From Anaerolineae bacterium (GTDB lineage Bacteria > Chloroflexota > Anaerolineae > SpSt-600), in assembly GCA_025062375.1 (NCBI GenBank), contig JANXAG010000005.1, forward strand, positions 1 through 64,000: a stretch of 64,000 bases of DNA, written 5' to 3'. How positions within the stretch are numbered: position 1 is the first letter of the stretch; the number at the start of each line of letters is the position of its first letter. Of this stretch, positions 1 through 64,000 are shown piece after piece. The notes beneath the pieces are model-generated. The model searched no databases and was not told the origin of the DNA. It was given only the letters and a program-made list of their open reading frames with translations. The position numbers and the translations under genes are program-made.

Positions 1-175
1 GACCCCCAATTTTCCCCACCCTCGGGGGCATAGGGTTCGCCACGGTTAAGGGTCCCACTCGTGGGCGGGATGCTAAGGGTGGTTGATCGCTCCCTTTTTG
101 AGGTTTCTGGGGAATACCCCCGGGATGGGGGCTTCGCCAGAGGGTTCTTGCTCTTTGAGATACTTTCAATCCGGG
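1..175. other. Window-edge stretch without a gene
   Basis: No convincing coding frame is seen here. It lies just past the stop of the minus-strand replication operon. A short 5-bp C/G hairpin (117-121 with 127-131) could belong to a transcript end, but no T-tract follows on either strand, so I do not call a terminator. Confidence 0.4.
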
Positions 176-2425
176 TTATAAAAATGAAAGCTGAGCCCCA
201 GGTCTTTCTACTACAGGATCAAGCCCTATGATTTTCTGAAGGCTGTAACGGTCCGGGGTTTTCTCCTGGGCCAGACGCCTGAGGTGGCGATATTTTATGA
301 ATTGCCAGCCCTTTAAAGACGACCACAAAGGCATGTTCTTGAGTTTGTACCACACCAGAGCAGCCCTGCCCCCAGGAATTACGACGTAAGAACGAGGAAA
401 AGGCGGGGTAAAATGTCGCAGGAAAAGGCCAGTAAGGGCAGCGGTGCTTTCTACCAGAAAGCCAAAAGATGGGCTAACAATGACGCGAGGAAGTTCACCA
501 AAAACCGCCTTCTCCTCCCATATGAGGTCAAAAGGGGTCCTGCTCCCTTCCCTCACTTCAAACCCCAGTTTTTCCCCCAGTTCCCGAAGGATGCTCATTA
601 CCTCTTCTTTGTCCTTTTCCCTTCTTTCAGGTTCGTCTTCCAGCCGAAGACGCCATCCATTTTTTTCCTCCTGGCCGTAAGAGTTAAGGCATTCTTTCAG
701 GAAGTTTGCCTCAGGCACGAGAGGGCCAGGAAATCGCTCGTAGAAGTGTGTTTCAAGTTCGAGAAAAGTTAAGAAGCCCTTTTCCCAAAGAAGCCTGTAA
801 ACCTCTAATTCTGCCCGGTCGCTTAAAGGGTTGTGAAGAGGTGAGTAGCCGTGGAGGCCCAGAAGTGCTTCATCAGCCCAGGGTTTTACTTTGTTCATTT
901 CTTTCAAGGAAGCTATTGTTTTTTCCAGAAGGTTCCGGAATTCCTCCCGTTTTAGGTCGCTCCAGTTCCACGCTTTGCGAGAGCTCATCCACCATTCCAA
1001 AGCCAGTCGAAGAGAGGGAAGGGAAAGCGGTTCACCACAGTATTCCAGGATTTCCAGTATGGCTTCTTCAAGGATTTCTTCAATTCTTTTGACAATGGCA
1101 GGAGTTTCCACTTTCCCGACGCGAGGATTGGAGAAGATAAGTTGCACCTCAAGTTTTTTGTCTTTCTCCCGGAAAGAGAAACTTTCAGGATGTAGACCTG
1201 CCCTGATTCCAGCCAGGATGAGGCACTCAGCCATGACGTAGAGGATATCCTGGCCCAGGATGAGGGCAAAACCCCCAGGTTTAAGGAGGCCTTTGAGTTT
1301 GATTAAACTTTGTTTCATGGTTTCTTCATACCAGTCCCAACCGAAAGCCCTTTTAAGGGCAAGGGGCCGAAGGGGTTGAGCTGCCGAGGAACCCATCAGC
1401 CAGCCAGCCCACAGGAAATTCAAGGCCCACCAGGTTCTATCCAGAGGCGGCGGCTCAATGAGGAGGAGAGAAGCAGAAGCAGGAGGCACCTCTTTTTCCA
1501 GCCTCTTTATCCCCCACGGAGATAGAAGCAGTGCAGGCTGTTTTTCTTTTCCGAAGAATTCTTCCGGTTCGGCCAGGGGGAGGGGGCGGAAGAAACGGCG
1601 GAGGCTTTCGGCAGCAGCCCGAAAAGCTTTCCAGGCGTTGATCTCCACAAAGTTTTGAGGAGGATGAAGCCGCGTGGGTTTTCTCTTGAGCTCAGGGGAC
1701 GGATACAGGGAGAGAGATTGGTGCATAGCAACGAGAAGAGCCGTTTTCAAGGCCAGGGACTGGAAAGATTTTTCGGGGAAAAGGGTTTCTATTTTCACAA
1801 AGAGGGCATTCAGACAGTGTAGATTGCGCGGGGTATAAACCAGAGGCAAATCCTCAGCTTCGGGTGGGGAAATTTCTCCCGGAGGGAAAAGTCTGCCCAG
1901 GACGTACCAGTAATCGGGACCCTTCTCCTTGAGGTTTTCCAGAGGTTTCAGGTCCTTCGGAGCGAGAGGGAAAGTGCCCTGGGTGCCACATCTGGAGCAC
2001 TTAAGAGCTTTAGCCACCGGAGCTTTTTTCTCCCAGAGGAAAAAATCGGCCTCTACGTTTTCACCACACCCCGGGCATTCTACTTGATAGAGGGATTGAA
2101 GGTAATATCGCAGGAGTTTTTCCCCACGTGGGGCATCCATAAGGCGAGTTAAAGCCGGGGAAAATTCCTCCCAGCGGCCGTGAAGGGCTTTGAGGGGGAG
2201 GATGGCTAAAGGGTTAAAATTTGAGGCGATAACTTTGTAACCTGAATTCAAAAGCTCAAGGGGCAAGAGGGGGCTCAGGCAAAACGGGATGAGAATTAGC
2301 GAGCCAGGAGAGGTTAATTCTCTGGCATAATAAGCAACTACCCCTTCTGGAACCATAGGCCAGAAGGGGTCACCGGCGATAAACTCTGCGGGCCTTCCCG
2401 GGAGGAAGCGATCGCCCAAGGTCAT
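176..2425 (-). CDS. Degenerate DNA-methylase-like protein with zinc ribbon
   Basis: A 749-residue protein whose layout resembles the adenine-specific DNA methylases that carry a zinc ribbon (COG1743/DUF1156 type). A motif-I-like strand and helix lie at about residues 43-80 and end in a SNFNPLA stretch. A zinc ribbon follows (C117, C120, C143, C146). The region where DPPY is expected reads IEPPPLD (about 323-329), followed by the aromatic-rich stretch typical of the family. The glycines of motif I and the DPPY tetrad are both lost, so methyl transfer is doubtful. The C-terminal 150 residues are unassigned. The start chosen is the ATG at 2425, which overlaps the upstream stop as ATGA. An upstream in-frame extension lies inside the neighbouring gene. 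It is the last gene of the dnaB operon, so a role in replication or DNA binding is inferred. Family assignment is moderately sure and function is unknown. Confidence 0.6.
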   Translation of the reverse strand: MTLGDRFLPGRPAEFIAGDPFWPMVPEGVVAYYARELTSPGSLILIPFCLSPLLPLELLNSGYKVIASNFNPLAILPLKALHGRWEEFSPALTRLMDAPRGEKLLRYYLQSLYQVECPGCGENVEADFFLWEKKAPVAKALKCSRCGTQGTFPLAPKDLKPLENLKEKGPDYWYVLGRLFPPGEISPPEAEDLPLVYTPRNLHCLNALFVKIETLFPEKSFQSLALKTALLVAMHQSLSLYPSPELKRKPTRLHPPQNFVEINAWKAFRAAAESLRRFFRPLPLAEPEEFFGKEKQPALLLSPWGIKRLEKEVPPASASLLLIEPPPLDRTWWALNFLWAGWLMGSSAAQPLRPLALKRAFGWDWYEETMKQSLIKLKGLLKPGGFALILGQDILYVMAECLILAGIRAGLHPESFSFREKDKKLEVQLIFSNPRVGKVETPAIVKRIEEILEEAILEILEYCGEPLSLPSLRLALEWWMSSRKAWNWSDLKREEFRNLLEKTIASLKEMNKVKPWADEALLGLHGYSPLHNPLSDRAELEVYRLLWEKGFLTFLELETHFYERFPGPLVPEANFLKECLNSYGQEEKNGWRLRLEDEPERREKDKEEVMSILRELGEKLGFEVREGSRTPFDLIWEEKAVFGELPRVIVSPSFGFLVESTAALTGLFLRHFTPPFPRSYVVIPGGRAALVWYKLKNMPLWSSLKGWQFIKYRHLRRLAQEKTPDRYSLQKIIGLDPVVERPGAQLSFL

Positions 2426-3783
2426 CTTCGGCCTTTGTAGTACTCCGGAACAGTCAGGGCAAAAACGGTGGAGATGGCCGGATCTAACATTCGGAAACGT
2501 ATGCGTGGGTCTATTTCCTCCAGGTCTTTTGAAGTGGTAATTACGGTAGGGAGGCGAGCCACATAGCGGTGGTTGAACAGCTGGTAGAGCTTTTCTCGAG
2601 CCCATGGGGTAGCGCTTTCAGTCCCCAGATCGTCCAAAACCAGGAAAGGAGCATTGCGAACTTCTTCAAAGGCCTGGTCGTAGGAGACAGGGCTTGAAGG
2701 GCTGAAGGTAGCCCTGAGGTAATCCAGAAAATCGGGGACTACTACGAAGATGACCTGATGGCCCTGGCTGGCTATGTAGTTGGCGATGGCTGCAGCCAAA
2801 TGGGTTTTGCCGCATCCGGGAGTTTTACCCATAATGACAAGCCAGCCTTCAGGTTTCCTGGCATATTCTTTTGCGATCCGGAGGGCTTCTTTGAGGTTGC
2901 GGCGTTCTTCAGGCCTCAGCGTCACCTCGTCAGTTCTCAGGTCAAAATTTTCAAAGGTCATGTGGCGATATAACCCCAAGGCAGAAAGGGAAGAAGAGCT
3001 CTGGGAAGTTGCCAGCCGGTAGTCAGGAGCCTTTATGGTGATAATTTCAGTAAAGTCCGGGTCGGCCAGGCGGGAGCGAAGGCGAGGGTCTATCTCTTCC
3101 AGCTCCAGGTCAGTGGTGACAACAGTGGGAAGGCGGGCTAAGTAGCGGTGGTTGAGGAGTTGGAAGAGTTTTTCCCGAGCCCAGGAGGTGGTAGAGTGAG
3201 CTCCGAGATCGTCCAGGATAAGGAGAGGGGCATTGCGGATTTCATCAAAGCGTTCATCGTAATCCACCAGGGAGCCCGGGGAAAAAGTCGTGCGCAAGTA
3301 ATCCAGGAGATCAGGGACTGCAATAAATATAGCGGGTTCGCCCTTCTGGAGGCGGTAGTTGGCTATAGCCGCCGCCAGATGGGTCTTTCCAGAGCCATAT
3401 CCTCCCTTTATTAGGAGCCATCCCTTGGGATTTTGGGCAAAACGCAGAGCTGCTTCGTAAGCGAGTCGGAGGTTCAGGCGCAGCTCCTCAGGAAGCCCAA
3501 CTCCCTCTGGCTTGAAAGTTTCAAAGGTCATGTGCTGAAGGTAAGAGAGGCTTGTCCAGCGTCCCAGGTGGGCCATTCTCTTCTTTTCCATCTCTTTTAT
3601 CTTGCACTGGCAAGGGATGAGTTTACCGAAGTCGGGGTGACCCACCGGGACGTCTTTCACGAAGAAGCCTTTACCTTTGCAGTAGGGACAAACTTCGGAA
3701 GTTTCAATATTTGATGAATCGGGAGTATTTGCTCCGGAGGAAGCTGTAGCGGTCCTCCTCAGGAGATCGTTTAGCTTTTGCAT
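2422..3783 (-). CDS. DnaC/DnaI-like helicase loader with two tandem AAA+ modules
   Basis: A 453-residue ATPase. The N-terminus has a CPYC...CQC cluster (C32, C35, C58, C60), like the zinc domain of DnaI-type loaders. Two homologous AAA+ modules follow. The first has Walker A at 127-134 (GGYGSGKT) and Walker B LLILDDLG at about 187-194. The second has Walker A ending GCGKT at 323-327 and Walker B FLVLDDLG at about 380-387. The modules align along their whole length with an offset near 190 residues, so this is an internal duplication. Known DnaC/DnaI loaders have one module, are 240-310 residues long, and load DnaB on the origin. The ATG at 3783 has a good Shine-Dalgarno (GGGAAGGA) although it lies 80 nt inside dnaD. 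The gene sits directly downstream of dnaB and dnaD, which supports a loader role. Confidence 0.85.
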   Translation of the reverse strand: MQKLNDLLRRTATASSGANTPDSSNIETSEVCPYCKGKGFFVKDVPVGHPDFGKLIPCQCKIKEMEKKRMAHLGRWTSLSYLQHMTFETFKPEGVGLPEELRLNLRLAYEAALRFAQNPKGWLLIKGGYGSGKTHLAAAIANYRLQKGEPAIFIAVPDLLDYLRTTFSPGSLVDYDERFDEIRNAPLLILDDLGAHSTTSWAREKLFQLLNHRYLARLPTVVTTDLELEEIDPRLRSRLADPDFTEIITIKAPDYRLATSQSSSSLSALGLYRHMTFENFDLRTDEVTLRPEERRNLKEALRIAKEYARKPEGWLVIMGKTPGCGKTHLAAAIANYIASQGHQVIFVVVPDFLDYLRATFSPSSPVSYDQAFEEVRNAPFLVLDDLGTESATPWAREKLYQLFNHRYVARLPTVITTSKDLEEIDPRIRFRMLDPAISTVFALTVPEYYKGRR

Positions 3784-4423
3784 CGTCCTTCCCTTCCGCA
3801 GCCCACCTTTCCAGAATGCGTTTTATGTATCTCCAGTTCCGGATGTTCCTCTCCACTGCAATTTTGAAAGCCTCCTCAATCCACCCTTGAGGGTAGGTGG
3901 CTTCAGCTTCCAGAAGCTCTTCGGCTATCAGGGGGGAAACAAGGCCTATATTCTGTTCGTAAAGGGTAAATATAGCAGGCCTTACTTCTTTCAAAGTTAC
4001 CTTCTTTCCCACAAGGCCCTCCAAAGGCAATTCACCCCGAGAGGCCTTCTCAGCTGCCTGACGCCCTCGCTCGCTGTTCAGAAAGTAGAATTCTTTCTCC
4101 TGACCGTCGGCGCTTGCTTTTACCAGAAGGAGGGTACCTCGAGCAACAGCCTTTTCCAGCCCCTTTCTCAGATTTTCCTCAGGCGAAGCTCCTCCCAGGT
4201 CCAGAGCTCTGAGGAGCACCGGATCCGATGCCATCTCCTCAAAGCTGACATAAGGGGCCCGATTTTCCCGGTGTTCTATGAGCCAGAATATGTAAAGGGT
4301 AACCTTCAGTTCTGGGAGATTGTCAATGAAAGGGAAGAGCTCGCTGAAGAACAAGTCCGGTATGCGAACTACCGGGAGTTTTCCCGAGGGAAAGCCACTA
4401 AATCCTCTGCTAAAGTTCCTCAT
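3704..4423 (-). CDS. dnaD: DnaD-domain replication initiation protein
   Basis: A 239-residue protein. The C-terminal half (about 150-215) carries the DnaD (DnaB_2) domain, recognised by the helix pattern around [10 protein letters not shown] and the closing Y-x3-I-x3-W motif (YIKRILERW). The N-terminal half looks like the winged-helix domain that oligomerises in DnaD. DnaD proteins remodel origin DNA and help bring in the helicase and its loader. The ATG at 4423 is preceded by GGTGAGG at good spacing. A TTG at 4447 would extend it by 8 residues and is less likely. It overlaps dnaB by 14 nt and the loader gene by 80 nt, so the three are translated as one operon. Function is inferred from domain and context. 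Confidence 0.85.
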
Positions 4424-5774
4424 ACCCCTCACCAAGCTCAAAATCAAGTCCTTCTCGCAGAAGTTCCACCTCTACGAATTGAGCCACTTCTTTGCGGAAG
4501 TAAAGGGGCACGACGCCCGTTGGGCCGTTGCGGTGCTTGGCCACGATAATTTCGGCAATGTTCTGCTTTTCGGTCTCGGGATTGTACATTTCCTCCCGAT
4601 ACACAAACATCACCACGTCCGAGTCTTGCTCTATGCTTCCTGATTCTCTAAGGTCCGAGAGGATAGGCCTTTTATCTTGCCTCTGTTCTACAGCCCGGGA
4701 AAGCTGGGAAAGGGCTATCACGGGGATATTGAGTTCCCGGGCTAAAGATTTAAGAGAGCGAGAGATGTAAGAAATTTCCTGCACCCTGTTTTCGGAACGA
4801 GAATCTCCCTGCATTAGCTGAAGGTAATCCACAATGATGAGGTCAAGGCCATGCTCAGCGTGAAGGCGGCGGGCCTTAGCCCTCAGTTCCATCGCCGATA
4901 TAGCTGGGGTGTCATCCAGGAATATGAGGGTTTCCGAGAGGATGCCAATGGCCTGGACCACCCTTGGCCATTCTTCATCCCTTATGAGACCAAGGCGCAA
5001 TCTCTGGGAATCTACACCGGTCTCAGCAGCCAGAAGGCGCTGGACTACCTGCTCAGCGGACATTTCCAGGCTGAAGATGGCGACCCTCTGACCGTAGCGT
5101 TTGGCGGCGTTGTGGGCTATGGATAGGGCAAAGCTGGATTTGCCCATCCCAGGCCTTCCAGCAATTACGATGAAATCGGATTTCTGAAGGCCTCCCAGGA
5201 GCTTATCCAGCTGAGAGAAGCCCGTAGGCACACCCATGAATTCACCACGGTGTCGGTGGAGGTATTCTATGCGTTCAAAGTATTCCTCAAGGACTTGCTT
5301 TATGTGAAAGACATCGCGGCGGAGGCGGCGCTGGGAGACCCCGAAGATTATTTGCTCCGCTTTATCCACTACCTCTTCCACATTTCCTGAAGCGTCGTAA
5401 GCTAAGGAGGCAATTTCCCCAGCGGCTGAGATAAGCCTCCTCAGGGTGGCAGTTCTCTCCACAATTTGAGCATAATGTTCAAGATGAATGGGGGTGGGGA
5501 CTGCATTTATGAGGGAGGTTATGTAAGCCTCACCCCCCACTTCCCCAAGGATTCCTTTTCTGTTTAGCTCTTCGCACAGAGTTATAAAATCTACAGGCTC
5601 TCGCCGCTCATACAAATCAAGGATAGCCTGATAGATGAGGCTGTGGGCTCTGTTGTAAAAATCATCAGGGCGAAGCCATGAAGCTACCTTTACCACCGCT
5701 TCGCCATCCAGGAGGAGGCTCCCAAGGACTGATTGTTCAGCTTCCAGATTGTGCGGAGGAAGTCTTTCCACCAT
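4410..5774 (-). CDS. dnaB: Replicative DNA helicase DnaB
   Basis: A 454-residue hexameric helicase that unwinds DNA at the replication fork. The N-terminal domain begins with the typical [18 protein letters not shown] stretch. The RecA-like C-terminal domain has Walker [10 protein letters not shown] (about 206-214), Walker [13 protein letters not shown], and the H4 region [23 protein letters not shown] split around its usual positions. Length and motif order are those of a full-size bacterial DnaB and no intein is seen. It starts 2 nt after the bifunctional nuclease gene ends and overlaps dnaD, so it is the second gene of a five-gene operon that also holds a loader-like protein. Confidence 0.97.
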
Positions 5775-5776
5775 GC

Positions 5777-6292
5777 TTAATCCATCTTCTCCAAACCTTC
5801 AAGGTCATCCAGGTCCAGTTTCTCCAGGAAATCCTTGAAGGGCTTGAGATCTTCATCCTTCACTTCTTCTTTCTCCCCGATGACTATCTCTTCTTCGGGG
5901 GTGATGGCTGCTTGGTCCATCACCTCATCGGCCACGTAGATGGGGACGTTGGCTCTTACGGCCAGGGCTATGGCGTCGCTCGGGCGTGAATCCACCTCAA
6001 TTCTGTTGCCGTTGATTTCCAAGATTATCCGGGCATAGAAGGTATCGTTGCGCAAATCGTCCACAACAACGTAGGCAACTTTAGCCCCAAGACTGTGGAT
6101 CACAGACTTCAGGAGGTCGTGGGTCAAAGGGCGCGCCACCTGCACTCCCTCCAGGTGAATGGCAATCGCATCGGCTTCAAAGGGGCCAATCCAGATAGGA
6201 AGGTAGCGGTTTGAACCCACCTCCTTAAGCACAACCACCCTGTGTTGAGATAACAGGCTTACCCTTATGCTATCTACCGTAACTTCAACCAT
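5777..6292 (-). CDS. Bifunctional nuclease family protein (BFN/DUF151)
   Basis: A 171-residue protein with the bifunctional nuclease domain at about residues 5-130, recognised by the order [16 protein letters not shown], then R-PLTHDLL, then [11 protein letters not shown], which are conserved in the family. A charged Asp/Glu-rich tail follows. Family members have been reported to have DNase and RNase activity, but in most bacteria the role is unknown. The start chosen is the ATG at 6292 because GGAGGAAA sits just before it. An in-frame extension to 6355 would run through the promoter. It is the first gene of the dnaB operon, so it may share growth-linked expression with replication genes. Confidence 0.85.
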
Positions 6293-6326
6293 TTTCCTCC
6301 TCCTGGATTGCGATTTTCTCAAACTA

Positions 6327-6355
6327 ATTATACCACCTGGGATAGGCTTTGGCAA
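6327..6355 (-). promoter_or_regulatory. Promoter of the nuclease-dnaB operon
   Basis: Read on the minus strand: -35 TTGCCA (6355-6350), 17-nt spacer, -10 TATAAT (6332-6327) preceded by TGG, giving an extended -10. Transcription would start near 6320, leaving a leader of about 28 nt. Confidence 0.75.
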
Positions 6356-6363
6356 TGGAAGTT

Positions 6364-6392
6364 TTGTCCTGCAGCCATTTATAGCCTATAAT
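6364..6392 (+). promoter_or_regulatory. Promoter of the DUF362-fmt pair
   Basis: -35 TTGTCC (6364-6369), 17-nt spacer, -10 TATAAT (6387-6392). Transcription would start near 6399. It is divergent from, and about 10 nt away from, the promoter of the dnaB operon, so the two face apart in a 125-bp gap. Confidence 0.65.
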
Positions 6393-6417
6393 TATTGCCA
6401 ACAAGGAGGGGAAAGCT

Positions 6418-7437
6418 TTGCTCAATCAAGCACTGGTAGCTCTTGTCAGAGGCGAAGACCGTTATCAGAACGTTGCCCTGGCGTTGGATCTCATAAAAGA
6501 CCAGATAAACCTGGGGGGCAAGAAGCTTGTCCTTGTAAAGGTGAATTTTGTCTCTACCACCAATCAGCTGGCTGCGACCCACGTGGAAGCTACAAGGGCA
6601 GTGCTGGATTTCGTCCGGGCTCATTATTCGGGCCCTCTCGTGATTGCCGAGGGATCTGCTACCGCCCCTACCTTTGAGGGTTTCAAGAACTACGGCTACC
6701 TCCCCCTCGCTTCTGAATACGATGCCATGCTTATGGATTTAAATGCGGACGAGTGGGAGGAAGTGGAGATATTGGACTATCGCTTGCGTCCCATGAAAGT
6801 GCGGGTGGCCAGGACAGTTCTGGAAAGCGATTTCCGCATAAGTGTAGCTCCTCCAAAAACCCACGACACCGTAGTGGTGACTCTTTCCCTCAAGAATATA
6901 ATCGTGGGTAGTTTGATTCAGGACCAGGGAGGAACTTCCGCTCTAGTAAATCTGGTTAAACGCTTCACTCCTTCATGGGTTTCCTCTTCCCCTCTGGCTC
7001 AGAGGCTCAAAACACAGGCTTCGGGGAACCTTTTCCGGAACGATAAAGCCGCCATTCACCAGGGATATGAAGCCATAAACCTCAACATGTACCGACTGGC
7101 AAAGGTGCTCTGGCCCCATCTTTCGGTTATAGACGGTTTTGAGGGAATGGAAGGAAATGGCCCAATCTCCGGCAGCCCTGTGCCCTGGCGGATCGCTCTG
7201 GCCGGGACAGACCCTCTGGCTGTGGATTCCCTGACTACTTACCTTATGGGTTTTGACCCGGATGAGGTGGGTTACCTTTACTACTGCAAAGTCAGAAACC
7301 TTGGGGTGGGCGATCTCGCCAGAATAAAGGTGGTGGGAAATGTTTCCCCCGAGGAAGTCCGCCGGCGCTTTCGTCCTCACCCATCCTATAGAGCACAGCT
7401 TTCCTGGAAGTTTTCGGAGGCAGAAAGCTACCTGTGA
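6418..7437 (+). CDS. DUF362 domain protein
   Basis: A 339-residue protein of the DUF362 family. Typical stretches are the N-terminal KVNFVSTTNQLAATH segment, the VAPPKTHDTVVVTLSLKN segment around residues 143-160, and the DGFEGMEGNGP...GTDPLAVD block at about 237-265. No cysteine cluster is present, unlike the family members fused to ferredoxin domains. The biochemical role of the family is not settled. The start is a TTG at 6418 with AAGGAGG about 8 nt upstream, and no better ATG exists in frame. Its stop overlaps the GTG start of fmt (GTGA), so the two are translationally coupled, although I see no functional link. Confidence 0.8.
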   Translation: MLNQALVALVRGEDRYQNVALALDLIKDQINLGGKKLVLVKVNFVSTTNQLAATHVEATRAVLDFVRAHYSGPLVIAEGSATAPTFEGFKNYGYLPLASEYDAMLMDLNADEWEEVEILDYRLRPMKVRVARTVLESDFRISVAPPKTHDTVVVTLSLKNIIVGSLIQDQGGTSALVNLVKRFTPSWVSSSPLAQRLKTQASGNLFRNDKAAIHQGYEAINLNMYRLAKVLWPHLSVIDGFEGMEGNGPISGSPVPWRIALAGTDPLAVDSLTTYLMGFDPDEVGYLYYCKVRNLGVGDLARIKVVGNVSPEEVRRRFRPHPSYRAQLSWKFSEAESYL

Positions 7438-8384
7438 AGGCAAAAGTTCTTTTCATGGGCTCACCTGGCTTTGCCGTCCCGATATTGAAAGAATTGCTGG
7501 CTTCCCACCATGTGGTGGGAGTAATCACTCAGCCCGACAGGCCAGCGGGAAGAGGCCTTAAACTCAAGCCCCCGCCCGTTAAAGAGCTGGCCCTGGCCCA
7601 CAATATCCCCATTCTTCAGCCTGAAAGCCTGAGGCGTGAAGGGGCTATCAACTGGATAAAGGAGAAAGACCCAGATGTAATTGTGGTGGCAGCCTTCGGG
7701 CAGATTCTTCCCCCGGCTGTGCTTCAGATTCCTCCCCATGGATGCCTCAACGTCCACGCATCCCTGCTCCCCCGCTACAGAGGGGCAGCGCCCATCCCGG
7801 CCGCCATCCTCAACGGCGACCAGGAAACCGGCATTACCATAATTCTGATGGACGAAGGCCTTGATACTGGCCCGGTGGTGGCCCGCAGGGCTATCCCCAT
7901 CTCGCCCGAAGATACAGCCGGCACCCTCGCTGACAAACTTGCTGCCCTCGGGGCCGAACTTCTGCTGGAAATCCTGCCAGCGTGGGTCAACGGGCAAATA
8001 GAACCTCAGCCTCAGGAAGGCGAAGCTACTTATACAAAGCCCATCAGGAAAGAGGAAGGTCTTTTGGACTGGAGGCTTTCCGGGGAAGTCCTGGCCAGGA
8101 AAGTGAGAGCCTTCAACCCCTGGCCCGGCGCTTTCACCTTCTGGAAGGGCAAGCTCCTCAAAATCTGGAAAGCCCTCCCGGTTACCTCCACAGCAGAAAA
8201 TGCGCCAGGAACGGTCTTCAGAGATAACGAGGGAATAAAAGTGGCCTGCGGCTCGGGAGCCCTGCTCCTGAAAGAAATTCAAATTGAGGGCAAAGGCAGG
8301 GTAGGGCCTGAAGAGTTTGCCAGAGGTTACAGGGATTTCATAGGTTCCACCCTCACATCAACCCCAGCAGAAAGCTCTCGGTAG
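7434..8384 (+). CDS. fmt: Methionyl-tRNA formyltransferase
   Basis: A 316-residue enzyme that transfers a formyl group from 10-formyl-tetrahydrofolate to initiator Met-tRNA. The N-terminal Rossmann half holds the folate-binding and catalytic region, with N-V-H in CLNVHASLLPRYRGAAPI and the D of DEGLDTGPV. The C-terminal half has the tRNA-binding OB domain with VRAFNPWPGAF. Length matches the family. The start is GTG at 7434, overlapping the stop of the DUF362 gene. The 3' end overlaps the convergent ECF ATPase gene by 32 nt, so both proteins use the same bases for their C-termini. def is not next to it, unlike in many bacteria. Confidence 0.96.
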   Translation: MKAKVLFMGSPGFAVPILKELLASHHVVGVITQPDRPAGRGLKLKPPPVKELALAHNIPILQPESLRREGAINWIKEKDPDVIVVAAFGQILPPAVLQIPPHGCLNVHASLLPRYRGAAPIPAAILNGDQETGITIILMDEGLDTGPVVARRAIPISPEDTAGTLADKLAALGAELLLEILPAWVNGQIEPQPQEGEATYTKPIRKEEGLLDWRLSGEVLARKVRAFNPWPGAFTFWKGKLLKIWKALPVTSTAENAPGTVFRDNEGIKVACGSGALLLKEIQIEGKGRVGPEEFARGYRDFIGSTLTSTPAESSR

Positions 8385-9930
8385 GGAAAAGCGAGGCCCT
8401 CTCCATAAGTTGGCGGTCGGACATTATAAGGCGTGGGTGGCCTTTCCCGGCAACCTGACCCTCAGCCATTACTACCCATTCTTCTGCCACCGCCTGGGCA
8501 AATTCCAGGTCGTGGGTTACCAAAACTGTGGTGCGGCCTTTTTCTTTCATGGTTTTCAAGAGCACTGCGAGACGCTGGCGGAAAAATTCATCCTGACCAG
8601 CAGTGGGTTCATCCAGGATTATGATTTCTGGCTTTGAAGCCAGTACCGAAGCAAAGGCCACCCTTCTTTTCTCTCCCTCGCTCAGAGAAAGGGGAGGCTT
8701 ATCCAGAAGCTTCCCCAGTCCAAAGAGCTCTTCTATTTCCTTGACCCAGTTTTCGTCCAGCTTTTTGAGGAAACGTGGCCCCACGAGAATTTCTTCCCGA
8801 ACAGAAGGGGAGAAAAGTTGTTCTTCGGGGTTCTGAAAGGCAATTCCAACCCTTCTGGCCAGCTCTGAAACTTTTATCCTGCGCGTATCTACCCCCAATA
8901 CTTCCACAGTCCCTGAGGAGGGCCTGAGGAGGCCATTGAAATGTTTTATCAGGGTAGTCTTGCCTGCTCCGTTGGCGCCAACGATGGCCACAATTTCCCC
9001 TTCCCCAATTTCAAGGTTTATCCCGTCCAAAATTTTGCGGCCGTTCAGGACCTGGTCTACATCCTGGCATTTTACCGCTGGGGAAGCCCGGTTGCCCTCG
9101 TCTGAGAAGCTTGAAGGCGTTAAACCTTCCGGTTTAACGTAGGGCAGGGCTTCTTCCACGGTGAGCAGGATCTCTGGAAGGCCAAGTTTTCGGGAAAGCT
9201 TTACCGGAGCCGGCAGGTTTAACCCCAATTCTTCCACGGGCTCCTTGAGCACCATGCGGGGTGACCCATCCAGCTGGATTTTTCCTTCCGCCACCACAAT
9301 CATCCTGGAAACGTATGGGAGGACACAGCGCAATCTGTGTTCAGCCACTATCACGGTGATACCTAAGCGGTTTACTTCCCTCAGGGCTTCGGCCACTCTC
9401 CTTGCGCCTACGGGGTCCAAGTGGGCGAAGGGTTCATCCAAGGCCAGCACCGAAGGTTTCAGAGCCAGCATTGCTCCGATAGCTACCAGCTGCTTTTCCC
9501 CTCCAGAAAGAAGGCGCGGCGGTCGAGCCAGAAGGTGTTTTATCTTCAGGGTCTCCGCTACCCATTCCACCCTTTCAGCGATTTCCCCGCGAGGAAGGCC
9601 TAGGCTTTCCAGCCCAAAGACCATCTCCCCTTCCACTGTCCCGGTGAAAAGTTGAGCGTCCGGGTTCTGAAAAACAATACCAACCTGGGAAAAAAGCTCG
9701 TGGACAGGATGGGAGGAGGTGTCAAGCCCCCCAACTGTCACCAGGCCCGACATTTTCCCCCGGAAATAGTGGGGGATAAGGCCGTTGAGAGCTCTGAGGA
9801 GGGTGGATTTCCCCCCTCCGCTTGGTCCGCAGAGAAGGACAAATTCACCTGCTTCTATCCGCAGGTTTACCCCCTTTACAGCCTCCTTCCCTCTTTCGTA
9901 GGAAAACGAGAAATCTCTGAGCTCAATCAC
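8353..9930 (-). CDS. Energy-coupling factor transporter, fused double ATPase
   Basis: A 525-residue protein made of two ABC ATPase halves. The first half has Walker A GPSGGGKST at 35-43, a Q-loop with FQNPDAQLF, and the signature LLSGGEKQ. The second half has Walker A GANGAGKTT near 317-325, FQNPEEQLF, and the signature LSLSEGEKRR. The FQNPxxQLF Q-loop is typical of ECF ATPases (EcfA1/EcfA2), which energise vitamin uptake with an S component and EcfT. It is the last gene of the TPP-riboswitch operon, and its start overlaps thiM by 4 nt. ThiW in the same operon is a fitting S component. No EcfT gene is in the window, so a T protein must come from elsewhere. The 3' end overlaps fmt. Confidence 0.9.
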   Translation of the reverse strand: MIELRDFSFSYERGKEAVKGVNLRIEAGEFVLLCGPSGGGKSTLLRALNGLIPHYFRGKMSGLVTVGGLDTSSHPVHELFSQVGIVFQNPDAQLFTGTVEGEMVFGLESLGLPRGEIAERVEWVAETLKIKHLLARPPRLLSGGEKQLVAIGAMLALKPSVLALDEPFAHLDPVGARRVAEALREVNRLGITVIVAEHRLRCVLPYVSRMIVVAEGKIQLDGSPRMVLKEPVEELGLNLPAPVKLSRKLGLPEILLTVEEALPYVKPEGLTPSSFSDEGNRASPAVKCQDVDQVLNGRKILDGINLEIGEGEIVAIVGANGAGKTTLIKHFNGLLRPSSGTVEVLGVDTRRIKVSELARRVGIAFQNPEEQLFSPSVREEILVGPRFLKKLDENWVKEIEELFGLGKLLDKPPLSLSEGEKRRVAFASVLASKPEIIILDEPTAGQDEFFRQRLAVLLKTMKEKGRTTVLVTHDLEFAQAVAEEWVVMAEGQVAGKGHPRLIMSDRQLMERASLFPTESFLLGLM

Positions 9931-10733
9931 AGCTCCACGATCCTTGCACCCTCCGCGAGGATTTCTGGAGTGAGGTTGAAGAGTTCGTCAAAGAGGTGAA
10001 CTTTAAAGCTGGCGGGGCCTGAAGCCCTTTGGGCTGCCAGCTCCGCCGCCAAGCCAAAGCAGGCCAGTCCCCCAGCCGCAGCCACGAGGTAATCCTTTTC
10101 CACAGCGGCAAAGGCTGCTATGGCCGTGGTGGCCATGCATCCGGAACCGGTGATGGTGGTTAAAAGGGGGTGGCCATTGTCCACCCCCAATACCCTTTCC
10201 CCGTCTGAAACAAAGTCCCTCTTTCCGGTGATGGCCACCACGGCCCTCCAGAGCTGAGCAGCCTGACGCGAGGCTCTGGCAGGGTCTTCAACGCCTCTAA
10301 TGCTTTCCACGCCCCTCACTTCCGCCTCAAGCCCCATAAGGGCTCCGATCTCTCCCGAGTTACCCCTGACGATGCTCACTTTTAATTCCCTGATAATCCG
10401 CAGAGCTGACTCAGTTCGGAGTTGTGTAGCTCCCGCCCCGACTGGGTCCAGTACTATTGGGATGCCGATTTCCGATGCCTTTTTGCCAGCCTTCAGCATA
10501 GCTTCAATCCTGGAGATGGTCAGGGTGCCGATATTGAGCACCAGGGCTGAGGCTTTGGAAGTCATTTCCTCCACCTCTTCAGGGGCGTGGGCCATGACCG
10601 GGAGAGCCCCCAGGTGCAGGGTAACATTGGCAGTATCGTTCATCACCACATAATTGGTTATGTGGTGGATGAGGGGTTTATCCTGCCGAATGCGCACCAG
10701 AGCTTCGGCAATTTGTTCGTTCAGGCTTTTCAT
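9927..10733 (-). CDS. thiM: Hydroxyethylthiazole kinase
   Basis: A 268-residue kinase that phosphorylates 4-methyl-5-(2-hydroxyethyl)thiazole, allowing salvage of the thiazole half of thiamine. Family marks seen are HHITNYVVMNDTAN near the N-terminus, PIVLDPVGAGAT in the middle, and TGSGCMATT near residue 200, where the Cys is the conserved active-site residue. Length is normal. It overlaps the MFS gene upstream and the ECF ATPase downstream by ATGA, so it sits inside one translationally coupled transcript under the TPP riboswitch. thiD and thiE are not in the window. Confidence 0.96.
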   Translation of the reverse strand: MKSLNEQIAEALVRIRQDKPLIHHITNYVVMNDTANVTLHLGALPVMAHAPEEVEEMTSKASALVLNIGTLTISRIEAMLKAGKKASEIGIPIVLDPVGAGATQLRTESALRIIRELKVSIVRGNSGEIGALMGLEAEVRGVESIRGVEDPARASRQAAQLWRAVVAITGKRDFVSDGERVLGVDNGHPLLTTITGSGCMATTAIAAFAAVEKDYLVAAAGGLACFGLAAELAAQRASGPASFKVHLFDELFNLTPEILAEGARIVEL

Positions 10734-12049
10734 CTGATAACCTCTAACAAGGGTTGACCTCTGGTCTCACGCCCCAGGACCGCTGTGGCTAATCCGCCCA
10801 GAAGGAAAGCGAAAGCGTAGAGGCTCAGGGCTGCGGTAAGGGAGAAAGAAAGGAGATAACCTCCGAGGGTAGGAGCAATTGCTCCTGCTATCCTGGTCAT
10901 GCCGCTTGCCCAGCCCATGCCTGTAGTCCGGACTTCTGTTGGGTAAAGTTCCGGGGTGTAGGCGTAGAGGCAGCCCCAGGCTCCTAGACAGAAGAAGCTC
11001 ATGAGCACTGCGGCCCAGAGGATGGAGGAGAGCCCCGTTGCCACAGCAAAAAGATAGGTAAAGAGCCCGCTCATGACCATGTAAAAGGCCAGGGATGGTT
11101 TTCTACCCCATTTCTCCACAAGATAAGCTGCTGAAAAGTACCCGGGAAGCTGAGCCAGAGACATGAGAAAGACGTTGGCGTAAGTTTGGAGGAAAGTGAA
11201 GCCACGGGCGACGAAAATCCTGGGAAGCCAGATGAAAACCCCGTAGTAGCCCAGAGAAATGGTGAACCATACTATCCAGAGCATCAGTGTAATGGGGACA
11301 AGATGACTTTTCCAGAGGGCGGGGACAGTAACCTTTGTCTGGCGTCTCTCGGCCACGAGCCCAGGTATTTCCACCTGCACGCCGTTTTCCCTGGCCACCT
11401 GCTCCAGGACTTTGCGGGCTTCTTCTTCCCGTCCGCTTATAAGCAGATAGCGTGGAGATTCGGGGACGTAGCGGCGGATGAAGTAGATTATCACCCCTGG
11501 CACTGCCGAAACTGCCAGGAGGGCCCTCCAGCCCACCCTTGGGACGATGAGCCAGGCAAGCCCTGCCGCCAGGATGGCTCCCACAGCCCAGAAGCTTTCC
11601 AGGATCACAAGGTAGCGGCCTCGCCTGTCCTTGGGGAGGTATTCGGCGAAGATGGAATAGTCTACGGGCAAAGTTCCCCCTACTCCGAAGCCCGTAAGGG
11701 CCCTCAGGAGAGCAAGCACCGGGAAATTGGGGGCCAGAGCTGAGAGAAAACCGAAGACGGAATCCACCAGCACCGTAAGTTGAAAGCCAAGCCTCCTCCC
11801 GATGTAGTCGGAAATAGTTCCCCAGAACCAGGCTCCAGCCAACATCCCCAGGAATATAGCAGTCCCCAGGAAGCCAGCCTGGGCTGTTGAGAGCCCCCAC
11901 TCCTTCATAAGGGCCGGGATCACGAAGGAAATGATCAGGACTTCCATAGCGTCAGCAGCCCACCCAGCCCCGCATATGAAAAGCAATTTGATCTGAAAGC
12001 GGCCGAAACCTATGCGTTCAATGGCTTCTTCAAGGGTTAGCTTCCTCAT
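10730..12049 (-). CDS. MFS transporter in the thiamine operon
   Basis: A 439-residue major facilitator with about 12 membrane segments. The loop 2-3 motif reads WGTISDYIGRR and its repeat in the second half reads VEKWGRKPS. PESPRYLL follows helix 6, as in sugar-porter and organic-acid (AAHS/NiaP-like) transporters. The substrate is not evident from sequence. Because the gene lies between thiW and thiM behind a TPP riboswitch, I infer uptake of thiamine or a precursor. It overlaps thiM by 4 nt and begins 12 nt after thiW ends. Confidence 0.8.
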   Translation of the reverse strand: MRKLTLEEAIERIGFGRFQIKLLFICGAGWAADAMEVLIISFVIPALMKEWGLSTAQAGFLGTAIFLGMLAGAWFWGTISDYIGRRLGFQLTVLVDSVFGFLSALAPNFPVLALLRALTGFGVGGTLPVDYSIFAEYLPKDRRGRYLVILESFWAVGAILAAGLAWLIVPRVGWRALLAVSAVPGVIIYFIRRYVPESPRYLLISGREEEARKVLEQVARENGVQVEIPGLVAERRQTKVTVPALWKSHLVPITLMLWIVWFTISLGYYGVFIWLPRIFVARGFTFLQTYANVFLMSLAQLPGYFSAAYLVEKWGRKPSLAFYMVMSGLFTYLFAVATGLSSILWAAVLMSFFCLGAWGCLYAYTPELYPTEVRTTGMGWASGMTRIAGAIAPTLGGYLLSFSLTAALSLYAFAFLLGGLATAVLGRETRGQPLLEVIR

Positions 12050-12061
12050 AGGCCTTTACCT

Positions 12062-12544
12062 TTACCAGTGGAATCCGGCTCTTTTCAAGCCCAGGAGTAT
12101 CAACACTCCCAGGATTGAACCGACGATAGTGCTGGCCGAAAAGGCCAGTATAAAGGTTCCCAAAGCCATAGTTTTCTTAAGGAAGACGGGGCCGATAATC
12201 AGGGCGCTCAGAGTTGAAGCTATGAGTCCGGTTCCCACGATTTCGGCCAGGGCCGCTAGATAAATGTTCCGGCTGAGCCTGTAGGCCCATCCGGCTAAGA
12301 AAGCCCCTATCATGCCTCCAGGAAAAGCGAAGATTGTTCCCAAGTGGAGGGCGTTGCGTATTATGGCTGTGGCAGTGGCCACGGCCAGAGCATACCATGG
12401 CCCTAATATAACCCCGCCTATGACGTTGACCATGTGCTGGATCGGGTAGATTTTAGTTATGCCCACGGGGATGAAGAAAGGGGAAAGAGCCACCGCCAAA
12501 GCTGTAAGAACCACAGCATAGGCCACTTTCCTTGCCTGAGTCAT
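12062..12544 (-). CDS. thiW: ThiW-type ECF substrate-binding component
   Basis: A 160-residue membrane protein with about five or six helices, matching ThiW, the S component predicted for the thiazole precursor of thiamine. The stretches MVNVIGGVILGPWYA and LGTIFAFPGGMIGAFLAG resemble the substrate pocket region of this family. The ATG at 12544 is chosen because GGAGGTGAAATC precedes it and it overlaps the permease stop as ATGA. The longer frame reaching 12688 runs back through the upstream gene. It would work with the ECF ATPase at the end of the operon, and thiM would then phosphorylate the imported thiazole. Confidence 0.85.
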   Translation of the reverse strand: MTQARKVAYAVVLTALAVALSPFFIPVGITKIYPIQHMVNVIGGVILGPWYALAVATATAIIRNALHLGTIFAFPGGMIGAFLAGWAYRLSRNIYLAALAEIVGTGLIASTLSALIIGPVFLKKTMALGTFILAFSASTIVGSILGVLILLGLKRAGFHW

Positions 12545-13839
12545 GATTTCACCTCCCTGAAATTTAAGGCTAAATGGATAGCAAAGGCTACCACAAAGCT
12601 GGGAATTGAAGCCCCAAGCCAGGGGATAAGCCGCACTACGGCCTGGTAAGTGACTAGTCCCAGAATCCAGGCCACAAGCCCTTTCCAATTGAAGCCCCCG
12701 GCAAACCAGTAGCTTCCTCTGGGCTGATAAAGCTCTTCAGTCCTATACTTCCCCTTTTCTACGAAGAAATAGTGAGCTGCCAGCACCCCAAAAAGCGGGA
12801 CAAAAACCGAACCTATGAGGAGCAGGAAGTTTTCGTATTGAGCTATGGGCACCGTAATCCCAAGGATGAAACAGATGAGCCCCGTTATGACCACCAGTAC
12901 CCATTGAGGAACTCTGGGCAAGATATTCTGGCCCGAAACAGCAGCGCTGTAAATATCAGCAAAAGCATTGTCGGTTTCGTCTACCAGGATCAGAACCAAA
13001 GCCACCATCCCACCGGTCAAGCTGAGGATGGCCGGGATAAGCTCTCTTGTGCCCAGAGCCAGGATGAACAGAGCTCCCAGGGCGTAGAACCAGACGTTAG
13101 CCACGAAATAGCCCAGATAGGTTCCCCAGAAAGCACTTCCAGCCTTTCGGGCAAAGCGGTTGTAATCGGCCACAAGGGGCATCCAGGAGATGGGCATCGC
13201 TATCACGAGATCAAGCCCAATAAGAAAGGGGAGCTCTCCTGTTCCCGGCTTCCGCCAGAGGGCAGGAATATCGTAACGGCTGAGGAGATACCAAGTGAGG
13301 TAAATCGTTATCCCATAAACGAGCCAGATAGCGAATTTTTCAATCCACTCCCTCACCACCATAAGGGGGCCGCCTATGGCCATGAGGGTGCACCAGATGG
13401 AGAAAAAGGCGACCCAGGGGACGAAGGCGGAGAAACCTAAGAGCTTCTCGGTGATCTGGGAAGCCGCCTCAGCCATTATTATGACTTCAAAGGCTCCCCA
13501 GCCAATGAGCTGGAGGATGTTGAGGATAGTGGGCAAGTAAGAGCCCCTTATGCCCAGAACAGGCCTTAGCAGCACCATGGTGGGGATGGCCTCCCTGCTT
13601 CCGATATAGCCAGCCAAGGCCAGAAGAGCATTTCCTATAAGAGTGCCGAGGACAATGGCCAGCATGGCCTGACTCAAACCAAGGCCGGGGACCAGCAGAG
13701 AACCTGCCAGGAAAACCAGGAGCCCAACACCCAGGCTTGACCAGAGAGCAAAATAATCAATGAAACCCATTATCCTGTGAGGAGGGGGAACTGGCTCTAT
13801 TCCCCATTCCGGTGGCCTCTGGATCTTAATGGGCGACAT
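12541..13839 (-). CDS. NCS1 permease, CytX-like (hydroxymethylpyrimidine candidate)
   Basis: A 432-residue permease of the nucleobase-cation-symport-1 family with about 12 membrane segments. Marks include WSSLGVGLLVF in the first helix and MPLVADYNRFARK, a family hallmark, near residue 215. TPP-controlled NCS1 members (CytX) are predicted to import the hydroxymethylpyrimidine half of thiamine, and cytosine-type permeases are relatives. The ATG at 13839 follows AAGGAGGTG. It is the first gene behind the TPP riboswitch and terminator, which is the best evidence for its substrate. thiW and thiM handle the thiazole half, so the operon covers both precursors. Confidence 0.82.
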   Translation of the reverse strand: MSPIKIQRPPEWGIEPVPPPHRIMGFIDYFALWSSLGVGLLVFLAGSLLVPGLGLSQAMLAIVLGTLIGNALLALAGYIGSREAIPTMVLLRPVLGIRGSYLPTILNILQLIGWGAFEVIIMAEAASQITEKLLGFSAFVPWVAFFSIWCTLMAIGGPLMVVREWIEKFAIWLVYGITIYLTWYLLSRYDIPALWRKPGTGELPFLIGLDLVIAMPISWMPLVADYNRFARKAGSAFWGTYLGYFVANVWFYALGALFILALGTRELIPAILSLTGGMVALVLILVDETDNAFADIYSAAVSGQNILPRVPQWVLVVITGLICFILGITVPIAQYENFLLLIGSVFVPLFGVLAAHYFFVEKGKYRTEELYQPRGSYWFAGGFNWKGLVAWILGLVTYQAVVRLIPWLGASIPSFVVAFAIHLALNFREVKS

Positions 13840-13860
13840 ACCGCACCTCCTTTTATAGGC

Positions 13861-13905
13861 AAATCAAAAAGGACCGCCAGCCGTAGAAAGACCTGCGGTC
13901 CTTTT
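13861..13905 (-). terminator. Riboswitch-controlled intrinsic terminator
   Basis: On the minus strand an 11-bp perfect stem (13905-13895 with 13877-13867, core GGACCGC/GCGGTCC) with a 17-nt loop ends in a run of T. It lies between the TPP aptamer and the first gene, so it is the expression platform: TPP binding should favour this hairpin and stop transcription. Confidence 0.85.
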
Positions 13906-13911
13906 AAAACC

Positions 13912-14017
13912 GTCGCTTCCCTACGCTGGCATTACCCAGATCAGGTTCCAGGGTCGGCGGAGGTCCTTACGGATTGTCCGCCCTCTCAGCCCGGCTCCCC
14001 CGAGCTCCCCCAGCGAC
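13912..14017 (-). ncRNA. TPP riboswitch (THI element)
   Basis: On the minus strand the conserved TPP aptamer core is present: GGGCTGAGAGGG, then ACCCTGGAACCTGATCTGG, then GTAATGCCAGCGTAGGGAAG. The closing helix P1 is GTCGCT (14017-14012) paired with AGCGAC (13917-13912). A GC-rich arm at 13960-13980 forms the optional P3 extension. It is followed by an intrinsic terminator and precedes five genes for uptake and salvage of thiamine precursors, which are therefore expected to be off when TPP is plentiful. Confidence 0.97.
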
Positions 14018-14043
14018 CTTCGCTATTCAATTGTTCATTCCCA

Positions 14044-14071
14044 ATTATAACCACTCAGTTTTTTTTGTCAA
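14044..14071 (-). promoter_or_regulatory. Promoter of the TPP-riboswitch operon
   Basis: Minus strand: perfect -35 TTGACA (14071-14066), 16-nt spacer, perfect -10 TATAAT (14049-14044). Transcription would begin near 14037, about 20 nt before the aptamer. Confidence 0.85.
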
Positions 14072-14102
14072 ACTCAAGCCACCTTACCCTGAAACAGAGC
14101 GG

Positions 14103-14132
14103 TTGACTTCCCTACACTCTAAGTGCGATATA
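14103..14132 (+). promoter_or_regulatory. Possible promoter of the epimerase gene
   Basis: -35 TTGACT (14103-14108), 18-nt spacer, weak -10 GATATA (14127-14132). The -10 is poor, and TATACT a few bases further is an alternative with too long a spacer. Confidence 0.4.
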
Positions 14133-14167
14133 TACTTAGCCAGAGACTTTGTCGGAAGGAGGTGCAG

Positions 14168-15151
14168 ATGAAAGTTCTGGTAACTGGAGCCACGGGCTTC
14201 ATCGGAAGCCATCTGGTGGAAAAACTCCTGGCTGAAGGGTATGAAGTTAGAGGTATGACCACAAGCCCTACAAGGGCCCAAAAGCTCAAGGAGAAAGGGG
14301 TGGAGCCCTTTCTGGGCGACCTCAGAAACTACGATGCGGTCAGGGAAGCCACAAGAGGAGTGAGCCTGGTGTTCCACCTCGGGGCTATATTGAGCGATTG
14401 GGGACCATGGGAGCTTTTCTATCAGGTCAACGTCCTGGGGACCGCCAACGTCCTCAGAGCGGCGTTGGAGGAGAAAGTAGAAAGGGTGGTTTACACATCA
14501 TCCATAGCCGCCACGGGCCTTGAAGATTACCCGGGCCTCAAGGATGAAGGTTTTCCCCTAACATCAAGCTCCCATCCATATTGCCGCTCCAAGGCTGAAG
14601 CTGAAAGGATAGCCCGTGATTTTATGGCCAGAGGGCTTCCTGTGGTTATCCTTCGACCGGTTTACGTCTATGGACCAGGCGAAAGGAATGTGGGAGTCTA
14701 CACAGTGGCCAGACTATTGAAAGTGGGTTTTCGCCTCCTTCCGGGCGACGGCCAGAATTACCATCATCGGATTTATGTAAAAGACCTGGTGGAAGGGATA
14801 ATGCTGGCCGCAACCCGGAAAGAAGCCCTTGGTCAAACTTATATCCTTGGTGGGCCCTTGAGGAGAGCTAAGGAATTCTGGGGGACACTGGCTCGCCTTA
14901 TGGGCACTTCTATAATCTGGGTGCCCATTCAGGTAGGATGGGCTTTCGCTTTCCCCTTTGAGATAGCTTACAGGCTTTTCCCCCTGCAGGGCCCTCCCCT
15001 CATAAGTTTCTTCCGGATAAGGATTCTCACCAACAACAACGCCTGGGACTGCTCCAAAGTCCAGCGAGAACTCGGGTTTATCCCTCGCACTGATATAGAA
15101 GAAGGGCTCAGGGAAACCCTCAGATGGTGGAGGGAACATGGCTGGCTATAA
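14168..15151 (+). CDS. NAD-dependent epimerase/dehydratase (extended SDR)
   Basis: A 327-residue extended short-chain dehydrogenase. The N-terminal NAD(P)-binding motif is [11 protein letters not shown], and the catalytic Y-x3-K is in [11 protein letters not shown] near residue 140, with TSSIA supplying the Ser. The [11 protein letters not shown] stretch is typical of sugar-nucleotide epimerases and of 3-beta-HSD-like or dihydroflavonol-reductase-like proteins. The substrate is not clear. The ATG at 14168 follows AAGGAGGTGCAG, and an extension to 14123 lacks such a site. It is a single gene, divergent from the thiamine operon, and its last 6 nt overlap the end of ftsZ. Confidence 0.85.
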
Positions 15152-16222
15152 AGAGCGTTTGGCTTTCCTCAGGAAAGCAGGGATCTCCAGGTTATCTTCG
15201 GGTAAAGGTCTTTCGGGCACCGGGAACTTTATAATTTTGGGTCTTTCCTGAGGGGCTGCGGCTCTGATTTCCCGGTGGAATCCAGTGGCAATGATGGTTA
15301 CCTGAACCTCATCCCTCATCTCCGGCTCCAGAACAACTCCGAAGAAAATCTCGGCATCGGGATGGGCTTTGCTCTTAACCAGGGCAGCCGCTTCATAGAC
15401 CTCATGGAGGGAAAGGTCAAGGCCTCCGGTAAAGTTCAGGAGAACACCTCTTGCTCCATCTATGCTCACATCCAGAAGCTGATTGCTTATGGCCGCCTGG
15501 ACAGCTTTTACAGGCCCATTTTCCCCCGAAGCCTTTCCCATCGCCATAAGAGCGTTACCGCCGTCCTTCATAACCGCTCTAACGTCGGCAAAGTCCAGGT
15601 TTATAAGCCCTGGTTTAGTTATGAGTTCCGAAATCCCCTGAACTGCCTGGCGGAGAACTTCATCGGCGAGGGCAAAGGCTTCCCGGAAAGAGACCTTCTT
15701 ATCGGCCACTTCCAGGAGGCGGTCGTTGGGGATTACTATAAGGGTATCCACGGCCTTTTCCAGCTCTTCTATCCCTTTCTGGGCTACGAGGGCTCTCTTT
15801 TTGCCTTCAAAGGAAAAGGGCTTGGTTACAACTCCTACTACTAAGGCTTCTGCCTCCTTGGCCAGTTTCCCGATAATGGGGGCTGCTCCGGTGCCTGTTC
15901 CGCCTCCCATCCCAGCCGTGATGAAAATCATGTCGGCTCCTTCTACTGCCTGGGAGAGTTCTTCTATGGATTCTTCAGCTGCCCTGCGACCTATTTCGGG
16001 GTCGCCTCCTGCTCCGAGGCCTTTGGTAAGTTTTTCTCCTATCTGAATCCGGTTGGGAGCCCTGGATAGCAGAAGAACTTGACTGTCGGTGTTGACGGCG
16101 ATGAACTCAACACCTGCAATCCCCACATCTATCATCCGGTTTATAGCGTTGCAGCCGCCTCCACCGACCCCTATAACTTTTATTCGGGCGAAGTTTTCTC
16201 CGCTTTCTCCTATCCTTTCCAT
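15146..16222 (-). CDS. ftsZ: Cell division protein FtsZ
   Basis: A 358-residue tubulin homologue that forms the division ring. The GTP-binding signature GGGTGTG lies at 106-112 and the synergy (T7) loop NLDFADV at about 208-214. The C-terminal peptide IPAFLRK is present, which binds FtsA and other partners. The linker between core and tail is short, about 30 residues. It is the last gene of the dcw cluster, 12 nt after ftsA. Confidence 0.98.
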
Positions 16223-16234
16223 AGGCCTCCCCCT

Positions 16235-17461
16235 TTAGTAAGGTAAGAGAGTCTTTAGCCATTCAATGGCCCTTTCCTTCCAAGATTTACGGGTTCCCCT
16301 GATCTTAAGGATTCTCTGGCGAACTGGCCAGAGCAGAAGCCCAACAGCCGTAGCATAGGCAGGACTTCCCAGCATTTCCACAAGACCCTGGACCCCTGAA
16401 GGTTTACCCACTCGCACTGGCATCTCCAGGTATCGCTTCCCCAGTTCATCAATTCCCTTTATTTCAGCGGTGCCCCCGCATAGGACAAGCCCCGCCGGCA
16501 AAAGGCCAGCGTAACCTGTTTTCTGGGCTTCGCGATATAAAAAATCAAACATTTCCTCCACCCTGGCCTGGATTATTTCAGCCATGAAACGGCGAGATAT
16601 AAGTTCCTTCTTGGGACTCCCGAAAACCATAGCTTCTATCCCTTCGTCTTCCCCAACCTCTTCTGCCAGAGCGCACCCGTATTTTTTCTTTATCTCTTCA
16701 GCCGAGGAAAAAGGCATCCGAAGGCCAAAGGCTATATCGCTGGTAATCATGTTCCCGCCGATTTCCAGAGAACTGGTGAAAAGCACGCTCCCATCCATAT
16801 AGATAGCAATGTCAGTCGTGCCTCCCCCGATATCGGCTAAAATTACTCCCATCTCTTTTTCCGAGGGAGTAAGAACTGCCTCTCCCGAAGCCAGGGCTGC
16901 CAGGATGAATTTTTCCGGCTCTATACCCACTTCTTTAAGGCATTTTCTCAGGTTATTAACTGCATGCCCCGAAGCGGTCACAATGAGCACTTCGGCTTCA
17001 AGCCTTGAGCCCTCCATGCCTGTAGGGTCCTGGATTCCCGGCTGACCATCCACGGTAAAATGTCGTGGGATAACGTGGATTATCTCCTGGCTATACGGAA
17101 TGGAAATAGCGCTGGCGGCCTCTATAACCCTGGCCACGTCCTCCGCCGTTATGCCCCCAGGACGCCGGTGTAAAGCTATCATCCCCCGGCTGCTCATGGA
17201 AAAGATGTGGGAGCCCGTCAGGCTCACGTAGGCCCGGGAAACTGTTAGCCCCGCCAGTTTCTCTGCTTGCTCCACTGATTCCATTACAGATTGAGCCAGC
17301 TGAGAAATATTAACCACACTCCCCTTCTTCATACCCCTGGAAGGGGCATTTCCAAATCCTATGATTTGGATAATGGCTTCCTCCTCTTTCTCTTCTACCT
17401 CCGCTATGAGGGTGCAAACTTTCGTCGTGCCCACGTCAATGGCTGCAGTTATTCTGGCCAC
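16235..17461 (-). CDS. ftsA: Cell division protein FtsA
   Basis: A 408-residue actin-family ATPase that tethers FtsZ to the membrane. The phosphate-1 loop AAIDVGTTKVC is at the N-terminus and the phosphate-2 motif DIGGGTTDIAIY near residue 215. The adenosine motif LVLCGGTAEIKG lies near 335. The C-terminal stretch KERAIEWLKTLLP is the amphipathic membrane helix. Length is normal. ftsZ starts 12 nt downstream and ftsQ ends 14 nt upstream. Confidence 0.97.
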   Translation of the reverse strand: MARITAAIDVGTTKVCTLIAEVEEKEEEAIIQIIGFGNAPSRGMKKGSVVNISQLAQSVMESVEQAEKLAGLTVSRAYVSLTGSHIFSMSSRGMIALHRRPGGITAEDVARVIEAASAISIPYSQEIIHVIPRHFTVDGQPGIQDPTGMEGSRLEAEVLIVTASGHAVNNLRKCLKEVGIEPEKFILAALASGEAVLTPSEKEMGVILADIGGGTTDIAIYMDGSVLFTSSLEIGGNMITSDIAFGLRMPFSSAEEIKKKYGCALAEEVGEDEGIEAMVFGSPKKELISRRFMAEIIQARVEEMFDFLYREAQKTGYAGLLPAGLVLCGGTAEIKGIDELGKRYLEMPVRVGKPSGVQGLVEMLGSPAYATAVGLLLWPVRQRILKIRGTRKSWKERAIEWLKTLLPY

Positions 17462-17475
17462 TTCTTCCCCTCACT

Positions 17476-18264
17476 TCATCGCAGGTAAACGGGTGCATCA
17501 GGTGCTCTAACATCTATATAGACAGGCCTTATCCCCTCGGCTTCAAGGTGTTCCAAAGTATAGCGGAAGGCTTCAAGGCGCAGTGGCATGAGGGATAAGT
17601 CCAAGCCTAAATATACCGGATAGCCTGCCCTAGCCATGAGGATGAAACCTTCATTGGGGTGATAGTGCAATTCCCCTTCTCTTTCCACCCCAAGCTCTTT
17701 AAGCTTCAGGGCCACTTTAAGAACCACCCAGGAGAGCCTATCGCCCGGGCGCACAGGCCCTCCGGAGTCATCCACAAGGCGGAAGAGGCCCGTTGGCCCC
17801 ACCCTGTTTTCCATAATAACCCCTTCCCGGTCCACCAGGAAAGATCTGCCCCCGCTTATAAGCTCCATCACTGGCTCCCGCTCCTCAACGGTCACCACCA
17901 CTTTCGGGGGAAAGTGGACTGATACGTAGGCCCTTTTAACTTCCGTAATACCTTCAAGCTTTCTCTGACATTGGTCCGAATCCACAAAGAAAATGTGATA
18001 GTATTCAAGCCCACACAGGGCTTTAACCACATCGGAGGTTACAACTTTTCCACCTCTGATTATCACGGGGTAATCGTAGAATTCCCAGGCGAGGCCTGAA
18101 TAGAAGAAAAAGGCCATAATGGAAAGTATAATTCCCACCGCCGCCCACCGATGGGGAGAAAAAGCTTTGAGCCTGGCAGGAGCAAGAGCTATCGGACGGA
18201 TAACATTGCGGTAAAGGAAGTGTCGTCGTTGACGCCTCCTCACCGAGCGGGGAGCCCTCCTCAT
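17476..18264 (-). CDS. ftsQ: Cell division protein FtsQ/DivIB
   Basis: A 262-residue bitopic protein. The first 35 residues are very rich in Arg, then one membrane helix (about 40-58) leads into a POTRA domain and the FtsQ beta domain (VVTVEEREPV and the DREGVIM stretch). It links early and late division proteins. The ATG at 18264 is chosen because GGAGGAAGA precedes it and it overlaps the ddl stop as ATGA. An ATG at 18294 would add 10 residues without a comparable site. Position between ddl and ftsA is standard. Confidence 0.92.
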   Translation of the reverse strand: MRRAPRSVRRRQRRHFLYRNVIRPIALAPARLKAFSPHRWAAVGIILSIMAFFFYSGLAWEFYDYPVIIRGGKVVTSDVVKALCGLEYYHIFFVDSDQCQRKLEGITEVKRAYVSVHFPPKVVVTVEEREPVMELISGGRSFLVDREGVIMENRVGPTGLFRLVDDSGGPVRPGDRLSWVVLKVALKLKELGVEREGELHYHPNEGFILMARAGYPVYLGLDLSLMPLRLEAFRYTLEHLEAEGIRPVYIDVRAPDAPVYLR

Positions 18265-19388
18265 TCTTCCTCCGGCGTGTAGGAAGTTTCGCAACGGCTT
18301 TTGTCTTCAAATCTTTCCAGAGCCAGCTCAATGAGCCTGTCCAGAAGCTCAGGGTAAGGTATTCCGCTGGCCTCCCACATCTTGGGATACATGCTGGTAG
18401 CCGTAAAACCAGGAATTGTGTTTATTTCGTTCACGTAAACCTCACCGGTATCCCGATCCAGGAAGAAATCTACTCTGGCCATTCCAGCACAATCCACTGC
18501 AATAAAGGCTTTTATGGCCAGTTCCTGTATGTAACGGGCGAGGTCTTGGGGAATGGGGGCGGGGATGATAAGATCGCTTTCCCCCGGAATGTACTTGGCT
18601 TTGTAATCGTAAAATTCCCGATGAGGAACCACTTCTCCCGGTATGGAGGCGATGGGGTCGTCATTGCCCAGGACGCTACACTCAATTTCCCGGGCATTTA
18701 TCGCCACCTCCACCAGCATCTTGCGGTCGTACCGAGCGGCAGTTTTGAGGGCTCTTTCCAGCTCTTCCCTGTTCTTGGCCTTGGAAACCCCTACACTGGA
18801 ACCCAGATTGGCAGGTTTAACGAAGCAGGGGTAACCTATTTCCTCTTCCACCCGCTCCAGGATGGGGTAGGGATCCTTCTCCCAGTGCTTGCGCTTTATT
18901 ACCAGATGCTTTACCACCGGCAGGCCGTGGGCCCTGAAAACGGCCTTCATGGTGGGCTTATCCATCCCCACTGCCGAGGCCAGAACCCCCGCTCCTACAT
19001 ACGGTATCCCGGCAAGCTCCAGAAGCCCCTGAACCGTGCCATCTTCACCGTAAGGGCCATGAAGGACAGGAAAAACCACATCCAGCTCCTGAAGTTTCAG
19101 GGTTTTAATGCTTGAGCTTTGTTCTGAAAGGTCTAACCTCATGATGGCCTTTTGAGTTGGGTCTCCCAAAAGAGCCACTGGGACGCTGCTTTCAAGAGCA
19201 TTGGCCTTGAGGGCCTGAAGGGGGTCGCCAAAGGCGATCCATCTGCCTTCCTTGGTTATACCTATCGGGATAATTTCGTATTTGGTCTTGTCCAGGGCAG
19301 CGATGACCGATTGGGCTGAGGCGAGGGAAACTTCGTGCTCCCCGCTTCTTCCCCCAAAGATTACTCCTACCCTTAGCTTTCGGGTCAT
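18261..19388 (-). CDS. ddl: D-alanine--D-alanine ligase
   Basis: A 375-residue ATP-grasp enzyme joining two D-alanines for the peptidoglycan precursor. The N-terminus has [16 protein letters not shown]. The central ATP-grasp fold shows [16 protein letters not shown]. The C-terminal magnesium-binding region reads ARVDFFLD...[12 protein letters not shown]. Length fits the family. It overlaps ftsQ by 4 nt and follows murB by 14 nt, a common dcw arrangement. Confidence 0.97.
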
Positions 19389-19402
19389 TTTCTGCCTCCT
19401 GC

Positions 19403-20302
19403 TTAGCTCCAGGGGAAGTTAAGCCCGATGAATTCTAACTCGGGCTCAAGCTTTATACCAGCTTCTTTGTAAACTCTTTCCACCGCCAGCTCCATAAGGC
19501 GCAGGACATCACAGGCTCTGGCCCGGCCAAGGTTTACGATGAAATTGGCATGGACCGGGGAAAAGCAAGCGTCTCCTATCCTGAAGCCTTTCAGGCCCAC
19601 TTCTTCAATGAGTTTGGCGGCGTAGTGCCCTGGCGGGTTCTTAAAAACGGAGCCGGCGCTGGGTTCCGAAGGCTGCTTTGCCTTTCTCTCCCGATGGTAT
19701 TGAAGCATCTTCTTTTCAAGATCGCTTGCCTCTGCCCTGCTCAGGCTCAACTGGGCCTCAAGGATAACGCTTCCCCTGAGAGGCCCCTTGAAGGCACTGT
19801 GCCGGTAACTGAAGTCCAGTTCCTCCGGCTGGAAAAAGGCCTTCTCACCCCCTTTCAGAAGCACTGTTACCCCTTTCAGTACTTCCGCCATGCATCCTCC
19901 GAAAGCCCCAGCATTCCCTGCGATCGCTCCTCCTATCGTTCCCGGAATCCCTTCAGCCCATTCCAGACCTCCCCAGCCTTTCCTGGCAGTCAAACGAGCA
20001 AGGCGGGCCAGAGGAGCTCCCCCTTCGGCCTTGAGGACGGCCTTCTCGCCTACTTCCTCCAGCTCAAAACTATCGCAGGCGTTGATTATCACAAGGCCCG
20101 GGAACCCTTCATCGGCCACGAGAACGTTGGTCCCCCCGCCCAGGATTACCCAGGGTATTTCCCTCTCCTCAGCCAAGCGCACCCCTTCTTCAAGCTCCCT
20201 CAGGCTTTCAGCTCTGAGGAGGAAGCTGGCTGGTCCTCCTATGCGGAAGGAAGTGTAACGGGCCAGCGGTTCGTTTTTTATAATTTTATCCAGAACCCTC
20301 AT
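19403..20302 (-). CDS. murB: UDP-N-acetylenolpyruvoylglucosamine reductase
   Basis: A 299-residue flavoenzyme that reduces the enolpyruvyl group to make UDP-N-acetylmuramic acid. FAD-binding marks are [10 protein letters not shown] and [12 protein letters not shown] near the N-terminus. The catalytic Ser lies in [10 protein letters not shown] near residue 220, a type IIb (shorter) MurB layout. The ATG at 20302 overlaps the end of murC by 17 nt. The frame could extend to 20368 but would then lie far inside murC. Confidence 0.96.
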
Positions 20303-21662
20303 TTCTTCCCGCTCCCCGCAGCCACTCCAGAATCCTTTCTCCAACCTGGTAAACATCTCCAGCCCCAAGGGTTATAAGCACAGAGCCCGGTTTGAGGTGT
20401 TCTTGAAGGTAATAGACTGCCGCTTCCAGCGAACCGATGTATCGGGCGTCGGGATGGTCCATTAAAACCAGAATATCTCTGGAAGATATCCCCAGGTCGT
20501 CTTTTTCCCGGGCGGCGTAAATGTCGCAGAGGATAACGTGATCGGCCTGAGAGAAGCTGACAGCAAATTCTTCCAATAGCGCTTTGGTCCGGGAATAAGT
20601 GTGCGGCTGGAAGACTGCCCAGAGTTCTCTCCCGGGGAACCGTTCCCTGGCTGCAGCCAGAGTGACCTGAATCTCGGTTGGGTGATGGGCATAATCGTCC
20701 ACCACGATGATGCCTTTCTCCTGGCCTTTAATTTCAAAACGTCTCTTCAAGCCCTGGAAGGAGCTTAAAGCTAACCCGGATAGTTCCGGGTCTACCCCCA
20801 GATAATGGCAGGCAGCGATGGCACCCAGAGCATTTTTAACGTTCTGCAGGCCAGGTATCGCCAGGCTGAAAGGCCCCCACTTTTTATCGCCTGTCTTAAC
20901 CACATAGCTGCGACCACCGCTTTCGCTTAAGCTCAGGGGTTCCGCCTGCCACAGGTTGCTGGCTTTAAAGCCGTAGGTAATAGCAGGTTTCTTTGCTTTA
21001 ACCAGGATCTCCATTACATTTTCCTCATCTCCGCACCCCAGAATGAACCCCCCGGCTTCCACCCGGTTGAGAAATTCCACATAAGCTTCCTTCATGGAAT
21101 CAAAGCTGGGGTAGCAATCGGGATGATCCATCTCCACAGCCGTAATCAAAGCCAAGAAGGGCTTAAGCCCGAGGAAGGTATGGTCGTATTCATCGGCTTC
21201 AATGACGAAGTACTGGCCCTGGCCATGCCGGGCGTTAAGGTTAGAGCCGGCGAGGATGCCTCCTACTATGAAGGAGGGGGAGAGCCCGGCCTTTTCCAGG
21301 ATTTGAGCGATCATGGCGGTAGTGGTGCTTTTGCCGTGGGTTCCAGCCACAGCCACCACCTTGTAGCCCTGAGTGAGCCAGCCCAAAAATTCCCGTCGTT
21401 TCAGCACCGGGATCCCCTGCTCCAATGCTTCCTGAACCTCGGGGTTATCCGCCGGCACGGCCGAAGAAATAAGGACCATGCCCGCTCCGTAAACATTTTC
21501 CCTTTTATGGCCTGCGAAAACCACAATCCCTTCCCTCGCCAGTTCTTCCATGAGGGGCGAGAAAGTTCTATCGGAGCCGGAAACCTCGTAGCCCCGCCCC
21601 TTTAAAACCCTGGCTATGGCCGAAAGGCCAGCTCCTCCAATTCCCACCAGATGTATCCTCAT
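20286..21662 (-). CDS. murC: UDP-N-acetylmuramate--L-alanine ligase
   Basis: A 458-residue Mur ligase that adds L-alanine to UDP-MurNAc. The N-terminus reads IHLVGIGGAGLSAIA, the ATP loop VAVAGTHGKSTTTAM is near residue 108, and VVDDYAHHPTEI lies near 315, the MurC-specific stretch. Its ATG overlaps the stop of the CvpA-like gene as ATGA. murB overlaps its end. Length is normal. Confidence 0.98.
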   Translation of the reverse strand: MRIHLVGIGGAGLSAIARVLKGRGYEVSGSDRTFSPLMEELAREGIVVFAGHKRENVYGAGMVLISSAVPADNPEVQEALEQGIPVLKRREFLGWLTQGYKVVAVAGTHGKSTTTAMIAQILEKAGLSPSFIVGGILAGSNLNARHGQGQYFVIEADEYDHTFLGLKPFLALITAVEMDHPDCYPSFDSMKEAYVEFLNRVEAGGFILGCGDEENVMEILVKAKKPAITYGFKASNLWQAEPLSLSESGGRSYVVKTGDKKWGPFSLAIPGLQNVKNALGAIAACHYLGVDPELSGLALSSFQGLKRRFEIKGQEKGIIVVDDYAHHPTEIQVTLAAARERFPGRELWAVFQPHTYSRTKALLEEFAVSFSQADHVILCDIYAAREKDDLGISSRDILVLMDHPDARYIGSLEAAVYYLQEHLKPGSVLITLGAGDVYQVGERILEWLRGAGRNEGSG

Positions 21663-22246
21663 GTGAACGCCACGAAGATAAAGATGAGCAAAATGGCCAT
21701 AATACCGTAAAGCACCAGGCCTTTGAAAAAGTTAGCTGGAAGATATTTAATCATTTGTTCCGCTGTGCTGCTTAATGGCCCGCTCCACATGCCCGGTGGG
21801 AGCGGGTAATTGGCCTGGTGCAAGTAATACCATATGGTGCCAGCTATGAGGTAACCGTTAAAAAGCCCTACCAGGAAACCCAAAATAGCTTCCTGACACC
21901 CAACTCTGGCTCTCTGAAATAAACCTCTGGCCTGCACCATACCCCTCATAGCAGTGGGCCCGTAATAGCCGAAGAAGGTAACCATCCCCAGGACGGATAA
22001 GTTCACTACCAGTTGAATGACAGGATCAGTAGCCGGTCGCCGGTATAACTGGGCTACAAATTGCGTCAGGATAAAGACCTTGGTTTCGGGTGGAGCTCCC
22101 GGGGGCGTTATAACCAGGTTGTTAATGATGAAGATGGCTACTATTATGCTGGCGGTAGCAACAAGTTCTCTCATCCAGCCCCGGGCCATCCCTATTATTC
22201 CGAACAAGAAAATCAGACTTATGAATATAACTTCAATTGCAATCAT
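21659..22246 (-). CDS. CvpA-like membrane protein inside the dcw cluster
   Basis: A 195-residue membrane protein with about five hydrophobic segments. The N-terminus FGIIGMARGWMRELVATAS and the later segment around LGFLVGLFNGYLIAG resemble the CvpA (colicin V production) family, whose members often have R-G-W/F near the first helix and a G-rich fourth helix. The biochemical role of CvpA is unclear, and links to envelope stress and division have been reported. It overlaps murG by 14 nt and murC by 4 nt, so it is a fixed member of this operon. The family call is moderate. Confidence 0.65.
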   Translation of the reverse strand: MIAIEVIFISLIFLFGIIGMARGWMRELVATASIIVAIFIINNLVITPPGAPPETKVFILTQFVAQLYRRPATDPVIQLVVNLSVLGMVTFFGYYGPTAMRGMVQARGLFQRARVGCQEAILGFLVGLFNGYLIAGTIWYYLHQANYPLPPGMWSGPLSSTAEQMIKYLPANFFKGLVLYGIMAILLIFIFVAFT

Positions 22247-23351
22247 CTTGCCTGCGCCTTTTCTGGGAAGCTGCTAAGGCCATTGCCCTCAAAAGTTCAG
22301 TCAGTTTCTCCGCAGCTCTGGGCGAAGCGAGGGCCTGAGCTTTTTCCCTCATCATCCTGAGCCGCTCATCGTCCTTCAATATGCTTAGGATTGCGGGAAG
22401 AAAAGCTTTCCCCAGTTCGGAATCCGGGATCACTAAAGCGGCTCCCTTCTCCTCCAGGAACCTGGCGTTCTTTTCCTGATGAGCACCTGCGTAGGGGTAA
22501 GGGATCAGCACAGCTGGCTTGCCCAGAGCTGGAAATTCTCCAAGAGTGGCGGCTCCTGCCCTCGAAACCACCAGGTCAGCCACAGTAAGGGCTAAACCCA
22601 TTTCCTGATGAAGGTATGGGAAAACTTTGTAGCGCTTCCTTTTGTGAGGTGGAAGGGAGCTTTCAACAGCCCTCATCTCTTCGTAATCCTGATAGCCCGA
22701 AATGTGAAGGACCTGACAAAAGTCCAGGAGAGCCTCAAGGGAATTAACCAGCGCCCTGTTTATGCTTCTGGCCCCTCTGCTCCCTCCGAAAACCAACACT
22801 GTTTTCAGCCCATTTTCCAGGCCGAAAAACCTCCTGCCTTCCTCTACGGTAGCCTCCAGCAATTCCTTCCGCACCGGATATCCCGTCACCACTGCTTTTT
22901 CCGGTGGGAAAAACCTCAGCACTTCCGGGAAAGTGACAGCTACCCTGGATGCCAGGAAGGAAAGAAACCGCACTGCTAGGCCAGGTTCCAGGTCCGGAAG
23001 GTATATAAGGGAAGGGATTCCCTGAAGCCTTCCGGCCAGAACTACTGGCACAGAAACATACCCTCCCGTAGCGAAAATTGCATGAGGTGAAAATTCTCTT
23101 AAGATTTTCCAGGCCTCCCAAATACCTCTCATAACTTTCATGAGGTTCAAGACCTGGCGCAGCGGGTTCATTCCCCGGAAAGGGGCTGATGAAACTTCCC
23201 GGAAGGGCAAGCCCCACCGGGAAACTATCTTTTGCTCGAGGCCCGATGCGGTCCCCACATACAGGATCTGGCTATCTTTTAGCCTTTCGGCCACAGCGAG
23301 GGCGGGATAGACGTGGCCTCCTGTCCCCCCTCCGGTAATTATAAACCGCAT
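22233..23351 (-). CDS. murG: UDP-GlcNAc--lipid I N-acetylglucosaminyltransferase
   Basis: A 372-residue GT28 transferase making lipid II on the cytoplasmic face. The N-terminus has GGGTGGHVYPALA, the middle VFGGSRGARSIN, and the donor site VSRAGAATLGEFPALGKP near residue 265. The ATG at 23351 has GAGGAAAGA just upstream although it lies 80 nt inside ftsW. The C-terminal tail is basic. ftsW next to murG is the usual dcw order. Confidence 0.97.
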   Translation of the reverse strand: MRFIITGGGTGGHVYPALAVAERLKDSQILYVGTASGLEQKIVSRWGLPFREVSSAPFRGMNPLRQVLNLMKVMRGIWEAWKILREFSPHAIFATGGYVSVPVVLAGRLQGIPSLIYLPDLEPGLAVRFLSFLASRVAVTFPEVLRFFPPEKAVVTGYPVRKELLEATVEEGRRFFGLENGLKTVLVFGGSRGARSINRALVNSLEALLDFCQVLHISGYQDYEEMRAVESSLPPHKRKRYKVFPYLHQEMGLALTVADLVVSRAGAATLGEFPALGKPAVLIPYPYAGAHQEKNARFLEEKGAALVIPDSELGKAFLPAILSILKDDERLRMMREKAQALASPRAAEKLTELLRAMALAASQKRRRQDDCN

Positions 23352-24471
23352 TCTTTCCTCCTATTTTCTCTCCCGCTGAGATGCTCATGAGAAGGCCAAT
23401 TCCCGCCATGGAAGCAACCATGGAAGATCCCCCCAGGCTCACGAAAGGAAACCCCATACCGGTCATAGGCATGAGGCCGATAAGGCTTGCCATGTGGATA
23501 AAAGCCTGGAGGGCAAGCCCCCAGCAAAAACCTGAAGCTACGAGTTTGCCAAAGTGATCCTCCGTTCTGGAGGCTATGGAAAGGCCTCTGAAAATCACAA
23601 GGCTCAGCAGAGCTATCACCGCCAGACAACCCACAAATCCCAGCTCCTCCGCCACAAGACACATGACGCCGTCGGATGGAAGGGTTTCCCTTAAAATCGG
23701 GGCTATGGAAGCCTGCCCGAGCCCTTTTCCCCAAAGCCCACCTCTTATAAAAGCTCCAAGAGCGTAGAAGGGTTGCTCATTCATGTATTCAGGGGAAACG
23801 GGTTCACCTCTCAAGAAACGCTGTATCTGCTCCCAGAGGAGAATCCTCTTCTGAGCATAGTGGAAGATACCCATCTGGATTACTGTGATGGCGGCAGCCC
23901 CTCCCATAAGGAGACTACCGGCCCACTGGAAGAAACTGGCGCCCGCTATGAAGAACATGATTACTCCCGTAATGGCTATGAGCGCTGCCATTGATAAATC
24001 GGGCTGGAGGACAACAAGGCCCGTGACACTCCCCACGATCACAGCGAACGGGATAAGGCCTCTGGTAAGGGAGGAAAGGCTTTCGCGCCGGGAAGAAAGC
24101 CAGTGAGCAGCATATATAATGGTGCCAAGCCGGGCAAACTCGCTGGGCTGAAGGGAAAATCCCGCCTGGGTCTGAAAGAGCCAGCGCCCTGTCCCTCTCA
24201 GGTTTACGAGGATCAGGAGGGAAAGGACCGCCAGCATAATAGGGATTGAGAAACGTTTTAGCAGCCGGTAATCCATAAGGGATGTCACCACCATGGCTCC
24301 AAGGCCCGTCAGCAGTCCTAAAAGCTGCTGGATTAAGAAGCGTTCGGGATTCCCAGAGCCTCTAATGGCAAAAAGGTGAATACCAGCGCTGTGCATCATC
24401 ATCAAACTGATGATGGCCAGCAACACCACCGCTGATAGCAGTATGTAATCCAAATGGAACCTATGCCTCAT
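23272..24471 (-). CDS. ftsW: SEDS glycosyltransferase FtsW
   Basis: A 399-residue SEDS protein with about ten membrane helices that polymerises septal peptidoglycan together with FtsI. Marks include LQPSEFARLG near residue 107, LVVLQPDLSMAA, and the C-terminal GMGFPFVSLGGSSM stretch. The final 26 residues, encoded inside murG, form a strongly Arg-rich cytoplasmic tail. RodA is a possible alternative, but the position between murD and murG favours FtsW. Confidence 0.95.
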   Translation of the reverse strand: MRHRFHLDYILLSAVVLLAIISLMMMHSAGIHLFAIRGSGNPERFLIQQLLGLLTGLGAMVVTSLMDYRLLKRFSIPIMLAVLSLLILVNLRGTGRWLFQTQAGFSLQPSEFARLGTIIYAAHWLSSRRESLSSLTRGLIPFAVIVGSVTGLVVLQPDLSMAALIAITGVIMFFIAGASFFQWAGSLLMGGAAAITVIQMGIFHYAQKRILLWEQIQRFLRGEPVSPEYMNEQPFYALGAFIRGGLWGKGLGQASIAPILRETLPSDGVMCLVAEELGFVGCLAVIALLSLVIFRGLSIASRTEDHFGKLVASGFCWGLALQAFIHMASLIGLMPMTGMGFPFVSLGGSSMVASMAGIGLLMSISAGEKIGGKNAVYNYRRGDRRPRLSRPRCGRKAKR

Positions 24472-24483
24472 CCTCGCAACCTT

Positions 24484-25869
24484 CTAGAGCGTGGATACGA
24501 GCTCTTTAAAGCGTTCACCCCTGTGAGCGAAATCTCTGAAAGCGTCAAAGCTTGTCCCCCCAGGTGATAAGAGCACAATTTCCCCGGGCCTCGCCACTTT
24601 AGAGGCTTCTTCAACGGCCTCCTCAAGGGTTGTGCAAATGGAGATTTCAGGATTATCACTGCCGAGGCGAAGGCGAGCTTCCCGCACAGCTCGCTCAATT
24701 TTAGGGGCTGCTTCTCCGAAGATGACCAAATGCCGGACTTTCTTCACTGTAAGCTCTGCCATCTCATCCCAGGGCAGGTTTTTATCCTTCCCCCCAGCCA
24801 GGAGGATTATGGAGCCATCAAAGGAATTCAAGGCCGCCACCACCCTTTCAGGAGAGGTAGCGATAGAGTCGTTGTAATAGCGAACGCCCCGGACTTCTCG
24901 CACAAATTCCAGGCGATGTTCAACCCCTTTGAAGGTTGTGGCCACAGACCTTATGGCCTCAATATCAGCACCGCCTATGAATGCCAGAAGAGAAGCGGCC
25001 AGGACATTGGCCACGTTGTGCCTCCCCAGCATCCTGATTTCCCTGGCCTGACAGATTTCCAGCTCAGTTTCACCTATTTTGAGAAAAAGCCTTTCATCCC
25101 GCAGGAAAGCACCTTCTGGTAGCTCTCTGAGGCTGAAGAACCAGACCTTACCCCTGGCTTCAGAAGCCAGCTCCCGCGAAATGGCATTATCGTAGCCGAA
25201 AACGGCCACCCCCTCCTCTTTCTGATGCAGGAAAATGTTCTTTTTGGCTCCTATGTAATCTTCCATGGAGGGATGGCGGTCCAGGTGGTTGGGAGTTATA
25301 TTGAGCACAGCCGCCACCGGCGGACTTATCGGCTTAAGGCCAAAATCGGACCCGAAGAGTTTGAGCTGAAAGCTTGATAGCTCCATTACAATCCGGTCCT
25401 GAGGCCGGATCTCCCCGAGGTGTTCTATAAGGGGTCTTCCAATGTTCCCACCGACCCAGGTGGGGATTCCGGCCTCTTTCAGCATTTCCCCCGTTACCGC
25501 GGTGGTGGTAGTCTTGCCACTGGAGCCAGTTATGCCAATTATGGTAGCAGGACAAAGCTCACAGAAAAGTCTTGCCTCCCCGCTTACAGGAATCCCTCGT
25601 CTCCTGGCTTCCTGGACGATAGGGATTTCCAGGGGCACTCCGGGGCTTACGAAAAGCACCTCGGTCTCTTCCAGGAGGTCCAGAGGATGGCCTCCCAGAA
25701 CAAAGCGGATCGGAAGGTGAGCAAGGGATATCATTCTATCCTTAAGCTCTTCTTCCCCTTTCAAGTCGCTTACGGTTACTTCGGCACCTCTTTCTGCCAG
25801 GAAGCGAGCGAGGGCGGTCCCTTCCCTTGCCAGGCCTATTACAGTAGCCTTCAAGCCCTCAAATTCCAT
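24484..25869 (-). CDS. murD: UDP-N-acetylmuramoylalanine--D-glutamate ligase
   Basis: A 461-residue Mur ligase that adds D-glutamate. The ATP loop is IIGITGSSGKTTTTA near residue 110. LNITPNHLDRHPSMEDY, typical of MurD, is near 185, and YYNDSIATSPE near 310. It begins 12 nt after mraY ends and stops 12 nt before ftsW. Length and motifs are normal. Confidence 0.97.
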   Translation of the reverse strand: MEFEGLKATVIGLAREGTALARFLAERGAEVTVSDLKGEEELKDRMISLAHLPIRFVLGGHPLDLLEETEVLFVSPGVPLEIPIVQEARRRGIPVSGEARLFCELCPATIIGITGSSGKTTTTAVTGEMLKEAGIPTWVGGNIGRPLIEHLGEIRPQDRIVMELSSFQLKLFGSDFGLKPISPPVAAVLNITPNHLDRHPSMEDYIGAKKNIFLHQKEEGVAVFGYDNAISRELASEARGKVWFFSLRELPEGAFLRDERLFLKIGETELEICQAREIRMLGRHNVANVLAASLLAFIGGADIEAIRSVATTFKGVEHRLEFVREVRGVRYYNDSIATSPERVVAALNSFDGSIILLAGGKDKNLPWDEMAELTVKKVRHLVIFGEAAPKIERAVREARLRLGSDNPEISICTTLEEAVEEASKVARPGEIVLLSPGGTSFDAFRDFAHRGERFKELVSTL

Positions 25870-25881
25870 AAATTCCTCCCC

Positions 25882-26880
25882 TCAAATCAAAGCCAGAGCT
25901 ATCCCCAGCATGGCCATTAAAACGGCTATGAGCCAGAAACGCTGGGTTATGTGAGTTTCGGACCATCCCAGAAGCTCAAAGTGGTGATGGAGGGGGGCCA
26001 TTTTGAAAACTCTTCGGCCCTGGCCATACCGGGATTTTGTGTACTTGAAATAGGCCACCTGGATTATGTCTGAAAGGACTTCAGCCACGAAAATAAAACC
26101 TATTATCGGCAGAAGGAGCCACTGGCCAGTCATCAGAGCCACCACTGCCAGAGTTGCGCCTATAGACAAGGAACCGGTATCTCCCATGAAAAGTTCAGCG
26201 GGGTATGAGTTATACCACAGGAAGGCCAGCAGAGCTCCCACGACCGTGAAGCAAAACCTTGTCAGATATATTTGTCCCTGGAGATAGGCTATAACTCCGT
26301 AAGCGGCGAAGGCCACAGCCGCCACGCTTCCCGCCAGCCCGTCAAGCCCATCTGTAAGGTTAACGGCGTTGGATGTCCCCACTATGATGAACATGGCTAT
26401 GGGTATATACCAGAGCCCGAGGTCTATCATCCTGGGCACTGTGGGGATGGCTACAACCCTGAGGCCGAGGCCATAGTAGATCATGAGGGCTGTGAAAAAG
26501 GCCAATATTACCTGGCCCAGAAACTTGACCCTGGCCCTCAATCCTTCCCCCTTCCTCCGACCCTTTATCCCTTCCCAATCATCAATGGCACCCAATATTC
26601 CGTAGCCCACCATAACGCCCAGGGGCACCAGGATTGAACGCCCCAGGAGGGTCATGCCTAGAAGGCTGAAAAGGTTAAGCATTATGGTGATAAGAAGGAC
26701 GGGGACAATAATCATTATCCCCCCCATGGTGGGGGTGCCCATTTTGCTCATGTGGGAGCTGGGGCCGTCCACTTTTATCATTTTCCCCATCCCGTACTTC
26801 TTCAAAAGCTCAATCAGGGGCCTTCCCCAGATAAAGGCCAGAAGGAAAGAGACCGTTCCAAGAGCCAGAGCGTAGGACAT
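25882..26880 (-). CDS. mraY: Phospho-N-acetylmuramoyl-pentapeptide transferase
   Basis: A 332-residue polytopic enzyme that makes lipid I. The three acidic signatures are present: GAIDDWEGIKG near residue 97, NLTDGLDGLAG near 175, and FMGDTGSLSIG near 235, followed by the HHHFELLGW histidine motif. About ten membrane helices are expected. It sits 4 nt after murF. Confidence 0.98.
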   Translation of the reverse strand: MSYALALGTVSFLLAFIWGRPLIELLKKYGMGKMIKVDGPSSHMSKMGTPTMGGIMIIVPVLLITIMLNLFSLLGMTLLGRSILVPLGVMVGYGILGAIDDWEGIKGRRKGEGLRARVKFLGQVILAFFTALMIYYGLGLRVVAIPTVPRMIDLGLWYIPIAMFIIVGTSNAVNLTDGLDGLAGSVAAVAFAAYGVIAYLQGQIYLTRFCFTVVGALLAFLWYNSYPAELFMGDTGSLSIGATLAVVALMTGQWLLLPIIGFIFVAEVLSDIIQVAYFKYTKSRYGQGRRVFKMAPLHHHFELLGWSETHITQRFWLIAVLMAMLGIALALI

Positions 26881-26884
26881 TTCG

Positions 26885-28309
26885 TCAATCCCTCGCCATG
26901 ATAGCTTTTACAATTTCTTCCATCCTCATACCCCTTGAACCCTTGACCAACACTACATCGCCGGGTTCCAGGAGCTCCAGGAGCAAAGCCACTGCCTCCT
27001 CTCTGGAATCAAAACTGTGAACCTTTTCGGGAGGCATGCCACAGGCCAGAGCTTCCTGAGCTATCATCCTGGCCCTGGGCCCAACGGTGATTAAAATTGA
27101 GGCCACTTCTACGGCTTTCCTCCCCACCTTTCGGTGGCCTTCTTCCTCGTAAGAGCCCAGTTCCAGCATATCCCCGAGAACTGCGATGCGCCTCCCGGCA
27201 AGTTCCCCAAGGACACTCAAAGCCGCAAGGGTGGAGGGTGGACTGGCATTATAGGTATCATCCAGGATGGTAGAATCCCGAATTCCCCTTACCGCCATAA
27301 GCCTCACCTGCGCTGATGTATCCTTAAGGCCCGCCATTATTTCCCCCCAGGAGAGCCCTTCCACAAGTCCCACAGCAGCTGCTGCCAGAGCAGTGTGAAC
27401 ACTGTGCCTTCCCAGCAGGGGAATGCGAGCGTGAAGGATTTCCTTTCCATAGCGGAAGCGGAAGCGAACCCCTGCCAGTCCCTCGCTCTGAATTTCATCG
27501 GCCCACAGATCAGCACGGGGGTCAAGGCCGTAGTAGAAAACCCTCGCTTTGGTCTTATCCTTCATAGCCCGGACTCTTTCATCATCGTAGTTGAGGACAG
27601 CAACTCCATCGGGGGGGAGAGCTTCCACCAGTTCGGCTTTGGCCTGAGCTATCCTTTCTATTGTGCCCAGTCTTTCAAGGTGCACCGGTTCCACACAGGT
27701 TACAACTCCTACGGCCGGAAGGGCTATATCCGCCAGCAACGCTATATCCCCCAGAGCGTGCATTCCCATCTCCAAGACCGCTCTTTCATGTTCAGGGCCC
27801 AGGTGGAGGAGGGTCAAAGGTAAGCCGATTTCGTTATTGTAATTGCCGTAGCTCTTAAGGGTTCGGAAACGCCTGGAAAGGACCGAAGCTATGAGCTCTT
27901 TGGTGGTGGTCTTGCCGATGCTCCCTGTCACTCCCACAACTCTGATGACATTCCGACGCCGCCAGAAGGCGGCCGCTTCCTGAAGGGCTCTGAGGGTTTC
28001 AGAAACCAAAAGGCAAACAGGAAATTCCACTTTCCTTTCAAGCCACTGAACTGGCCTGGTTCTGAGGTCCAGAAGGCTGCAAGGGAATTCTGGTTCCCTT
28101 TCTACCAAAGCCGCAACCGCTCCCCGGTCAAAAGCTTCCTTGACGAAAAAGTGCCCATCGGTATTTTCTCCCTTGAGGGCGATGAAGAGGAAACCCTCTC
28201 GGGCCAAGCGGGAATCGATCACCACCCCAGAGAAACGGAAGGCGGGCACTGTTTCTTCCGGGGGCTTTTCTTTTGTCAAAGCTTCCACAAGCTCCCTTAG
28301 TCCAATCAT
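26885..28309 (-). CDS. murF: UDP-MurNAc-tripeptide--D-Ala-D-Ala ligase
   Basis: A 474-residue Mur ligase that adds the D-Ala-D-Ala dipeptide made by Ddl. The ATP loop reads VGVTGSIGKTTTKELIASVL, ALEMGMHALGDIA is near residue 160, and DDTYNASPPS near 345 is typical for MurF. No murE lies in this cluster, so MurE must be encoded elsewhere. It follows ftsI with a 5-nt gap. Confidence 0.96.
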   Translation of the reverse strand: MIGLRELVEALTKEKPPEETVPAFRFSGVVIDSRLAREGFLFIALKGENTDGHFFVKEAFDRGAVAALVEREPEFPCSLLDLRTRPVQWLERKVEFPVCLLVSETLRALQEAAAFWRRRNVIRVVGVTGSIGKTTTKELIASVLSRRFRTLKSYGNYNNEIGLPLTLLHLGPEHERAVLEMGMHALGDIALLADIALPAVGVVTCVEPVHLERLGTIERIAQAKAELVEALPPDGVAVLNYDDERVRAMKDKTKARVFYYGLDPRADLWADEIQSEGLAGVRFRFRYGKEILHARIPLLGRHSVHTALAAAAVGLVEGLSWGEIMAGLKDTSAQVRLMAVRGIRDSTILDDTYNASPPSTLAALSVLGELAGRRIAVLGDMLELGSYEEEGHRKVGRKAVEVASILITVGPRARMIAQEALACGMPPEKVHSFDSREEAVALLLELLEPGDVVLVKGSRGMRMEEIVKAIMARD

Positions 28310-28314
28310 TCCTG

Positions 28315-30105
28315 CTACCTATTTACAAGCTCTTCCGGCTCATCGGGCGGAACCCCCAGGATCCTCATAGTTCGGTAAGCAAGCCTGGTGAAGGCCGGGG
28401 CAGCCACCATTATGCCGGTCTCCTTAACCGATGGTTTGTCAATCCTGACCAGAATGGCTACTTTGGGGTTCCGGGCCGGGACAAACCCTCCGAAGGAGCC
28501 GATAGAAGGCTGAGTTTTATCGTAACCGTAAGGGGTGGGAATTTCCGCAGTCCCACTTTTACCTGCAGCGGAATAGCCCGGAACATCAGCGTAGTTTTTC
28601 CAGTACTTCACCACTCCCTCCATCATGCGAGCTAAGAGGGCCGCGCTTTCCGGTGATATAGCCCTTCGCACCACATACTTCTCCACCGGGATCCGGTAGA
28701 GCTTCCCGCCACAAACCATCCCTGAAACCACTCTGGGTCGCATGAGGAGGCCCTCGTTAGCGATAGCTGCGATGGCTGCTGCCATCTGAATGGGCGTAAC
28801 AGACACCCCTTGTCCAAAGGAATTGGTCCCTAATTCTACATAGGTCCAGCCTGCCTCCCCGGGGAACTTAACTATCGGGTTGCTCTCCCCTGGCAGGTCT
28901 ATCCCGGTCCGCGTGTCAAAACCAAAACGGCGGAGGTAATTATAGTAAACTTGAGGGCCAAGGGCAAGGTTTATTTTGACCGATATCACGTTTATGGATA
29001 GAGCCAGAGCCTTTGTAGCATCCACGTTTCCATAGCTGACTCCTCCGAAATTTTTGATGGTATGGCCGCCGACGTTTATGAACCCCTCATCATAGAAGGG
29101 TGAATTTGGGTTTATGAGGCCAGAGTCAAGGGCAGCGGCGTAGGTTACCAGCTTAAAGACTGAACCCGGTTCATACAGGGAGCTTATAGCCGGATTTACC
29201 AGAAAGCTCTCTGGCACTTCGGCCGGGGAATCGGGGTTGAAATCGGGGTAGCCAGCCATGGCCAGCACCTCTCCTGTAGCCACATCAAGAACGATTATTG
29301 ATCCGCTTTGAGCCCCAGAGCTGAATATGGTCTCCCTCAGGATTTCCTCTGCTGCCTCCTGTATATCCCGATCAAGGGTAAGGATGAGACTGCATCCATC
29401 GCTTGTGGAGGCCAGGGGCAGATGGACATCCCCTGCCAGCAAGGCCGAGGATGGCTTCTCCTGGCCCGAGAGGTAAGCGTTGTAAGAGGCTTCTAAGCCG
29501 AGCTTCACATCCCCCTCGGGTAGGTAAGTGCCCAGAACATGAGAAGCCAGCTTCCCTTCGGGGTGAAAGCGGGCAGGGAAAGCTTCAAAGCCAAGCCAGC
29601 CCGGAAGCTTATCACCTTCACCGAAAGCCTCTATCAGAGCCAATTCCAGTTCCCTCTTGCGGGCCCTATCAAGCCCCTGGGCCAGAAGACAGTAGTAGTT
29701 TAGCGTGACAGAGCCGTCCTCTTTGATTTTATACTTATCCAGGCATTCCCTCAACTTCTCCTCGCTCTGGTTCAGGATGTAAGCCAGTTTCCTGGCAATC
29801 ATATCCCTCTCAGCCCCTTCAGCCCTTATGCGGTCCACGTAGGCCGCGAGCCGATAATGCAAGGTGTTTAGGACCAGGGGGTAACCCTTGCGGTCAAAGA
29901 TAAGCCCCCTGGTGATGGGCGAGGGCGGGTGTTCTTCCAGAGCATAAACGAGGTTTTCCACCTCCCTCTGGATTTGTGAGGCGGGATTTATCATCAATTG
30001 AGCCAATTTGGACAGGGAGAGGATCGCGATAAAAGCCATAACTAAACCGCTGATTTTTATCCGCTGTTCTGGTTTAAATCCGGGGAGCAGTGACCTCTTA
30101 GCCAT
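28315..30105 (-). CDS. ftsI: Septal peptidoglycan transpeptidase FtsI (class B PBP)
   Basis: A 596-residue class B penicillin-binding protein that crosslinks septal wall with FtsW. One membrane helix near the N-terminus is followed by the dimerisation domain (RGLIFDRKGYPL). The transpeptidase domain has the nucleophile motif S315-V-F-K318, then SIN near 370 and the K-S-G triad in AAGKSGTAEIP. No PASTA repeats follow, unlike many Gram-positive homologues. The ATG at 30105 has AGGAAGC upstream, while the longer frame to 30183 lies inside ftsL. Confidence 0.93.
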   Translation of the reverse strand: MAKRSLLPGFKPEQRIKISGLVMAFIAILSLSKLAQLMINPASQIQREVENLVYALEEHPPSPITRGLIFDRKGYPLVLNTLHYRLAAYVDRIRAEGAERDMIARKLAYILNQSEEKLRECLDKYKIKEDGSVTLNYYCLLAQGLDRARKRELELALIEAFGEGDKLPGWLGFEAFPARFHPEGKLASHVLGTYLPEGDVKLGLEASYNAYLSGQEKPSSALLAGDVHLPLASTSDGCSLILTLDRDIQEAAEEILRETIFSSGAQSGSIIVLDVATGEVLAMAGYPDFNPDSPAEVPESFLVNPAISSLYEPGSVFKLVTYAAALDSGLINPNSPFYDEGFINVGGHTIKNFGGVSYGNVDATKALALSINVISVKINLALGPQVYYNYLRRFGFDTRTGIDLPGESNPIVKFPGEAGWTYVELGTNSFGQGVSVTPIQMAAAIAAIANEGLLMRPRVVSGMVCGGKLYRIPVEKYVVRRAISPESAALLARMMEGVVKYWKNYADVPGYSAAGKSGTAEIPTPYGYDKTQPSIGSFGGFVPARNPKVAILVRIDKPSVKETGIMVAAPAFTRLAYRTMRILGVPPDEPEELVNR

Positions 30106-30113
30106 TTTGCTTC

Positions 30114-30425
30114 CTAAGGCCCACGGACTAGCACTTCCCAATCCTTGGGACGGAAAAAGCCAGCAACGTCTGCCAGGAAGCACGCTTCAGTAACCTGCTC
30201 CAGGAGGGCGATGTTCTCCTTCTTAAGGAGAAAAACCTGTTTTTCCAGGGCCTGGACTTCGATCTGCAGAGCTTCCGTCTGAGCGCGAGCAGCAAAGCTC
30301 AACCAGGTCACCATCACCACCAGAGCTGAAATGAGCAGCAGAAAAAGGCCTGTCTTTTCAGCAATCCTGGCAATACCTGTAATTTGAACCCTGGCCTCCG
30401 ATAGAGAGAAAGCCTCGTTCCTCAT
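30114..30425 (-). CDS. ftsL: FtsL-like division protein
   Basis: A 103-residue bitopic protein with a short cytoplasmic part, one membrane helix (about 27-46) and a leucine-rich coiled coil (about 48-80). FtsL and FtsB/DivIC share this plan and little else, so the name rests on position between rsmH and ftsI, where ftsL is normally found. In other bacteria FtsL forms a complex with FtsB and FtsQ that activates FtsWI. Its ATG abuts the rsmH stop directly. Confidence 0.75.
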   Translation of the reverse strand: MRNEAFSLSEARVQITGIARIAEKTGLFLLLISALVVMVTWLSFAARAQTEALQIEVQALEKQVFLLKKENIALLEQVTEACFLADVAGFFRPKDWEVLVRGP

Positions 30426-31340
30426 CTACGGCCTCCTTTCAGCTATCCGGAGTTTAGCACTGCGACTTCTGGGATTAGCTTTTACCTCTTCCGGAGAAGG
30501 CTTCACCGGTTTTGCGGTAATGACCTTCAGGGTTGCTCTGTGTCCGCAGACACACACAGGCATCTCAGGGGGGCATATGCAGTCCCTGGATTCCTGCCGG
30601 AAAAACTCTTTAACGATGCGATCCTCCAGGGAGTGGAAAGAAATCACCGCAAGCCGGCCTCCTGGTTTCAAGAGCTCTATAGTCTGAGGCAAAGCTTCCT
30701 TAAGGTTGTCCAACTCCTGGTTAACCGCTATCCGGATAGCCTGGAAAACCCGCGTGGCGGGATGAATTTTCCTCCCCGAACCCACCACCTGCTCCACCAC
30801 TTTGGCCAGTTCCAGGGTTGAACGAATGGGCCTTGCCTGGACTATAGCCCTGGCAATACGACGAGCTCTGGGTTCTTCTCCGTATCTCCAGATTATATCT
30901 GCCAGCTCTTCTTCCGGAGTGCGGTTGACAATGTGGTAAGCCGAGAGCTTACTGCTCCGATCGTAGCGCATATCTAAGGGGCCGTTGAGGTAAAAGGAAA
31001 AGCCTCTTTGGGGATCTTCCACCTGAAAGAAGGCAAAGCCAAGGTCAAAGAGAATTCCATCCACCTGGAAGAAACCCTCCCTCCTGGCTGTGATGGCCAG
31101 ATCCCTGTAGTTGGCTTTGACCAGAGCTACCCTCCCTCTGAAACGGGCCAGCTTTTCTGAAGCCTTTTCCAGAGCTTTATCGTCCGCATCAATCCCCAAA
31201 AGGCAACCATCGGGAGAAGAGGCTTCCAGAATGGCTTCAGCGTGGCCTCCTTCTCCCACAGTAGCATCTATATACAGGCCTCCCGGTTTTACAGCCAGCC
31301 CTTTTACCACCTCTTCCAGAAGCACTGGAATGTGTGACAT
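30426..31340 (-). CDS. rsmH: 16S rRNA (cytosine1402-N4)-methyltransferase
   Basis: A 304-residue SAM-dependent enzyme that methylates the P-site base C1402 of 16S rRNA. The N-terminus HIPVLLEEVVKGL, SAM motif DATVGEGGHAEAIL, GILFDLG and the C-terminal AVISFHSLEDRIVK are all family signatures. A CICPPEMPVCVCG cysteine cluster near residue 275 is also typical. It directly follows mraZ. Confidence 0.97.
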   Translation of the reverse strand: MSHIPVLLEEVVKGLAVKPGGLYIDATVGEGGHAEAILEASSPDGCLLGIDADDKALEKASEKLARFRGRVALVKANYRDLAITARREGFFQVDGILFDLGFAFFQVEDPQRGFSFYLNGPLDMRYDRSSKLSAYHIVNRTPEEELADIIWRYGEEPRARRIARAIVQARPIRSTLELAKVVEQVVGSGRKIHPATRVFQAIRIAVNQELDNLKEALPQTIELLKPGGRLAVISFHSLEDRIVKEFFRQESRDCICPPEMPVCVCGHRATLKVITAKPVKPSPEEVKANPRSRSAKLRIAERRP

Positions 31341-31769
31341 CTAAATTCCCAGTTCCCTGAATTGCTCGGCGAAGGGGATTTCTTCCTTCCGGAAACGCTC
31401 TACCAGTTCGTTCCAGCGCTTTTCGCTCCAGATTTCAATTCTTTTTCCCTGCCCTATGATGACCACAACGTCATTGAGGCCAGCGAATTCCCTCAGATGG
31501 GATGGGATCAGAATTCGGCCGAGCTTATCCATCTGGCATTCTTCTCCTGAAAGCAAAAGGCGGCTGAAAGCCCTGGCTGTGGGATTCGTAAGGGGTAGCT
31601 CCTCAACCTTCTGGACTATCTCATTCCAGATGGAAAGGGGGAACAGAAAGAGGCACCCGTCCAGCCCTCGGGTCAAGAACATGCCATCCTGCAGGAAAGG
31701 ACGAAACTTAGCCGGTATTATGATCCTGCCTTTTTCATCAATGGAATGCCTTGATTCTCCTGAGAACAT
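31341..31769 (-). CDS. mraZ: Transcriptional regulator MraZ
   Basis: A 142-residue protein with two AbrB-like SpoVT repeats: SIDEKGRIIIPAKFR near the N-terminus and MDKLGRILIPSHLR in the second half. MraZ rings bind short direct repeats in front of their own gene and repress the division cluster. The ATG at 31769 gives the standard MFSGESRHSIDEKGR beginning. A GTG at 31799 would start inside the operator repeats and lacks a ribosome site. It is the first gene of the 16-gene cluster. Confidence 0.93.
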   Translation of the reverse strand: MFSGESRHSIDEKGRIIIPAKFRPFLQDGMFLTRGLDGCLFLFPLSIWNEIVQKVEELPLTNPTARAFSRLLLSGEECQMDKLGRILIPSHLREFAGLNDVVVIIGQGKRIEIWSEKRWNELVERFRKEEIPFAEQFRELGI

Positions 31770-31785
31770 TTGCCCTGGGAATCCA

Positions 31786-31816
31786 CCACTATCATCCACT
31801 AATTACCACTATTTTA
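31786..31816 (-). promoter_or_regulatory. MraZ operator (three AGTGG repeats) with -10 box
   Basis: Minus strand: AGTGG occurs at 31810-31806, 31800-31796 and 31790-31786, exactly 10 bp apart. A TAAAAT -10-like box sits right upstream at 31816-31811, so the repeats lie over the likely start site and early leader. Published MraZ boxes are GTG-containing direct repeats with a 10-bp period, so self-repression is the natural reading. The -35 is not clear. Confidence 0.8.
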
Positions 31817-31923
31817 CTACAACCCTCTAAAAAACGCCAGCCACTGGGGGTAGATTTTTGTCAAATTTTAAGGTAACAGACCACCTGGCCCTCTTGCGGA
31901 CACCAGCTTTTACACGCTCTGAA

Positions 31924-31952
31924 TTGCTAAATTGAGAATGAAGTTGTAAAAT
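31924..31952 (+). promoter_or_regulatory. Promoter of the site-2 protease operon
   Basis: -35 TTGCTA (31924-31929), 17-nt spacer, -10 TAAAAT (31947-31952). The leader would be about 14 nt, carrying the GGGAGG ribosome site. Confidence 0.55.
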
Positions 31953-31972
31953 TAACCCGGGAGGTAAAAGCC

Positions 31973-32608
31973 ATGGTCGACATAGTGGGATTGCTCTTCT
32001 TCGTTGTGTTGGGCATCACAGTGCACGAGTTTGCTCATGCCTGGGCCGCCGACAAGCTCGGCGATCCCACGGCTCGCTATCTGGGGAGGCTTACCCTTAA
32101 CCCATTGGCTCATCTAGATCCACTGGGGACCTTAATGTTCTTGGTCTCCATCGTTTACGGTTTTGGTATCGGTTGGGGGAAGCCAGTCCCTGTGAACCCA
32201 CGCAACATCCGAAAGTTACCTGTGGTCACAGGGATGGGTCTGATTGCCTTTGCAGGCCCCCTCTCCAACCTCCTCCTGGCCTCTATCCTGGCTCTAATCC
32301 TGCACCTGCCCGTGCCCTTCAATCTTTCCCCTTTCCTTATGGCGGGGGTTTTCGCTAACGTCGGCCTGGCTCTTTTTAACCTTCTGCCCCTGCCTCCTCT
32401 CGATGGGTTTGATGTCGTTATGGGGGTTGTCGGATCCTTCAGGGGACGCACTGCTTATAACCTCCTCCGCCGGCTTGCCCGCCTGGAAGTCCATGGCTCT
32501 ATACTCCTTTTTGCCCTTCTGGCCATCGATTACCTCTTCCCCGTAAACATTTTGGGAAGCATCCTGGGCCCACCCTTCCGCTTCATCACCTCACTGCTCC
32601 TGAGGTGA
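31973..32608 (+). CDS. Site-2 protease family membrane metalloprotease
   Basis: A 211-residue polytopic protein of peptidase family M50. The zinc motif HEFAH is at 18-22 in the first helix, and the third ligand is Asp144 in LPLPPLDGFDVV. Four to five membrane segments are seen and there is no PDZ or CBS domain, so it belongs to the small minimal group. Substrates of this group are mostly unknown. The GGGAGGTAAAAGCC leader supports the start at 31973. It opens a four-gene run with an HD protein, an archaemetzincin and an amidohydrolase. Confidence 0.9.
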   Translation: MVDIVGLLFFVVLGITVHEFAHAWAADKLGDPTARYLGRLTLNPLAHLDPLGTLMFLVSIVYGFGIGWGKPVPVNPRNIRKLPVVTGMGLIAFAGPLSNLLLASILALILHLPVPFNLSPFLMAGVFANVGLALFNLLPLPPLDGFDVVMGVVGSFRGRTAYNLLRRLARLEVHGSILLFALLAIDYLFPVNILGSILGPPFRFITSLLLR

Positions 32609-32618
32609 GGTTATCCTC

Positions 32619-33155
32619 ATGGTCAGGATCATCAGGCAGGCTTTATACCGGACCTGGCAGTTCTTCCAGGCTCTTTCAGCCTATTTAGGCGAAGAGGACC
32701 TGAAGGTCTTGAGGGAAAATCTGACCCTTGAGGAGCTGGCGGCCTTTACCCGCATGCCTCAGGCCGATCAGCGCCACAGCCTTGATGTTTATTACACCCT
32801 CGTGCGTAGGGGAAAAACCCACCCCGATCTTCTAAAAGCAGCCCTCCTTCACGATATCGGCAAGGGCGAAGGGGAAATTCGCCTCTGGCACAGAGTGACC
32901 ATAGTGCTGGTCAGAGCTTTCTTCCCCAGAGCTCTCAAATGGCTTGCCGTCCCCGATGGGTGGCGTCGCCCCTTTTACATCCATTACTATCACCCTATCC
33001 TGGGAGCCAAGATAGCCCAGAAGCTCGGCTGCAGCCCCCTCACAGTGGAATTGATCCTGAGGCATCAACCAGCCCTTGAGCTTCCGCCCTGGGACCCATC
33101 CCCTGAAGTCCAAGAGCTCCTCAGGTCCCTTCAAGAGGTGGATGGAACAAAATGA
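32619..33155 (+). CDS. HD-domain phosphohydrolase-like protein
   Basis: A 178-residue protein with an HD domain. The metal ligands are the H53 of QRHSLDVY, the H78-D79 pair in ALLHDIGKGEG, and later His residues in IHYYHPILGA and ILRHQPAL. HD proteins hydrolyse phosphate esters of nucleotides or nucleic acids, and nothing here narrows the substrate. The domain fills nearly the whole protein. Its TGA overlaps the ATG of the archaemetzincin gene (ATGA). Confidence 0.82.
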   Translation: MVRIIRQALYRTWQFFQALSAYLGEEDLKVLRENLTLEELAAFTRMPQADQRHSLDVYYTLVRRGKTHPDLLKAALLHDIGKGEGEIRLWHRVTIVLVRAFFPRALKWLAVPDGWRRPFYIHYYHPILGAKIAQKLGCSPLTVELILRHQPALELPPWDPSPEVQELLRSLQEVDGTK

Positions 33156-33679
33156 CGATAGCCCTTGTCCCCTTCGGCCAGGTGGAGCTAAAGGTTCTGG
33201 AACACCTGAAAGAGGCTTTGAAGAAAACTTTCGGGAAGGAGTGCGAAATTTTACCCTCAATTCCCACTCCAGCCGAGGCTTTCAATCCTTCCCGCCGCCA
33301 GTACTTTTCCGATTTCTTTCTGGAATACTTGAGCAAACTTGAGGTCAAGAAGGCGATAAAGGTGCTGGGGATTACAGAGGTTGACCTCTATACAAGAGGC
33401 CTCAATTTTGTCTTCGGGCAAGCTAGGCTTGGAGGCAGGGAAGCAGTTATATCCCTGGCAAGGCTGCGCCAGAGCTTTTACGGCTTACCGGAGGACGAAC
33501 AGCTCCTGCTGGAGCGAGCCCTCAAGGAAGCTGTTCACGAATTAGGCCACACCTGGGGACTCACTCACTGCCCAGATCCCCTATGCGTGATGCATTTTTC
33601 CAATTCCCTTCGGGATACAGACGTAAAGAAGGCAGAGTTTTGCCCCCGCTGCCTTTTAATCCTTAAAGCTCGCCTTTGA
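33152..33679 (+). CDS. Archaemetzincin family zinc protease
   Basis: A 175-residue metzincin. The zinc motif is HELGHTWGLTH (129-139) followed by C140, C145, the Met-turn M147 and C164-x2-C167, which together give the second, structural zinc site peculiar to archaemetzincins. These enzymes are common in archaea and patchy in bacteria, and the role in prokaryotes is unknown. No signal peptide is seen, so it should be cytoplasmic. It is coupled to the HD gene by a 4-nt overlap. Confidence 0.92.
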   Translation: MTIALVPFGQVELKVLEHLKEALKKTFGKECEILPSIPTPAEAFNPSRRQYFSDFFLEYLSKLEVKKAIKVLGITEVDLYTRGLNFVFGQARLGGREAVISLARLRQSFYGLPEDEQLLLERALKEAVHELGHTWGLTHCPDPLCVMHFSNSLRDTDVKKAEFCPRCLLILKARL

Positions 33680-33690
33680 GGAGAGGCCAT

Positions 33691-35277
33691 ATGGAAGCAG
33701 ATCTTGTCCTTTACAACGGCGTTGTCTACGATATGGTAAGCCCTTCACCGGGAAAGGCTATTGCCATAAGGGCTGGGAAAGTGCTCAGGATAGGATCAAA
33801 CCAGGAAATCCTTTCCCTGCTGGGCCCCGAAGGTTTAGCTATCGATCTCAAAGGCGCCACTGCCATTCCAGGCCTCGTGGATGGGCACTTTCACCTCCTT
33901 GGCTATGCCATGCGCCTCATCAGCCTGGACCTTTCAGGACTTGATTCCAAGGAGAAAGTGCTGGAAAAAGTAGCAGCCAAAGCCTTCTCAACGCCCCCGG
34001 GCCAATGGATAACCGGTGGAGGCTGGGATAGGAACCTCTGGCCTGACCCATCTTTTCCAACCTGCAAAGACCTGGATCGGGTTTCCCCTCATAATCCTGT
34101 GGCCCTTTACAGCAAGGACGGCCATACCATCTGGCTCAATTCCCTCGCCCTCAGGGAACTTGGGATAACTCCTTCAACGCCAGATCCCCCGGGCGGGGTA
34201 ATTGAGCGAGATCCTCATGGTCAGCCCACTGGGATCCTCAAGGAAAAAGCTGTGAAGATGGTGCGACAGGCTATGGAAGCTCCCTCCTCCCCTCTCCTCC
34301 AGCAGGCAGTTGAGGAAGCTCTTGAGAGCCTGATCCGCAAAGGCCTGGTGGGACTCCACAATTGCGAAGATGAAAGAGCCTTGGCCCTGCTTCAGGAAAT
34401 GAAGAATCAGGGCAAGCTCAAAATGCGCATCCTCCACCACATCCCGGCCGAAAACTTAGAAGCAGCTGTGAAGTTAGGGATAAAAAGCGGCTTCGGAGAC
34501 GATTACCTCCGTATCGGAGGGGTCAAGATCTTCGCCGACGGCTCCCTCGGCTCTCGGACGGCCGCTATGCTTGAGCCCTATCTTGAAGAACCAGAAAATC
34601 TTGGCATCTTAATCCTGACCAGGGAAGAACTTGAGGCACTCGTTTTGAAAGCGGGAGAAGCCGGTCTTTCGGTGGCTATCCATGCCATAGGCGATAGAGC
34701 TAACCGGGTTGTTCTGGATGTGCTGGAGAAAGCCCCGCGCCTTCGCCACCGCATTGAACACGTCCAGCTCCTTGCCCCTGAAGATATGCCGCGCCTGGCA
34801 AAGCTGGGAATTGTTGCCTCCATGCAACCTATCCACGCCACTTCAGATATGGAGATGGCCGAGCGGTACTGGGGTAAGGAGCGGTGCCGCTGGGCCTATG
34901 CCTGGCGAAGCCTGCTTGAAGAGGGCACAATTCTGGCTTTCGGCTCCGATTGCCCCGTGGAACCTCCTGACCCATTACTGGGCATTCATGCAGCCGTAAC
35001 CAGACGCCGTCTTGACGGCTCGCCAGGGCCTGAAGGATGGTTTCCGGAGCAGCGGTTAAAAGTTGAAGAAGCAGTGAGAGCCTATACCTGGGGCAATGCC
35101 TTCGCCGCCGGAGAGGAGAAAAAGCGCGGAACCCTCGCCCCTAACATGTTAGCCGACATCTCCATCCTCTCGGAAGATATATTCCGGATACCCCCTGAAA
35201 AAATCCCTGCGACCGAGGTGCTGGGGACCGTGATCGGAGGAGAGATCGCTTTCATCCACGCCTCCATATCGCCCTGA
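33691..35277 (+). CDS. Amidohydrolase family 3 protein (YtcJ-like)
   Basis: A 528-residue metal-dependent hydrolase. The N-terminal beta domain begins ADLVLYNGVVYD. The metal pair is in PGLVDGHFHLLGY, GGGWDRNLW is near residue 110, and IHAIGDRANRVVLD and GSDCPVEPPDPL carry later ligands. YtcJ-type enzymes hydrolyse exocyclic amide or imide bonds in varied substrates, which cannot be told from sequence. The ATG at 33691 follows GAGGAGAGG. A TTG at 33676 would overlap the preceding stop and is less likely. Confidence 0.9.
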   Translation: MEADLVLYNGVVYDMVSPSPGKAIAIRAGKVLRIGSNQEILSLLGPEGLAIDLKGATAIPGLVDGHFHLLGYAMRLISLDLSGLDSKEKVLEKVAAKAFSTPPGQWITGGGWDRNLWPDPSFPTCKDLDRVSPHNPVALYSKDGHTIWLNSLALRELGITPSTPDPPGGVIERDPHGQPTGILKEKAVKMVRQAMEAPSSPLLQQAVEEALESLIRKGLVGLHNCEDERALALLQEMKNQGKLKMRILHHIPAENLEAAVKLGIKSGFGDDYLRIGGVKIFADGSLGSRTAAMLEPYLEEPENLGILILTREELEALVLKAGEAGLSVAIHAIGDRANRVVLDVLEKAPRLRHRIEHVQLLAPEDMPRLAKLGIVASMQPIHATSDMEMAERYWGKERCRWAYAWRSLLEEGTILAFGSDCPVEPPDPLLGIHAAVTRRRLDGSPGPEGWFPEQRLKVEEAVRAYTWGNAFAAGEEKKRGTLAPNMLADISILSEDIFRIPPEKIPATEVLGTVIGGEIAFIHASISP

Positions 35278-35452
35278 GTCTCAGGATAGAACCCTCCAGG
35301 CCCATGGGAACAAGGGAAAGGGTGCTGTTTCCGATGCTGAAGTCTCATTTCAAAAAGCGAATGCCCGGATGCAGGCGTCGGGGAGCTCACAATCACCTGC
35401 TCCTGGCCACGAGGGGGCCGAAGAGCGTAAGTCCAAAGGGCGGGAGCGTAGC

Positions 35453-35481
35453 TTGACAAAAGGGGTTACCTGTGCTAATAT
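35453..35481 (+). promoter_or_regulatory. Promoter of the SAM-riboswitch operon
   Basis: Perfect -35 TTGACA (35453-35458), 17-nt spacer, -10 TAATAT (35476-35481). Transcription should begin near 35488, about 43 nt before the aptamer. The stretch from the amidohydrolase stop to this promoter (35278-35452) shows no gene, repeat or clear terminator. Confidence 0.88.
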
Positions 35482-35530
35482 TCCCCCGAAATTTGGGCTA
35501 AATTCCTTTAAAACTGAAAAGATCCGGGCG

Positions 35531-35651
35531 CTCTTATCAAGAGGGGTGGAGGGACCGGCCCTGTGAAGCCCCGGCAACCAGAACCGGTAAAAGCCGGTTC
35601 CAGGTGCCAATTCCGGCAGTATGCCCTCCAGGCATTACTGGGAGATAAGAG
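35531..35651 (+). ncRNA. SAM-I riboswitch (S-box)
   Basis: P1 is CTCTTATC (35531-35538) paired with GATAAGAG (35644-35651). Core elements follow the S-box pattern: AGAGGGGTGGAGGGA, then CTGTGAAGCCCCGGCAACC, then GGTGCCAATTCC. The P3 arm is an ACCGGT...ACCGGTT-like inverted repeat near 35573-35600. It precedes mtnA, a core-MetE-like gene and metK, all of SAM and methionine metabolism, which confirms the call. SAM binding should allow the terminator just downstream to form. Confidence 0.97.
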
Positions 35652-35667
35652 TGGAATCCGGCAGGAT

Positions 35668-35691
35668 TTCCCTCCCAGTGGAGGGAATTTT
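35668..35691 (+). terminator. Intrinsic terminator of the SAM riboswitch
   Basis: An 8-bp perfect stem TTCCCTCC (35668-35675) with GGAGGGAA (35680-35687), a 4-nt loop, then TTTT. It lies between the aptamer and mtnA and acts as the expression platform. Confidence 0.9.
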
Positions 35692-35751
35692 GTTCCTTTG
35701 GGCGCCCAAAAACAGGGTGCCTTTAATTTTTATCCATGGGTGGAGGGGAAA

Positions 35752-36786
35752 TTGCGCACCATTGAATGGCACGAAGGCACTGTCAAACTGATAGACCAGA
35801 GGCAATTGCCTCACCGCCTGGTGGTGGAAGAATGCCAAGACCACCATCAGCTCGCCGTGGCGATAAAAGAAATGCACATCCGCGGAGCACCCGCCATAGG
35901 AGTGGCTGCCGCTTTCGGCCTGGCCTTGGTGGCCTTTCACTCCAACGCTTCTTCCTCCGAAGAACTTCTCCAGGAGCTGGAAGAAGCCGCCGTCGTCCTA
36001 CGCAACACCCGCCCAACTGCAGTTAATCTGTTTTGGGCACTGGAAAGGGTGATGGCAAAAGCTCGCTCCCACCAGGGAGATGTGCCCTCCCTAAAAAACG
36101 CTGTGATCGCGGAAGCCCTGCTCATTGCCGAAGAGGACGTAGAAACTAACAAGAAAATGGGGGCATATGGAGCTACATTGATAAAAGACGGTTACAATAT
36201 CCTCACTCACTGCAACACCGGAGCTCTGGCTACGGTGGATTACGGCACCGCCCTCGGAGTCATAAGAACTGCTTGGGAGCAAGGGAAACGCCTCCACGTC
36301 TGGGTAGACGAAACCCGCCCGCGCCTTCAAGGAGCTCGCCTCACAGCCTGGGAGCTCCAGCAACTTGGCATACCAGCCACCCTGATAGCCGACAATGTCG
36401 CTGGCCTGCTCATGAGACAGGGGAAGGTGGACATCGTCCTGGTGGGAGCAGACCGTATCGCCGCCAATGGCGATTTGGCTAACAAAATCGGAACCTACAA
36501 CCTGGCAGTTTTGGCCCACTATCACGGGATCCCCTTCTACTCCGTGGCTCCCACCTCCACCATTGACCTTTCCATCCCTTCCGGAGAGCACATTCCCATT
36601 GAAGAAAGGGACTCAACGGAAGTCACCCACATAGAAAGCATCCCGGTAGCCCCGAAGGGCTTCCCGGTCTACAACCCAGCCTTCGATGTAACCCCTCATC
36701 GTTTCATCACGGGGATTGTAACAGAAAAGGGAATTGTCTATCCCCCCTTTGATTTAAACCTGCGCCGCATTATGGAGGAAAGCTGA
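35752..36786 (+). CDS. mtnA: Methylthioribose-1-phosphate isomerase
   Basis: A 344-residue enzyme of the methionine salvage pathway that converts 5-methylthioribose 1-phosphate to the ribulose form. Marks are [17 protein letters not shown] near the N-terminus, the catalytic Cys in [12 protein letters not shown] and the Asp in [18 protein letters not shown]. The start is a TTG at 35752 with GGAGGGG 4-5 nt upstream, and this gives the usual MRTIEWHEG beginning. The frame stays open back into the riboswitch but that part is not coding. It is the first gene behind the SAM-I riboswitch. No methylthioadenosine phosphorylase gene is nearby. Confidence 0.94.
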
Positions 36787-37680
36787 ATGGCTTTAAAAAA
36801 AGTGGGGAAAAGCACCTGGCTTCTTTCCGGTGGCTCCAACGTAGGCTTCGCAGTTGTGGAAGGGAAAGCCATTGTGGTAGATAGCGGCCTGGACAGAGAC
36901 TCCGCCAGGCAGGTGGCAAGAGCGCTGGAAGGACTTGGAGCTAAAGCCTGTGCCCTCATCATAACCCACGCTCACGCTGACCATTTCGGAGGCGCAGCAG
37001 CTTTGAAGGAAAGGTTTGGAGTTAAAGTCTTTGCTCCTGAATTTGAAACAGCCGTAGTGGAAAACCCGATCCTTGAGCCCCTCTGGCTTTTCGGTGGGGC
37101 GTGGCCAGTAAAAGCTCTGCAGGGGAAATTCACCCTTGCCAGACCATGCCGGGTGGATGAACTTATAAACGAAAAAACTGTGAAACTGGAAGAACTTGAA
37201 ATCAAAATCCAGCCCCTTCCTGGTCATTCCCCGGGGCAGATAGGCCTGATCTTTGAAGACACTTTTTTCTGCGCTGATTCCTTTTTTCCCCTGGAAACCC
37301 TGGCCAAACACGGCATCCCTTACTGTACCGATATGGATTCAGCCATCGCCACCCTTAAGAAATTTGAAGAAAGTTTCTGGTCCTGCGAATACTTCATCCC
37401 GGGCCACGGGGAGGCTCTTCAGAACCCGGCGCCTCTGGCCGAAGCCAACCGCAGGCGCCTTGAAGAAATAAGGGGAAAAGTGATGGACCTCCTCCGCTCC
37501 CCCAGCGACGAAACGGCTCTCATGCGAGGGGTAGCTCAAGCCCTGAACTTCGCTTACCGTGACCTTACCCATTACTACCTCTGCCGAACCACTATATACG
37601 CTGCTCTTACCTCTCTGGAGAAAGAAGGGGTGGTAGAGGCTTTTGTGGAAGGAAACAACCTTCTATGGCGAAGGGTTTAA
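36787..37680 (+). CDS. MBL-fold metallohydrolase with C-terminal winged-helix-like region
   Basis: A 297-residue metallo-beta-lactamase-fold protein. The metal motif is THAHADHFGG near residue 58, with later ligands in PLPGHSPGQIG, FFCADSFFP and FIPGHGEAL. The last 70 residues (RTTIYAALTSLEKEGVVEAF) look like a helix-turn-helix with wing, as in the BLACT_WH group. The substrate is unknown. It starts right after the mtnA stop and lies inside the SAM-regulated operon, so a thioester, sulfur or methionine-salvage substrate is possible but unproven. Confidence 0.85.
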   Translation: MALKKVGKSTWLLSGGSNVGFAVVEGKAIVVDSGLDRDSARQVARALEGLGAKACALIITHAHADHFGGAAALKERFGVKVFAPEFETAVVENPILEPLWLFGGAWPVKALQGKFTLARPCRVDELINEKTVKLEELEIKIQPLPGHSPGQIGLIFEDTFFCADSFFPLETLAKHGIPYCTDMDSAIATLKKFEESFWSCEYFIPGHGEALQNPAPLAEANRRRLEEIRGKVMDLLRSPSDETALMRGVAQALNFAYRDLTHYYLCRTTIYAALTSLEKEGVVEAFVEGNNLLWRRV

Positions 37681-37692
37681 TGGGAGGCCTTT

Positions 37693-38739
37693 ATGGATAG
37701 AAGAAAACTCTTATGGCAACTCACAACGGTAGGTAGCCTGCCCCATACCAGTGCCGGGGAAGCCTGGGCCATCATCCTGGAAAAAGTCCCTGTAGTCCCC
37801 AACTGGCCTCAACTGCCCCGCCGCAGCTTTTTGGAAAACATGTACGTCCAGTTCTCGGAAAAATTCCCGGGCTTGGTCCTGGACCTGGAAAACAGGCGAA
37901 TTTATGTTGACAAAACCCGGGACCTGGAGCCTGAGCTGGAAGCCCTGTATATTGCCTACCTTGAGAACAAACTGGAACACGGCGCCATAAGTCCCGATTA
38001 CGCTCAGGGCCTGGCCACTGCTCACCAGTACCTTTCGGGCCATCCGGTAGTAGCGGTAAAGGGTCAGGTTACAGGCCCTGTGAGCTGGGGGCTAAGCGTA
38101 GTGGATCAGGAGCGGCGTCCGATCCTTTACGACGAAGTCCTTGCAGAGGCGGTGGCCAAGCACCTGCGCTTGAAAGCTGCCTGGCAGGAGAAGGAGCTCA
38201 GGAAAATTTCCTCCAGCACCATAATCTTTGTGGATGAGCCTTACATGGCTGCCTTCGGTTCGGCCTTTGTCCCCCTGAGCCGCGAACAAGTTATATCCCT
38301 GGTGGAAGAAGTCCTTTCGGGGATAAAGGGCCTCAAAGGTGTTCACTGCTGCGCCAATACCGATTGGTCCATCCTTCTGGAGACCTCTATTGATATCCTC
38401 AACTTTGACGCCTACGGGTACGCAGAAAACCTGGCCCTCTATCCGGAAGAGGTAAAGCGGTTCCTGGAACGAGGGGGGATAATCGCCTGGGGGATTGTCC
38501 CCGCTGGCGAGGAAATAAACCGCGAAACTCCCGAGAGCCTGGTGGCCAAGCTGGAGCAAGCGATGTCCCTCTTGATAAAGAAAGGCATCCCCCAGGAGAT
38601 GCTCATCAACGCCTCCATGATAACCCCTTCCTGCGGGACGGGCTCCTTGAGCCTTGAAACTGCCGGGAAAGTCATCGGGATGGCTGCGGAGGTGGCCAGG
38701 AGGCTTCAGGATAAATACCTTAAGGAGGTGCAAAAATGA
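37693..38739 (+). CDS. MetE-core/UROD-like protein, candidate folate-independent methionine synthase
   Basis: A 348-residue TIM-barrel protein of the UROD/MetE superfamily. It corresponds to only the C-terminal catalytic half of MetE (the full enzyme is about 750 residues). Zinc-type ligands are present as H218 and C220 in GVHCCANTD and C314 in TPSCGTGSL. The N-terminal methylfolate-binding half is missing, as in the core-MetE proteins known from methanogens and Dehalococcoides, which take methyl groups from corrinoid proteins instead. It starts with a GGGAGG site and overlaps metK by ATGA behind the SAM riboswitch, so it most likely makes methionine for MetK. The methyl donor is not encoded nearby. 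A UROD-like methyltransferase of another pathway is the alternative. Confidence 0.8.
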   Translation: MDRRKLLWQLTTVGSLPHTSAGEAWAIILEKVPVVPNWPQLPRRSFLENMYVQFSEKFPGLVLDLENRRIYVDKTRDLEPELEALYIAYLENKLEHGAISPDYAQGLATAHQYLSGHPVVAVKGQVTGPVSWGLSVVDQERRPILYDEVLAEAVAKHLRLKAAWQEKELRKISSSTIIFVDEPYMAAFGSAFVPLSREQVISLVEEVLSGIKGLKGVHCCANTDWSILLETSIDILNFDAYGYAENLALYPEEVKRFLERGGIIAWGIVPAGEEINRETPESLVAKLEQAMSLLIKKGIPQEMLINASMITPSCGTGSLSLETAGKVIGMAAEVARRLQDKYLKEVQK

Positions 38740-39941
38740 GAAATATCCTGATAGAAGCCCTTAAATCAGTCCCAGTGGAAGAGCAACAGGTGGAACTCGT
38801 GGAACGCAAAGGAACAGGACATCCCGATTCCATCTGCGATGCCATAATGGAGGAAGTTTCAGTAGCATTGTGTAAAGCCTACACTGAAACCTTCGGGAAA
38901 ATCCTTCACCACAACATAGATAAGGGCTTTCTGGTGGCCGGAATCACCGAGCCCAAGCTCGGCGGAGGCAGGGTAATAGAGCCAATGAAGCTCATCTTCG
39001 GTGATAGGGCCATCTACGAATTTCAGGGGAAGAAAGTCCCTGTGGGGGAAATAGCCATTGAGACGGCCAAAAATTGGATCCGCAGGAACCTGCGCTTTGT
39101 GGATCCTGAAAAGCATGTAGTTTACCAGAATGAAATAAAGCCCGGCTCTCCAGAACTGGTGGACATCTTTGCCCGGGAAGTGATTGGCGCCAACGATACC
39201 TCTGCTGCCGTTGGTTATGCTCCCCTGACCCAGACCGAACGCATTGTTTACGAAGTGGAGCGGTTCCTTAACTCCCCTGAATTCAAAGCCCGCTTCCCTG
39301 AATCCGGAGAGGACATAAAAGTTATGGGCTACCGTTACAACCGCCATCTCACCCTGACTATCGCCATGGCTTTCGTAGACCGCTTCGTGGAAAGCGAAGC
39401 CCAGTATTTTGCCCGCAAGGAAGAGATAAGGGAAGCTGTAAAGGCCTTTGTAGAAAGCAGAAACCTCAATTTTGACCACATCATCATTGACCTCAACACC
39501 CTTGATGTCCCGGGGCGAGGCGAAGCCGGAATGTATCTGACAGTCCTGGGCACCAGCGCAGAAGGAGGCGATTGCGGCCAGGTAGGGCGCGGAAACAAAG
39601 TGAACGGAGTCATCGCCCTGAACCGGCCCATGAGCACTGAAGCTGCTGCTGGTAAAAACCCCGTAAGCCATGTGGGCAAAATCTACAATCTCCTAACCCA
39701 CCGCATTGCCGACCAGCTTTACCATCGAGTAGAGGGGATAAGAGAGGTGTATGTATGGCTTTGTTCACAGATAGGGCGGCCCATAGATCAGCCTCTTATC
39801 GCCTCAGCCCAGCTTATCCTCAAGCCTGGAGTAGAGCTTGAGGCCATAAGAGGAGAAGTTGTTGCTATAATAGAGGAGGAACTGGCTAACATCTATAACT
39901 TTACGGCTGCCCTTTCCCGGGGAGAGTATCCAGTCTGGTAA
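38736..39941 (+). CDS. metK: Methionine adenosyltransferase, archaeal type
   Basis: A 401-residue SAM synthetase of the archaeal class (COG1812), not the common bacterial MetK. Its marks are LVERKGTGHPDSICDAIMEE near the N-terminus, ANDTSAAVGYAPLTQTER near residue 150, and the run VGRGNKVNGVI...PMSTEAAAGKNPVSHVGKI split around residues 285-315. It overlaps the core-MetE-like gene by 4 nt, and both lie behind a SAM-I riboswitch, giving product feedback. Acquisition from archaea or a shared thermophile gene pool is inferred. No bacterial-type metK is in the window. Confidence 0.95.
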   Translation: MRNILIEALKSVPVEEQQVELVERKGTGHPDSICDAIMEEVSVALCKAYTETFGKILHHNIDKGFLVAGITEPKLGGGRVIEPMKLIFGDRAIYEFQGKKVPVGEIAIETAKNWIRRNLRFVDPEKHVVYQNEIKPGSPELVDIFAREVIGANDTSAAVGYAPLTQTERIVYEVERFLNSPEFKARFPESGEDIKVMGYRYNRHLTLTIAMAFVDRFVESEAQYFARKEEIREAVKAFVESRNLNFDHIIIDLNTLDVPGRGEAGMYLTVLGTSAEGGDCGQVGRGNKVNGVIALNRPMSTEAAAGKNPVSHVGKIYNLLTHRIADQLYHRVEGIREVYVWLCSQIGRPIDQPLIASAQLILKPGVELEAIRGEVVAIIEEELANIYNFTAALSRGEYPVW

Positions 39942-39968
39942 AAGAAGGGGTAAAGGATTGAAGGCAAG

Positions 39969-41000
39969 ATGCTGATCCTGGGGATTGAAACTTCTTGCGA
40001 CGAAACTTCGGCTGCGGTGGTGAGAGATGGCCGCTTCATCCTCTCCAACGTGGTGGCCTCCCAGATTGAAATCCACCGCCGCTACGGTGGAGTCTTCCCT
40101 GAAATAGCCTCCCGCCAGCACATCCTCTCCATAGTCCCGGTGATAGAAGAAGCCCTCAAGAAAGCTCAGGTTACATGGGAAGACCTCAACGGCGTAGCGG
40201 TCACTTACGGGCCAGGACTGGCAGGTTCTCTCCTTGTGGGAGTGAACGTGGCCAAGGCCATTGCGTGGGCCAGGGGCCTTCCCCTCATCGGAATAAACCA
40301 CATTGAGGCTCACATTTATGCCAACTGGCTCACAGATGAACCGCCTTCTGAATTTCCACTGCTGTGCCTGGTAGTTTCGGGAGGCCACACCTCCCTTTTC
40401 ATCATGAAAGACCATGGAGAATATCAAGAGCTGGGCCACACCCTGGACGATGCGGCTGGAGAAGCTTTTGATAAAATAGCCAGACTGCTGGGCCTTGGCT
40501 TTCCTGGAGGCCCAGCGATAGAGCGGGAAGCAAAGCGTGGGAACCCCGAGGCCTTCAAGTTCCCGAGAGCCTGGCTTAAAGGGACATACAATTTCAGCTT
40601 CAGCGGCCTCAAAACCGCCGTCCTGAGAGAAATCCAGCGCTACGGAGAAGACATATCTCTAAAGCCGGAGGTTAAAATTCCAGCTCACATACCTGTTGCA
40701 GACCTCGCAGCCTCTTTCCAGGAAGCAGTGGTGGAAGTTCTGGTGGAAAAAACACGCCAGGCGGCTATGAACTACAAAGTCAAAGAAGTCCTTCTGGCAG
40801 GAGGGGTGGCAGCCAACTCTCTTCTGCGGGAAAAGATGAAAGCCTTAGTCCCCGTCCCGGTCCGCTGGCCACCTCCGGAGCTCTGCACCGACAACGCCGC
40901 TATGGTGGCTGCGGCAGGTTACTTTAACCTTATAAAAGGGCTGAGAAGCAGTTGGGACCTTGATGTGATCCCAAACCTGAGGCTCGGAACGAGGAGGTAG
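39969..41000 (+). CDS. tsaD: tRNA N6-threonylcarbamoyladenosine transferase TsaD
   Basis: A 343-residue ASKHA-fold protein that transfers the threonylcarbamoyl group to A37 of tRNAs reading ANN codons. [13 protein letters not shown] opens the protein, the metal motif HIEAH is at 111-115, and VSGGHTSLF and [11 protein letters not shown] follow. Length is normal. It lies 27 nt after metK without a visible terminator, so it is probably read from the same SAM-controlled transcript. Confidence 0.97.
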
Positions 41001-41003
41001 CCA

Positions 41004-41861
41004 ATGATAAAAGAGTACCTTTTTCCCCGCAGTGTAGAAGAAGCCCTGGAGCTTCTGGAGCGCTACGGCGGAGAAGCACGCATAATCGCCGGGGGGACAG
41101 ACCTGGTCCTCCAGCTCAAAAGGGGCGAAGTAAGCGCTGGAGTTCTTGTGGATATAACCCGTATCCCCGAAATCAGAGGCATAAGGGAAGAAGACGGTTA
41201 CATCTGGATTGGTGCAACAACCACTCACCAGGAAGTGGCGGAATCTCCCCTTATCCAGGCCAGGGCCAGCCTCTTAGCCAGGGCTTGCCGGAGCATTGGT
41301 TCCCTTCAGATCCGAAATGTGGGGACCATCGGAGGCAACCTCGTTAACGCTATGCCCGCAGCCGATTCCGTCATAGCCCTTTTGGCCTTGGACGCAGAGG
41401 TGGAAATAGCCTCTAAGGACGGCACCCGCTGGGTACCAATAACCGAATTCCACAGAAACGTAGGGGAATGCTGTATAAATCCGTGCATTGAGCTGGTCAA
41501 AGGGGTGCGATTTCGCCCGCTGGGAGAAAATGAAGGCTCGTCTTTCCAGAGGCTTGCCCGCCGTCGTGCTCTGATACTTCCAATCCTTAACGTCGGAGTG
41601 GTAGCGGGCTGGGACGAAGGCCGATTTTCCAGAGTTGCCATCGCCATAGGGCCTGTGGCCCCGGTTCCCTTCAGAGCCCGGAAAGCTGAAGAGTTCCTCA
41701 AAGGTTCTCCAATATCGCTGGAAAATATAGAAGAAGCCGCTCGCCTGGCCCAGGAAGAGGCTCAACCCCGTTCCAGCCTCCTGCGAGGCTCAGCTGAATA
41801 CCGCAAAGACATGGTTAAAGTTCTTGTGCGCCGCGCCCTCGTGGAAGCCGTCCACCTTTAG
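41004..41861 (+). CDS. FAD-binding (medium) subunit of a molybdenum hydroxylase, orphan
   Basis: A 285-residue protein of the CoxM/XdhB type. FAD motifs are ARIIAGGTDLVLQ near residue 25 and RNVGTIGGNLVNAMPAAD near 105. A CO-dehydrogenase flavoprotein C-terminal domain follows from about 175. Such subunits normally pass electrons between the iron-sulfur subunit and NAD in xanthine or CO dehydrogenases, and their partner genes are usually adjacent. Here neither the molybdopterin subunit nor the 2Fe-2S subunit is found. It starts 3 nt after tsaD, so it seems to share its transcript. Confidence 0.88.
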   Translation: MIKEYLFPRSVEEALELLERYGGEARIIAGGTDLVLQLKRGEVSAGVLVDITRIPEIRGIREEDGYIWIGATTTHQEVAESPLIQARASLLARACRSIGSLQIRNVGTIGGNLVNAMPAADSVIALLALDAEVEIASKDGTRWVPITEFHRNVGECCINPCIELVKGVRFRPLGENEGSSFQRLARRRALILPILNVGVVAGWDEGRFSRVAIAIGPVAPVPFRARKAEEFLKGSPISLENIEEAARLAQEEAQPRSSLLRGSAEYRKDMVKVLVRRALVEAVHL

Positions 41862-41892
41862 GAAACACTACCCCTGTAACTTTTTCACCCTT

Positions 41893-43287
41893 TCAACCAC
41901 TCCTCTTTCCTCGCACCGCATCCTGGCCCATTATAAGCAGGGAGACAACGCCTAAAACAGCAGCCACATGAAGGTACATCCCATGGACGTAAAGATTGTC
42001 AAAGAAATTGTGGACCGTCAGGTGGATGAAACTGCCGATGGCGCCAACCATAAGAGCCCTCTTCCACCCGGCAATCCACCTGAGGGCTCGCAGGGTTTGA
42101 ACAAAGACCCATCCCCAAAAGAATAGGTAAGCCAGTAACCCGATAAATCCGGTCTCAGCGGCGATGTTCAAGTAGTAATTATGAGCATGGCCTAAGGGTT
42201 CAGGCCAGCGTGGTAAAGCATAGGCGTGATAAACTGGCTCGTAGTTTCCTATTCCCACCCCAAACCAGAAATGGTCCCCCCACATCCTAAGGGCAGCATC
42301 CCAGTGGGCAAGCCTTTCTATGATGGCATAGTTTTCATCGGTTATCTCGGCAGTCCTCAAATCCTCCAGGCCGGGTGAAATGGACAAATCCCGGAACCTC
42401 GCCAAAAACGGCTCCAGTGGAGGCCTTATAAGCAAAGCCAGAATCAGGAACAATAGACCCAAACCGATGGAGACCCTCTTATCCATAAGCGCCGCTAAAA
42501 CCGCCAGAGCCGCCATTGCCCCCAGCCATGCCCCCCTTGACCAGCTCATAATCAGAGCCATTCCTGTCACCCCCGCCACAGCAAGACAGGCCGATCCCAG
42601 ACTCAAGCGCAGCCGCCAGGAAATTCCCCTATCAAGAATCAGACCCAGGCCTGCCGCCAGAGCCAGAGGCATAACAAGACCCATGTATCCACCGAAGGGG
42701 TTAGGCTGCATGAAATGCCCATAAGCCCGAACGAATTTCCCCATTACCACAAAGTGCTCGGGACCAGAGCGGGTCAAAAACTGATAAACCCCGAAGGAGC
42801 CTTCCACAAAACCTGCCAGAAGAAGCCCTCCGACGATCCAGGGAATACCTTTCTCTTCAATGGCTGTGGAAATAATGAGGTAGACCATAAGGACTTCACC
42901 CCATTTGAGGAGCTCTTTCAGAGAGTATTCGAGAGAAGTGGCTTGGAGAACGGAAACGGCCATTACCCCGTAGAGGATAAGGGCTGGTAGAAAGAAGGGG
43001 CCAAAGCCACGCCAGTTTTCCCTCAATACCGATTTTCTCGCCAGCCATACCCCTGCTGCCAGCGCTACCGTTAATTCAGTTAGCCCAACCCGGGCCGGGC
43101 CTATGGAAATTTCCCGGATAGAGCCCAGGGGTATGCTCAGAGCTAAAAGAGGGAAAACTGCCACCGGATGTAAAAGCACGATTATGCTTACCGTTGTCGC
43201 TCCCAGCAGAGCTGCGGACCACTTTACAGGCAAAAACAAAATAACCAGCCCTGTCGCCAGGGCCAGAAACGTTTCTCTAAGCCTCAC
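41893..43287 (-). CDS. O-antigen ligase/polymerase-like membrane protein
   Basis: A 464-residue protein with about 11-12 membrane helices. A long extracytoplasmic loop lies near residues 300-380, containing GVGIGNYEPVYH and GHAHNYYLNIAAETG, the hallmarks of the Wzy/WaaL (O-antigen ligase) family. SWSRGAWLG precedes the loop. The family polymerises or ligates surface glycans. It overlaps folP by 11 nt, so the two share a transcript without an obvious functional tie. Confidence 0.88.
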   Translation of the reverse strand: MRLRETFLALATGLVILFLPVKWSAALLGATTVSIIVLLHPVAVFPLLALSIPLGSIREISIGPARVGLTELTVALAAGVWLARKSVLRENWRGFGPFFLPALILYGVMAVSVLQATSLEYSLKELLKWGEVLMVYLIISTAIEEKGIPWIVGGLLLAGFVEGSFGVYQFLTRSGPEHFVVMGKFVRAYGHFMQPNPFGGYMGLVMPLALAAGLGLILDRGISWRLRLSLGSACLAVAGVTGMALIMSWSRGAWLGAMAALAVLAALMDKRVSIGLGLLFLILALLIRPPLEPFLARFRDLSISPGLEDLRTAEITDENYAIIERLAHWDAALRMWGDHFWFGVGIGNYEPVYHAYALPRWPEPLGHAHNYYLNIAAETGFIGLLAYLFFWGWVFVQTLRALRWIAGWKRALMVGAIGSFIHLTVHNFFDNLYVHGMYLHVAAVLGVVSLLIMGQDAVRGKRSG

Positions 43288-44530
43288 GAAAGCTTCCTCT
43301 TACAATTGCATCAGTCATTCTGGCGACCCGAACCATCGCTTTTACATCGTGCACCCTCACTATATCTGCTCCGGCAGCTATACCGAGGGCTACCGTAGCT
43401 GCGGTCCCCTCCAACCTTTCGCTCGGAGGAAGATTGAGGACATATCCTATCACCGATTTTCTGGAAGTCCCCAGAAGGATGGGCCTCCCCAAAACTTTGA
43501 GCTCCCCAAGACGCTGGAGGATTTCCAGATTCTGCTCCACCGTCTTTCCGAAGCCTATACCCGGGTCCACTATAATCTTGTCAAAATCCACACCAGCTTC
43601 AAGGGCAAGGTTTATGCTGTACTCAAGTTCCTGGATGATATCTGCCATAAGATCGCGGTACTCTATCCCTACATAACGGCCCCCGAGACGTTCCTCTTGA
43701 ACAGCATTTTTCGGCTGAGAGCGGTTGTGCATTATCACAACCGGGACCCTGTATTTAGCCACAACCCTGGCCATATCGGGGTCCATCCTCAACCCCCACA
43801 CATCATTAACCATGCTGGCCCCAGCTTCAAGGGCTTCCTGTGCTACTCTGGCTTTGTAAGTATCAATAGAAATGGGCACATCTACCTCCCTGACCAGCCG
43901 CTTGAGAACCGGCATGACCCGATTTAACTCTTCTTCCTCTGAAATGGGCTGAGAACCGGGTCGGGTTGACTCCCCTCCTATGTCTAAGATATCGGCTCCC
44001 TCCTCTACAAAACGGAGAGCCTGCTCTACGGCCTTTTCCACGTCTCCGGCAAGGCCATCTCCGGAGAAAGAATCGGGCGTAACGTTAATTATTCCCATAA
44101 CGTAGGTGCGCTCGCCCCATACAAAACTTTTACCCCCGATCTCCATCGGCTTTAAGCTTCCCCCGTGGTAATTCTTCAGGGCTCCTTCTATTTCTTCAGC
44201 GATGGCTCTTATGGTATCATCGGGGAACTGGCGTAGGAAGGAAACCAGAGCCTCCAGCTGAGCCACCGTTCCCATCAGAATGACATCGGTGGGGGCAGCA
44301 GCTCCGAAATACACCGCCGCCGATATAGCCCCTTCCCCTCCGAGCCTGAGCATTTCCTGCTTGAGGATGTGAGCAATATCGTAATTGACGTTTTCCAGCT
44401 TCACAGCCCTGAAGAAACCTTTGGGAAGCATAAGCTGAAGGCCTTCCTGGTCCACTCCTATTTTTTCCAGCTCTTTTCTGAGGCCATCGGGGGTAAAATA
44501 CTGCAGAATCCGGGCATTAAATTTTCGCAT
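43277..44530 (-). CDS. folP: Dihydropteroate synthase with N-terminal extension
   Basis: A 417-residue protein. The DHPS domain fills about residues 140-410: MGIINVTPDSFSGDG, DIGGESTRPGS, MVNDVWGLR and ILLGTSRKSVIG are the substrate-binding stretches. DHPS joins the pterin to p-aminobenzoate in folate synthesis. The first 135 residues are an additional domain that is absent from the usual 280-residue enzyme, of the kind seen in some Firmicutes and Chloroflexi. Its role is not known to me. The ATG at 44530 follows AAGGAGGTG. Confidence 0.94.
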   Translation of the reverse strand: MRKFNARILQYFTPDGLRKELEKIGVDQEGLQLMLPKGFFRAVKLENVNYDIAHILKQEMLRLGGEGAISAAVYFGAAAPTDVILMGTVAQLEALVSFLRQFPDDTIRAIAEEIEGALKNYHGGSLKPMEIGGKSFVWGERTYVMGIINVTPDSFSGDGLAGDVEKAVEQALRFVEEGADILDIGGESTRPGSQPISEEEELNRVMPVLKRLVREVDVPISIDTYKARVAQEALEAGASMVNDVWGLRMDPDMARVVAKYRVPVVIMHNRSQPKNAVQEERLGGRYVGIEYRDLMADIIQELEYSINLALEAGVDFDKIIVDPGIGFGKTVEQNLEILQRLGELKVLGRPILLGTSRKSVIGYVLNLPPSERLEGTAATVALGIAAGADIVRVHDVKAMVRVARMTDAIVRGSFREA

Positions 44531-44558
44531 CTTTCACCTCCTTGCGGAGTGTGGCCTA

Positions 44559-44588
44559 ATTATACCAAAAATCTCAGGGCACCTTCAA
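44559..44588 (-). promoter_or_regulatory. Promoter of the folP gene pair
   Basis: Minus strand: -35 TTGAAG (44588-44583), 18-nt spacer, -10 TATAAT (44564-44559) with TGG before it, an extended -10. The leader to folP is about 20 nt. Confidence 0.7.
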
Positions 44589-44626
44589 GTGTTTTTTAAA
44601 TTAAAAACCTCAGCAAGGGGGAAGAG

Positions 44627-45712
44627 ATGAAATTTGCGGTAGTAGCCAGAGACAAGCAACCTGTTAGAGATGCGCTGGCTGAGAAAATTGTGGCCATTTT
44701 GCAATCAAAGGGGCATATACTTTCCCATGAGGACGACCCAGAGGTCGGATTAATCCTTAATCTGACGGATGCTAATGAGCCCCGGCCCTATCGTCGTAAA
44801 TCAAAAGGGGTGTTCGTGGCAAGCCTGGCCACGGTGGAAGAACTTCCGGAGAATGCCCACCGGGCCGCTTACACCGTGCTGGTCCGGAGCCTTTCCAACC
44901 TCGTGCTTTACGCTCACGTCAGGGGCGAAAACACCGATATCTACTTTACAACCCTGGAAGCCGGGTTCTACAAAGTCCCTTGGGACCCCGAAGAGGTTTA
45001 CAGCCACTTAATGCCTCTGGCCTGCTCCGTCCTGGTGATAGAGAACGAAATTATCCCTGACTTGCCTCCCGCTTACTGGAACGGCACCCCTGTGACGGAA
45101 AAGCTCATTCATTACGGGCGAGAGATGGACAGAATGGGCATCCTGCCAGCCCCCTTCCCGATCCACGAACTCCTATCAGAGCGGGATCTGCGGCACGTCT
45201 ACCTCCTCTACGGCATAACGGGCTTAAGCTATGGCAACTTGAGCGCTCGCGAGGACATCCCGGAACTTGGAGGAACTACTTTCTGGATGACAGCCAGGGG
45301 GGTTAACAAGGCAAAGCTCTCCAGAATCGGGAAAGATATTGTCCTGATAAAAGGCTTTAACCCCGAAAAGAACACCATATTAGTAAGCGTTCCACCAGAT
45401 CATGACCCCACGGTTCGGGCCTCGGTTGATGCCATTGAGCATTACCTCATCTATTCAACTTTTCCTGAAGTGAGAGCCATTGTCCACGCTCATGCCTGGA
45501 TGGAGGGAGTGGTCCCCACCCGTCAGAACTACCCCTGCGGGACAAGGGAACTGGCCCAGGAAGTGGTTAACGTCCTCAAACAAGCTCAAGACCCCTCCAG
45601 AGCCATAGTGGGGCTAAAGAACCACGGTCTGACCATAACCGGACGAAGCCTGGACGAAATCTTTGAACGCATAAGAGGTAAACTCATAACCCAAGTTCCC
45701 ATGATGCCCTGA
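44627..45712 (+). CDS. Class II aldolase/adducin-domain protein with extra N-terminal domain
   Basis: A 361-residue protein. The C-terminal half (about 180-355) is a class II aldolase/adducin domain: GLSYGNLSARED, the zinc motif in VHAHAWMEG and the third ligand in LKNHGLTITG. The first 170 residues (KFAVVARDKQPVRDAL onward) are not recognised. They have an alternating alpha/beta look. Class II aldolases split or epimerise phosphosugars, and the substrate here is unknown. GGGGAAGAG precedes the ATG. The gene stands alone. Confidence 0.75.
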   Translation: MKFAVVARDKQPVRDALAEKIVAILQSKGHILSHEDDPEVGLILNLTDANEPRPYRRKSKGVFVASLATVEELPENAHRAAYTVLVRSLSNLVLYAHVRGENTDIYFTTLEAGFYKVPWDPEEVYSHLMPLACSVLVIENEIIPDLPPAYWNGTPVTEKLIHYGREMDRMGILPAPFPIHELLSERDLRHVYLLYGITGLSYGNLSAREDIPELGGTTFWMTARGVNKAKLSRIGKDIVLIKGFNPEKNTILVSVPPDHDPTVRASVDAIEHYLIYSTFPEVRAIVHAHAWMEGVVPTRQNYPCGTRELAQEVVNVLKQAQDPSRAIVGLKNHGLTITGRSLDEIFERIRGKLITQVPMMP

Positions 45713-45787
45713 CAGAACCTCTCAAACGCAGGCAAGCTATTCTCATGCGCCTGAAGCTACTTTTGCTTGAAACTCCAAATCAGTGTT

Positions 45788-47077
45788 TTAAGTTGTTGCT
45801 TTCTGCCCCTTTGATGTATAATATCGAGTGATAAGAAAAAGGGGCATTACCGTTATGGTGGTCCATAACAATACTGCGGCAAGGCCTATTAGCTGAGCAT
45901 AAAGCTGATGGGGAAAGTCCGGGATAAAGCCTTGCAAAACCAGAAGCCCACTCACCCCCTGGCCAGAAACCCCCAAGTAGTTTCCTGGAATACCGTTCCA
46001 GCCTTCGCCATACCTGCCATCGGCCAGGAAAGCGGGAAGCAGAATTCCTACAATTCCTCCCAAACCGCTTGTGGCCATCACCCCCGAGGGGTCCCCAAAC
46101 CTGAAAACTTCCTCCCAGAGGTAGACCACAAATGGAATGAGGAATCCTACCATGAGACCCGCGAGCCATCCAGCCCAGAAAGGGATAAAGAAGGAACAGG
46201 TCCCTCCGGCTATGAGACCCGCCACCCCTCCCCTAACGGCCATGAGAAAGTCCCCGGAACCGGTGACAAGGAAAGAATAAATGGAGGCTCCCAGGATTCC
46301 TCCCATCGTTGCCAGCAGAACGTTCACCATTCCCACGTTTACACAAATGGTAGGGTAAACAGAATACACAGGGTGACCGGCGAGAAAAGCTCCAGCCCCT
46401 ATGACAGCCAGAACGAGGCCAGTGCCTGCCAGAAGAGGAAGATGAACGGGAGGCATGACAGGAACTGGAGCGGGCTTCTGGCGGAAGCCCAGGATAGCTG
46501 CTCCCAGGAAAGAGACAAAGGCCCCCATAAGGTGCGGGGAAGAGGCCCCCAGCACATCAATGAAACCATGGCCAAGCCCTACATTTTTCCCCAGGTGATA
46601 AAGCCACCCACCACCCCAAACCCAGTTCCCTACGACAGGGTGAAGGAAAAAGGCAATAATCAGTCCTATGAACAAAAGTATAAAGCGGTTAACCCTGCCC
46701 CAAAGGTTAGCCAGGGGGAGAAATACAGCCAGAGAAACGAGGGAGAGCCCATGGAGGAAGAGGGCGAAAGCTTCAGGAGAAAGCTCCTCACCCCTGAGAA
46801 AGAAACCGTAAAGGCCTATTGCTCCCCAGCCTGGCCCCCACCGCACATCCAAGGGAGACCATTCCCAGATAAGGCCATCGAGTCCCTTTATGTCCCTGTG
46901 GACGAGGCCTATGCCCCCGAATTCCAGGGCAAAGCCGCTTACAAAATAGCCAAGGGTCCCAAGGGCCAGGGAAAGGAAAAAGATGTAAACAATATCTTTA
47001 GCCTCTTGTGGTTTCCTCCCCCCTATGGCCACGAGGGCGAAACCCAGCGGGAGAAGCAGGCTCAAAAGGCTCAACAT
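45788..47077 (-). CDS. Ammonium-transporter-like channel (Amt family), divergent
   Basis: A 429-residue membrane protein with about 11 helices of the Amt/Mep/Rh family. WVWGGGWLYHLG near residue 152 and FGDPSGVMATSGLGGIVG near 327-344 match the family core. The first pore histidine is kept (H182 in ASSPHLMG). The second, which should sit before G338, is Ser337. The twin-His pair is therefore broken, and normal ammonium conduction is uncertain. No glnK/PII gene is adjacent, although canonical amtB genes usually have one. The ATG follows AAAGGAGG. It could be a transporter of another small molecule. Confidence 0.8.
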   Translation of the reverse strand: MLSLLSLLLPLGFALVAIGGRKPQEAKDIVYIFFLSLALGTLGYFVSGFALEFGGIGLVHRDIKGLDGLIWEWSPLDVRWGPGWGAIGLYGFFLRGEELSPEAFALFLHGLSLVSLAVFLPLANLWGRVNRFILLFIGLIIAFFLHPVVGNWVWGGGWLYHLGKNVGLGHGFIDVLGASSPHLMGAFVSFLGAAILGFRQKPAPVPVMPPVHLPLLAGTGLVLAVIGAGAFLAGHPVYSVYPTICVNVGMVNVLLATMGGILGASIYSFLVTGSGDFLMAVRGGVAGLIAGGTCSFFIPFWAGWLAGLMVGFLIPFVVYLWEEVFRFGDPSGVMATSGLGGIVGILLPAFLADGRYGEGWNGIPGNYLGVSGQGVSGLLVLQGFIPDFPHQLYAQLIGLAAVLLWTTITVMPLFLITRYYTSKGQKATT

Positions 47078-47118
47078 AGTGCAACCTCCTTTTGGAAATT
47101 TTGCCTGAGGAGAGAACC

Positions 47119-47568
47119 ATGAAGTTTATAGCCGATAGCATGTTAGGCTCCCTTGCCAAATGGCTCCGCATCCTGGGCTACGATACCCTCTATTTCCCCC
47201 ACCTGGACGACGATGAGCTGGCTTACCGGGCTATGGCGGAAGAGAGAGTGCTTCTCACCCGGGACCAGGAACTCGCCCGCAGGAGGGGGGTAAGGGCTCT
47301 CCTTATAAAAAGCTCCTCCCTGGAGGAACAGCTCCTTCAGGTGTTCAAAGAACTCGGACTTGAAACAAGAAATAGCTTCTCTCGCTGCCCAATATGCAAT
47401 GAGCCCCTCAATCCAGTTAACAAAGAGAGCGTCCGTGAAAAGGTCCCTCTCTATGTATTTCAAACCCACGAACACTTCAGCGCATGCCCAACCTGCCACC
47501 GGATTTACTGGAGAGGCAGCCACTGGCAAAGGATGAAAGAATGTCTGGACAAACTCACACGAAGTTAA
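47119..47568 (+). CDS. Mut7-C PIN-like RNase domain protein
   Basis: A 149-residue protein. The N-terminal PIN-like domain begins MKFIADSMLGSLAKWLR, with acidic residues at D5, D28-D30 and the D of LLTRDQEL. A C-terminal zinc ribbon has CPIC near residue 89 and CPTC near 128. The family is predicted to cleave RNA, and its biological target in bacteria is not known. The ATG at 47119 follows CTGAGGAGAG. It is divergent from the Amt-like gene and upstream of a half-size TauE gene. Confidence 0.88.
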   Translation: MKFIADSMLGSLAKWLRILGYDTLYFPHLDDDELAYRAMAEERVLLTRDQELARRRGVRALLIKSSSLEEQLLQVFKELGLETRNSFSRCPICNEPLNPVNKESVREKVPLYVFQTHEHFSACPTCHRIYWRGSHWQRMKECLDKLTRS

Positions 47569-47573
47569 ACTAT

Positions 47574-47589
47574 ATGGAGGAACCTCCAT
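47574..47589 (+). promoter_or_regulatory. Hairpin covering the ribosome site and start codon of the TauE-like gene
   Basis: ATGGAGG (47574-47580) is a perfect inverted repeat of CCTCCAT (47583-47589), 2 nt apart. The Shine-Dalgarno GGAGG and the AT of the start codon (47588) are both within the stem, so the RNA could hide its own ribosome site. Confidence 0.6.
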
Positions 47590-47950
47590 GTTTACCATCC
47601 TTCTATGCCTTGCGGTAGGATTCGGCGCTGGTGTCCTCAGCGGTCTCATAGGGATAGGAGGTGGAGTTATAACAATACCTGCCCTCGTTTACATGTTCAA
47701 AATGCCTCAACATTACGCTCAGGGTACTACCCTGGCCATGTTTGTCCTTCCCGCAGGAATTCTGGCAGCCTACACTTACTATCAGCAGGGCTTTGTGAAT
47801 TTAAAATTCGCTTTCCTCCTGGCCCTGGGCTTCTTAGCTGGCGGTCCGCTTGGAGCCAGACTGGCCGTGCACCTCCCGGAAGAGGTTCTGAAGAGAGTCT
47901 TCGGATTTGCCTTGCTGCTCATAGCTTTGAAGATGATCTGGGGAAAGTAA
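47588..47950 (+). CDS. Half-size TauE/SafE family membrane protein
   Basis: A 120-residue protein with about four membrane helices. LSGLIGIGGGVITIPALV near the N-terminus and GGPLGARLAVHLPEEVLKRVFG near the C-terminus are the marks of one TauE/SafE repeat. Full-size members are about 250 residues with two repeats and export sulfite, sulfoacetate or related anions. This one has a single repeat, so it would have to dimerise. Its ribosome site lies in a hairpin. The last 32 nt overlap the convergent Lgt-like gene. Confidence 0.82.
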   Translation: MFTILLCLAVGFGAGVLSGLIGIGGGVITIPALVYMFKMPQHYAQGTTLAMFVLPAGILAAYTYYQQGFVNLKFAFLLALGFLAGGPLGARLAVHLPEEVLKRVFGFALLLIALKMIWGK

Positions 47951-48665
47951 AGTAAAGCGTTAGGGAAAAGCCGAGCACAAAAGCCAGAACCAGCTGACCC
48001 AGCTCCAAAGGCCCCAGTATCCTGGTGACATCCCCTCGGAAAAAACGAAGGGAGAAATCAAAGGGCAAATACCCGAAAGCATAAATCAGAAAAACGCTCC
48101 CGGTTTTACACGCCTTCAGGTAAATGGCCAGCAAAAAGGCGAAAATCAGGGCACTCCAGAAGGCCCCCGCAAGCTGAACCGGGAAGCGATAAGCTTTTAC
48201 ACCGTAAACATCGGGCAGGAAAAGGGCAGGAAAGCCTTTCCACTCTTTTCCATAGGCAAATCCAGCCGCATAGCATGCCCACCACCCAAAAGCCTGAGCC
48301 GGGGCAAGGGACAAAGAAGCAATGTCCAAAAGCTCTGCTAAATTCAACCTTTGAAGACGAGCAAAAAGGGCCAGGGCCAGAAGTCCTCCGGCCAGAGCAA
48401 AGGGAAAGGCAAGTCCCCCTCTCCAGAACTGCCAGGCCTCCCCAGGACTTTCCGAAAAATACTCCCAATTGATAACCACAAATCCCGCCCTTCCCAGCAT
48501 AACTCCTCCAAACATGCTCCATATAAAGGCATCTAAAGCCTTTTCAATACCCCAGCGCCTTTTTCCAGACCAAATGAAAAAAGCTAAACTCACCAGAAAC
48601 CCCAGTGCCATAAGCAGGGAGTAAGGCATAACAGGCCACTTCCATATCCAGAAAAGGGGCTTCAC
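47919..48665 (-). CDS. Lgt-like membrane protein lacking the catalytic residues
   Basis: A 248-residue protein with about seven membrane helices that aligns with prolipoprotein diacylglyceryl transferase. The stretch MLGRAGFVVINWEYF followed by FWRGGLAFPFALAGG (about 56-94) corresponds to the Lgt block where the essential His of the HGG motif is expected. That His is Pro/Phe here. The signature G-R-x-G-N-x-x-N-x-E is replaced by FGWWACYAAGFAYGKEW (about 126-142), so the Arg and Asn are lost too. Lipoprotein lipidation is therefore unlikely. It starts 3 nt after the large GT-C-like gene, suggesting a common envelope role. Confidence 0.65.
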   Translation of the reverse strand: MKPLFWIWKWPVMPYSLLMALGFLVSLAFFIWSGKRRWGIEKALDAFIWSMFGGVMLGRAGFVVINWEYFSESPGEAWQFWRGGLAFPFALAGGLLALALFARLQRLNLAELLDIASLSLAPAQAFGWWACYAAGFAYGKEWKGFPALFLPDVYGVKAYRFPVQLAGAFWSALIFAFLLAIYLKACKTGSVFLIYAFGYLPFDFSLRFFRGDVTRILGPLELGQLVLAFVLGFSLTLYFTFPRSSSKL

Positions 48666-48668
48666 CAG

Positions 48669-51314
48669 TTACCTCCTTTCCAGACGGATAAAATCCACAG
48701 CTGCGGCCAGAGTGCGGGTGTCAGGATTGTATCCGAGCTTGATGTAAGCATCCTCTCCTTCTCTTTCCAGCCCAGAACCAGAAGGGCTTCCCTTGACCCC
48801 CACCAAGGCGTAGCCAGGACCTTTTGATGGCCCTCTGAGCCCGAAGGATTGAAGGACATCCAGGGCATTTGCAGGCCAAAGACCCTCACAAACCGCCCCC
48901 ACCACAATGCTTCCTTGAGCTATTCTTTCCGCAAAGGAGAGAAAGCTTTCCTCATCTCCCGGCCCGAAAACCCCCATTGCCAGAATTTTCCCTTCCTTTT
49001 GATCTAAAACCGCAATGTTAAGCCCGGGCTTGTTGAGGGAAGCATTTTTCCCCCCCACAGTTATGAAAGCGAAACCTTTGCTGGAGTGGATTTCTAACTC
49101 AACGGGGGAATTCACTCCGGTTGAACCTATAGCGAACTCGGGGGGGAAGACCCTGCGGGGAGAAGCCAGGTGGGAAAATTGCAATTCAAGCCTGTTGAGC
49201 CGGGGGAGAAGAGATCCTTCCGGAACGGCAAAAGAAATCTCATTCCACCCTGGAGAAAGCCTCGCCTCGCCCAGAGCTACACCATTGAGGGAAACCCTGA
49301 CAGTTTGTTCAGGGGAAGCGGGGTAAGTGAAAGGAGCGATCCTGAGGTTAAGGCCGTAAGAGGCCTTCTCCATCGGAGGCAAAAAGACCACAGCCCGCTC
49401 TGAAACAGCCCAGACGGCAGTCGTGCCTGCAATCTCCTCGTTCCTGTCCCACCCTTCCCCAAGGTAAGGCAGAGCTTCCTCCGTCCCAAAGTCTATCTTT
49501 AGAGAGGAAGCGAGCAGAGGAGCTTTTACTTTATACACCCTTACCCCATCGCCTTTCAGATAGAGCTCGGTTGGCAAAATCCTTTCCATAAGCTCCAGAG
49601 TCCTGGTGTAGGTATCAGAGTAAGGAGGTCTTCCAGGAGTGGGGGGTAAAACCACCAGGTAGCGTATATCGTAGAGGCGGGCGAGTTCCGGGGCCTGGGC
49701 TCTGGCTTTAGCCTCAAGCTCAGGAGGGACTTCCCTGTAGGTTTCGGCGGAAACGATGGCCTGGAAAAATGGCAAACGCAAGAAATACTCAAACTGGAAA
49801 GGAGGGTTACGGGAAATGTTCCCAGCCAGAAGCTTTTTGCCGTGGGCTGTCTGGTAATACTGAGCCTGGGTGCTTTCAGCTCCTGCCATCCCGAAACTGT
49901 TGCGCCACCCAAGGGGCAGCTGCAGAACGGTAAACTCTTCCTTTTCCTGCCCTATCACCAGAAGCGGCGCAGGGATTCTGGCATCGGTCAGGGGCATAGG
50001 TATAGCCAGATGCTCTACAATTATCAAGATGGCGAGCACCCCTCCAGCTGCTCTGGAAAACTCATGAGAAAAGCGATTCCTGAGAAGGCTCAGGAACTTC
50101 TGCCCTCCAAAGGCTATTAGAACGGAAAGGCAGAGGGTTAAGATAACACTGAAGCGGTTCGGAACACGGTTCGCTCGGAAAATGGGTATGTAATGAAGGA
50201 GGGCAAAGGGCATGGGTATGGTTATGGGGATGCCATCCATATCAAAAACGTAGCGCTTATTAATCTGGAGGACAGGGCCCAGGCAGAAAGAGGCAAACAG
50301 TAAACTTTCAGCAGCCCAGGCTCTGGCCATCCTGGTGGAAATCTTCAGTACAGCCATGGTGGCCAGGACCAGGGAAAAATAACCCAGGAAAACCGTGTTC
50401 ACATCAGCGAAACGAGAGGTGCCCTCTATTACTGACCTGAGCTCCTTTTCCCACCCGGAGCCCAGCCCGGGGTGGAGGGCTGTAGGGGTGAAGAACCCCA
50501 CAAGGTCAGTGGATAATTTCAGGGCATCTCCCCACCCTTTCAGTTCGTATTCTCCTTGAACGAATTCCCGAAGGACCGGTATCAGCACAGGCCAGTAAGT
50601 AAGCAACACCACCAGGGCCAGGAGAGCCATCCTTGGGAATAGCCCTGGGCGGTAGAGCTCCTTCCGACGCAGAAACAGGTAAAAGAGGGAGAAGATGAAC
50701 AAAAAGGTGCCGAAAATCATCTCGCAGAGCATGGCCAAGGTGGCGAAGAGGCCAGCCATGAAGGAATTTTTTAGCCCTGGCTCCTCTACAGCGCGGATGA
50801 AAAAAAGGGCATAAAATGGAATCCACTGAGTGCTAACCATGTCGTAATGGCCGAGGGCCGCGTAAATATGCCGGTTGGAGGCAAAGGCATAAAACACCCC
50901 GGCCAAGATAGCTGCAGTCCGGGCGTACTCTTTAAGACCACAGCGGCGCAGAAGGTAGAGGGCCAGAAGGTAAGCTCCCCACCCACTTACAACCCAGGTA
51001 AAAATCAATACCAGATTGCTCGCTAAGGGCAGCGGCAGGAAGAAGGTCAGAGGAAGGGCCAGGGCGCAGTTGAAGAGATTGTAGGTGTAAAGGATCAGCT
51101 TTGTCCCTACCGGGAAGAAAATGTAATCGGTATGAAGCGGAGAGGTGCGAAATTCCAGAAGGGAACGTTTGAACCACCAGATGTTCCAGATAAAAGTGTA
51201 TTCGTCAAACGCCCAGATATTGCTCCCTGGAACGTGAGTGGTCATGTGGAGAGGCAGAGGGTAGGTAAGGATGAGAGTTAGAACAAGCAAGAGCACGGGA
51301 ACCAGTGCCTTCAT
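48669..51314 (-). CDS. Large GT-C-like membrane protein
   Basis: An 881-residue protein with an N-terminal signal-like helix, about 12 membrane helices in the first 450 residues, and a soluble C-terminal part of about 430 residues with beta-rich stretches. An acidic pair in the first outside loop (FDEYTFIWNIWW, near residue 37) resembles the catalytic region of lipid-dependent GT-C glycosyltransferases, and HYIPIFRANRVPNRFS near 375 is seen in large prokaryotic members of this kind. The sugar and acceptor are unknown. It has its own promoter and is followed directly by the Lgt-like gene. Confidence 0.65.
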   Translation of the reverse strand: MKALVPVLLLVLTLILTYPLPLHMTTHVPGSNIWAFDEYTFIWNIWWFKRSLLEFRTSPLHTDYIFFPVGTKLILYTYNLFNCALALPLTFFLPLPLASNLVLIFTWVVSGWGAYLLALYLLRRCGLKEYARTAAILAGVFYAFASNRHIYAALGHYDMVSTQWIPFYALFFIRAVEEPGLKNSFMAGLFATLAMLCEMIFGTFLFIFSLFYLFLRRKELYRPGLFPRMALLALVVLLTYWPVLIPVLREFVQGEYELKGWGDALKLSTDLVGFFTPTALHPGLGSGWEKELRSVIEGTSRFADVNTVFLGYFSLVLATMAVLKISTRMARAWAAESLLFASFCLGPVLQINKRYVFDMDGIPITIPMPFALLHYIPIFRANRVPNRFSVILTLCLSVLIAFGGQKFLSLLRNRFSHEFSRAAGGVLAILIIVEHLAIPMPLTDARIPAPLLVIGQEKEEFTVLQLPLGWRNSFGMAGAESTQAQYYQTAHGKKLLAGNISRNPPFQFEYFLRLPFFQAIVSAETYREVPPELEAKARAQAPELARLYDIRYLVVLPPTPGRPPYSDTYTRTLELMERILPTELYLKGDGVRVYKVKAPLLASSLKIDFGTEEALPYLGEGWDRNEEIAGTTAVWAVSERAVVFLPPMEKASYGLNLRIAPFTYPASPEQTVRVSLNGVALGEARLSPGWNEISFAVPEGSLLPRLNRLELQFSHLASPRRVFPPEFAIGSTGVNSPVELEIHSSKGFAFITVGGKNASLNKPGLNIAVLDQKEGKILAMGVFGPGDEESFLSFAERIAQGSIVVGAVCEGLWPANALDVLQSFGLRGPSKGPGYALVGVKGSPSGSGLEREGEDAYIKLGYNPDTRTLAAAVDFIRLERR

Positions 51315-51345
51315 CGTTTGTTTCTCCCTGAGCTTTTACAGACCT

Positions 51346-51374
51346 ATAATACCATCAACCTTGTCGGGTGGCAA
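51346..51374 (-). promoter_or_regulatory. Promoter of the GT-C-like gene
   Basis: Minus strand: -35 TTGCCA (51374-51369), 17-nt spacer, -10 TATTAT (51351-51346) preceded by TGG. Transcription would begin near 51339, leaving a leader of about 25 nt. Confidence 0.7.
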
Positions 51375-51411
51375 ACGAAGCGGGGATGGAGCTAAACCCA
51401 AGGGCAATCTA

Positions 51412-52272
51412 TCAATAGTTTGTGGTGCGGTCAATGAGACCGCGCTCGCGGGCCAGGAAATCACAAGCTTTGAAGGAAAGGAAAGCTGTTGCTCCAAAAA
51501 GGCCCGAAAGGCCCAGCATTATTCCCAAGAGTTCACCATTGCTGAAAGAGGCGAGGGTTGGAAAAGCCCTCACCCCTTCTCCGAGAAGAGACCGACGAAT
51601 TAGCTCCAGCCAGTAAGTTATGGGCATGATGAACCCTAAGGGTCGAAGCCAGGCGGGTAAAACTTCTAAGGGGAAAACCGCTCCGCTGAAAAGGTACAGG
51701 GCTCCCGCCACTGCTTCGCCGATCAGGAAAAAATGATGGGCCACAAGGAGGCTTATATTAGCCAGGATAAGCCCCATGAAAGCTAGCATTATTATGCCCA
51801 ATCCCCATGACAGGAAGAAAAGAGGCCAGTTTACTTGGGCGGGGTTAATGGGCAAATGCAGGAAAAGGACACCAGAAAGGAGGGTTACAAGAACAGCGAA
51901 GGACCCTATCAGGAAGCGGGCCACACCGCGCCCAAGCCAGTAAAAGGGAAGACGCACAGGAGCAACGTAGATATACTTTAGAGTGCGGTAGTGTTCCCGA
52001 TCATCTATCACTGCCCAGGAAATTCCCACCATAACCGAACCTACGTAGATGTAAAAGGCGTTGCCCAAGTAAATGTAGGGGAAGATGGGCTCTCTGAATT
52101 GGCCACCGGTTATTACCCCATACATTACCACCAGGATAGCAGCGGAGGCCAGGGGCTTGATTATGGAGTAAATGGCGAAAAGCAGGGGATCTGTCCAGTT
52201 GGATTCTATCTGCCAGCCAAGCCACGTTGCTATAAAAAAGGAACGCCAAGCTGAAAGCAGTCGGGCCTTCAT
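51412..52272 (-). CDS. ABC-2 type transporter permease (second subunit)
   Basis: A 286-residue protein with about six membrane helices of the ABC-2 export permease type. The C-terminal half has SGAVFPLEVLPAWLRPLGFIMPITYWLELIR split around residues 200-230, where the F-P-x-x-x-L-P motif is typical. It forms a heteromeric channel with the other permease and the ATPase upstream. Its ATG overlaps the stop of the first permease by 4 nt. The exported substrate is unknown and may be a lipid, glycan or small compound. Confidence 0.85.
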   Translation of the reverse strand: MKARLLSAWRSFFIATWLGWQIESNWTDPLLFAIYSIIKPLASAAILVVMYGVITGGQFREPIFPYIYLGNAFYIYVGSVMVGISWAVIDDREHYRTLKYIYVAPVRLPFYWLGRGVARFLIGSFAVLVTLLSGVLFLHLPINPAQVNWPLFFLSWGLGIIMLAFMGLILANISLLVAHHFFLIGEAVAGALYLFSGAVFPLEVLPAWLRPLGFIMPITYWLELIRRSLLGEGVRAFPTLASFSNGELLGIMLGLSGLFGATAFLSFKACDFLARERGLIDRTTNY

Positions 52273-53096
52273 CGCTGGATCTCCAGCAATCTTCCTTCAC
52301 GGATGGCTTTTTTCTCCATATAATCCAGCAACAGCCGGGCAGCTATAATGAAAATTACGCTCAAAAAAACGAGAGCTGCCACTTCTATGTAAACATTTAG
52401 AAAGCCCAAAGAGGCACCGGATGGAAAAAGAAGCTGGCGCATTGCATCAAGGCCGAGGGTGAGAGGCATCAGGGAAGCCACCACTGCTACCCAGAATCCT
52501 AAACTTTTAATGGGGAAGTAAAACCCGGATAGAAGGTAAATGGGCTCCTGGGCTAAGCTGGCCAGGTGCCAGGCCTCTCGTCCCCACAGGAGGAAAAGGG
52601 AAGCATTCATCATCCCAAGGCCGTACAAAGCTACAAGGGTTAGGAAAAAGACGACCAGAAGAAGGGGGAGGCTGGAGATAGAATAATGGACCTTGAACAG
52701 AAAGCTTCCTATGACAATTATCGTTCCGGCCCGGAGGGATGTAGCTAACATACCTCCCAAGGCCATCCCCAGGAGAATCGCCATCTTGGGGGCCGGAGCC
52801 ATTATGAAGAGAGAGAGGTTGCCCGTTTCTTTTTCCCAGTAAAATTGGGTGGACATGCTCCAGAGGACATTGAGCCAGAAGGCAGTCATTGCTCCGCCCA
52901 GCACCACAAAGCCCACGTATTCTTCCGGTGCTCCGATAGCGCGGTAAATGAAAACATAAGCTGAAACTGCCAGCATTGGTAGGAAAACATCAAAGAAAAG
53001 CCAGGATTTTTCCCTCTGCTGACCTATAATCCTCGGATAGGCTCTGGCCACCACTGTTTTCAGGAAAAGCCTCCAACCTGTGGCTTTAGCTCTCAC
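52269..53096 (-). CDS. ABC-2 type transporter permease (first subunit)
   Basis: A 275-residue membrane protein with about six helices of the ABC-2 class. YLLSGFYFPIKSLGFWVAVV near residue 185 is the family's F-P motif region. WEKETGNLSLFIMAPAPK, near 100, is the cytoplasmic coupling stretch. I chose the GTG at 53096, which has GGAAGG at workable spacing and overlaps the ATPase gene by 11 nt. An ATG at 53144 would add 16 residues, but its GGAGG directly abuts the codon. It is translated between the ATPase and the second permease. Confidence 0.82.
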   Translation of the reverse strand: MRAKATGWRLFLKTVVARAYPRIIGQQREKSWLFFDVFLPMLAVSAYVFIYRAIGAPEEYVGFVVLGGAMTAFWLNVLWSMSTQFYWEKETGNLSLFIMAPAPKMAILLGMALGGMLATSLRAGTIIVIGSFLFKVHYSISSLPLLLVVFFLTLVALYGLGMMNASLFLLWGREAWHLASLAQEPIYLLSGFYFPIKSLGFWVAVVASLMPLTLGLDAMRQLLFPSGASLGFLNVYIEVAALVFLSVIFIIAARLLLDYMEKKAIREGRLLEIQR

Positions 53097-54096
53097 TTCC
53101 TTCCGCCTCTTTGAAGGGCCGGCCCACAAGTTCCACAAAAACATCCTCCAATGTGGGTTCCCGTTTGGTTAGACGGCGCACCTGAACGGAGTGTGCGGTC
53201 AATTTGTGGATTACCCCAGCTAAAGCTGAATCTTCCTCTAAAACTAAGTCCAGTTTTGCCCCACTATCAATTTCGCAGAATATGGCACGACGAACGCCAG
53301 GGATAGCTTCCAGTGCGTCGGAGGTCAAATCGTTTGGGTAAGTTATGTCCAATTCGAATAGGGCTTCATGGCGGAGGCGCTGCTTCAATGCCGCTGGAGA
53401 ATCGCAGGCCACAACCCTGCCCTGATCAATTATAGCCACCCGGTCGCATAATTCCTCCGCCTCATGCATATAGTGGGTAGTCAGGAAAACAGTGCGGTTG
53501 GGATGTTCCTGCAGCCACTCCTTTATGAACTGCCGGATCTGCCGCGCGGCGTTTACATCAAGCCCGAGGGTTGGTTCATCCAAAAAGAGGATTTCAGGGT
53601 CCGTAAGAAAGCCCCGGACGAGGTTCATTTTCTGGCGCATTCCGGTAGAAAGCTGGGAGACCTTAACATGCATCCATTCAGCAAGACCTACATGCCGCAG
53701 GAGTTCCTCAATCCGGCGGTTGGCTTCGGATGTAGGCATCCCGTAGAACTGAGCGAACATCCAGAGATTCTCCTTCACCGTAAGCAGCCCGTAGCCCGAG
53801 GTTTCCCCTCCGGACACCATGTTGATTATTGGGCGTATCTTGTGGGGCTCCTGGACCACATCAAAGCCTGCGACTATTGCTTTTCCGGAACTTGGTGCCA
53901 GTAGAGTAGTGAGGATTTTTATCAAAGTAGTTTTTCCGGCGCCATTGGGGCCCAGGAGGCCGAAAAGCTCGCCCTTAGCTATTTCCAGGTTGACTTCTCT
54001 TAGGGCAATGACCTCTTTCCGGCGTTTCTGGCGCTTTTCCTGCACTGTGAAGATTCGCCACAGGTTTTCAGTTTTTATGGCCCAATCTTTGTGCAT
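53086..54096 (-). CDS. ABC transporter ATP-binding protein (drug/lipid export type)
   Basis: A 336-residue ABC ATPase. Walker A is GPNGAGKTT near residue 49, the signature LSTGMRQK near 150, Walker B EILFLDEPTLGLD near 170, and the switch His in FLTTHYMHEAEEL. A C-terminal domain of about 90 residues follows (YPNDLTSDALEAIPGV onward), as in DrrA-like exporters. It is the first gene of a three-gene exporter operon. The STAND/BTAD regulator gene starts 112 bp away on the other strand. Confidence 0.92.
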   Translation of the reverse strand: MHKDWAIKTENLWRIFTVQEKRQKRRKEVIALREVNLEIAKGELFGLLGPNGAGKTTLIKILTTLLAPSSGKAIVAGFDVVQEPHKIRPIINMVSGGETSGYGLLTVKENLWMFAQFYGMPTSEANRRIEELLRHVGLAEWMHVKVSQLSTGMRQKMNLVRGFLTDPEILFLDEPTLGLDVNAARQIRQFIKEWLQEHPNRTVFLTTHYMHEAEELCDRVAIIDQGRVVACDSPAALKQRLRHEALFELDITYPNDLTSDALEAIPGVRRAIFCEIDSGAKLDLVLEEDSALAGVIHKLTAHSVQVRRLTKREPTLEDVFVELVGRPFKEAEGSES

Positions 54097-54125
54097 AGGC
54101 CCAACCTTGTCTGGAAATCGGAGAA

Positions 54126-54155
54126 ATTATAGTATATCGCCCCCACCGCAGGCAA
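54126..54155 (-). promoter_or_regulatory. Promoter of the ABC exporter operon
   Basis: Minus strand: -35 TTGCCT (54155-54150), 18-nt spacer, -10 TATAAT (54131-54126). Transcription would start near 54119, leaving about 22 nt of leader. Confidence 0.6.
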
Positions 54156-54175
54156 GCGTGCACCTCTTTATTGTG

Positions 54176-54184
54176 TGGTATAAT
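54176..54184 (+). promoter_or_regulatory. Extended -10 promoter of the regulator gene
   Basis: TGG followed by a perfect TATAAT (54179-54184). No good -35 is seen at 16-18 nt, so an extended -10 promoter or activator dependence is likely. It is back to back with the ABC exporter promoter. Confidence 0.55.
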
Positions 54185-54208
54185 GATAATAAGGAGGCGG
54201 GAATAGTT

Positions 54209-57200
54209 ATGGAAAAAGTACTGCTCAGGGTAAAGTTATTGCCTCCGCGTCTATCAGAACGGGTGCTGGCCCGCCCGCGTCTTACCCAGCAACTTCTTGA
54301 AGCCTTAAATTACCGCCTAACCATCCTCCGGGCAGGAGCCGGATACGGCAAGAGCACGGCCTTAGCCAGCTTAGCCGGGCAAGGGATCCCTTACGTGTGG
54401 TATCAGTTGGAGCGAGAGGACAGCGACCCTGTAACTTTTTTAACTTACCTGGCTCACGGCTTCCGCTCCCTTTTCCCCGATAGCCTGGAGCTGGCCCTGG
54501 CTTTCCTGGAAGAAAGTAGCGGACACTTCCCCCTGGTTCAGCTTGTGGACATTTTACTGGATGAGCTGGCGGCAAAGATTGCTTCTCCTCACCTGCTCAT
54601 TCTGGATGACGCCCATTTCCTTAAAGGTTCTTCAGAAACTTTAAGCCTTCTGGACCGCTTTATCGCTCATTCCCCACCAGATTTGCACACGATCCTCTCA
54701 ACCCGCTATGTGCTTAACCTCCCAACCCTAGTCCGGTGGAAAGCCCATGGGGAAGTTTTAGAGATTCACCAGGAGGATTTGGCCTTTAAACCTGAGGAAA
54801 TAGGGGCTCTTTTTGCTCAAAAATACAGGCTTTTTCTAACCTCTTCCGAGATTGCTTTTTTAGCGGAGCGAACGGAAGGATGGCCTATTGCACTGCAGTT
54901 AATTGGAAAGGCTCTTCAGAGGCACAGCGCTTCCAGCCTTTCCGAAGCCCTTAAGCAGGTGACTGGCCCAAGTGAAAGCCTCTTTTCATATCTGGCTCGG
55001 GAGGTTTTAGAGCAATTAGAACCGAGAATGCAGGATTTCCTCCTCAAGACGGCCGTGCTGCAGGATTTATCGCCTGCCATTTGCGATTGTTTGCGCGAGG
55101 CTGATGATAGCGCTTCTATAATAAACTACCTTGTAGAAAATGGCCTTTTTATTGTAAGTTTAGGCGAAGGGCTCTTCCGCTACCACCATTTGTTCCGGGA
55201 ATTTCTTTACCACCAATTATCACCTCAGGAAGCACAACAGGCCCACATGCGAGCTGCCAGGTGCTTTGTTCAGAGGGGCGACGAAGCAAGAGCTGTCCAC
55301 CACTTTCTTGCTGCCCAGGCTTGGGAGGAAGCCGCTGCGATCTTGGAAAGCCTGGGCCGAGATATGGTGCAGGCTGGGCGTCTTGAAGTCCTCTCCAATT
55401 GGCTCGGAATGCTTCCACCTAAGGTTCTGGCATCTCATCCGGCCCTGCTCATATATCTGGGAGACATCGCTCGCCTCCGAAGCCGCTTCCATGAAGCTCT
55501 CGGCTGGTATCAGCAAGCCGAAGAACGCTACCGCCTCAGAGGTGATAACAGAGGTGTTGGCCAGGCACTGCGGGGTAAAGCTCGTGTTTATCTGGACACT
55601 GTCAACCCTGTCCAGGCAGAGCGATACCTCCAAGAAGCTTTGCGCCTTGCTGATGGGCAAGAAGACCGGGAGAGCTTTGCTCGTCTTCTGGAACTCTTAG
55701 CAGAAAATCAGTTAAATCTGGGCCGTCCGGAGGAGGCTGAGCGCCTGCGAGCACAGGCTCGCACCCTTCGGGAAGAAGGACCAGGCGAAGCCGAATTAGC
55801 CATCCGGGTGCTTCTGCGCACAGGTCGGCTCAATGAAGCCCGTCGTTTGCTGGAAGAGCAGGCGGAAAGAGAGCGTCGGGAGCCTATTCTCAGACCACGG
55901 GCTCACCGGGAGACGCTGCTCCTTTTATCCCTGATTTTAGCTTTCCAAGGAGAACCTGAAGCTGCATATCAGTGCGCTGTAGAGGGCACTAAGAGAGGTC
56001 AACTTCTTCACTCCCCCTTTGTGACCGCTGTGGGGTATATGCGGCAGGGGCATTCCTGGCTTATCCGGGATAATCCGGATGGTTACTCTCATGCCTATCG
56101 CTGTTATCAGGAAGCCATCGCTTTAGGCGAAGATTTGGCAGTGCCACGCCTTAAGGTAGAAGCTTTCTGGGGCCTCTGCCGAGCTCATGGCTTTCAGGGA
56201 GAACTGGAAGCCGCTTTAGAGGCGGCCCGTCAAGGAATAGAGATCGCACAACAGGCAGGAGATGAATGGATAACGGCCCTGATCCGGGTTTCTATGGGAG
56301 CAGGATATGTCCTGGCTGGCGAATATAGCCTGGCGTTGGACTGGCTTACGCAGGCCCTCACAGCTTTCAGAGAGTGCAGTGACCCCTATGGGGAAGCCGT
56401 TGCCCGGCTTTGGCTTTCTCTCATATGGTGGCACAAAAACGACAAAGCTCGGCTGAGGCGAGATGCCGAAGAACTCCTTCGCCTGGTCCACAACCATGGC
56501 TATGATTACCTTCTCACCAAACGCACCCTCTTAGGGCCTCCTGACCCCCGCATGGTGGTTCCGATTCTGCTTTATGCCCGCAGTTCTGGTCTGCATCCTG
56601 CCTGCGTAGAGCGCCTCCTTCGGACTATGGGCTTGGAGAAGGTGGAATTCCACCCGGGATATCAGTTAAAAATCCAGACTTTGGGGCCGTTCAGAGTATG
56701 GCGGGGGAACAAGGAAATACTCCCGCTGGAATGGCGCCGTGAAAAGGCCAGAAGACTCTTTCAACTTCTCCTGACTTACCGGCACACCATGCTGGATCGG
56801 GACCAGATCCTGGAGATGCTCTGGCCCGGCTTGGAGCCTGAAACAGCTAAACGAGATTTTAAGGTAGCCTTGAGCACTCTCTGTAAGGTTTTGGAGCCCG
56901 AACGTTCAGAAGGGGCGCCTTCCGCCTATGTCCTTCGGGACGGCTCTCATTATGGGTTGAGGCCTGGTGCCGATATATGGCTGGATGTGGAGGAAATGGA
57001 AAAGGAAATAGCTTGCGGAGATAAACTCTTCAAGCAAGACCCCAGCAAAGCCCTAGAACATTACCAGCGGGCCTTAGCCCTTTATCAGGGAAATTATCTG
57101 GAGGATTGCCTTTACGAAGCCTGGTGCAGCGAAGAAAGAGAAAGAATTCTTATCCTTTACCTGCGCACTGCCGATAAAGTGGTCGAACTTTTGGCTCAGA

Positions 57201-57433
57201 AAGAGGCCTGGGAAGAGGTTTTAACGGTTTGTCGGGCTATATTAGCTCGTGATCCTTGCTGGGAGCAGGCCTATCGCTGGACAATGTTAGCCTACGCTCG
57301 AACAGGCCGCAAGGCTCAAGCCCTCAAAACTTTCAGACAATGCGCAGAAATACTCCAGAAAGAACTTCAGGTAGACCCTTCTCCCGCCACTATTCAGCTT
57401 TACGAAGAAATCCGCAATGACCGCCTTAAGTAA
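54209..57433 (+). CDS. STAND ATPase-TPR-BTAD transcriptional regulator
   Basis: A 1074-residue regulator. The N-terminal MalT-like STAND ATPase has Walker A GAGYGKST (43-50) and ILDDAHF (131-137), then RTEGWPIALQLIG and RYHHLFREFL typical of MalT/LuxR-type STAND proteins. Residues about 380-800 are TPR-like helical repeats. From about 819 comes an OmpR-like winged-helix domain (LGPFRVWRGNKEI, RREKARRLFQLLL, DQILEMLWPG), then a bacterial transcriptional activator (BTAD) domain to the end. SARP-family activators have that last pair, but normally at the N-terminus. Here it is C-terminal, where MalT has its LuxR domain. The ATG at 54209 follows AAGGAGG. The open frame reaching 53819 is antisense to the ABC ATPase and not coding. 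GTAAC repeats right behind the gene are its likely target. Confidence 0.9.
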   Translation: MEKVLLRVKLLPPRLSERVLARPRLTQQLLEALNYRLTILRAGAGYGKSTALASLAGQGIPYVWYQLEREDSDPVTFLTYLAHGFRSLFPDSLELALAFLEESSGHFPLVQLVDILLDELAAKIASPHLLILDDAHFLKGSSETLSLLDRFIAHSPPDLHTILSTRYVLNLPTLVRWKAHGEVLEIHQEDLAFKPEEIGALFAQKYRLFLTSSEIAFLAERTEGWPIALQLIGKALQRHSASSLSEALKQVTGPSESLFSYLAREVLEQLEPRMQDFLLKTAVLQDLSPAICDCLREADDSASIINYLVENGLFIVSLGEGLFRYHHLFREFLYHQLSPQEAQQAHMRAARCFVQRGDEARAVHHFLAAQAWEEAAAILESLGRDMVQAGRLEVLSNWLGMLPPKVLASHPALLIYLGDIARLRSRFHEALGWYQQAEERYRLRGDNRGVGQALRGKARVYLDTVNPVQAERYLQEALRLADGQEDRESFARLLELLAENQLNLGRPEEAERLRAQARTLREEGPGEAELAIRVLLRTGRLNEARRLLEEQAERERREPILRPRAHRETLLLLSLILAFQGEPEAAYQCAVEGTKRGQLLHSPFVTAVGYMRQGHSWLIRDNPDGYSHAYRCYQEAIALGEDLAVPRLKVEAFWGLCRAHGFQGELEAALEAARQGIEIAQQAGDEWITALIRVSMGAGYVLAGEYSLALDWLTQALTAFRECSDPYGEAVARLWLSLIWWHKNDKARLRRDAEELLRLVHNHGYDYLLTKRTLLGPPDPRMVVPILLYARSSGLHPACVERLLRTMGLEKVEFHPGYQLKIQTLGPFRVWRGNKEILPLEWRREKARRLFQLLLTYRHTMLDRDQILEMLWPGLEPETAKRDFKVALSTLCKVLEPERSEGAPSAYVLRDGSHYGLRPGADIWLDVEEMEKEIACGDKLFKQDPSKALEHYQRALALYQGNYLEDCLYEAWCSEERERILILYLRTADKVVELLAQKEAWEEVLTVCRAILARDPCWEQAYRWTMLAYARTGRKAQALKTFRQCAEILQKELQVDPSPATIQLYEEIRNDRLK

Positions 57434-57472
57434 CCATTTTGTAACTTTTTTGTAACCGCCCCATGTTATCCT
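57428..57472 (+). promoter_or_regulatory. SARP-like direct repeats and promoter of the acyl-CoA operon
   Basis: GTAAC occurs at 57430-57434, 57441-57445 and 57452-57456, exactly 11 bp apart, the last two inside TTTTGTAAC/TTTTTTGTAAC. A TGT-TATCCT extended -10-like box lies at 57464-57472. Taking the third repeat as a heptamer (57452-57458), 8 bp separate it from the -10 hexamer. The -35 region is inside the repeats. SARP activators are known to bind heptamer direct repeats at 11-bp spacing over the -35 region. The first repeat overlaps the regulator's stop codon. Confidence 0.65.
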
Positions 57473-57495
57473 CTTTCCTGCGAGGAGGTAAGGCT

Positions 57496-58260
57496 ATGCG
57501 TCTCAAAGACCGCGTTGCTCTGATTACTGGTGGAGCTATGGGCATAGGTCAGGCCACTGCTTTCCGCTTTGCCGAGGAAGGAGCGGTGGTTATCATCTGC
57601 GATGTGAATGAGGAGGCAGGCCGCCGAACAGCGGTGGATTTGGGAGATGAAACCCGTTTTTACAAAGTAGATGTTACTGACAGGAAAGCGGTTCAGGCCT
57701 GGGTAGACGACGTTGTCGCCCGATACGGCAGGGTTGATATACTTGTGAACAATGCCGGTATCCTCCGGGATGCCCTGCTGGTGAAATACAAAGATGGTCA
57801 AGTGGTAAGTCAGATGTCCGAAGAGGACTTCGATCGGGTAATTGCTGTTAACCTTAAGGGAGTTTTCAACTGTACTCAGGCCGTTGTGCCTTACATGATC
57901 CGGCAAGGCGGAGGGGTCATCCTCAATGCTTCCTCGGTTGTAGGAATAGATGGTAATTTTGGTCAAACCAATTACGTTGCTTCCAAAGCTGGTGTTATCG
58001 GGATGACCAGGGTCTGGGCCAGGGAACTGGGAAGATACAACATCCGGGTTAACGCGGTAGCACCGGGCTTTATTCTGACCGATATGGTCCGCCAGATGCC
58101 GGAAAAAATCCTGGAACTTATGAAAAGCCGTATCCCCCTGGGCCGTCTGGGCGATCCACGGGATGTTGCTAACGCCTACCTGTTCCTGGCTTCTGATGAA
58201 GCCTCTTACATAACCGGTGCTGTGCTAAGGGTAGATGGGGGAATCGTGGTAGGCACCTGA
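57496..58260 (+). CDS. Short-chain dehydrogenase/reductase (FabG-like)
   Basis: A 254-residue classical SDR. The cofactor motif is TGGAMGIG near residue 12, NNAG is near 87, the catalytic Ser in LNASSVVG, and Y-x3-K in NYVASKAG near 158. VDGGIVVG closes the protein. D39 after the second strand (IICDVNEE) suggests NAD rather than NADP. It would oxidise a hydroxyacyl group or alcohol, or reduce the ketone. GAGGAGGTAAGGCT precedes the ATG at 57496. It is the first gene of the acyl-CoA operon behind the GTAAC repeats. Confidence 0.9.
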   Translation: MRLKDRVALITGGAMGIGQATAFRFAEEGAVVIICDVNEEAGRRTAVDLGDETRFYKVDVTDRKAVQAWVDDVVARYGRVDILVNNAGILRDALLVKYKDGQVVSQMSEEDFDRVIAVNLKGVFNCTQAVVPYMIRQGGGVILNASSVVGIDGNFGQTNYVASKAGVIGMTRVWARELGRYNIRVNAVAPGFILTDMVRQMPEKILELMKSRIPLGRLGDPRDVANAYLFLASDEASYITGAVLRVDGGIVVGT

Positions 58261-58270
58261 AGGAGGAAGA

Positions 58271-59797
58271 ATGATTGTTGGTGACTGGCTCGGACGCCGG
58301 GAACTACTTACCCCCAACAAGGTTGCCCTGATAGATACGCTGAAGGGCCATCGTCCCATAACTTATCGAGAATGGAGCCGAACGGTTAACCGCACCGCCC
58401 GTTTCCTTCAGGAGCGTTTTGGAGTTCGCAAAGGCGATAGAGTGGCTATCCTGGCTCACAATTGTGTGGAGTATTTAGATCTCTGGTTTGCTCTGGGCCG
58501 TATCGGTGGAATTATGCAGACTCTGAACTGGCGCCTTACCCCTTACGAGCTGGAAAGCCTGTTGGTTGATGGGAGGCCAGTAGCCCTGGTCTACGGAAGC
58601 GAATTCACCTCCCAGGTCAATGCCCTGCGGGGCAAAGTGCCTGAACTCCGTTATTACATCGCCCTCGGGGAAAAGGCAGCCCCAGATGATGTGGCCTTTT
58701 CTGAACGCGAATCCTTCTCAGACCATCCTCTTCCAGAAATAGACCTGGATTGGAATGATCCGTGGGTTATTTGCTACACCGGCGGGACCACAGGTTTTCC
58801 GAAAGGAGCTGTTCTAACTCACCTTTCCATCACAGCTAACGCCGTTAACACTATTGTCTCATGGGGTCTTACCCCCGATGATGTGGCAATCCTGAATGCT
58901 CCCCTCTTCCACACAGGTGGCCTGAACGTCTTTACCGCTCCTCTCGTTTATATCGGAGGCACTAGTATTGTCTGCAAAACCTTTGATCCCGACCAGGTGT
59001 TTGACCTAATCCGTGATGCAGGGGTGACAGTGTTCTTCGGTGTTCCTACAATGTTCATTATGCTTCAGCAGCATCCGCGATGGGAAGAAGCCGATTTTTC
59101 TCGCCTCAAAATTGTGATAAGCGGCGGCGCGCCCTGCCCGATGTCCGTATTTGAGAAGTTCTGGGAGCGAGGGGTTAATTTCAAGACAGGCTATGGCCTT
59201 ACTGAGGCCGGCCCTAATACCTTCTGGCTCCCTCCGGAAGATGTCCGACGCAAGCCTGGTTCTGTGGGTTTTCCTCTCTTCCATATTGACTTGAAAATAG
59301 TGCGGAGCGATGGAACCGAATGCGGTCCAGAAGAAGTAGGAGAACTGCTCATCCGTGGGCCTCATGTCTGCGCTGGTTACTGGAATAACCCTGAAGCTAC
59401 AGCTCAGGCTTTTCGGGATGGGTGGCTTTACACTGGCGACCTGGCTAAACGTGATGCTGAAGGCTATTACTACATAGTTGGGCGAATCAAGGACATGTTC
59501 ATTTCCGGAGGCGAAAACGTTTATCCTGCCGAAGTTGAAAGCGTCCTCCATGCCCATCCAGCAGTAGCTGAAGCCGCAGTCATAGGAGTACCCGACCCCA
59601 AATGGGGAGAAGTGGGCCGGGCTATTGTAGCCCTTCGCCCTGGTTTCTCCGTCACTGAAGAAGAACTAATAGCTTTCTGCCGGGAGCGATTGGCCAGCTA
59701 CAAAGTTCCCAAGTCTTTCGTCTTTTTGGAAGCTTTGCCCAAAACAGGAGCAGGCAAAATAGATAAGGAGCGTCTGAAAAAGGAATACGGCTCATAG
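58271..59797 (+). CDS. AMP-dependent acyl-CoA ligase (first copy)
   Basis: A 508-residue ANL-superfamily enzyme that activates a carboxylic acid as acyl-AMP and then acyl-CoA. Motifs in order are CYTGGTTGFPKG (168-179), GYGLTEAGP near 310, YTGDLAKRD near 390, GRIKDMFISGGENVYP near 410, and the adenylation Lys in TGAGKIDK near the end. Chain length of the substrate cannot be told. AGGAGGAAGA precedes it 10 nt after the SDR stop. A second ligase of the same family lies three genes downstream. Confidence 0.92.
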   Translation: MIVGDWLGRRELLTPNKVALIDTLKGHRPITYREWSRTVNRTARFLQERFGVRKGDRVAILAHNCVEYLDLWFALGRIGGIMQTLNWRLTPYELESLLVDGRPVALVYGSEFTSQVNALRGKVPELRYYIALGEKAAPDDVAFSERESFSDHPLPEIDLDWNDPWVICYTGGTTGFPKGAVLTHLSITANAVNTIVSWGLTPDDVAILNAPLFHTGGLNVFTAPLVYIGGTSIVCKTFDPDQVFDLIRDAGVTVFFGVPTMFIMLQQHPRWEEADFSRLKIVISGGAPCPMSVFEKFWERGVNFKTGYGLTEAGPNTFWLPPEDVRRKPGSVGFPLFHIDLKIVRSDGTECGPEEVGELLIRGPHVCAGYWNNPEATAQAFRDGWLYTGDLAKRDAEGYYYIVGRIKDMFISGGENVYPAEVESVLHAHPAVAEAAVIGVPDPKWGEVGRAIVALRPGFSVTEEELIAFCRERLASYKVPKSFVFLEALPKTGAGKIDKERLKKEYGS

Positions 59798-59811
59798 ACA
59801 AGGAGGTCTAA

Positions 59812-60618
59812 ATGCCAAGGATGAAGGTGAACGACATAGAAGTTGCGTATGAAGTGACCGGGGACGGTCATCCACTGGTTTTAATTACCGGTGTTGGTTA
59901 CGGACGTTGGTTCTGGCACAAGATTGTGCCTGACCTTGCAAAACATTTTAAGGTGATTACCTTCGACAACCGGGGGGCAGGCGAAAGCGATAAGCCCCCG
60001 GGCCCCTACACTACGAAGATGATGGCTGCTGACACCGCAGGGCTCCTGGATGGCCTCGGAATTAGCAAGGCTTATGTAATGGGTCACTCCCTTGGAGGGT
60101 TCATTGCCCAGGAATTAGCTTTAGCCAGGCCAGAGCTGGTAGAAAAGCTGGTTCTGGCTTCCACCACCTACGGAGGCCCCAATGTTATCCCCATTACCCC
60201 GGAAGCCCTTGAAGTTTTGACCAAGCGAGATGGTGATCCAGTAGAATTGGTCCATAGAGGAATCAAGGTAGCTTGTGCTCCTGGTTTCGCTGAGCGCCAT
60301 CCAGAAATAGTCAAAGAACTCCTGGAGTACCGTCTGACCAATCCTGTGCCGCCGGCTCAGTATCAGGCTCAGGTTATGGCTGGCGCCACCCATAACGCTG
60401 AAGATCGCATTTCACAAATCACTTGTCCTGTGCTGATTCTCTTCGGCGAACATGATAAAGTGGTCCCTCCTGGCAATGCAGAGCTTCTGGCCAGAAAGCT
60501 TCCCAACGCTCGGGTGAAAATCATCCCCAATACAGGCCACATCTTTCCCATAGAAGACCCGCAAGCTACTATAAGGGCTTTACTGGAGTTCCTGAAACCC
60601 GATGTGGAGGCTGGCTAA
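59812..60618 (+). CDS. Alpha/beta-fold hydrolase (first copy)
   Basis: A 268-residue alpha/beta hydrolase with a full triad: S93 in GHSLGG, D215 in FGEHDKVVP and H243 in PNTGHIFP. DNRGAGESDKP near residue 53 is the usual loop. It may cleave an ester, lactone, thioester or C-C bond. 3-oxoadipate enol-lactonase and meta-cleavage hydrolases look alike at this level. AAGGAGGTCTAA precedes the ATG. Its stop overlaps the next start by one base (TAATG). Confidence 0.88.
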   Translation: MPRMKVNDIEVAYEVTGDGHPLVLITGVGYGRWFWHKIVPDLAKHFKVITFDNRGAGESDKPPGPYTTKMMAADTAGLLDGLGISKAYVMGHSLGGFIAQELALARPELVEKLVLASTTYGGPNVIPITPEALEVLTKRDGDPVELVHRGIKVACAPGFAERHPEIVKELLEYRLTNPVPPAQYQAQVMAGATHNAEDRISQITCPVLILFGEHDKVVPPGNAELLARKLPNARVKIIPNTGHIFPIEDPQATIRALLEFLKPDVEAG

Positions 60619-61610
60619 TGCGTCATGTGCGTATCGTTGCCACCGGAAGTTATGTGCCTGAAAGAGTGGTAACCAACGAAGAGATAGACGAAATACTGGG
60701 CGAGAAAACCAGTGACTGGCTTATAGAAAACGTGGGCATCCGCCAGCGCCATTGGATGACCCCTGATCAAACCACTTCTGATCTGGTGGTGGAGGCTTCC
60801 AAGAGAGCACTGGAACGGGCTGGCATTCGCCCTGAAGACCTGGACCTCATTATAGTCTCCACCGACACCCCAGATTATATCTCCCCTTCCACTTCCGCGG
60901 TGGTGCAATATAAGCTGGGCGCAGTAAATGCTGGCTGCTGGGATGTAAACAGCGCTTGTGCTGGCTGGGTCACTGCCCTGGATCAGGGTGCCCGCTACAT
61001 AATGACCGAACCATCAATGCGCTACGTCTTAGTAGCGGGGGGCTATGGAATGAGCCGCTTCCTGGACTTTAAAGACAAGAAAACCGCTAACCTCTTTGCC
61101 GATGGAGCTGGGGCTGTAGTGCTCGGCCCGAGTCAGGAGCCAGGGTTCCTGGCGAGCCAGTTTCTGGCCAGAGGTGAATACCATGACGCCCTGGGCATTT
61201 ACACCGGTGGGACTTTCAGACCCTGTACCCCGGAAAACCTGGAAAAGTATGGCCCTCCGCGAGTCCAATTCATCAAAAAATTCCCCCGCACCTTTAACAC
61301 CGAGTATTGGCCATGGCTCATCCAGAAAGCTCTGGAAAAGGCAGGCCTCACTGTAGAAGATGTGAGCCTCTTCCTCTTCACCCAGCTCAACCTGCGCACT
61401 ATTGAATTGATGATGCAAATTTTGGGTCAACCGATGGAGAAAACCCACTGGATAATGGACAAATGGGGCTATACAGGCTCGCCCTGTGTGGCAATGGCGC
61501 TGGATGATTTAATCAATCAGGGGCGAGGACCCAAACCAGGAGATATCATTGTCTTCTGCACCAGCGGCGGTGGTATCACGATGGCTGCCTCTGTGTGGCG
61601 GTGGATATAA
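60618..61610 (+). CDS. Ketoacyl-ACP-synthase-III-like protein with incomplete triad
   Basis: A 330-residue thiolase-fold protein of the FabH/HMG-CoA-synthase group. The nucleophile C114 is kept in NSACAGW. The position of the FabH His (in HQAN) reads T255-Q-L-N, and the Asn of GNTSAA reads Y285 in KWGYTGSP. Only the Cys of the Cys-His-Asn set remains, so ordinary decarboxylating condensation is unlikely. Related proteins that transfer or cleave acyl groups through the Cys alone are the nearest idea. It lies between two hydrolase/ligase pairs. Confidence 0.85.
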   Translation: MRHVRIVATGSYVPERVVTNEEIDEILGEKTSDWLIENVGIRQRHWMTPDQTTSDLVVEASKRALERAGIRPEDLDLIIVSTDTPDYISPSTSAVVQYKLGAVNAGCWDVNSACAGWVTALDQGARYIMTEPSMRYVLVAGGYGMSRFLDFKDKKTANLFADGAGAVVLGPSQEPGFLASQFLARGEYHDALGIYTGGTFRPCTPENLEKYGPPRVQFIKKFPRTFNTEYWPWLIQKALEKAGLTVEDVSLFLFTQLNLRTIELMMQILGQPMEKTHWIMDKWGYTGSPCVAMALDDLINQGRGPKPGDIIVFCTSGGGITMAASVWRWI

Positions 61611-61626
61611 CGGGGGAGAAAATTCC

Positions 61627-63177
61627 ATGTATGTGGGAGATTACCTCGGCCGAAGAGCTATTTACAGCCCGGATAAGGTGGCTATAATTGATGCCGGAAA
61701 ACAACCTCCATGGCGCCTCACCTATCGCCAACTTAATGAACGAGCTAATCGCTTCGCTAACTGGCTCCGCAGTTCAGCAGGAATCAAAAAGGGCGATAGG
61801 GTAGCTATTCTGGCCCGGGATGGGGTAGAACACCTGGACTGCTTTTTCGCCTGCTCCAAACTTGGCGCCATTCACACCGCTCTCAACTGGCGTCTCCATT
61901 GGCGAGAACTGGTAGAAATAATCCGCAAAACTACTCCCACCGTTCTTATTTACTCCGGCGACTTCCGGGATAACGTTGCTCAGCTTCAGGCTGCGATTCA
62001 GGGCACAGAATATGCTATACGTTACTACCTCCATATAGAAGGTGAAGGTATAGAGGGAAGCTTGCATTTTGAAACCACACTCCAGAGCAGCCCTGCGCAG
62101 CCTGTTACCTGCGAAACCGTGGAAGCTGAGGACATCGTCGCTCTGATCTTCACAGGAGGCACCACGGGCTTTCCTAAAGCCGCTCAAATTTCCCACCGGA
62201 TGATAGCCTGGAACACTCTCAATACCATCATTCATGACCTCACCCACAATGACATTTACCTTAACGTCTTCCCCATGTTCCACACGGGGGGCCTTTTTGT
62301 CTATACCCTGCCACAAATCATCATGGGCGGCACCACCATCCTGATCCGCCAGTTTGATCCGGCTCTTGTGCTCAGGCTGATAGAACAGGAAAAGGTTACC
62401 GTCTTTGCTGCTGTGCCCACGATGTATCAAATGATGGCTCAGGCCCCGAACTGGGAAGAAGCTGACCTTTCCTCCCTCAGGTTCTGCACCAGTGGTGGGG
62501 CTCCTCTGCCTGTGCCGCTGATAGAAAAATACACACGCGAAAAAGGAATCCGCTTTAAACAGGGTTTTGGGATGACAGAATTCGGCCCTGGAGTTTTCGC
62601 TTTAGCTCCCGAAGATGCCATCCGTAAGGCCGGCTCTATTGGGCGCCCGAACTTTTTCGTGGACGTTCGCATCGTTGATGATGAAAACCGTCCCTTAGGC
62701 CCTAACCAAATTGGGGAACTGGTGCTTAAAGGCCCCTCCATATGCTCTGGCTATTTTGGTGACCCCGAAGCCACAGCCAATATGCTGGATGAAGAAGGCT
62801 GGTTCCACACGGGCGACCTCGCCTATTATGATGAGGAGTGGTATTTTTACATCGTAGATCGCAAGAAAGACATGTTCATCTCAGGCGGGGAAAATGTTTA
62901 CCCGGTGGAGATAGAAAAAGTCCTCTACGAACATCCGGCCGTGCACATGTGCGCTGTCATTGGCGTGCCAGACCCCAAATGGGGGGAAGTTGGGTTGGCC
63001 TGCGTTGTCCTGAAGCCCGGAACAACGGCCACCGAGGAAGAGCTCATCGCCTTTCTCAGGGAGCGCCTGGCCAGCTACAAAGTCCCCAAGCGAATAGTGT
63101 TTATGGATAGCCTTCCTATTTCAGCAGCAGGCAAAATCCTTAAGAGAGAACTGCGAAAACAATTTGCTGGAGAATAG
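61627..63177 (+). CDS. AMP-dependent acyl-CoA ligase (second copy)
   Basis: A 516-residue ANL-family acyl-CoA ligase clearly related to the one at 58271. Motifs are FTGGTTGFPKA near residue 180, GFGMTEFGP near 315, HTGDLAYYD near 396, DRKKDMFISGGENVYP near 415, and the Lys in SAAGKILK near the end. The ATG at 61627 follows GGGGGAGAAAATTCC. An upstream extension would run back into the preceding gene. The two ligases in one operon may activate different acids of the same route. Confidence 0.92.
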   Translation: MYVGDYLGRRAIYSPDKVAIIDAGKQPPWRLTYRQLNERANRFANWLRSSAGIKKGDRVAILARDGVEHLDCFFACSKLGAIHTALNWRLHWRELVEIIRKTTPTVLIYSGDFRDNVAQLQAAIQGTEYAIRYYLHIEGEGIEGSLHFETTLQSSPAQPVTCETVEAEDIVALIFTGGTTGFPKAAQISHRMIAWNTLNTIIHDLTHNDIYLNVFPMFHTGGLFVYTLPQIIMGGTTILIRQFDPALVLRLIEQEKVTVFAAVPTMYQMMAQAPNWEEADLSSLRFCTSGGAPLPVPLIEKYTREKGIRFKQGFGMTEFGPGVFALAPEDAIRKAGSIGRPNFFVDVRIVDDENRPLGPNQIGELVLKGPSICSGYFGDPEATANMLDEEGWFHTGDLAYYDEEWYFYIVDRKKDMFISGGENVYPVEIEKVLYEHPAVHMCAVIGVPDPKWGEVGLACVVLKPGTTATEEELIAFLRERLASYKVPKRIVFMDSLPISAAGKILKRELRKQFAGE

Positions 63178-63185
63178 GAGGTAAT

Positions 63186-64000
63186 ATGCCTCACCTGGAA
63201 GGGATTAAATCTCAGATAATTCAAACTTCCCGGCTCAAGATGCACGTTCTTACAGCGGGACCAGATGACGGCACCCCGGTCATTTTTATCCACGGCAATG
63301 GGGCGTCGTCTACATTCTGGGAGGAAACGATGGTTTCTCTCCCGCCTGGCTTCCGAGCTATAGCCCCCGATATGCGCGGATACGGGGAAACAGAACCTGC
63401 GCCAATAGATGCTACTCTCGGTCTGGGGGATATGGTGGAGGACATCCGCTCCCTGGTAGAAGCAATGGGAATTAAGAAGTTCCATATCGTTGGCCACTCC
63501 ATGGGGGGCGGAATCGCCATGAAATATGCCATCGCTTACCCTCAAGACCTTCTATCCATGACCCTAGTGGCAACAATGTCTCCTTACGGCTACAGTGGTA
63601 GCAAGGATGTAGATGGAACCCCATGTTACGACGATGGCGCTCCGGCTGGGGCAGGCAGCGTTAACCCTGAATTCGTCCGGCTCCTCAAGGAAAAAGACCG
63701 CAGCACCGATAACCCTATGTCTCCCCGCAACGTGCTGCGCCAGTTTTACTTTAAACCGCCCTTCATTCCAGCGCGGGAGGAAGAGCTCCTCGAGGCTTTG
63801 CTTTCAATGCGAATAGGTGAGGACTGGTATCCGGGCAATTTTGTCCCCTCCCCTCACTGGCCTGGGGTCGCCCCTGGAAACCGAGGTGTCATAAACGCCA
63901 TTAGCCGAAAATACTTCGACGCAAGCGGTATAGTTGAAATCCAGCCCAAACCTCCGGTGCTCTGGGTCCGAGGTGCCGATGATCTGGTAATTTCCAATAG
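63186..64000 (+). CDS. Alpha/beta-fold hydrolase (second copy), cut by the window edge
   Basis: An open frame of 271 codons running off the window end, so it has no stop here. AGGAGGTAAT precedes the ATG. IFIHGNGASSTFW near residue 33, DMRGYGETEPAP near 67 and the nucleophile elbow VGHSMGGG near 103 mark an alpha/beta hydrolase. LWVRGADDLVIS at the edge would hold the acid residue, and the His must lie beyond. It is longer in the cap region than the hydrolase at 59812, so the substrate probably differs. It is the sixth gene of the acyl-CoA operon. Confidence 0.85.
   Translation, partial: MPHLEGIKSQIIQTSRLKMHVLTAGPDDGTPVIFIHGNGASSTFWEETMVSLPPGFRAIAPDMRGYGETEPAPIDATLGLGDMVEDIRSLVEAMGIKKFHIVGHSMGGGIAMKYAIAYPQDLLSMTLVATMSPYGYSGSKDVDGTPCYDDGAPAGAGSVNPEFVRLLKEKDRSTDNPMSPRNVLRQFYFKPPFIPAREEELLEALLSMRIGEDWYPGNFVPSPHWPGVAPGNRGVINAISRKYFDASGIVEIQPKPPVLWVRGADDLVISN

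Follow-up and report, generated by a model that had tools for sequence, protein, structure and literature searches.

The window, i.e. the whole 64,000-nucleotide stretch of DNA analysed here, carries a large regulator gene on the plus strand (54209..57433, hereafter REG). Its 1074-aa product combines a MalT-like STAND ATPase, a TPR region, a winged helix and a BTAD, as indicated by Pfam, NCBIfam, AlphaFold and Foldseek. REG is followed on the same strand by an operon whose first gene (57496..58260) encodes a FabG-like SDR oxidoreductase (NCBIfam FabG at cut-off). The next genes, all on the plus strand, encode an AMP-forming acyl-CoA synthetase (a, 58271..59797; Pfam AMP-binding, 1.3e-86), an alpha/beta hydrolase (59812..60618; Pfam), a KAS III-like (FabH-like) condensing enzyme (60618..61610; Pfam, NCBIfam), a second acyl-CoA synthetase (b, 61627..63177; Pfam) and a second alpha/beta hydrolase (63186..64000), which was read from the contig sequence and sits at the window end. 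The operon runs on beyond the window to contig position 72961 and comprises 14 genes in total, with no gap larger than 16 bp. Past hydrolase 2 lie genes for an acyl-CoA synthetase c, a MaoC dehydratase, a hydrolase 3 and a complete Liv-type ABC transporter (substrate-binding protein, two ATPases and two permeases).

At the junction between REG and this operon, three GTAAC words start at 57430, 57441 and 57452, with a period of exactly 11 bp. The distal repeat, GTAACCA (57430..57436, plus strand), is an accessory third copy and holds the TAA stop of the REG ORF (57431-57433). It is followed on the same strand by core repeat 1, TGTAACTT (57440..57447), and by core repeat 2, TGTAACCG (57451..57458), the latter identified from the window sequence, the PWM described below and the relatives. 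The GTAACCG heptamer of core repeat 2 (57452-57458) is separated by an 8-bp gap, CCCCATGT, from the TATCCT hexamer (57467-57472) of an extended -10, TGT-TATCCT (57464..57472, plus strand, with its TG at 57464), an assignment that agrees with the TGNTA found at offset 23 in relatives. A leader with the Shine-Dalgarno sequence GAGGAGGT (57483..57495, plus strand) precedes the SDR start codon at 57496. A scan of the junction for a sigma-70 -35/-10 pair and for a terminator found neither, and the promoter is therefore considered to have no -35; the missing standard promoter is expected, since the promoter is taken to be activator-dependent. The original prediction had placed three GTAAC words at this spacing over the -35 region, with the first overlapping the regulator stop and the third heptamer 8 bp from an extended -10. 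Each of these points holds in the window, where the coordinates are identical.

By chance, 0.01 matches to the triple pattern would be expected in the window when up to two mismatches are allowed. In its exact form, the triple has a single copy in the 2.15-Mb genome, and the reversed control gave none. GTAAC is found 65 times in the window on both strands, and it forms no 11-bp pairs other than those of the array itself. Other GTAAC pairs in the same genome were dropped as sites, having no -10 at the right distance and PWM scores of at most 10.6.

Architecture and recognition helix of the regulator

The N-terminus of REG, approximately residues 5-484, is a MalT-like STAND ATPase (NCBIfam MalT, 8e-72, below the curated full-length cut-off), and the middle part is a TPR region with TPR profile matches. 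REG thus has the N-terminal ATPase and TPR sensor of the MalT/LAL proteins, but its C-terminus is a winged helix plus BTAD instead of a LuxR-type HTH. An OmpR-type winged helix at about 820-918 stands directly before the BTAD at 925-1069 (Pfam, 3e-27). On the winged helix, Trans_reg_C reached 17.3 bits against a cut-off of 26.2, i.e. below it, and residues 818-1068 match NCBIfam AfsR below the curated cut-off. The AlphaFold model of residues 815-1074, built from an alignment of 46 homologues, has a mean pLDDT of 96.9, and its best Foldseek matches were AfsR (TM 0.80, E 2.5e-12), in the structure of AfsR within a transcription activation complex, and EmbR (TM 0.83, E 2.2e-10). In addition, phmmer matched REG to AfsR at 4e-11.

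The C-terminus of REG thus shows the order of winged helix and BTAD typical of the SARP family in the model, in Foldseek and in Pfam, which bears out the predicted pair of SARP-type DNA-binding domain and BTAD in the adjacent gene. Because of the BTAD match, the AlphaFold and Foldseek results and the phmmer match to AfsR, the DNA-binding half of REG is regarded as a SARP domain with a modelled AfsR/EmbR fold, at the protein end opposite to that in AfsR. REG is nevertheless not a classical SARP, since two defining features, the N-terminal domain position and the actinobacterial antibiotic setting, do not apply: its domain pair lies at about 820-1069 of 1074 residues, and all 79 homologue records (79/79) are from Chloroflexota, with acyl-CoA and Liv targets instead of the secondary-metabolite clusters of Actinomycetota. 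It is a MalT-like STAND protein with a C-terminal SARP domain.

AfsR contacts DNA through R87, T88, S91, R92, R94 and K95 (PMC10936776), which in the alignment correspond to REG residues 885, 886, 889, 890, 892 and 893, respectively. The recognition helix is near-invariant in REG, with R882 in 71/72 and K885 in 70/72. The position of AfsR T88 is V/I, that of R92 (890) is T/A and that of R94 (892) is Y/N/C; because T88 and R92 are replaced in this way, the AfsR contacts are not transferable to REG. The conserved DNA-contact set of Streptomyces SARPs (Q48, W74, P79, T88, R94 and K95) was also compared. W74 and P79 have counterparts in W872 (46/46) and P877 (37/46), the K95 counterpart is partly K/R among the REG homologues, and the alignment of Q48 is uncertain.

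A sister clade of regulators, most of them 36-44% identical to the query L022, which is itself 29% identical to REG, has R at 890 and 892 like AfsR and S/G at 882. Tandem words at 11 bp were found in seven of about 30 sister-clade loci, two of them near-identical. A pairing of recognition helix and operator word between the clades would fit these sequences, on weaker evidence. The tandem repeats stand after the sister-clade genes, at 11 bp in L150, L155, L162, L168, L170, L172 and L177, and in 12-bp versions in L152, L154 and L160. Their words are GTAAAT, GTGACT, GCTAAAC, GTGAGT and GTAAGG, and the -10 follows at nearly the distance seen in the GTAAC clade.

Conservation of the array and its assignment to REG

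The comparison set consisted of 79 named loci of REG homologues, 1.24 Mb in all. Every record came from Chloroflexota, and most of the relatives are MAGs. Orthologues in the class of the window, class membership being the GTDB class given by kinship labels, have the array beside the same acyl genes. GTAAC pairs around the 79 homologues occurred 48 times at period 11, against 0-2 for each of the other periods between 6 and 33. These 48 sites were chosen on the GTAAC pair alone, the -10 not being used in the selection, and in 29 of them TGNTA stood 23 bp from the first core GTAAC, against 0-2 cases at nearly all other offsets; in five sites, those with one further repeat, the offset was 34. Each GTAAC word shows a preference for T before and Y after it, and the site consensus in relatives is TGTAACY-N4-TGTAACY-N6-TG-N-TATnnT.

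A PWM trained on the 29 sites from relatives, with the window excluded, gave a single match above 8 in the 64-kb window, at 57440-57472, with a score of 38.4. On the reversed sequence of the 79 loci its maximum was 12.8. Sites above 14 were present in 61/79 loci; many of these are degenerate, hence their position outside the training set. In the remaining 18/79 REG loci the PWM detected no site, and about one third of those contigs stop at or very near the junction. GTAAC-like triples 8 kb from the 38%-identical REG proteins of L047 and L048 lack a -10 and were left out of the count.

Column information at the third-repeat position is about 0.1 bit or less. Exact triples occur in few relatives (L117, L082, L064 and L067), with degenerate ones in L121, L123, L129 and L143. 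The conserved core thus consists of the two -10-proximal repeats, the stop-overlapping third copy being confined to a minority; of the predicted three repeats, the triple is exact in the window and only two copies are generally conserved. The overlap with the stop codon recurs all the same, since the first core GTAAC supplies the regulator TAA in five relatives (L072 at 3601, L084 at 13189, L095 at 5816, L136 at 5980 and L140 at 3514). Where the stop codon lies inside a GTAAC word, as in these five relatives and in the third word of the window, the putative operator is partly coding.

Comparison of the junction in relatives had been set beforehand as a refutation test, and it showed the array beside orthologues across Chloroflexota, with the same 11-bp period and an unchanged distance to the -10. 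With its two core copies beside the same large regulator gene, the array has the marks of a conserved switch. In SARP operators as described, direct repeats recur every 11 bp over the -35, and 8 bp separate the 3' repeat from the -10 (PMC10936776). This arrangement is found in the window and in the relatives, and the proposed SARP-activator geometry matches the published spacing exactly.

Sites were located within 1.5 kb of REG in 59/79 loci; the 18 loci of paralogous regulators, whose flanks are similar, had none (Fisher p = 2e-9). Among 60 related genomes, the full pattern was present in 8/12 with REG and 1/48 without it (Fisher p = 1.6e-6). Both tests treat genomes as independent, and both p-values are optimistic because the genomes share ancestry. 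REG was present in 16/19 pattern-positive genomes, and class-wide pattern matches numbered 20, mostly ahead of acyl genes, against one in the reversed control. The sites precede a divergently transcribed operon in L041, L044 and L085 and mark the second operon of the cluster in L091, L103, L111, L116, L126, L132 and L137; in G003, G034 and G041, site and REG are on different contigs. As judged from these positions, the sites track acyl-gene promoters and not the REG 3' end. Full-pattern sites without a REG orthologue occur in three genomes (L064 in G023, L067/L070 in G224 and L051 in G260); these cases suggest either another regulator able to read the site or MAGs in which REG is missing. The tandem words in L064 number at least three.

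SDR orthologues 69-87% identical to the first operon gene come after the site in many relatives, and 66/81 sites in relatives lie less than 700 bp before an acyl-cluster gene. Among the other 15/81, those next ORFs that were read look by inspection like transport, acyl-CoA or PHA-type genes, and several run off the contig. Neither phosphate genes nor a response regulator turned up among the neighbours read at these sites. Together, the locus and genome comparisons favour the predicted pairing of the array with the adjacent regulator and, with sites following acyl-gene promoters in relatives, the tie between this regulator and the acyl-CoA operon, to which REG would bind at the array. The simplest reading of the common theme would be carboxylic-acid uptake and processing via CoA esters.

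By inspection, operator-like sites also precede ORFs resembling PHA synthase and enoyl-CoA hydratase (L089 at 4503, L134 at 13320), CoA transferase and biotin carboxylase (L131 at 4159, L072 at 3600) and, at some further sites, Liv-type binding proteins. The enzyme neighbours hint at a wider acyl-CoA/PHA regulon. At 40 sites, the first gene 3' of the operator encodes a small protein of about 60-110 aa that starts MSETVISSFxLRF and bears the motif WRGVVRHVQSDEE (for example L071 4224-4400, L085 9591-9827 and L117 13278-13466). This protein matched nothing in Pfam or NCBIfam, and its gene is absent from the window.

Proposed mechanism and rival explanations

The array is real and conserved, and taken together these features largely support the original proposal, in which it would work like a SARP operator. 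Very probably, the array serves as operator for a promoter that depends on an activator: REG, encoded next to it, would bind there through its C-terminal SARP-type domain and switch on the 14-gene operon. We infer REG binding, activation and the nature of the inducer as follows. The STAND ATPase/TPR part would sense an inducer, for which the probable candidates are the carboxylic acids or acyl-CoAs that the operon handles, and this MalT-like part would gate activation by inducer and ATP. Two, and here up to three, SARP domains would then sit side by side on one helix face at the 11-bp-spaced TGTAACY repeats, where, by analogy with AfsR, they would occupy the missing -35 region and keep RNA polymerase on the extended -10, which lies 8 bp downstream. 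REG would in this way turn on Liv-type uptake of acyl substrates, their activation with CoA and their conversion.

Direct repeats with an 11-bp period over the -35 are also bound by response regulators of the OmpR type, among them PhoB and PhoP, and the geometry by itself therefore does not identify the binding protein. The array might accordingly be the box of another OmpR-type regulator, PhoB/PhoP-like for instance, with REG an incidental neighbour. Pho boxes have this direct-repeat geometry in place of the -35, Streptomyces PhoP and AfsR bind the same DNA (PMC10972967), and three genomes have the site without REG. The distribution of sites, at 59/79 REG orthologues and 0/18 paralogues, and their genome co-occurrence with REG speak against such a box, as do targets that are acyl-CoA and transport genes with no phosphate genes among them, which makes this explanation unlikely.

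It is very unlikely that REG binds the array as a repressor, or that the array is a leader element working at the RNA level. The operator does overlap the promoter, but there is no -35 and the repeats lie 5' of a fixed extended -10, upstream of any transcript starting from it; moreover, known members with BTAD or MalT architecture are activators, and AfsR is described as one (PMC10936776). There is hardly any chance that coincidence or coding constraint made an AT-rich spacer beside a TAA stop read GTAAC three times. The stop codon does fall within the first copy, and the spacer is rich in T, but far less than one triple is expected per genome, and relatives have the array in spacers rich in GC, between divergent genes and ahead of other operons. 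Conservation at fixed spacing refutes this reading.

A 2024 review places SARPs exclusively in actinobacteria (PMC10972967), and a search of the literature, with most subscription papers outside it, found no SARP operators from Chloroflexota. Chances are roughly even that Chloroflexota have their own large activator class, in which sensors of the MalT-like STAND type bear a C-terminal SARP domain and govern operons for catabolism and transport via 11-bp direct-repeat operators at a fixed distance from an extended -10, subfamilies reading different words (GTAAC, or GTGAG/GTAAG/GTAAA-type words in several sister-clade members). If so, SARP-type activation would be no actinobacterial antibiotic speciality. 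For the GTAAC array, a SARP-type operator, its probable regulator and its targets can be predicted from sequence alone across a largely uncultured phylum. The predicted regulon, for the uptake of carboxylic acids and for acyl-CoA metabolism, is directly open to testing, and there is a natural set of recognition helix and operator word pairs from which a recognition code for the fold might be read. The search pattern also assigns targets to otherwise unannotated giant regulators.

Comparison with known systems

MalT and the LAL proteins of the STAND class resemble REG in the N-terminal ATPase and TPR sensor but end in a LuxR-type HTH where REG has a winged helix and BTAD, and MalT boxes differ in kind from the 11-bp GTAAC array. 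PhoB and PhoP share an OmpR-type winged helix, and their Pho boxes the 11-bp direct repeats in place of the -35, but they are response regulators with a receiver domain that act on phosphate genes through a different word. EmbR of Mycobacterium tuberculosis (PDB 2FEZ/2FF4) has the same winged helix and BTAD (TM 0.83); it belongs to Actinomycetota, bears an FHA domain and is without STAND and TPR parts.

PimR, of the SARP-LAL type, likewise joins a SARP domain to a LAL-type ATPase, and its main operator has three heptamers at 11 bp, two of which are enough for binding (PMC5930380). The two-repeat core of the array is likened to PimR on that account. However, the SARP domain of PimR is N-terminal, its main operator lies clear of the -35 and its word is different. 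In AfsR of Streptomyces coelicolor (PDB 8HVR, 8K60, 8JKE; PMC10936776), the winged helix and BTAD (TM 0.80) share one polypeptide with STAND ATPase and TPR parts, as in REG, and the afs box, like the array, places two direct repeats with an 11-bp period over the -35 region, beside the -10. The domain order is reversed, however, the SARP domain being C-terminal in REG, and the base-contact residues T88, R92 and R94 are not kept. The afs box reads CGTT(T/C)ATCG next to a weak -10, whereas TGTAACY stands here next to a strong extended one, and AfsR serves antibiotic control in Streptomyces, whereas REG would serve acyl-CoA metabolism and Liv transport in Chloroflexota.

Follow-up and report, generated by a model that had tools for sequence, protein, structure and literature searches.

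The FabH-like protein encoded in the window, by which we mean the whole 64,000-nucleotide stretch of DNA analysed here, has the fold of ketoacyl-ACP synthase III (KAS III) and a broken FabH catalytic triad. It belongs to a subfamily marked by Asp-83, Cys-114, Tyr-143, Thr-255 and Tyr-285, the D-C-Y-T-Y subfamily, which is a new variant among the KAS III enzymes of the thiolase superfamily. We tentatively regard the protein as a CoA-dependent, non-decarboxylating C–C bond enzyme of a catabolic operon, the likeliest reaction of which would be the retro-Claisen cleavage of a 3-oxoacyl-CoA. If this is true, the common label of ketoacyl-ACP synthase conceals an enzyme of catabolism whose catalytic residues have been rebuilt, the subfamily illustrates a way in which the His of the thiolase superfamily can be replaced, and the operon points to a degradation pathway that present gene labels do not reveal.

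Both KAS III domains (PF08545 and PF08541) score above their Pfam cut-offs in the 330-residue protein, and its top PDB matches by sequence are FabHs. The AlphaFold model, predicted with 44 aligned sequences, has a mean pLDDT of 96.8 and matches Burkholderia FabH (4dfe) with a Z score of 47.6 over 320 residues and E. coli FabH (6x7r) with a Z score of 46.7. The score against the FabH model of NCBIfam, TIGR00747, is 213.8 bits and so lies below the cut-off of 292.1. Thiolase_N (PF00108) reaches 26.2 bits, below its cut-off of 26.4, and no C-terminal thiolase domain is listed by Pfam for the protein. The best-scoring models for D-C-Y-T-Y genes are general ketoacyl-ACP synthase models. In local alignments without gaps, Cys-114 falls on the FabH Cys, Thr-255 on the FabH His (FLFTQLNL against IPHQANL) and Tyr-285 on the FabH Asn (KWGYTG against KYGNTS). 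These three assignments, already made in a preliminary description of the DNA, are confirmed by an alignment of 73 family rows with 79 other KAS III rows, the latter including the host genome's own HMG-CoA synthase.

The preliminary description went too far in leaving the protein with only the catalytic Cys. Asp-83, Tyr-143, Asn-227, Trp-231 and Tyr-285 are as invariant as Cys-114 (73/73 family rows each), Asp-83 aligns with the catalytic Glu of HMG-CoA synthase, and Thr-255 is present in all rows except two, which have Asn and Ser. The family residues at positions 83, 143, 255 and 285 are found in none of the 79 other KAS III sequences, in which position 227 is mostly Ala. The signature columns were picked on the first 33 family rows, in which Asp-83, Tyr-143, Asn-227, Trp-231, Tyr-285 and Gly-287 are present in every row and Thr-255 in 32, and were then checked on 40 fresh rows, of which 39 have D-C-Y-T-Y and one has D-C-Y-S-Y. 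The fresh rows came from 20 of the 40 Bacteroidota, 13 of the 24 Acidobacteriota and seven of the eight gammaproteobacterial genomes found positive in the profile search described below. The family rows are a sample selected by similarity; two of them (L009 and L019) are truncated, and with L007 and L034 apparently derived from one and the same contig, about 72 of the 73 are distinct. Across these 73 rows there is no invariant His; the best conserved one, His-277, is kept in just 63 and was dropped as a candidate replacement. Of the arrangement that would have counted against the earlier account, another His with an Asn or Glu beside Cys-114, the alignment yields one half, an invariant carboxylate (Asp-83) aligned with the HMG-CoA synthase Glu, and no invariant His. 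The Arg residues at FabH positions 36, 151 and 249 (E. coli numbering), which have ACP/CoA roles, are missing from most family rows. Judged from these alignments, the triad change is the mark of a whole subfamily with a rebuilt active site and not a one-off loss.

Members occur in Chloroflexota, Bacteroidota, Acidobacteriota, Gammaproteobacteria, Bdellovibrionota, Myxococcota and Ignavibacteria. Among 400 Chloroflexota genomes, 16 (the host included) have a relative with at least 45% identity, after which identity steps down to at most 40%, the level of ordinary FabHs. Named genomes, when scanned, yielded 17 further members (L034–L050), all with the pattern and including, within Acidobacteriota, members from Blastocatellia. 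A profile search with a threshold of E 1e-100 or better found members in 40/247 Bacteroidota, 24/199 Acidobacteriota and 8/229 gammaproteobacterial genomes. The host genome, a 2.15-Mb MAG that is 95% complete, also encodes a normal Cys-His-Asn FabH on another contig (C17), and a further KAS III accompanies the D-C-Y-T-Y member in seven of eight genomes searched. No description of the group was found in the full-text literature searched, which excludes most subscription journals.

In a tree built by a quick method with 14 signature columns taken out, 46 family rows lie on one side of a branch with an SH-aLRT support of 100, and 31 FabHs, PRK06840 and HMG-CoA synthase lie on the other. In a more careful tree, from which seven signature columns were taken out, 24 family rows form a single group with 100/100 support. 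In these trees, the D-C-Y-T-Y subfamily is monophyletic even without its signature columns. The row L196, from a gammaproteobacterial genome, places beside Chloroflexota rows in the 46-row tree, which points to transfer. A relative with 46% identity, annotated as ketoacyl-ACP synthase III, is encoded on a 180-kb circular plasmid of the Chloroflexota strain ZRK35 (L130, CP069395.1) within an entire CoA-transferase/thiolase/DUF35/Liv cassette of the same type as that of L125. A Streptomyces plasmid match at 40.7% has a different gene context.

The gene lies in an operon (Table 1) that continues beyond the window with a third ligase, a MaoC double hot-dog protein, a third hydrolase, LivK, LivG, LivF, LivH and LivM. 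Fourteen same-strand genes run from the SDR gene to LivM, and in the initial gene calls they are separated by −4 to 14 nt, the gap ahead of ligase 2 being 16 nt with the ATG at 61627. The SDR is of the FabG type and the ligases are of the FadD/MenE type. The best PDB matches are feruloyl-CoA synthetase for ligase 1, Est1 for hydrolase 1 and an SDR for the dehydrogenase; naming a substrate from them was rejected because the matches are too distant. The window's own operon contains neither a thiolase nor a DUF35 gene, and other thiolases are encoded elsewhere in the host genome. A regulator gene similar to that of the window also lies upstream in other Chloroflexota family loci. About 7 kb past the operon, outside the window, the same contig (C5, 79423-83978) carries a second Liv-type transporter set on the opposite strand.

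Table 1. Genes and codons of the operon region in the window
Feature	Position	Strand	Remarks
MalT/SARP-like regulator, BTAD + TPR domains	54209..57433	+	upstream of operon
Short-chain dehydrogenase (SDR), FabG-like	57463..58260	+	YxxxK present
Acyl-CoA ligase 1, AMP-binding	58271..59797	+	ATP motif, A10 Lys present
Alpha/beta-hydrolase 1	59812..60618	+	GHSLG
FabH-fold protein, D-C-Y-T-Y subfamily	60618..61610	+	330 aa
D83 codon	60864..60866	+	Asp in 73/73 family rows, Asp in 0/79 elsewhere; aligns with HMG-CoA synthase catalytic Glu
C114 codon, nucleophile	60957..60959	+	Cys in 73/73 family rows and 79/79 other KAS III
Y143 codon	61044..61046	+	Tyr in 73/73; in other KAS III Glu 69, Asp 10
N227 to W231 codons	61296..61310	+	N227 and W231 both 73/73; 0 in other KAS III
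T255 codon, FabH catalytic His position	61380..61382	+	Thr in 71/73; His in 79/79 elsewhere
Y285 codon, FabH catalytic Asn position	61470..61472	+	Tyr in 73/73; Asn in 79/79 elsewhere
Acyl-CoA ligase 2, AMP-binding	61627..63177	+	
Alpha/beta-hydrolase 2	63186..64000	+	extends to 64238 in contig, past window

The context counts in both sets of loci given here were obtained with genes called by custom scripts, on contigs several of which are short. Some of the tblastn seeds derived from family loci and so matched themselves, and one regulator seed was in the wrong frame. A ligase or CoA-transferase lies near 29 of the 32 family loci of the first set, against one of 39 ordinary FabH loci, the control being 39 of 63 such loci. 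The corresponding counts are 25/32 against 0/39 for a hydrolase and 12/32 against 1/39 for Liv ATPases. An SDR is not diagnostic (23/32 against 27/39), because FabG neighbours FabH. In a second set of 40 family loci, a ligase or CoA-transferase was found in 32, a hydrolase in 33, an SDR in 26 and a TonB-type receptor in 15; the eight loci that lack activation genes comprise L188 and every one of the seven gammaproteobacterial loci. The importers of the family cassettes are of the Liv, TonB, MFS or SSF types. A typical Bacteroidota locus contains an SDR gene, the D-C-Y-T-Y gene, an MFS or sodium-solute symporter, a ligase, and genes for a carboxypeptidase-regulatory-like protein, a long protein and a hydrolase. 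The long protein has no Pfam match above cut-off, and its sequence suggests an outer-membrane barrel. For 18 of the 20 Bacteroidota loci, no thiolase was seen in the scanned surroundings of the gene.

One Chloroflexota group has a CoA-transferase in place of the ligases, of the butyryl-CoA:acetate type (304 bits, under its cut-off), mostly together with an archaeal-type thiolase and DUF35. Thiolase and DUF35 genes accompany the family gene in eight of the 32 loci (L124–L127, L035, L036, L045 and L120). Since the number of ligases and hydrolases varies and a CoA-transferase replaces the ligases in some relatives, the earlier idea of an intermediate carrier between two ligases receives no special support. 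One cassette (L128:4693-9370) includes a PhaC-like PHA synthase together with a likely fusion protein of 818 aa, in which a CoA-transferase continues into a domain like LivK. Two gammaproteobacterial loci (L044 and L050) adjoin pyruvate dehydrogenase and NAD-glutamate dehydrogenase genes, and genes of an alpha-ketoacid/pyruvate dehydrogenase complex likewise adjoin the KAS III-like gene in a haloarchaeal locus (L234:10036-13085).

According to a study of PqsC, the His and Asn of FabH serve the decarboxylation of malonyl-ACP (PMC4807248). Since both are replaced, the D-C-Y-T-Y family should not perform that step, and FabH-type decarboxylating condensation is unlikely, in line with the preliminary description. 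The Cys can be loaded without the His, as octanoylation of PqsC Cys129 proceeds at about the same rate when the His is replaced in H269A (PMC4807248). A Tyr is the retro-aldol base in Ltp2 and Sal, which belong to the same superfamily (PMC12329534). The invariant Asp/Tyr set and its travel with uptake and CoA-activation genes probably reflect the making or breaking of a C–C bond in a degradation pathway. Since importers, CoA activation, a hydratase and a dehydrogenase are encoded together, the cassette looks catabolic, and since, of the kinds of gene covered by the scan, the family protein alone could carry out a C–C step in 18 of the 20 Bacteroidota loci, retro-Claisen cleavage is favoured. 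It is possible that this branch of the KAS III fold carries out C–C chemistry without a catalytic His, by means of Cys and Asp/Tyr/Tyr, as a FabH turned catabolic thiolase or aldolase that is borne on transferable cassettes in multiple phyla and acts on a widespread environmental acid.

In retro-Claisen cleavage, the acid would be imported and then activated with CoA by a ligase, or by the CoA-transferase in some relatives, and the activated acid would be hydrated where MaoC is present and then oxidised by the SDR. Cys-114 would attack the beta-keto carbon of the 3-oxoacyl-CoA and retain the acyl group, and Asp-83, in the place of the HMG-CoA synthase Glu, would protonate the leaving enolate. 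Tyr-143, Tyr-285, Thr-255 and Asn-227 may stand in for the oxyanion and proton network of His and Asn, and CoA would finally remove the acyl group from Cys-114. Among the roles offered in the preliminary description, that of a thiolase-like cleaving enzyme is the branch favoured here. What the analysis establishes is the fold, the residue set, the single clade, the separate normal FabH and the gene context; the reaction itself, its direction, its substrate and the individual residue roles are inferred. Several observations count against cleavage by the family protein. The thiolase that accompanies DUF35 in eight of 32 loci could cleave, leaving another job to the family protein, and the host genome has other thiolases. 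The alpha/beta-hydrolases may split a beta-diketone unaided. Residue 83 is Asp, not Glu, and lies, in sequence, one residue nearer to the Cys than the Glu of archaeal HMG-CoA synthase does. The gammaproteobacterial members, which sit elsewhere and without a nearby ligase, count against a simple one-role story.

A somewhat unlikely alternative is an aldol reaction like that of HMG-CoA synthase, in which Asp-83 would deprotonate an acyl group bound to Cys-114 for addition to a ketone or 3-oxoacyl-CoA, or the corresponding retro-aldol reaction, possibly in a complex with thiolase and DUF35 where these are present. In agreement with this, Asp-83 faces the Glu of the SES motif in an alignment with the host's own archaeal-type HMG-CoA synthase, and the key residues of the archaeal enzyme are Cys114 and Glu82 (PMC6392133). 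Like archaeal-type HMG-CoA synthase (that of the M. thermolithotrophicus complex and the host's own copy), the family has a Cys and, at the aligned position, a carboxylate, which is Asp and not Glu. The eight loci with archaeal-type thiolase and DUF35 combine the gene with the partner set from which the archaeal HMG-CoA synthase complex and PhlACB are built (PMC6392133), and the Tyr base of Ltp2 and Sal offers a precedent for retro-aldol chemistry. These steroid aldolases, like the SCP2-type thiolases with DUF35, resemble the family in belonging to the thiolase superfamily, in acting in CoA-ester catabolism and in having a Tyr as acid-base residue, but they form the SCP2-thiolase branch, not KAS III, and their Tyr lies in a YDxF/Y motif. 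On the other hand, HMG-CoA synthase retains His and Asn, as the host's own copy does, whereas the family lacks both and has Thr-255 at the His place. The score of the window protein against the HMG-CoA synthase model NF003274 is 65.4 bits, far below the cut-off of 244, and thiolase and DUF35 are absent from the window operon and from most Bacteroidota loci. In the host genome, the archaeal-type HMG-CoA synthase gene adjoins an archaeal-type thiolase gene (contig C63, 605-2484; L003, L205 and L207).

It is rather unlikely that the protein is an acyltransferase or acyl carrier in which Cys-114 passes an acyl group from CoA to an alcohol, an amine or another thiol without C–C chemistry. The Cys is retained while the decarboxylation residues are gone, and acyltransferases with the KAS III fold and without FabH chemistry exist in CerJ and ChlB3 (PMC9573744). 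However, those described there use a Cys-His-Asp triad (PMC9573744), which the family, lacking an invariant His, does not have, and transfer alone leaves the invariant Asp at the HMG-CoA synthase Glu position unexplained.

It is very unlikely that the protein condenses acyl groups as OleA does, in a pathway to an olefin or beta-lactone. As with OleA and OleBCD, a KAS III fold, an alpha/beta-hydrolase, an AMP-ligase and an SDR adjoin, so that all four OleABCD superfamilies are present in one cassette, and OleA also uses a carboxylate base. The score against NF006720, which we take to be the OleA-type model, is nevertheless 73.5 bits with a cut-off of 285, the FabG-type SDR and FadD/MenE-type ligases do not fit, and the import genes favour catabolism. 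Glu117 of OleA directly precedes a Pro (PMC7064751), whereas all 73 family rows have Ser or Thr ahead of the conserved Pro. Judged by this published motif, in which Glu-Pro stands about 26 residues ahead of the Cys, the OleA Glu lies at another position than Asp-83, and it is contributed by the other subunit. The olefin pathway was rejected on the score, the Glu117 position and the SDR and ligase types.

That the protein is degenerate, or serves as a non-catalytic partner in the manner of PqsB or PhlA, is also highly improbable. The broken FabH triad would suit such a role, and PhlA, which lacks the Cys and the Glu, takes no part in acyl transfer (PMC6392133), but Cys-114 is kept in every family row, the new polar set is invariant over at least seven phyla or classes, and most loci have no second, intact KAS III copy beside the family gene. 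Finally, that the protein is a FabH serving fatty acid synthesis, ordinary or relaxed, is scarcely credible and was rejected by triad, clade and context: FabHs are nearest in fold and sequence, but no member retains the Asn or the His, the family forms its own clade, the genome has a separate intact FabH, and ligase, hydrolase and importer genes surround the gene in place of a fab cluster. The family shares with the FabHs of E. coli and Burkholderia the full-length fold, the nucleophilic Cys, the Gln after the His position and general motifs, and differs from them in Thr for His, Tyr for Asn, Tyr-143 for Glu, the gain of Asp-83 and the gene context. The D-C-Y-T-Y family lacks at least some of the defining features tested for each of FabH, HMG-CoA synthase, OleA and CerJ/ChlB3.

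The PRK06840 group, annotated as 3-oxoacyl-ACP synthase in Bacilli and haloarchaea, has a cassette of regulator, LivKGFHM, SDR, ligase and hydrolase like that of the D-C-Y-T-Y family, an acid at position 83 (Glu in the Bacilli copies), the Cys and, in Bacilli, Tyr143. It differs in having His at 285 and Leu or Thr at 255 and in forming a separate clade; the window protein scores 156.1 bits against its model (NF005308), below the cut-off of 315, and the grouping of the two has a support of just 78/78 in the careful tree. PRK06840 occurs in 28 of 200 Bacilli genomes, and window-like cassettes with a PRK06840-type gene are found in Bacilli (L226–L233) and on Halobaculum plasmids (L234 and L235). 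Membrane fatty acids started by FabH are not known from Archaea, and this favours functions other than fatty acid synthesis for genes of this kind. The idea of PRK06840 as a second His-less family was dropped, as the LHMK motif of Bacilli may contain the FabH His displaced by a single position, and since its active-site alignment is ambiguous, the group is not relied on as evidence. Two Bacilli loci (L227 and L233) have, within the same cassette, a second PRK06840-like copy with Ser for the nucleophilic Cys. This copy has neither the acid nor Tyr143 and may be a partner without catalytic activity. An Ignavibacteriales cassette (L036:3786-4835) combines a D-C-Y-T-Y protein with a PRK06840 member (417 bits, cut-off 315).
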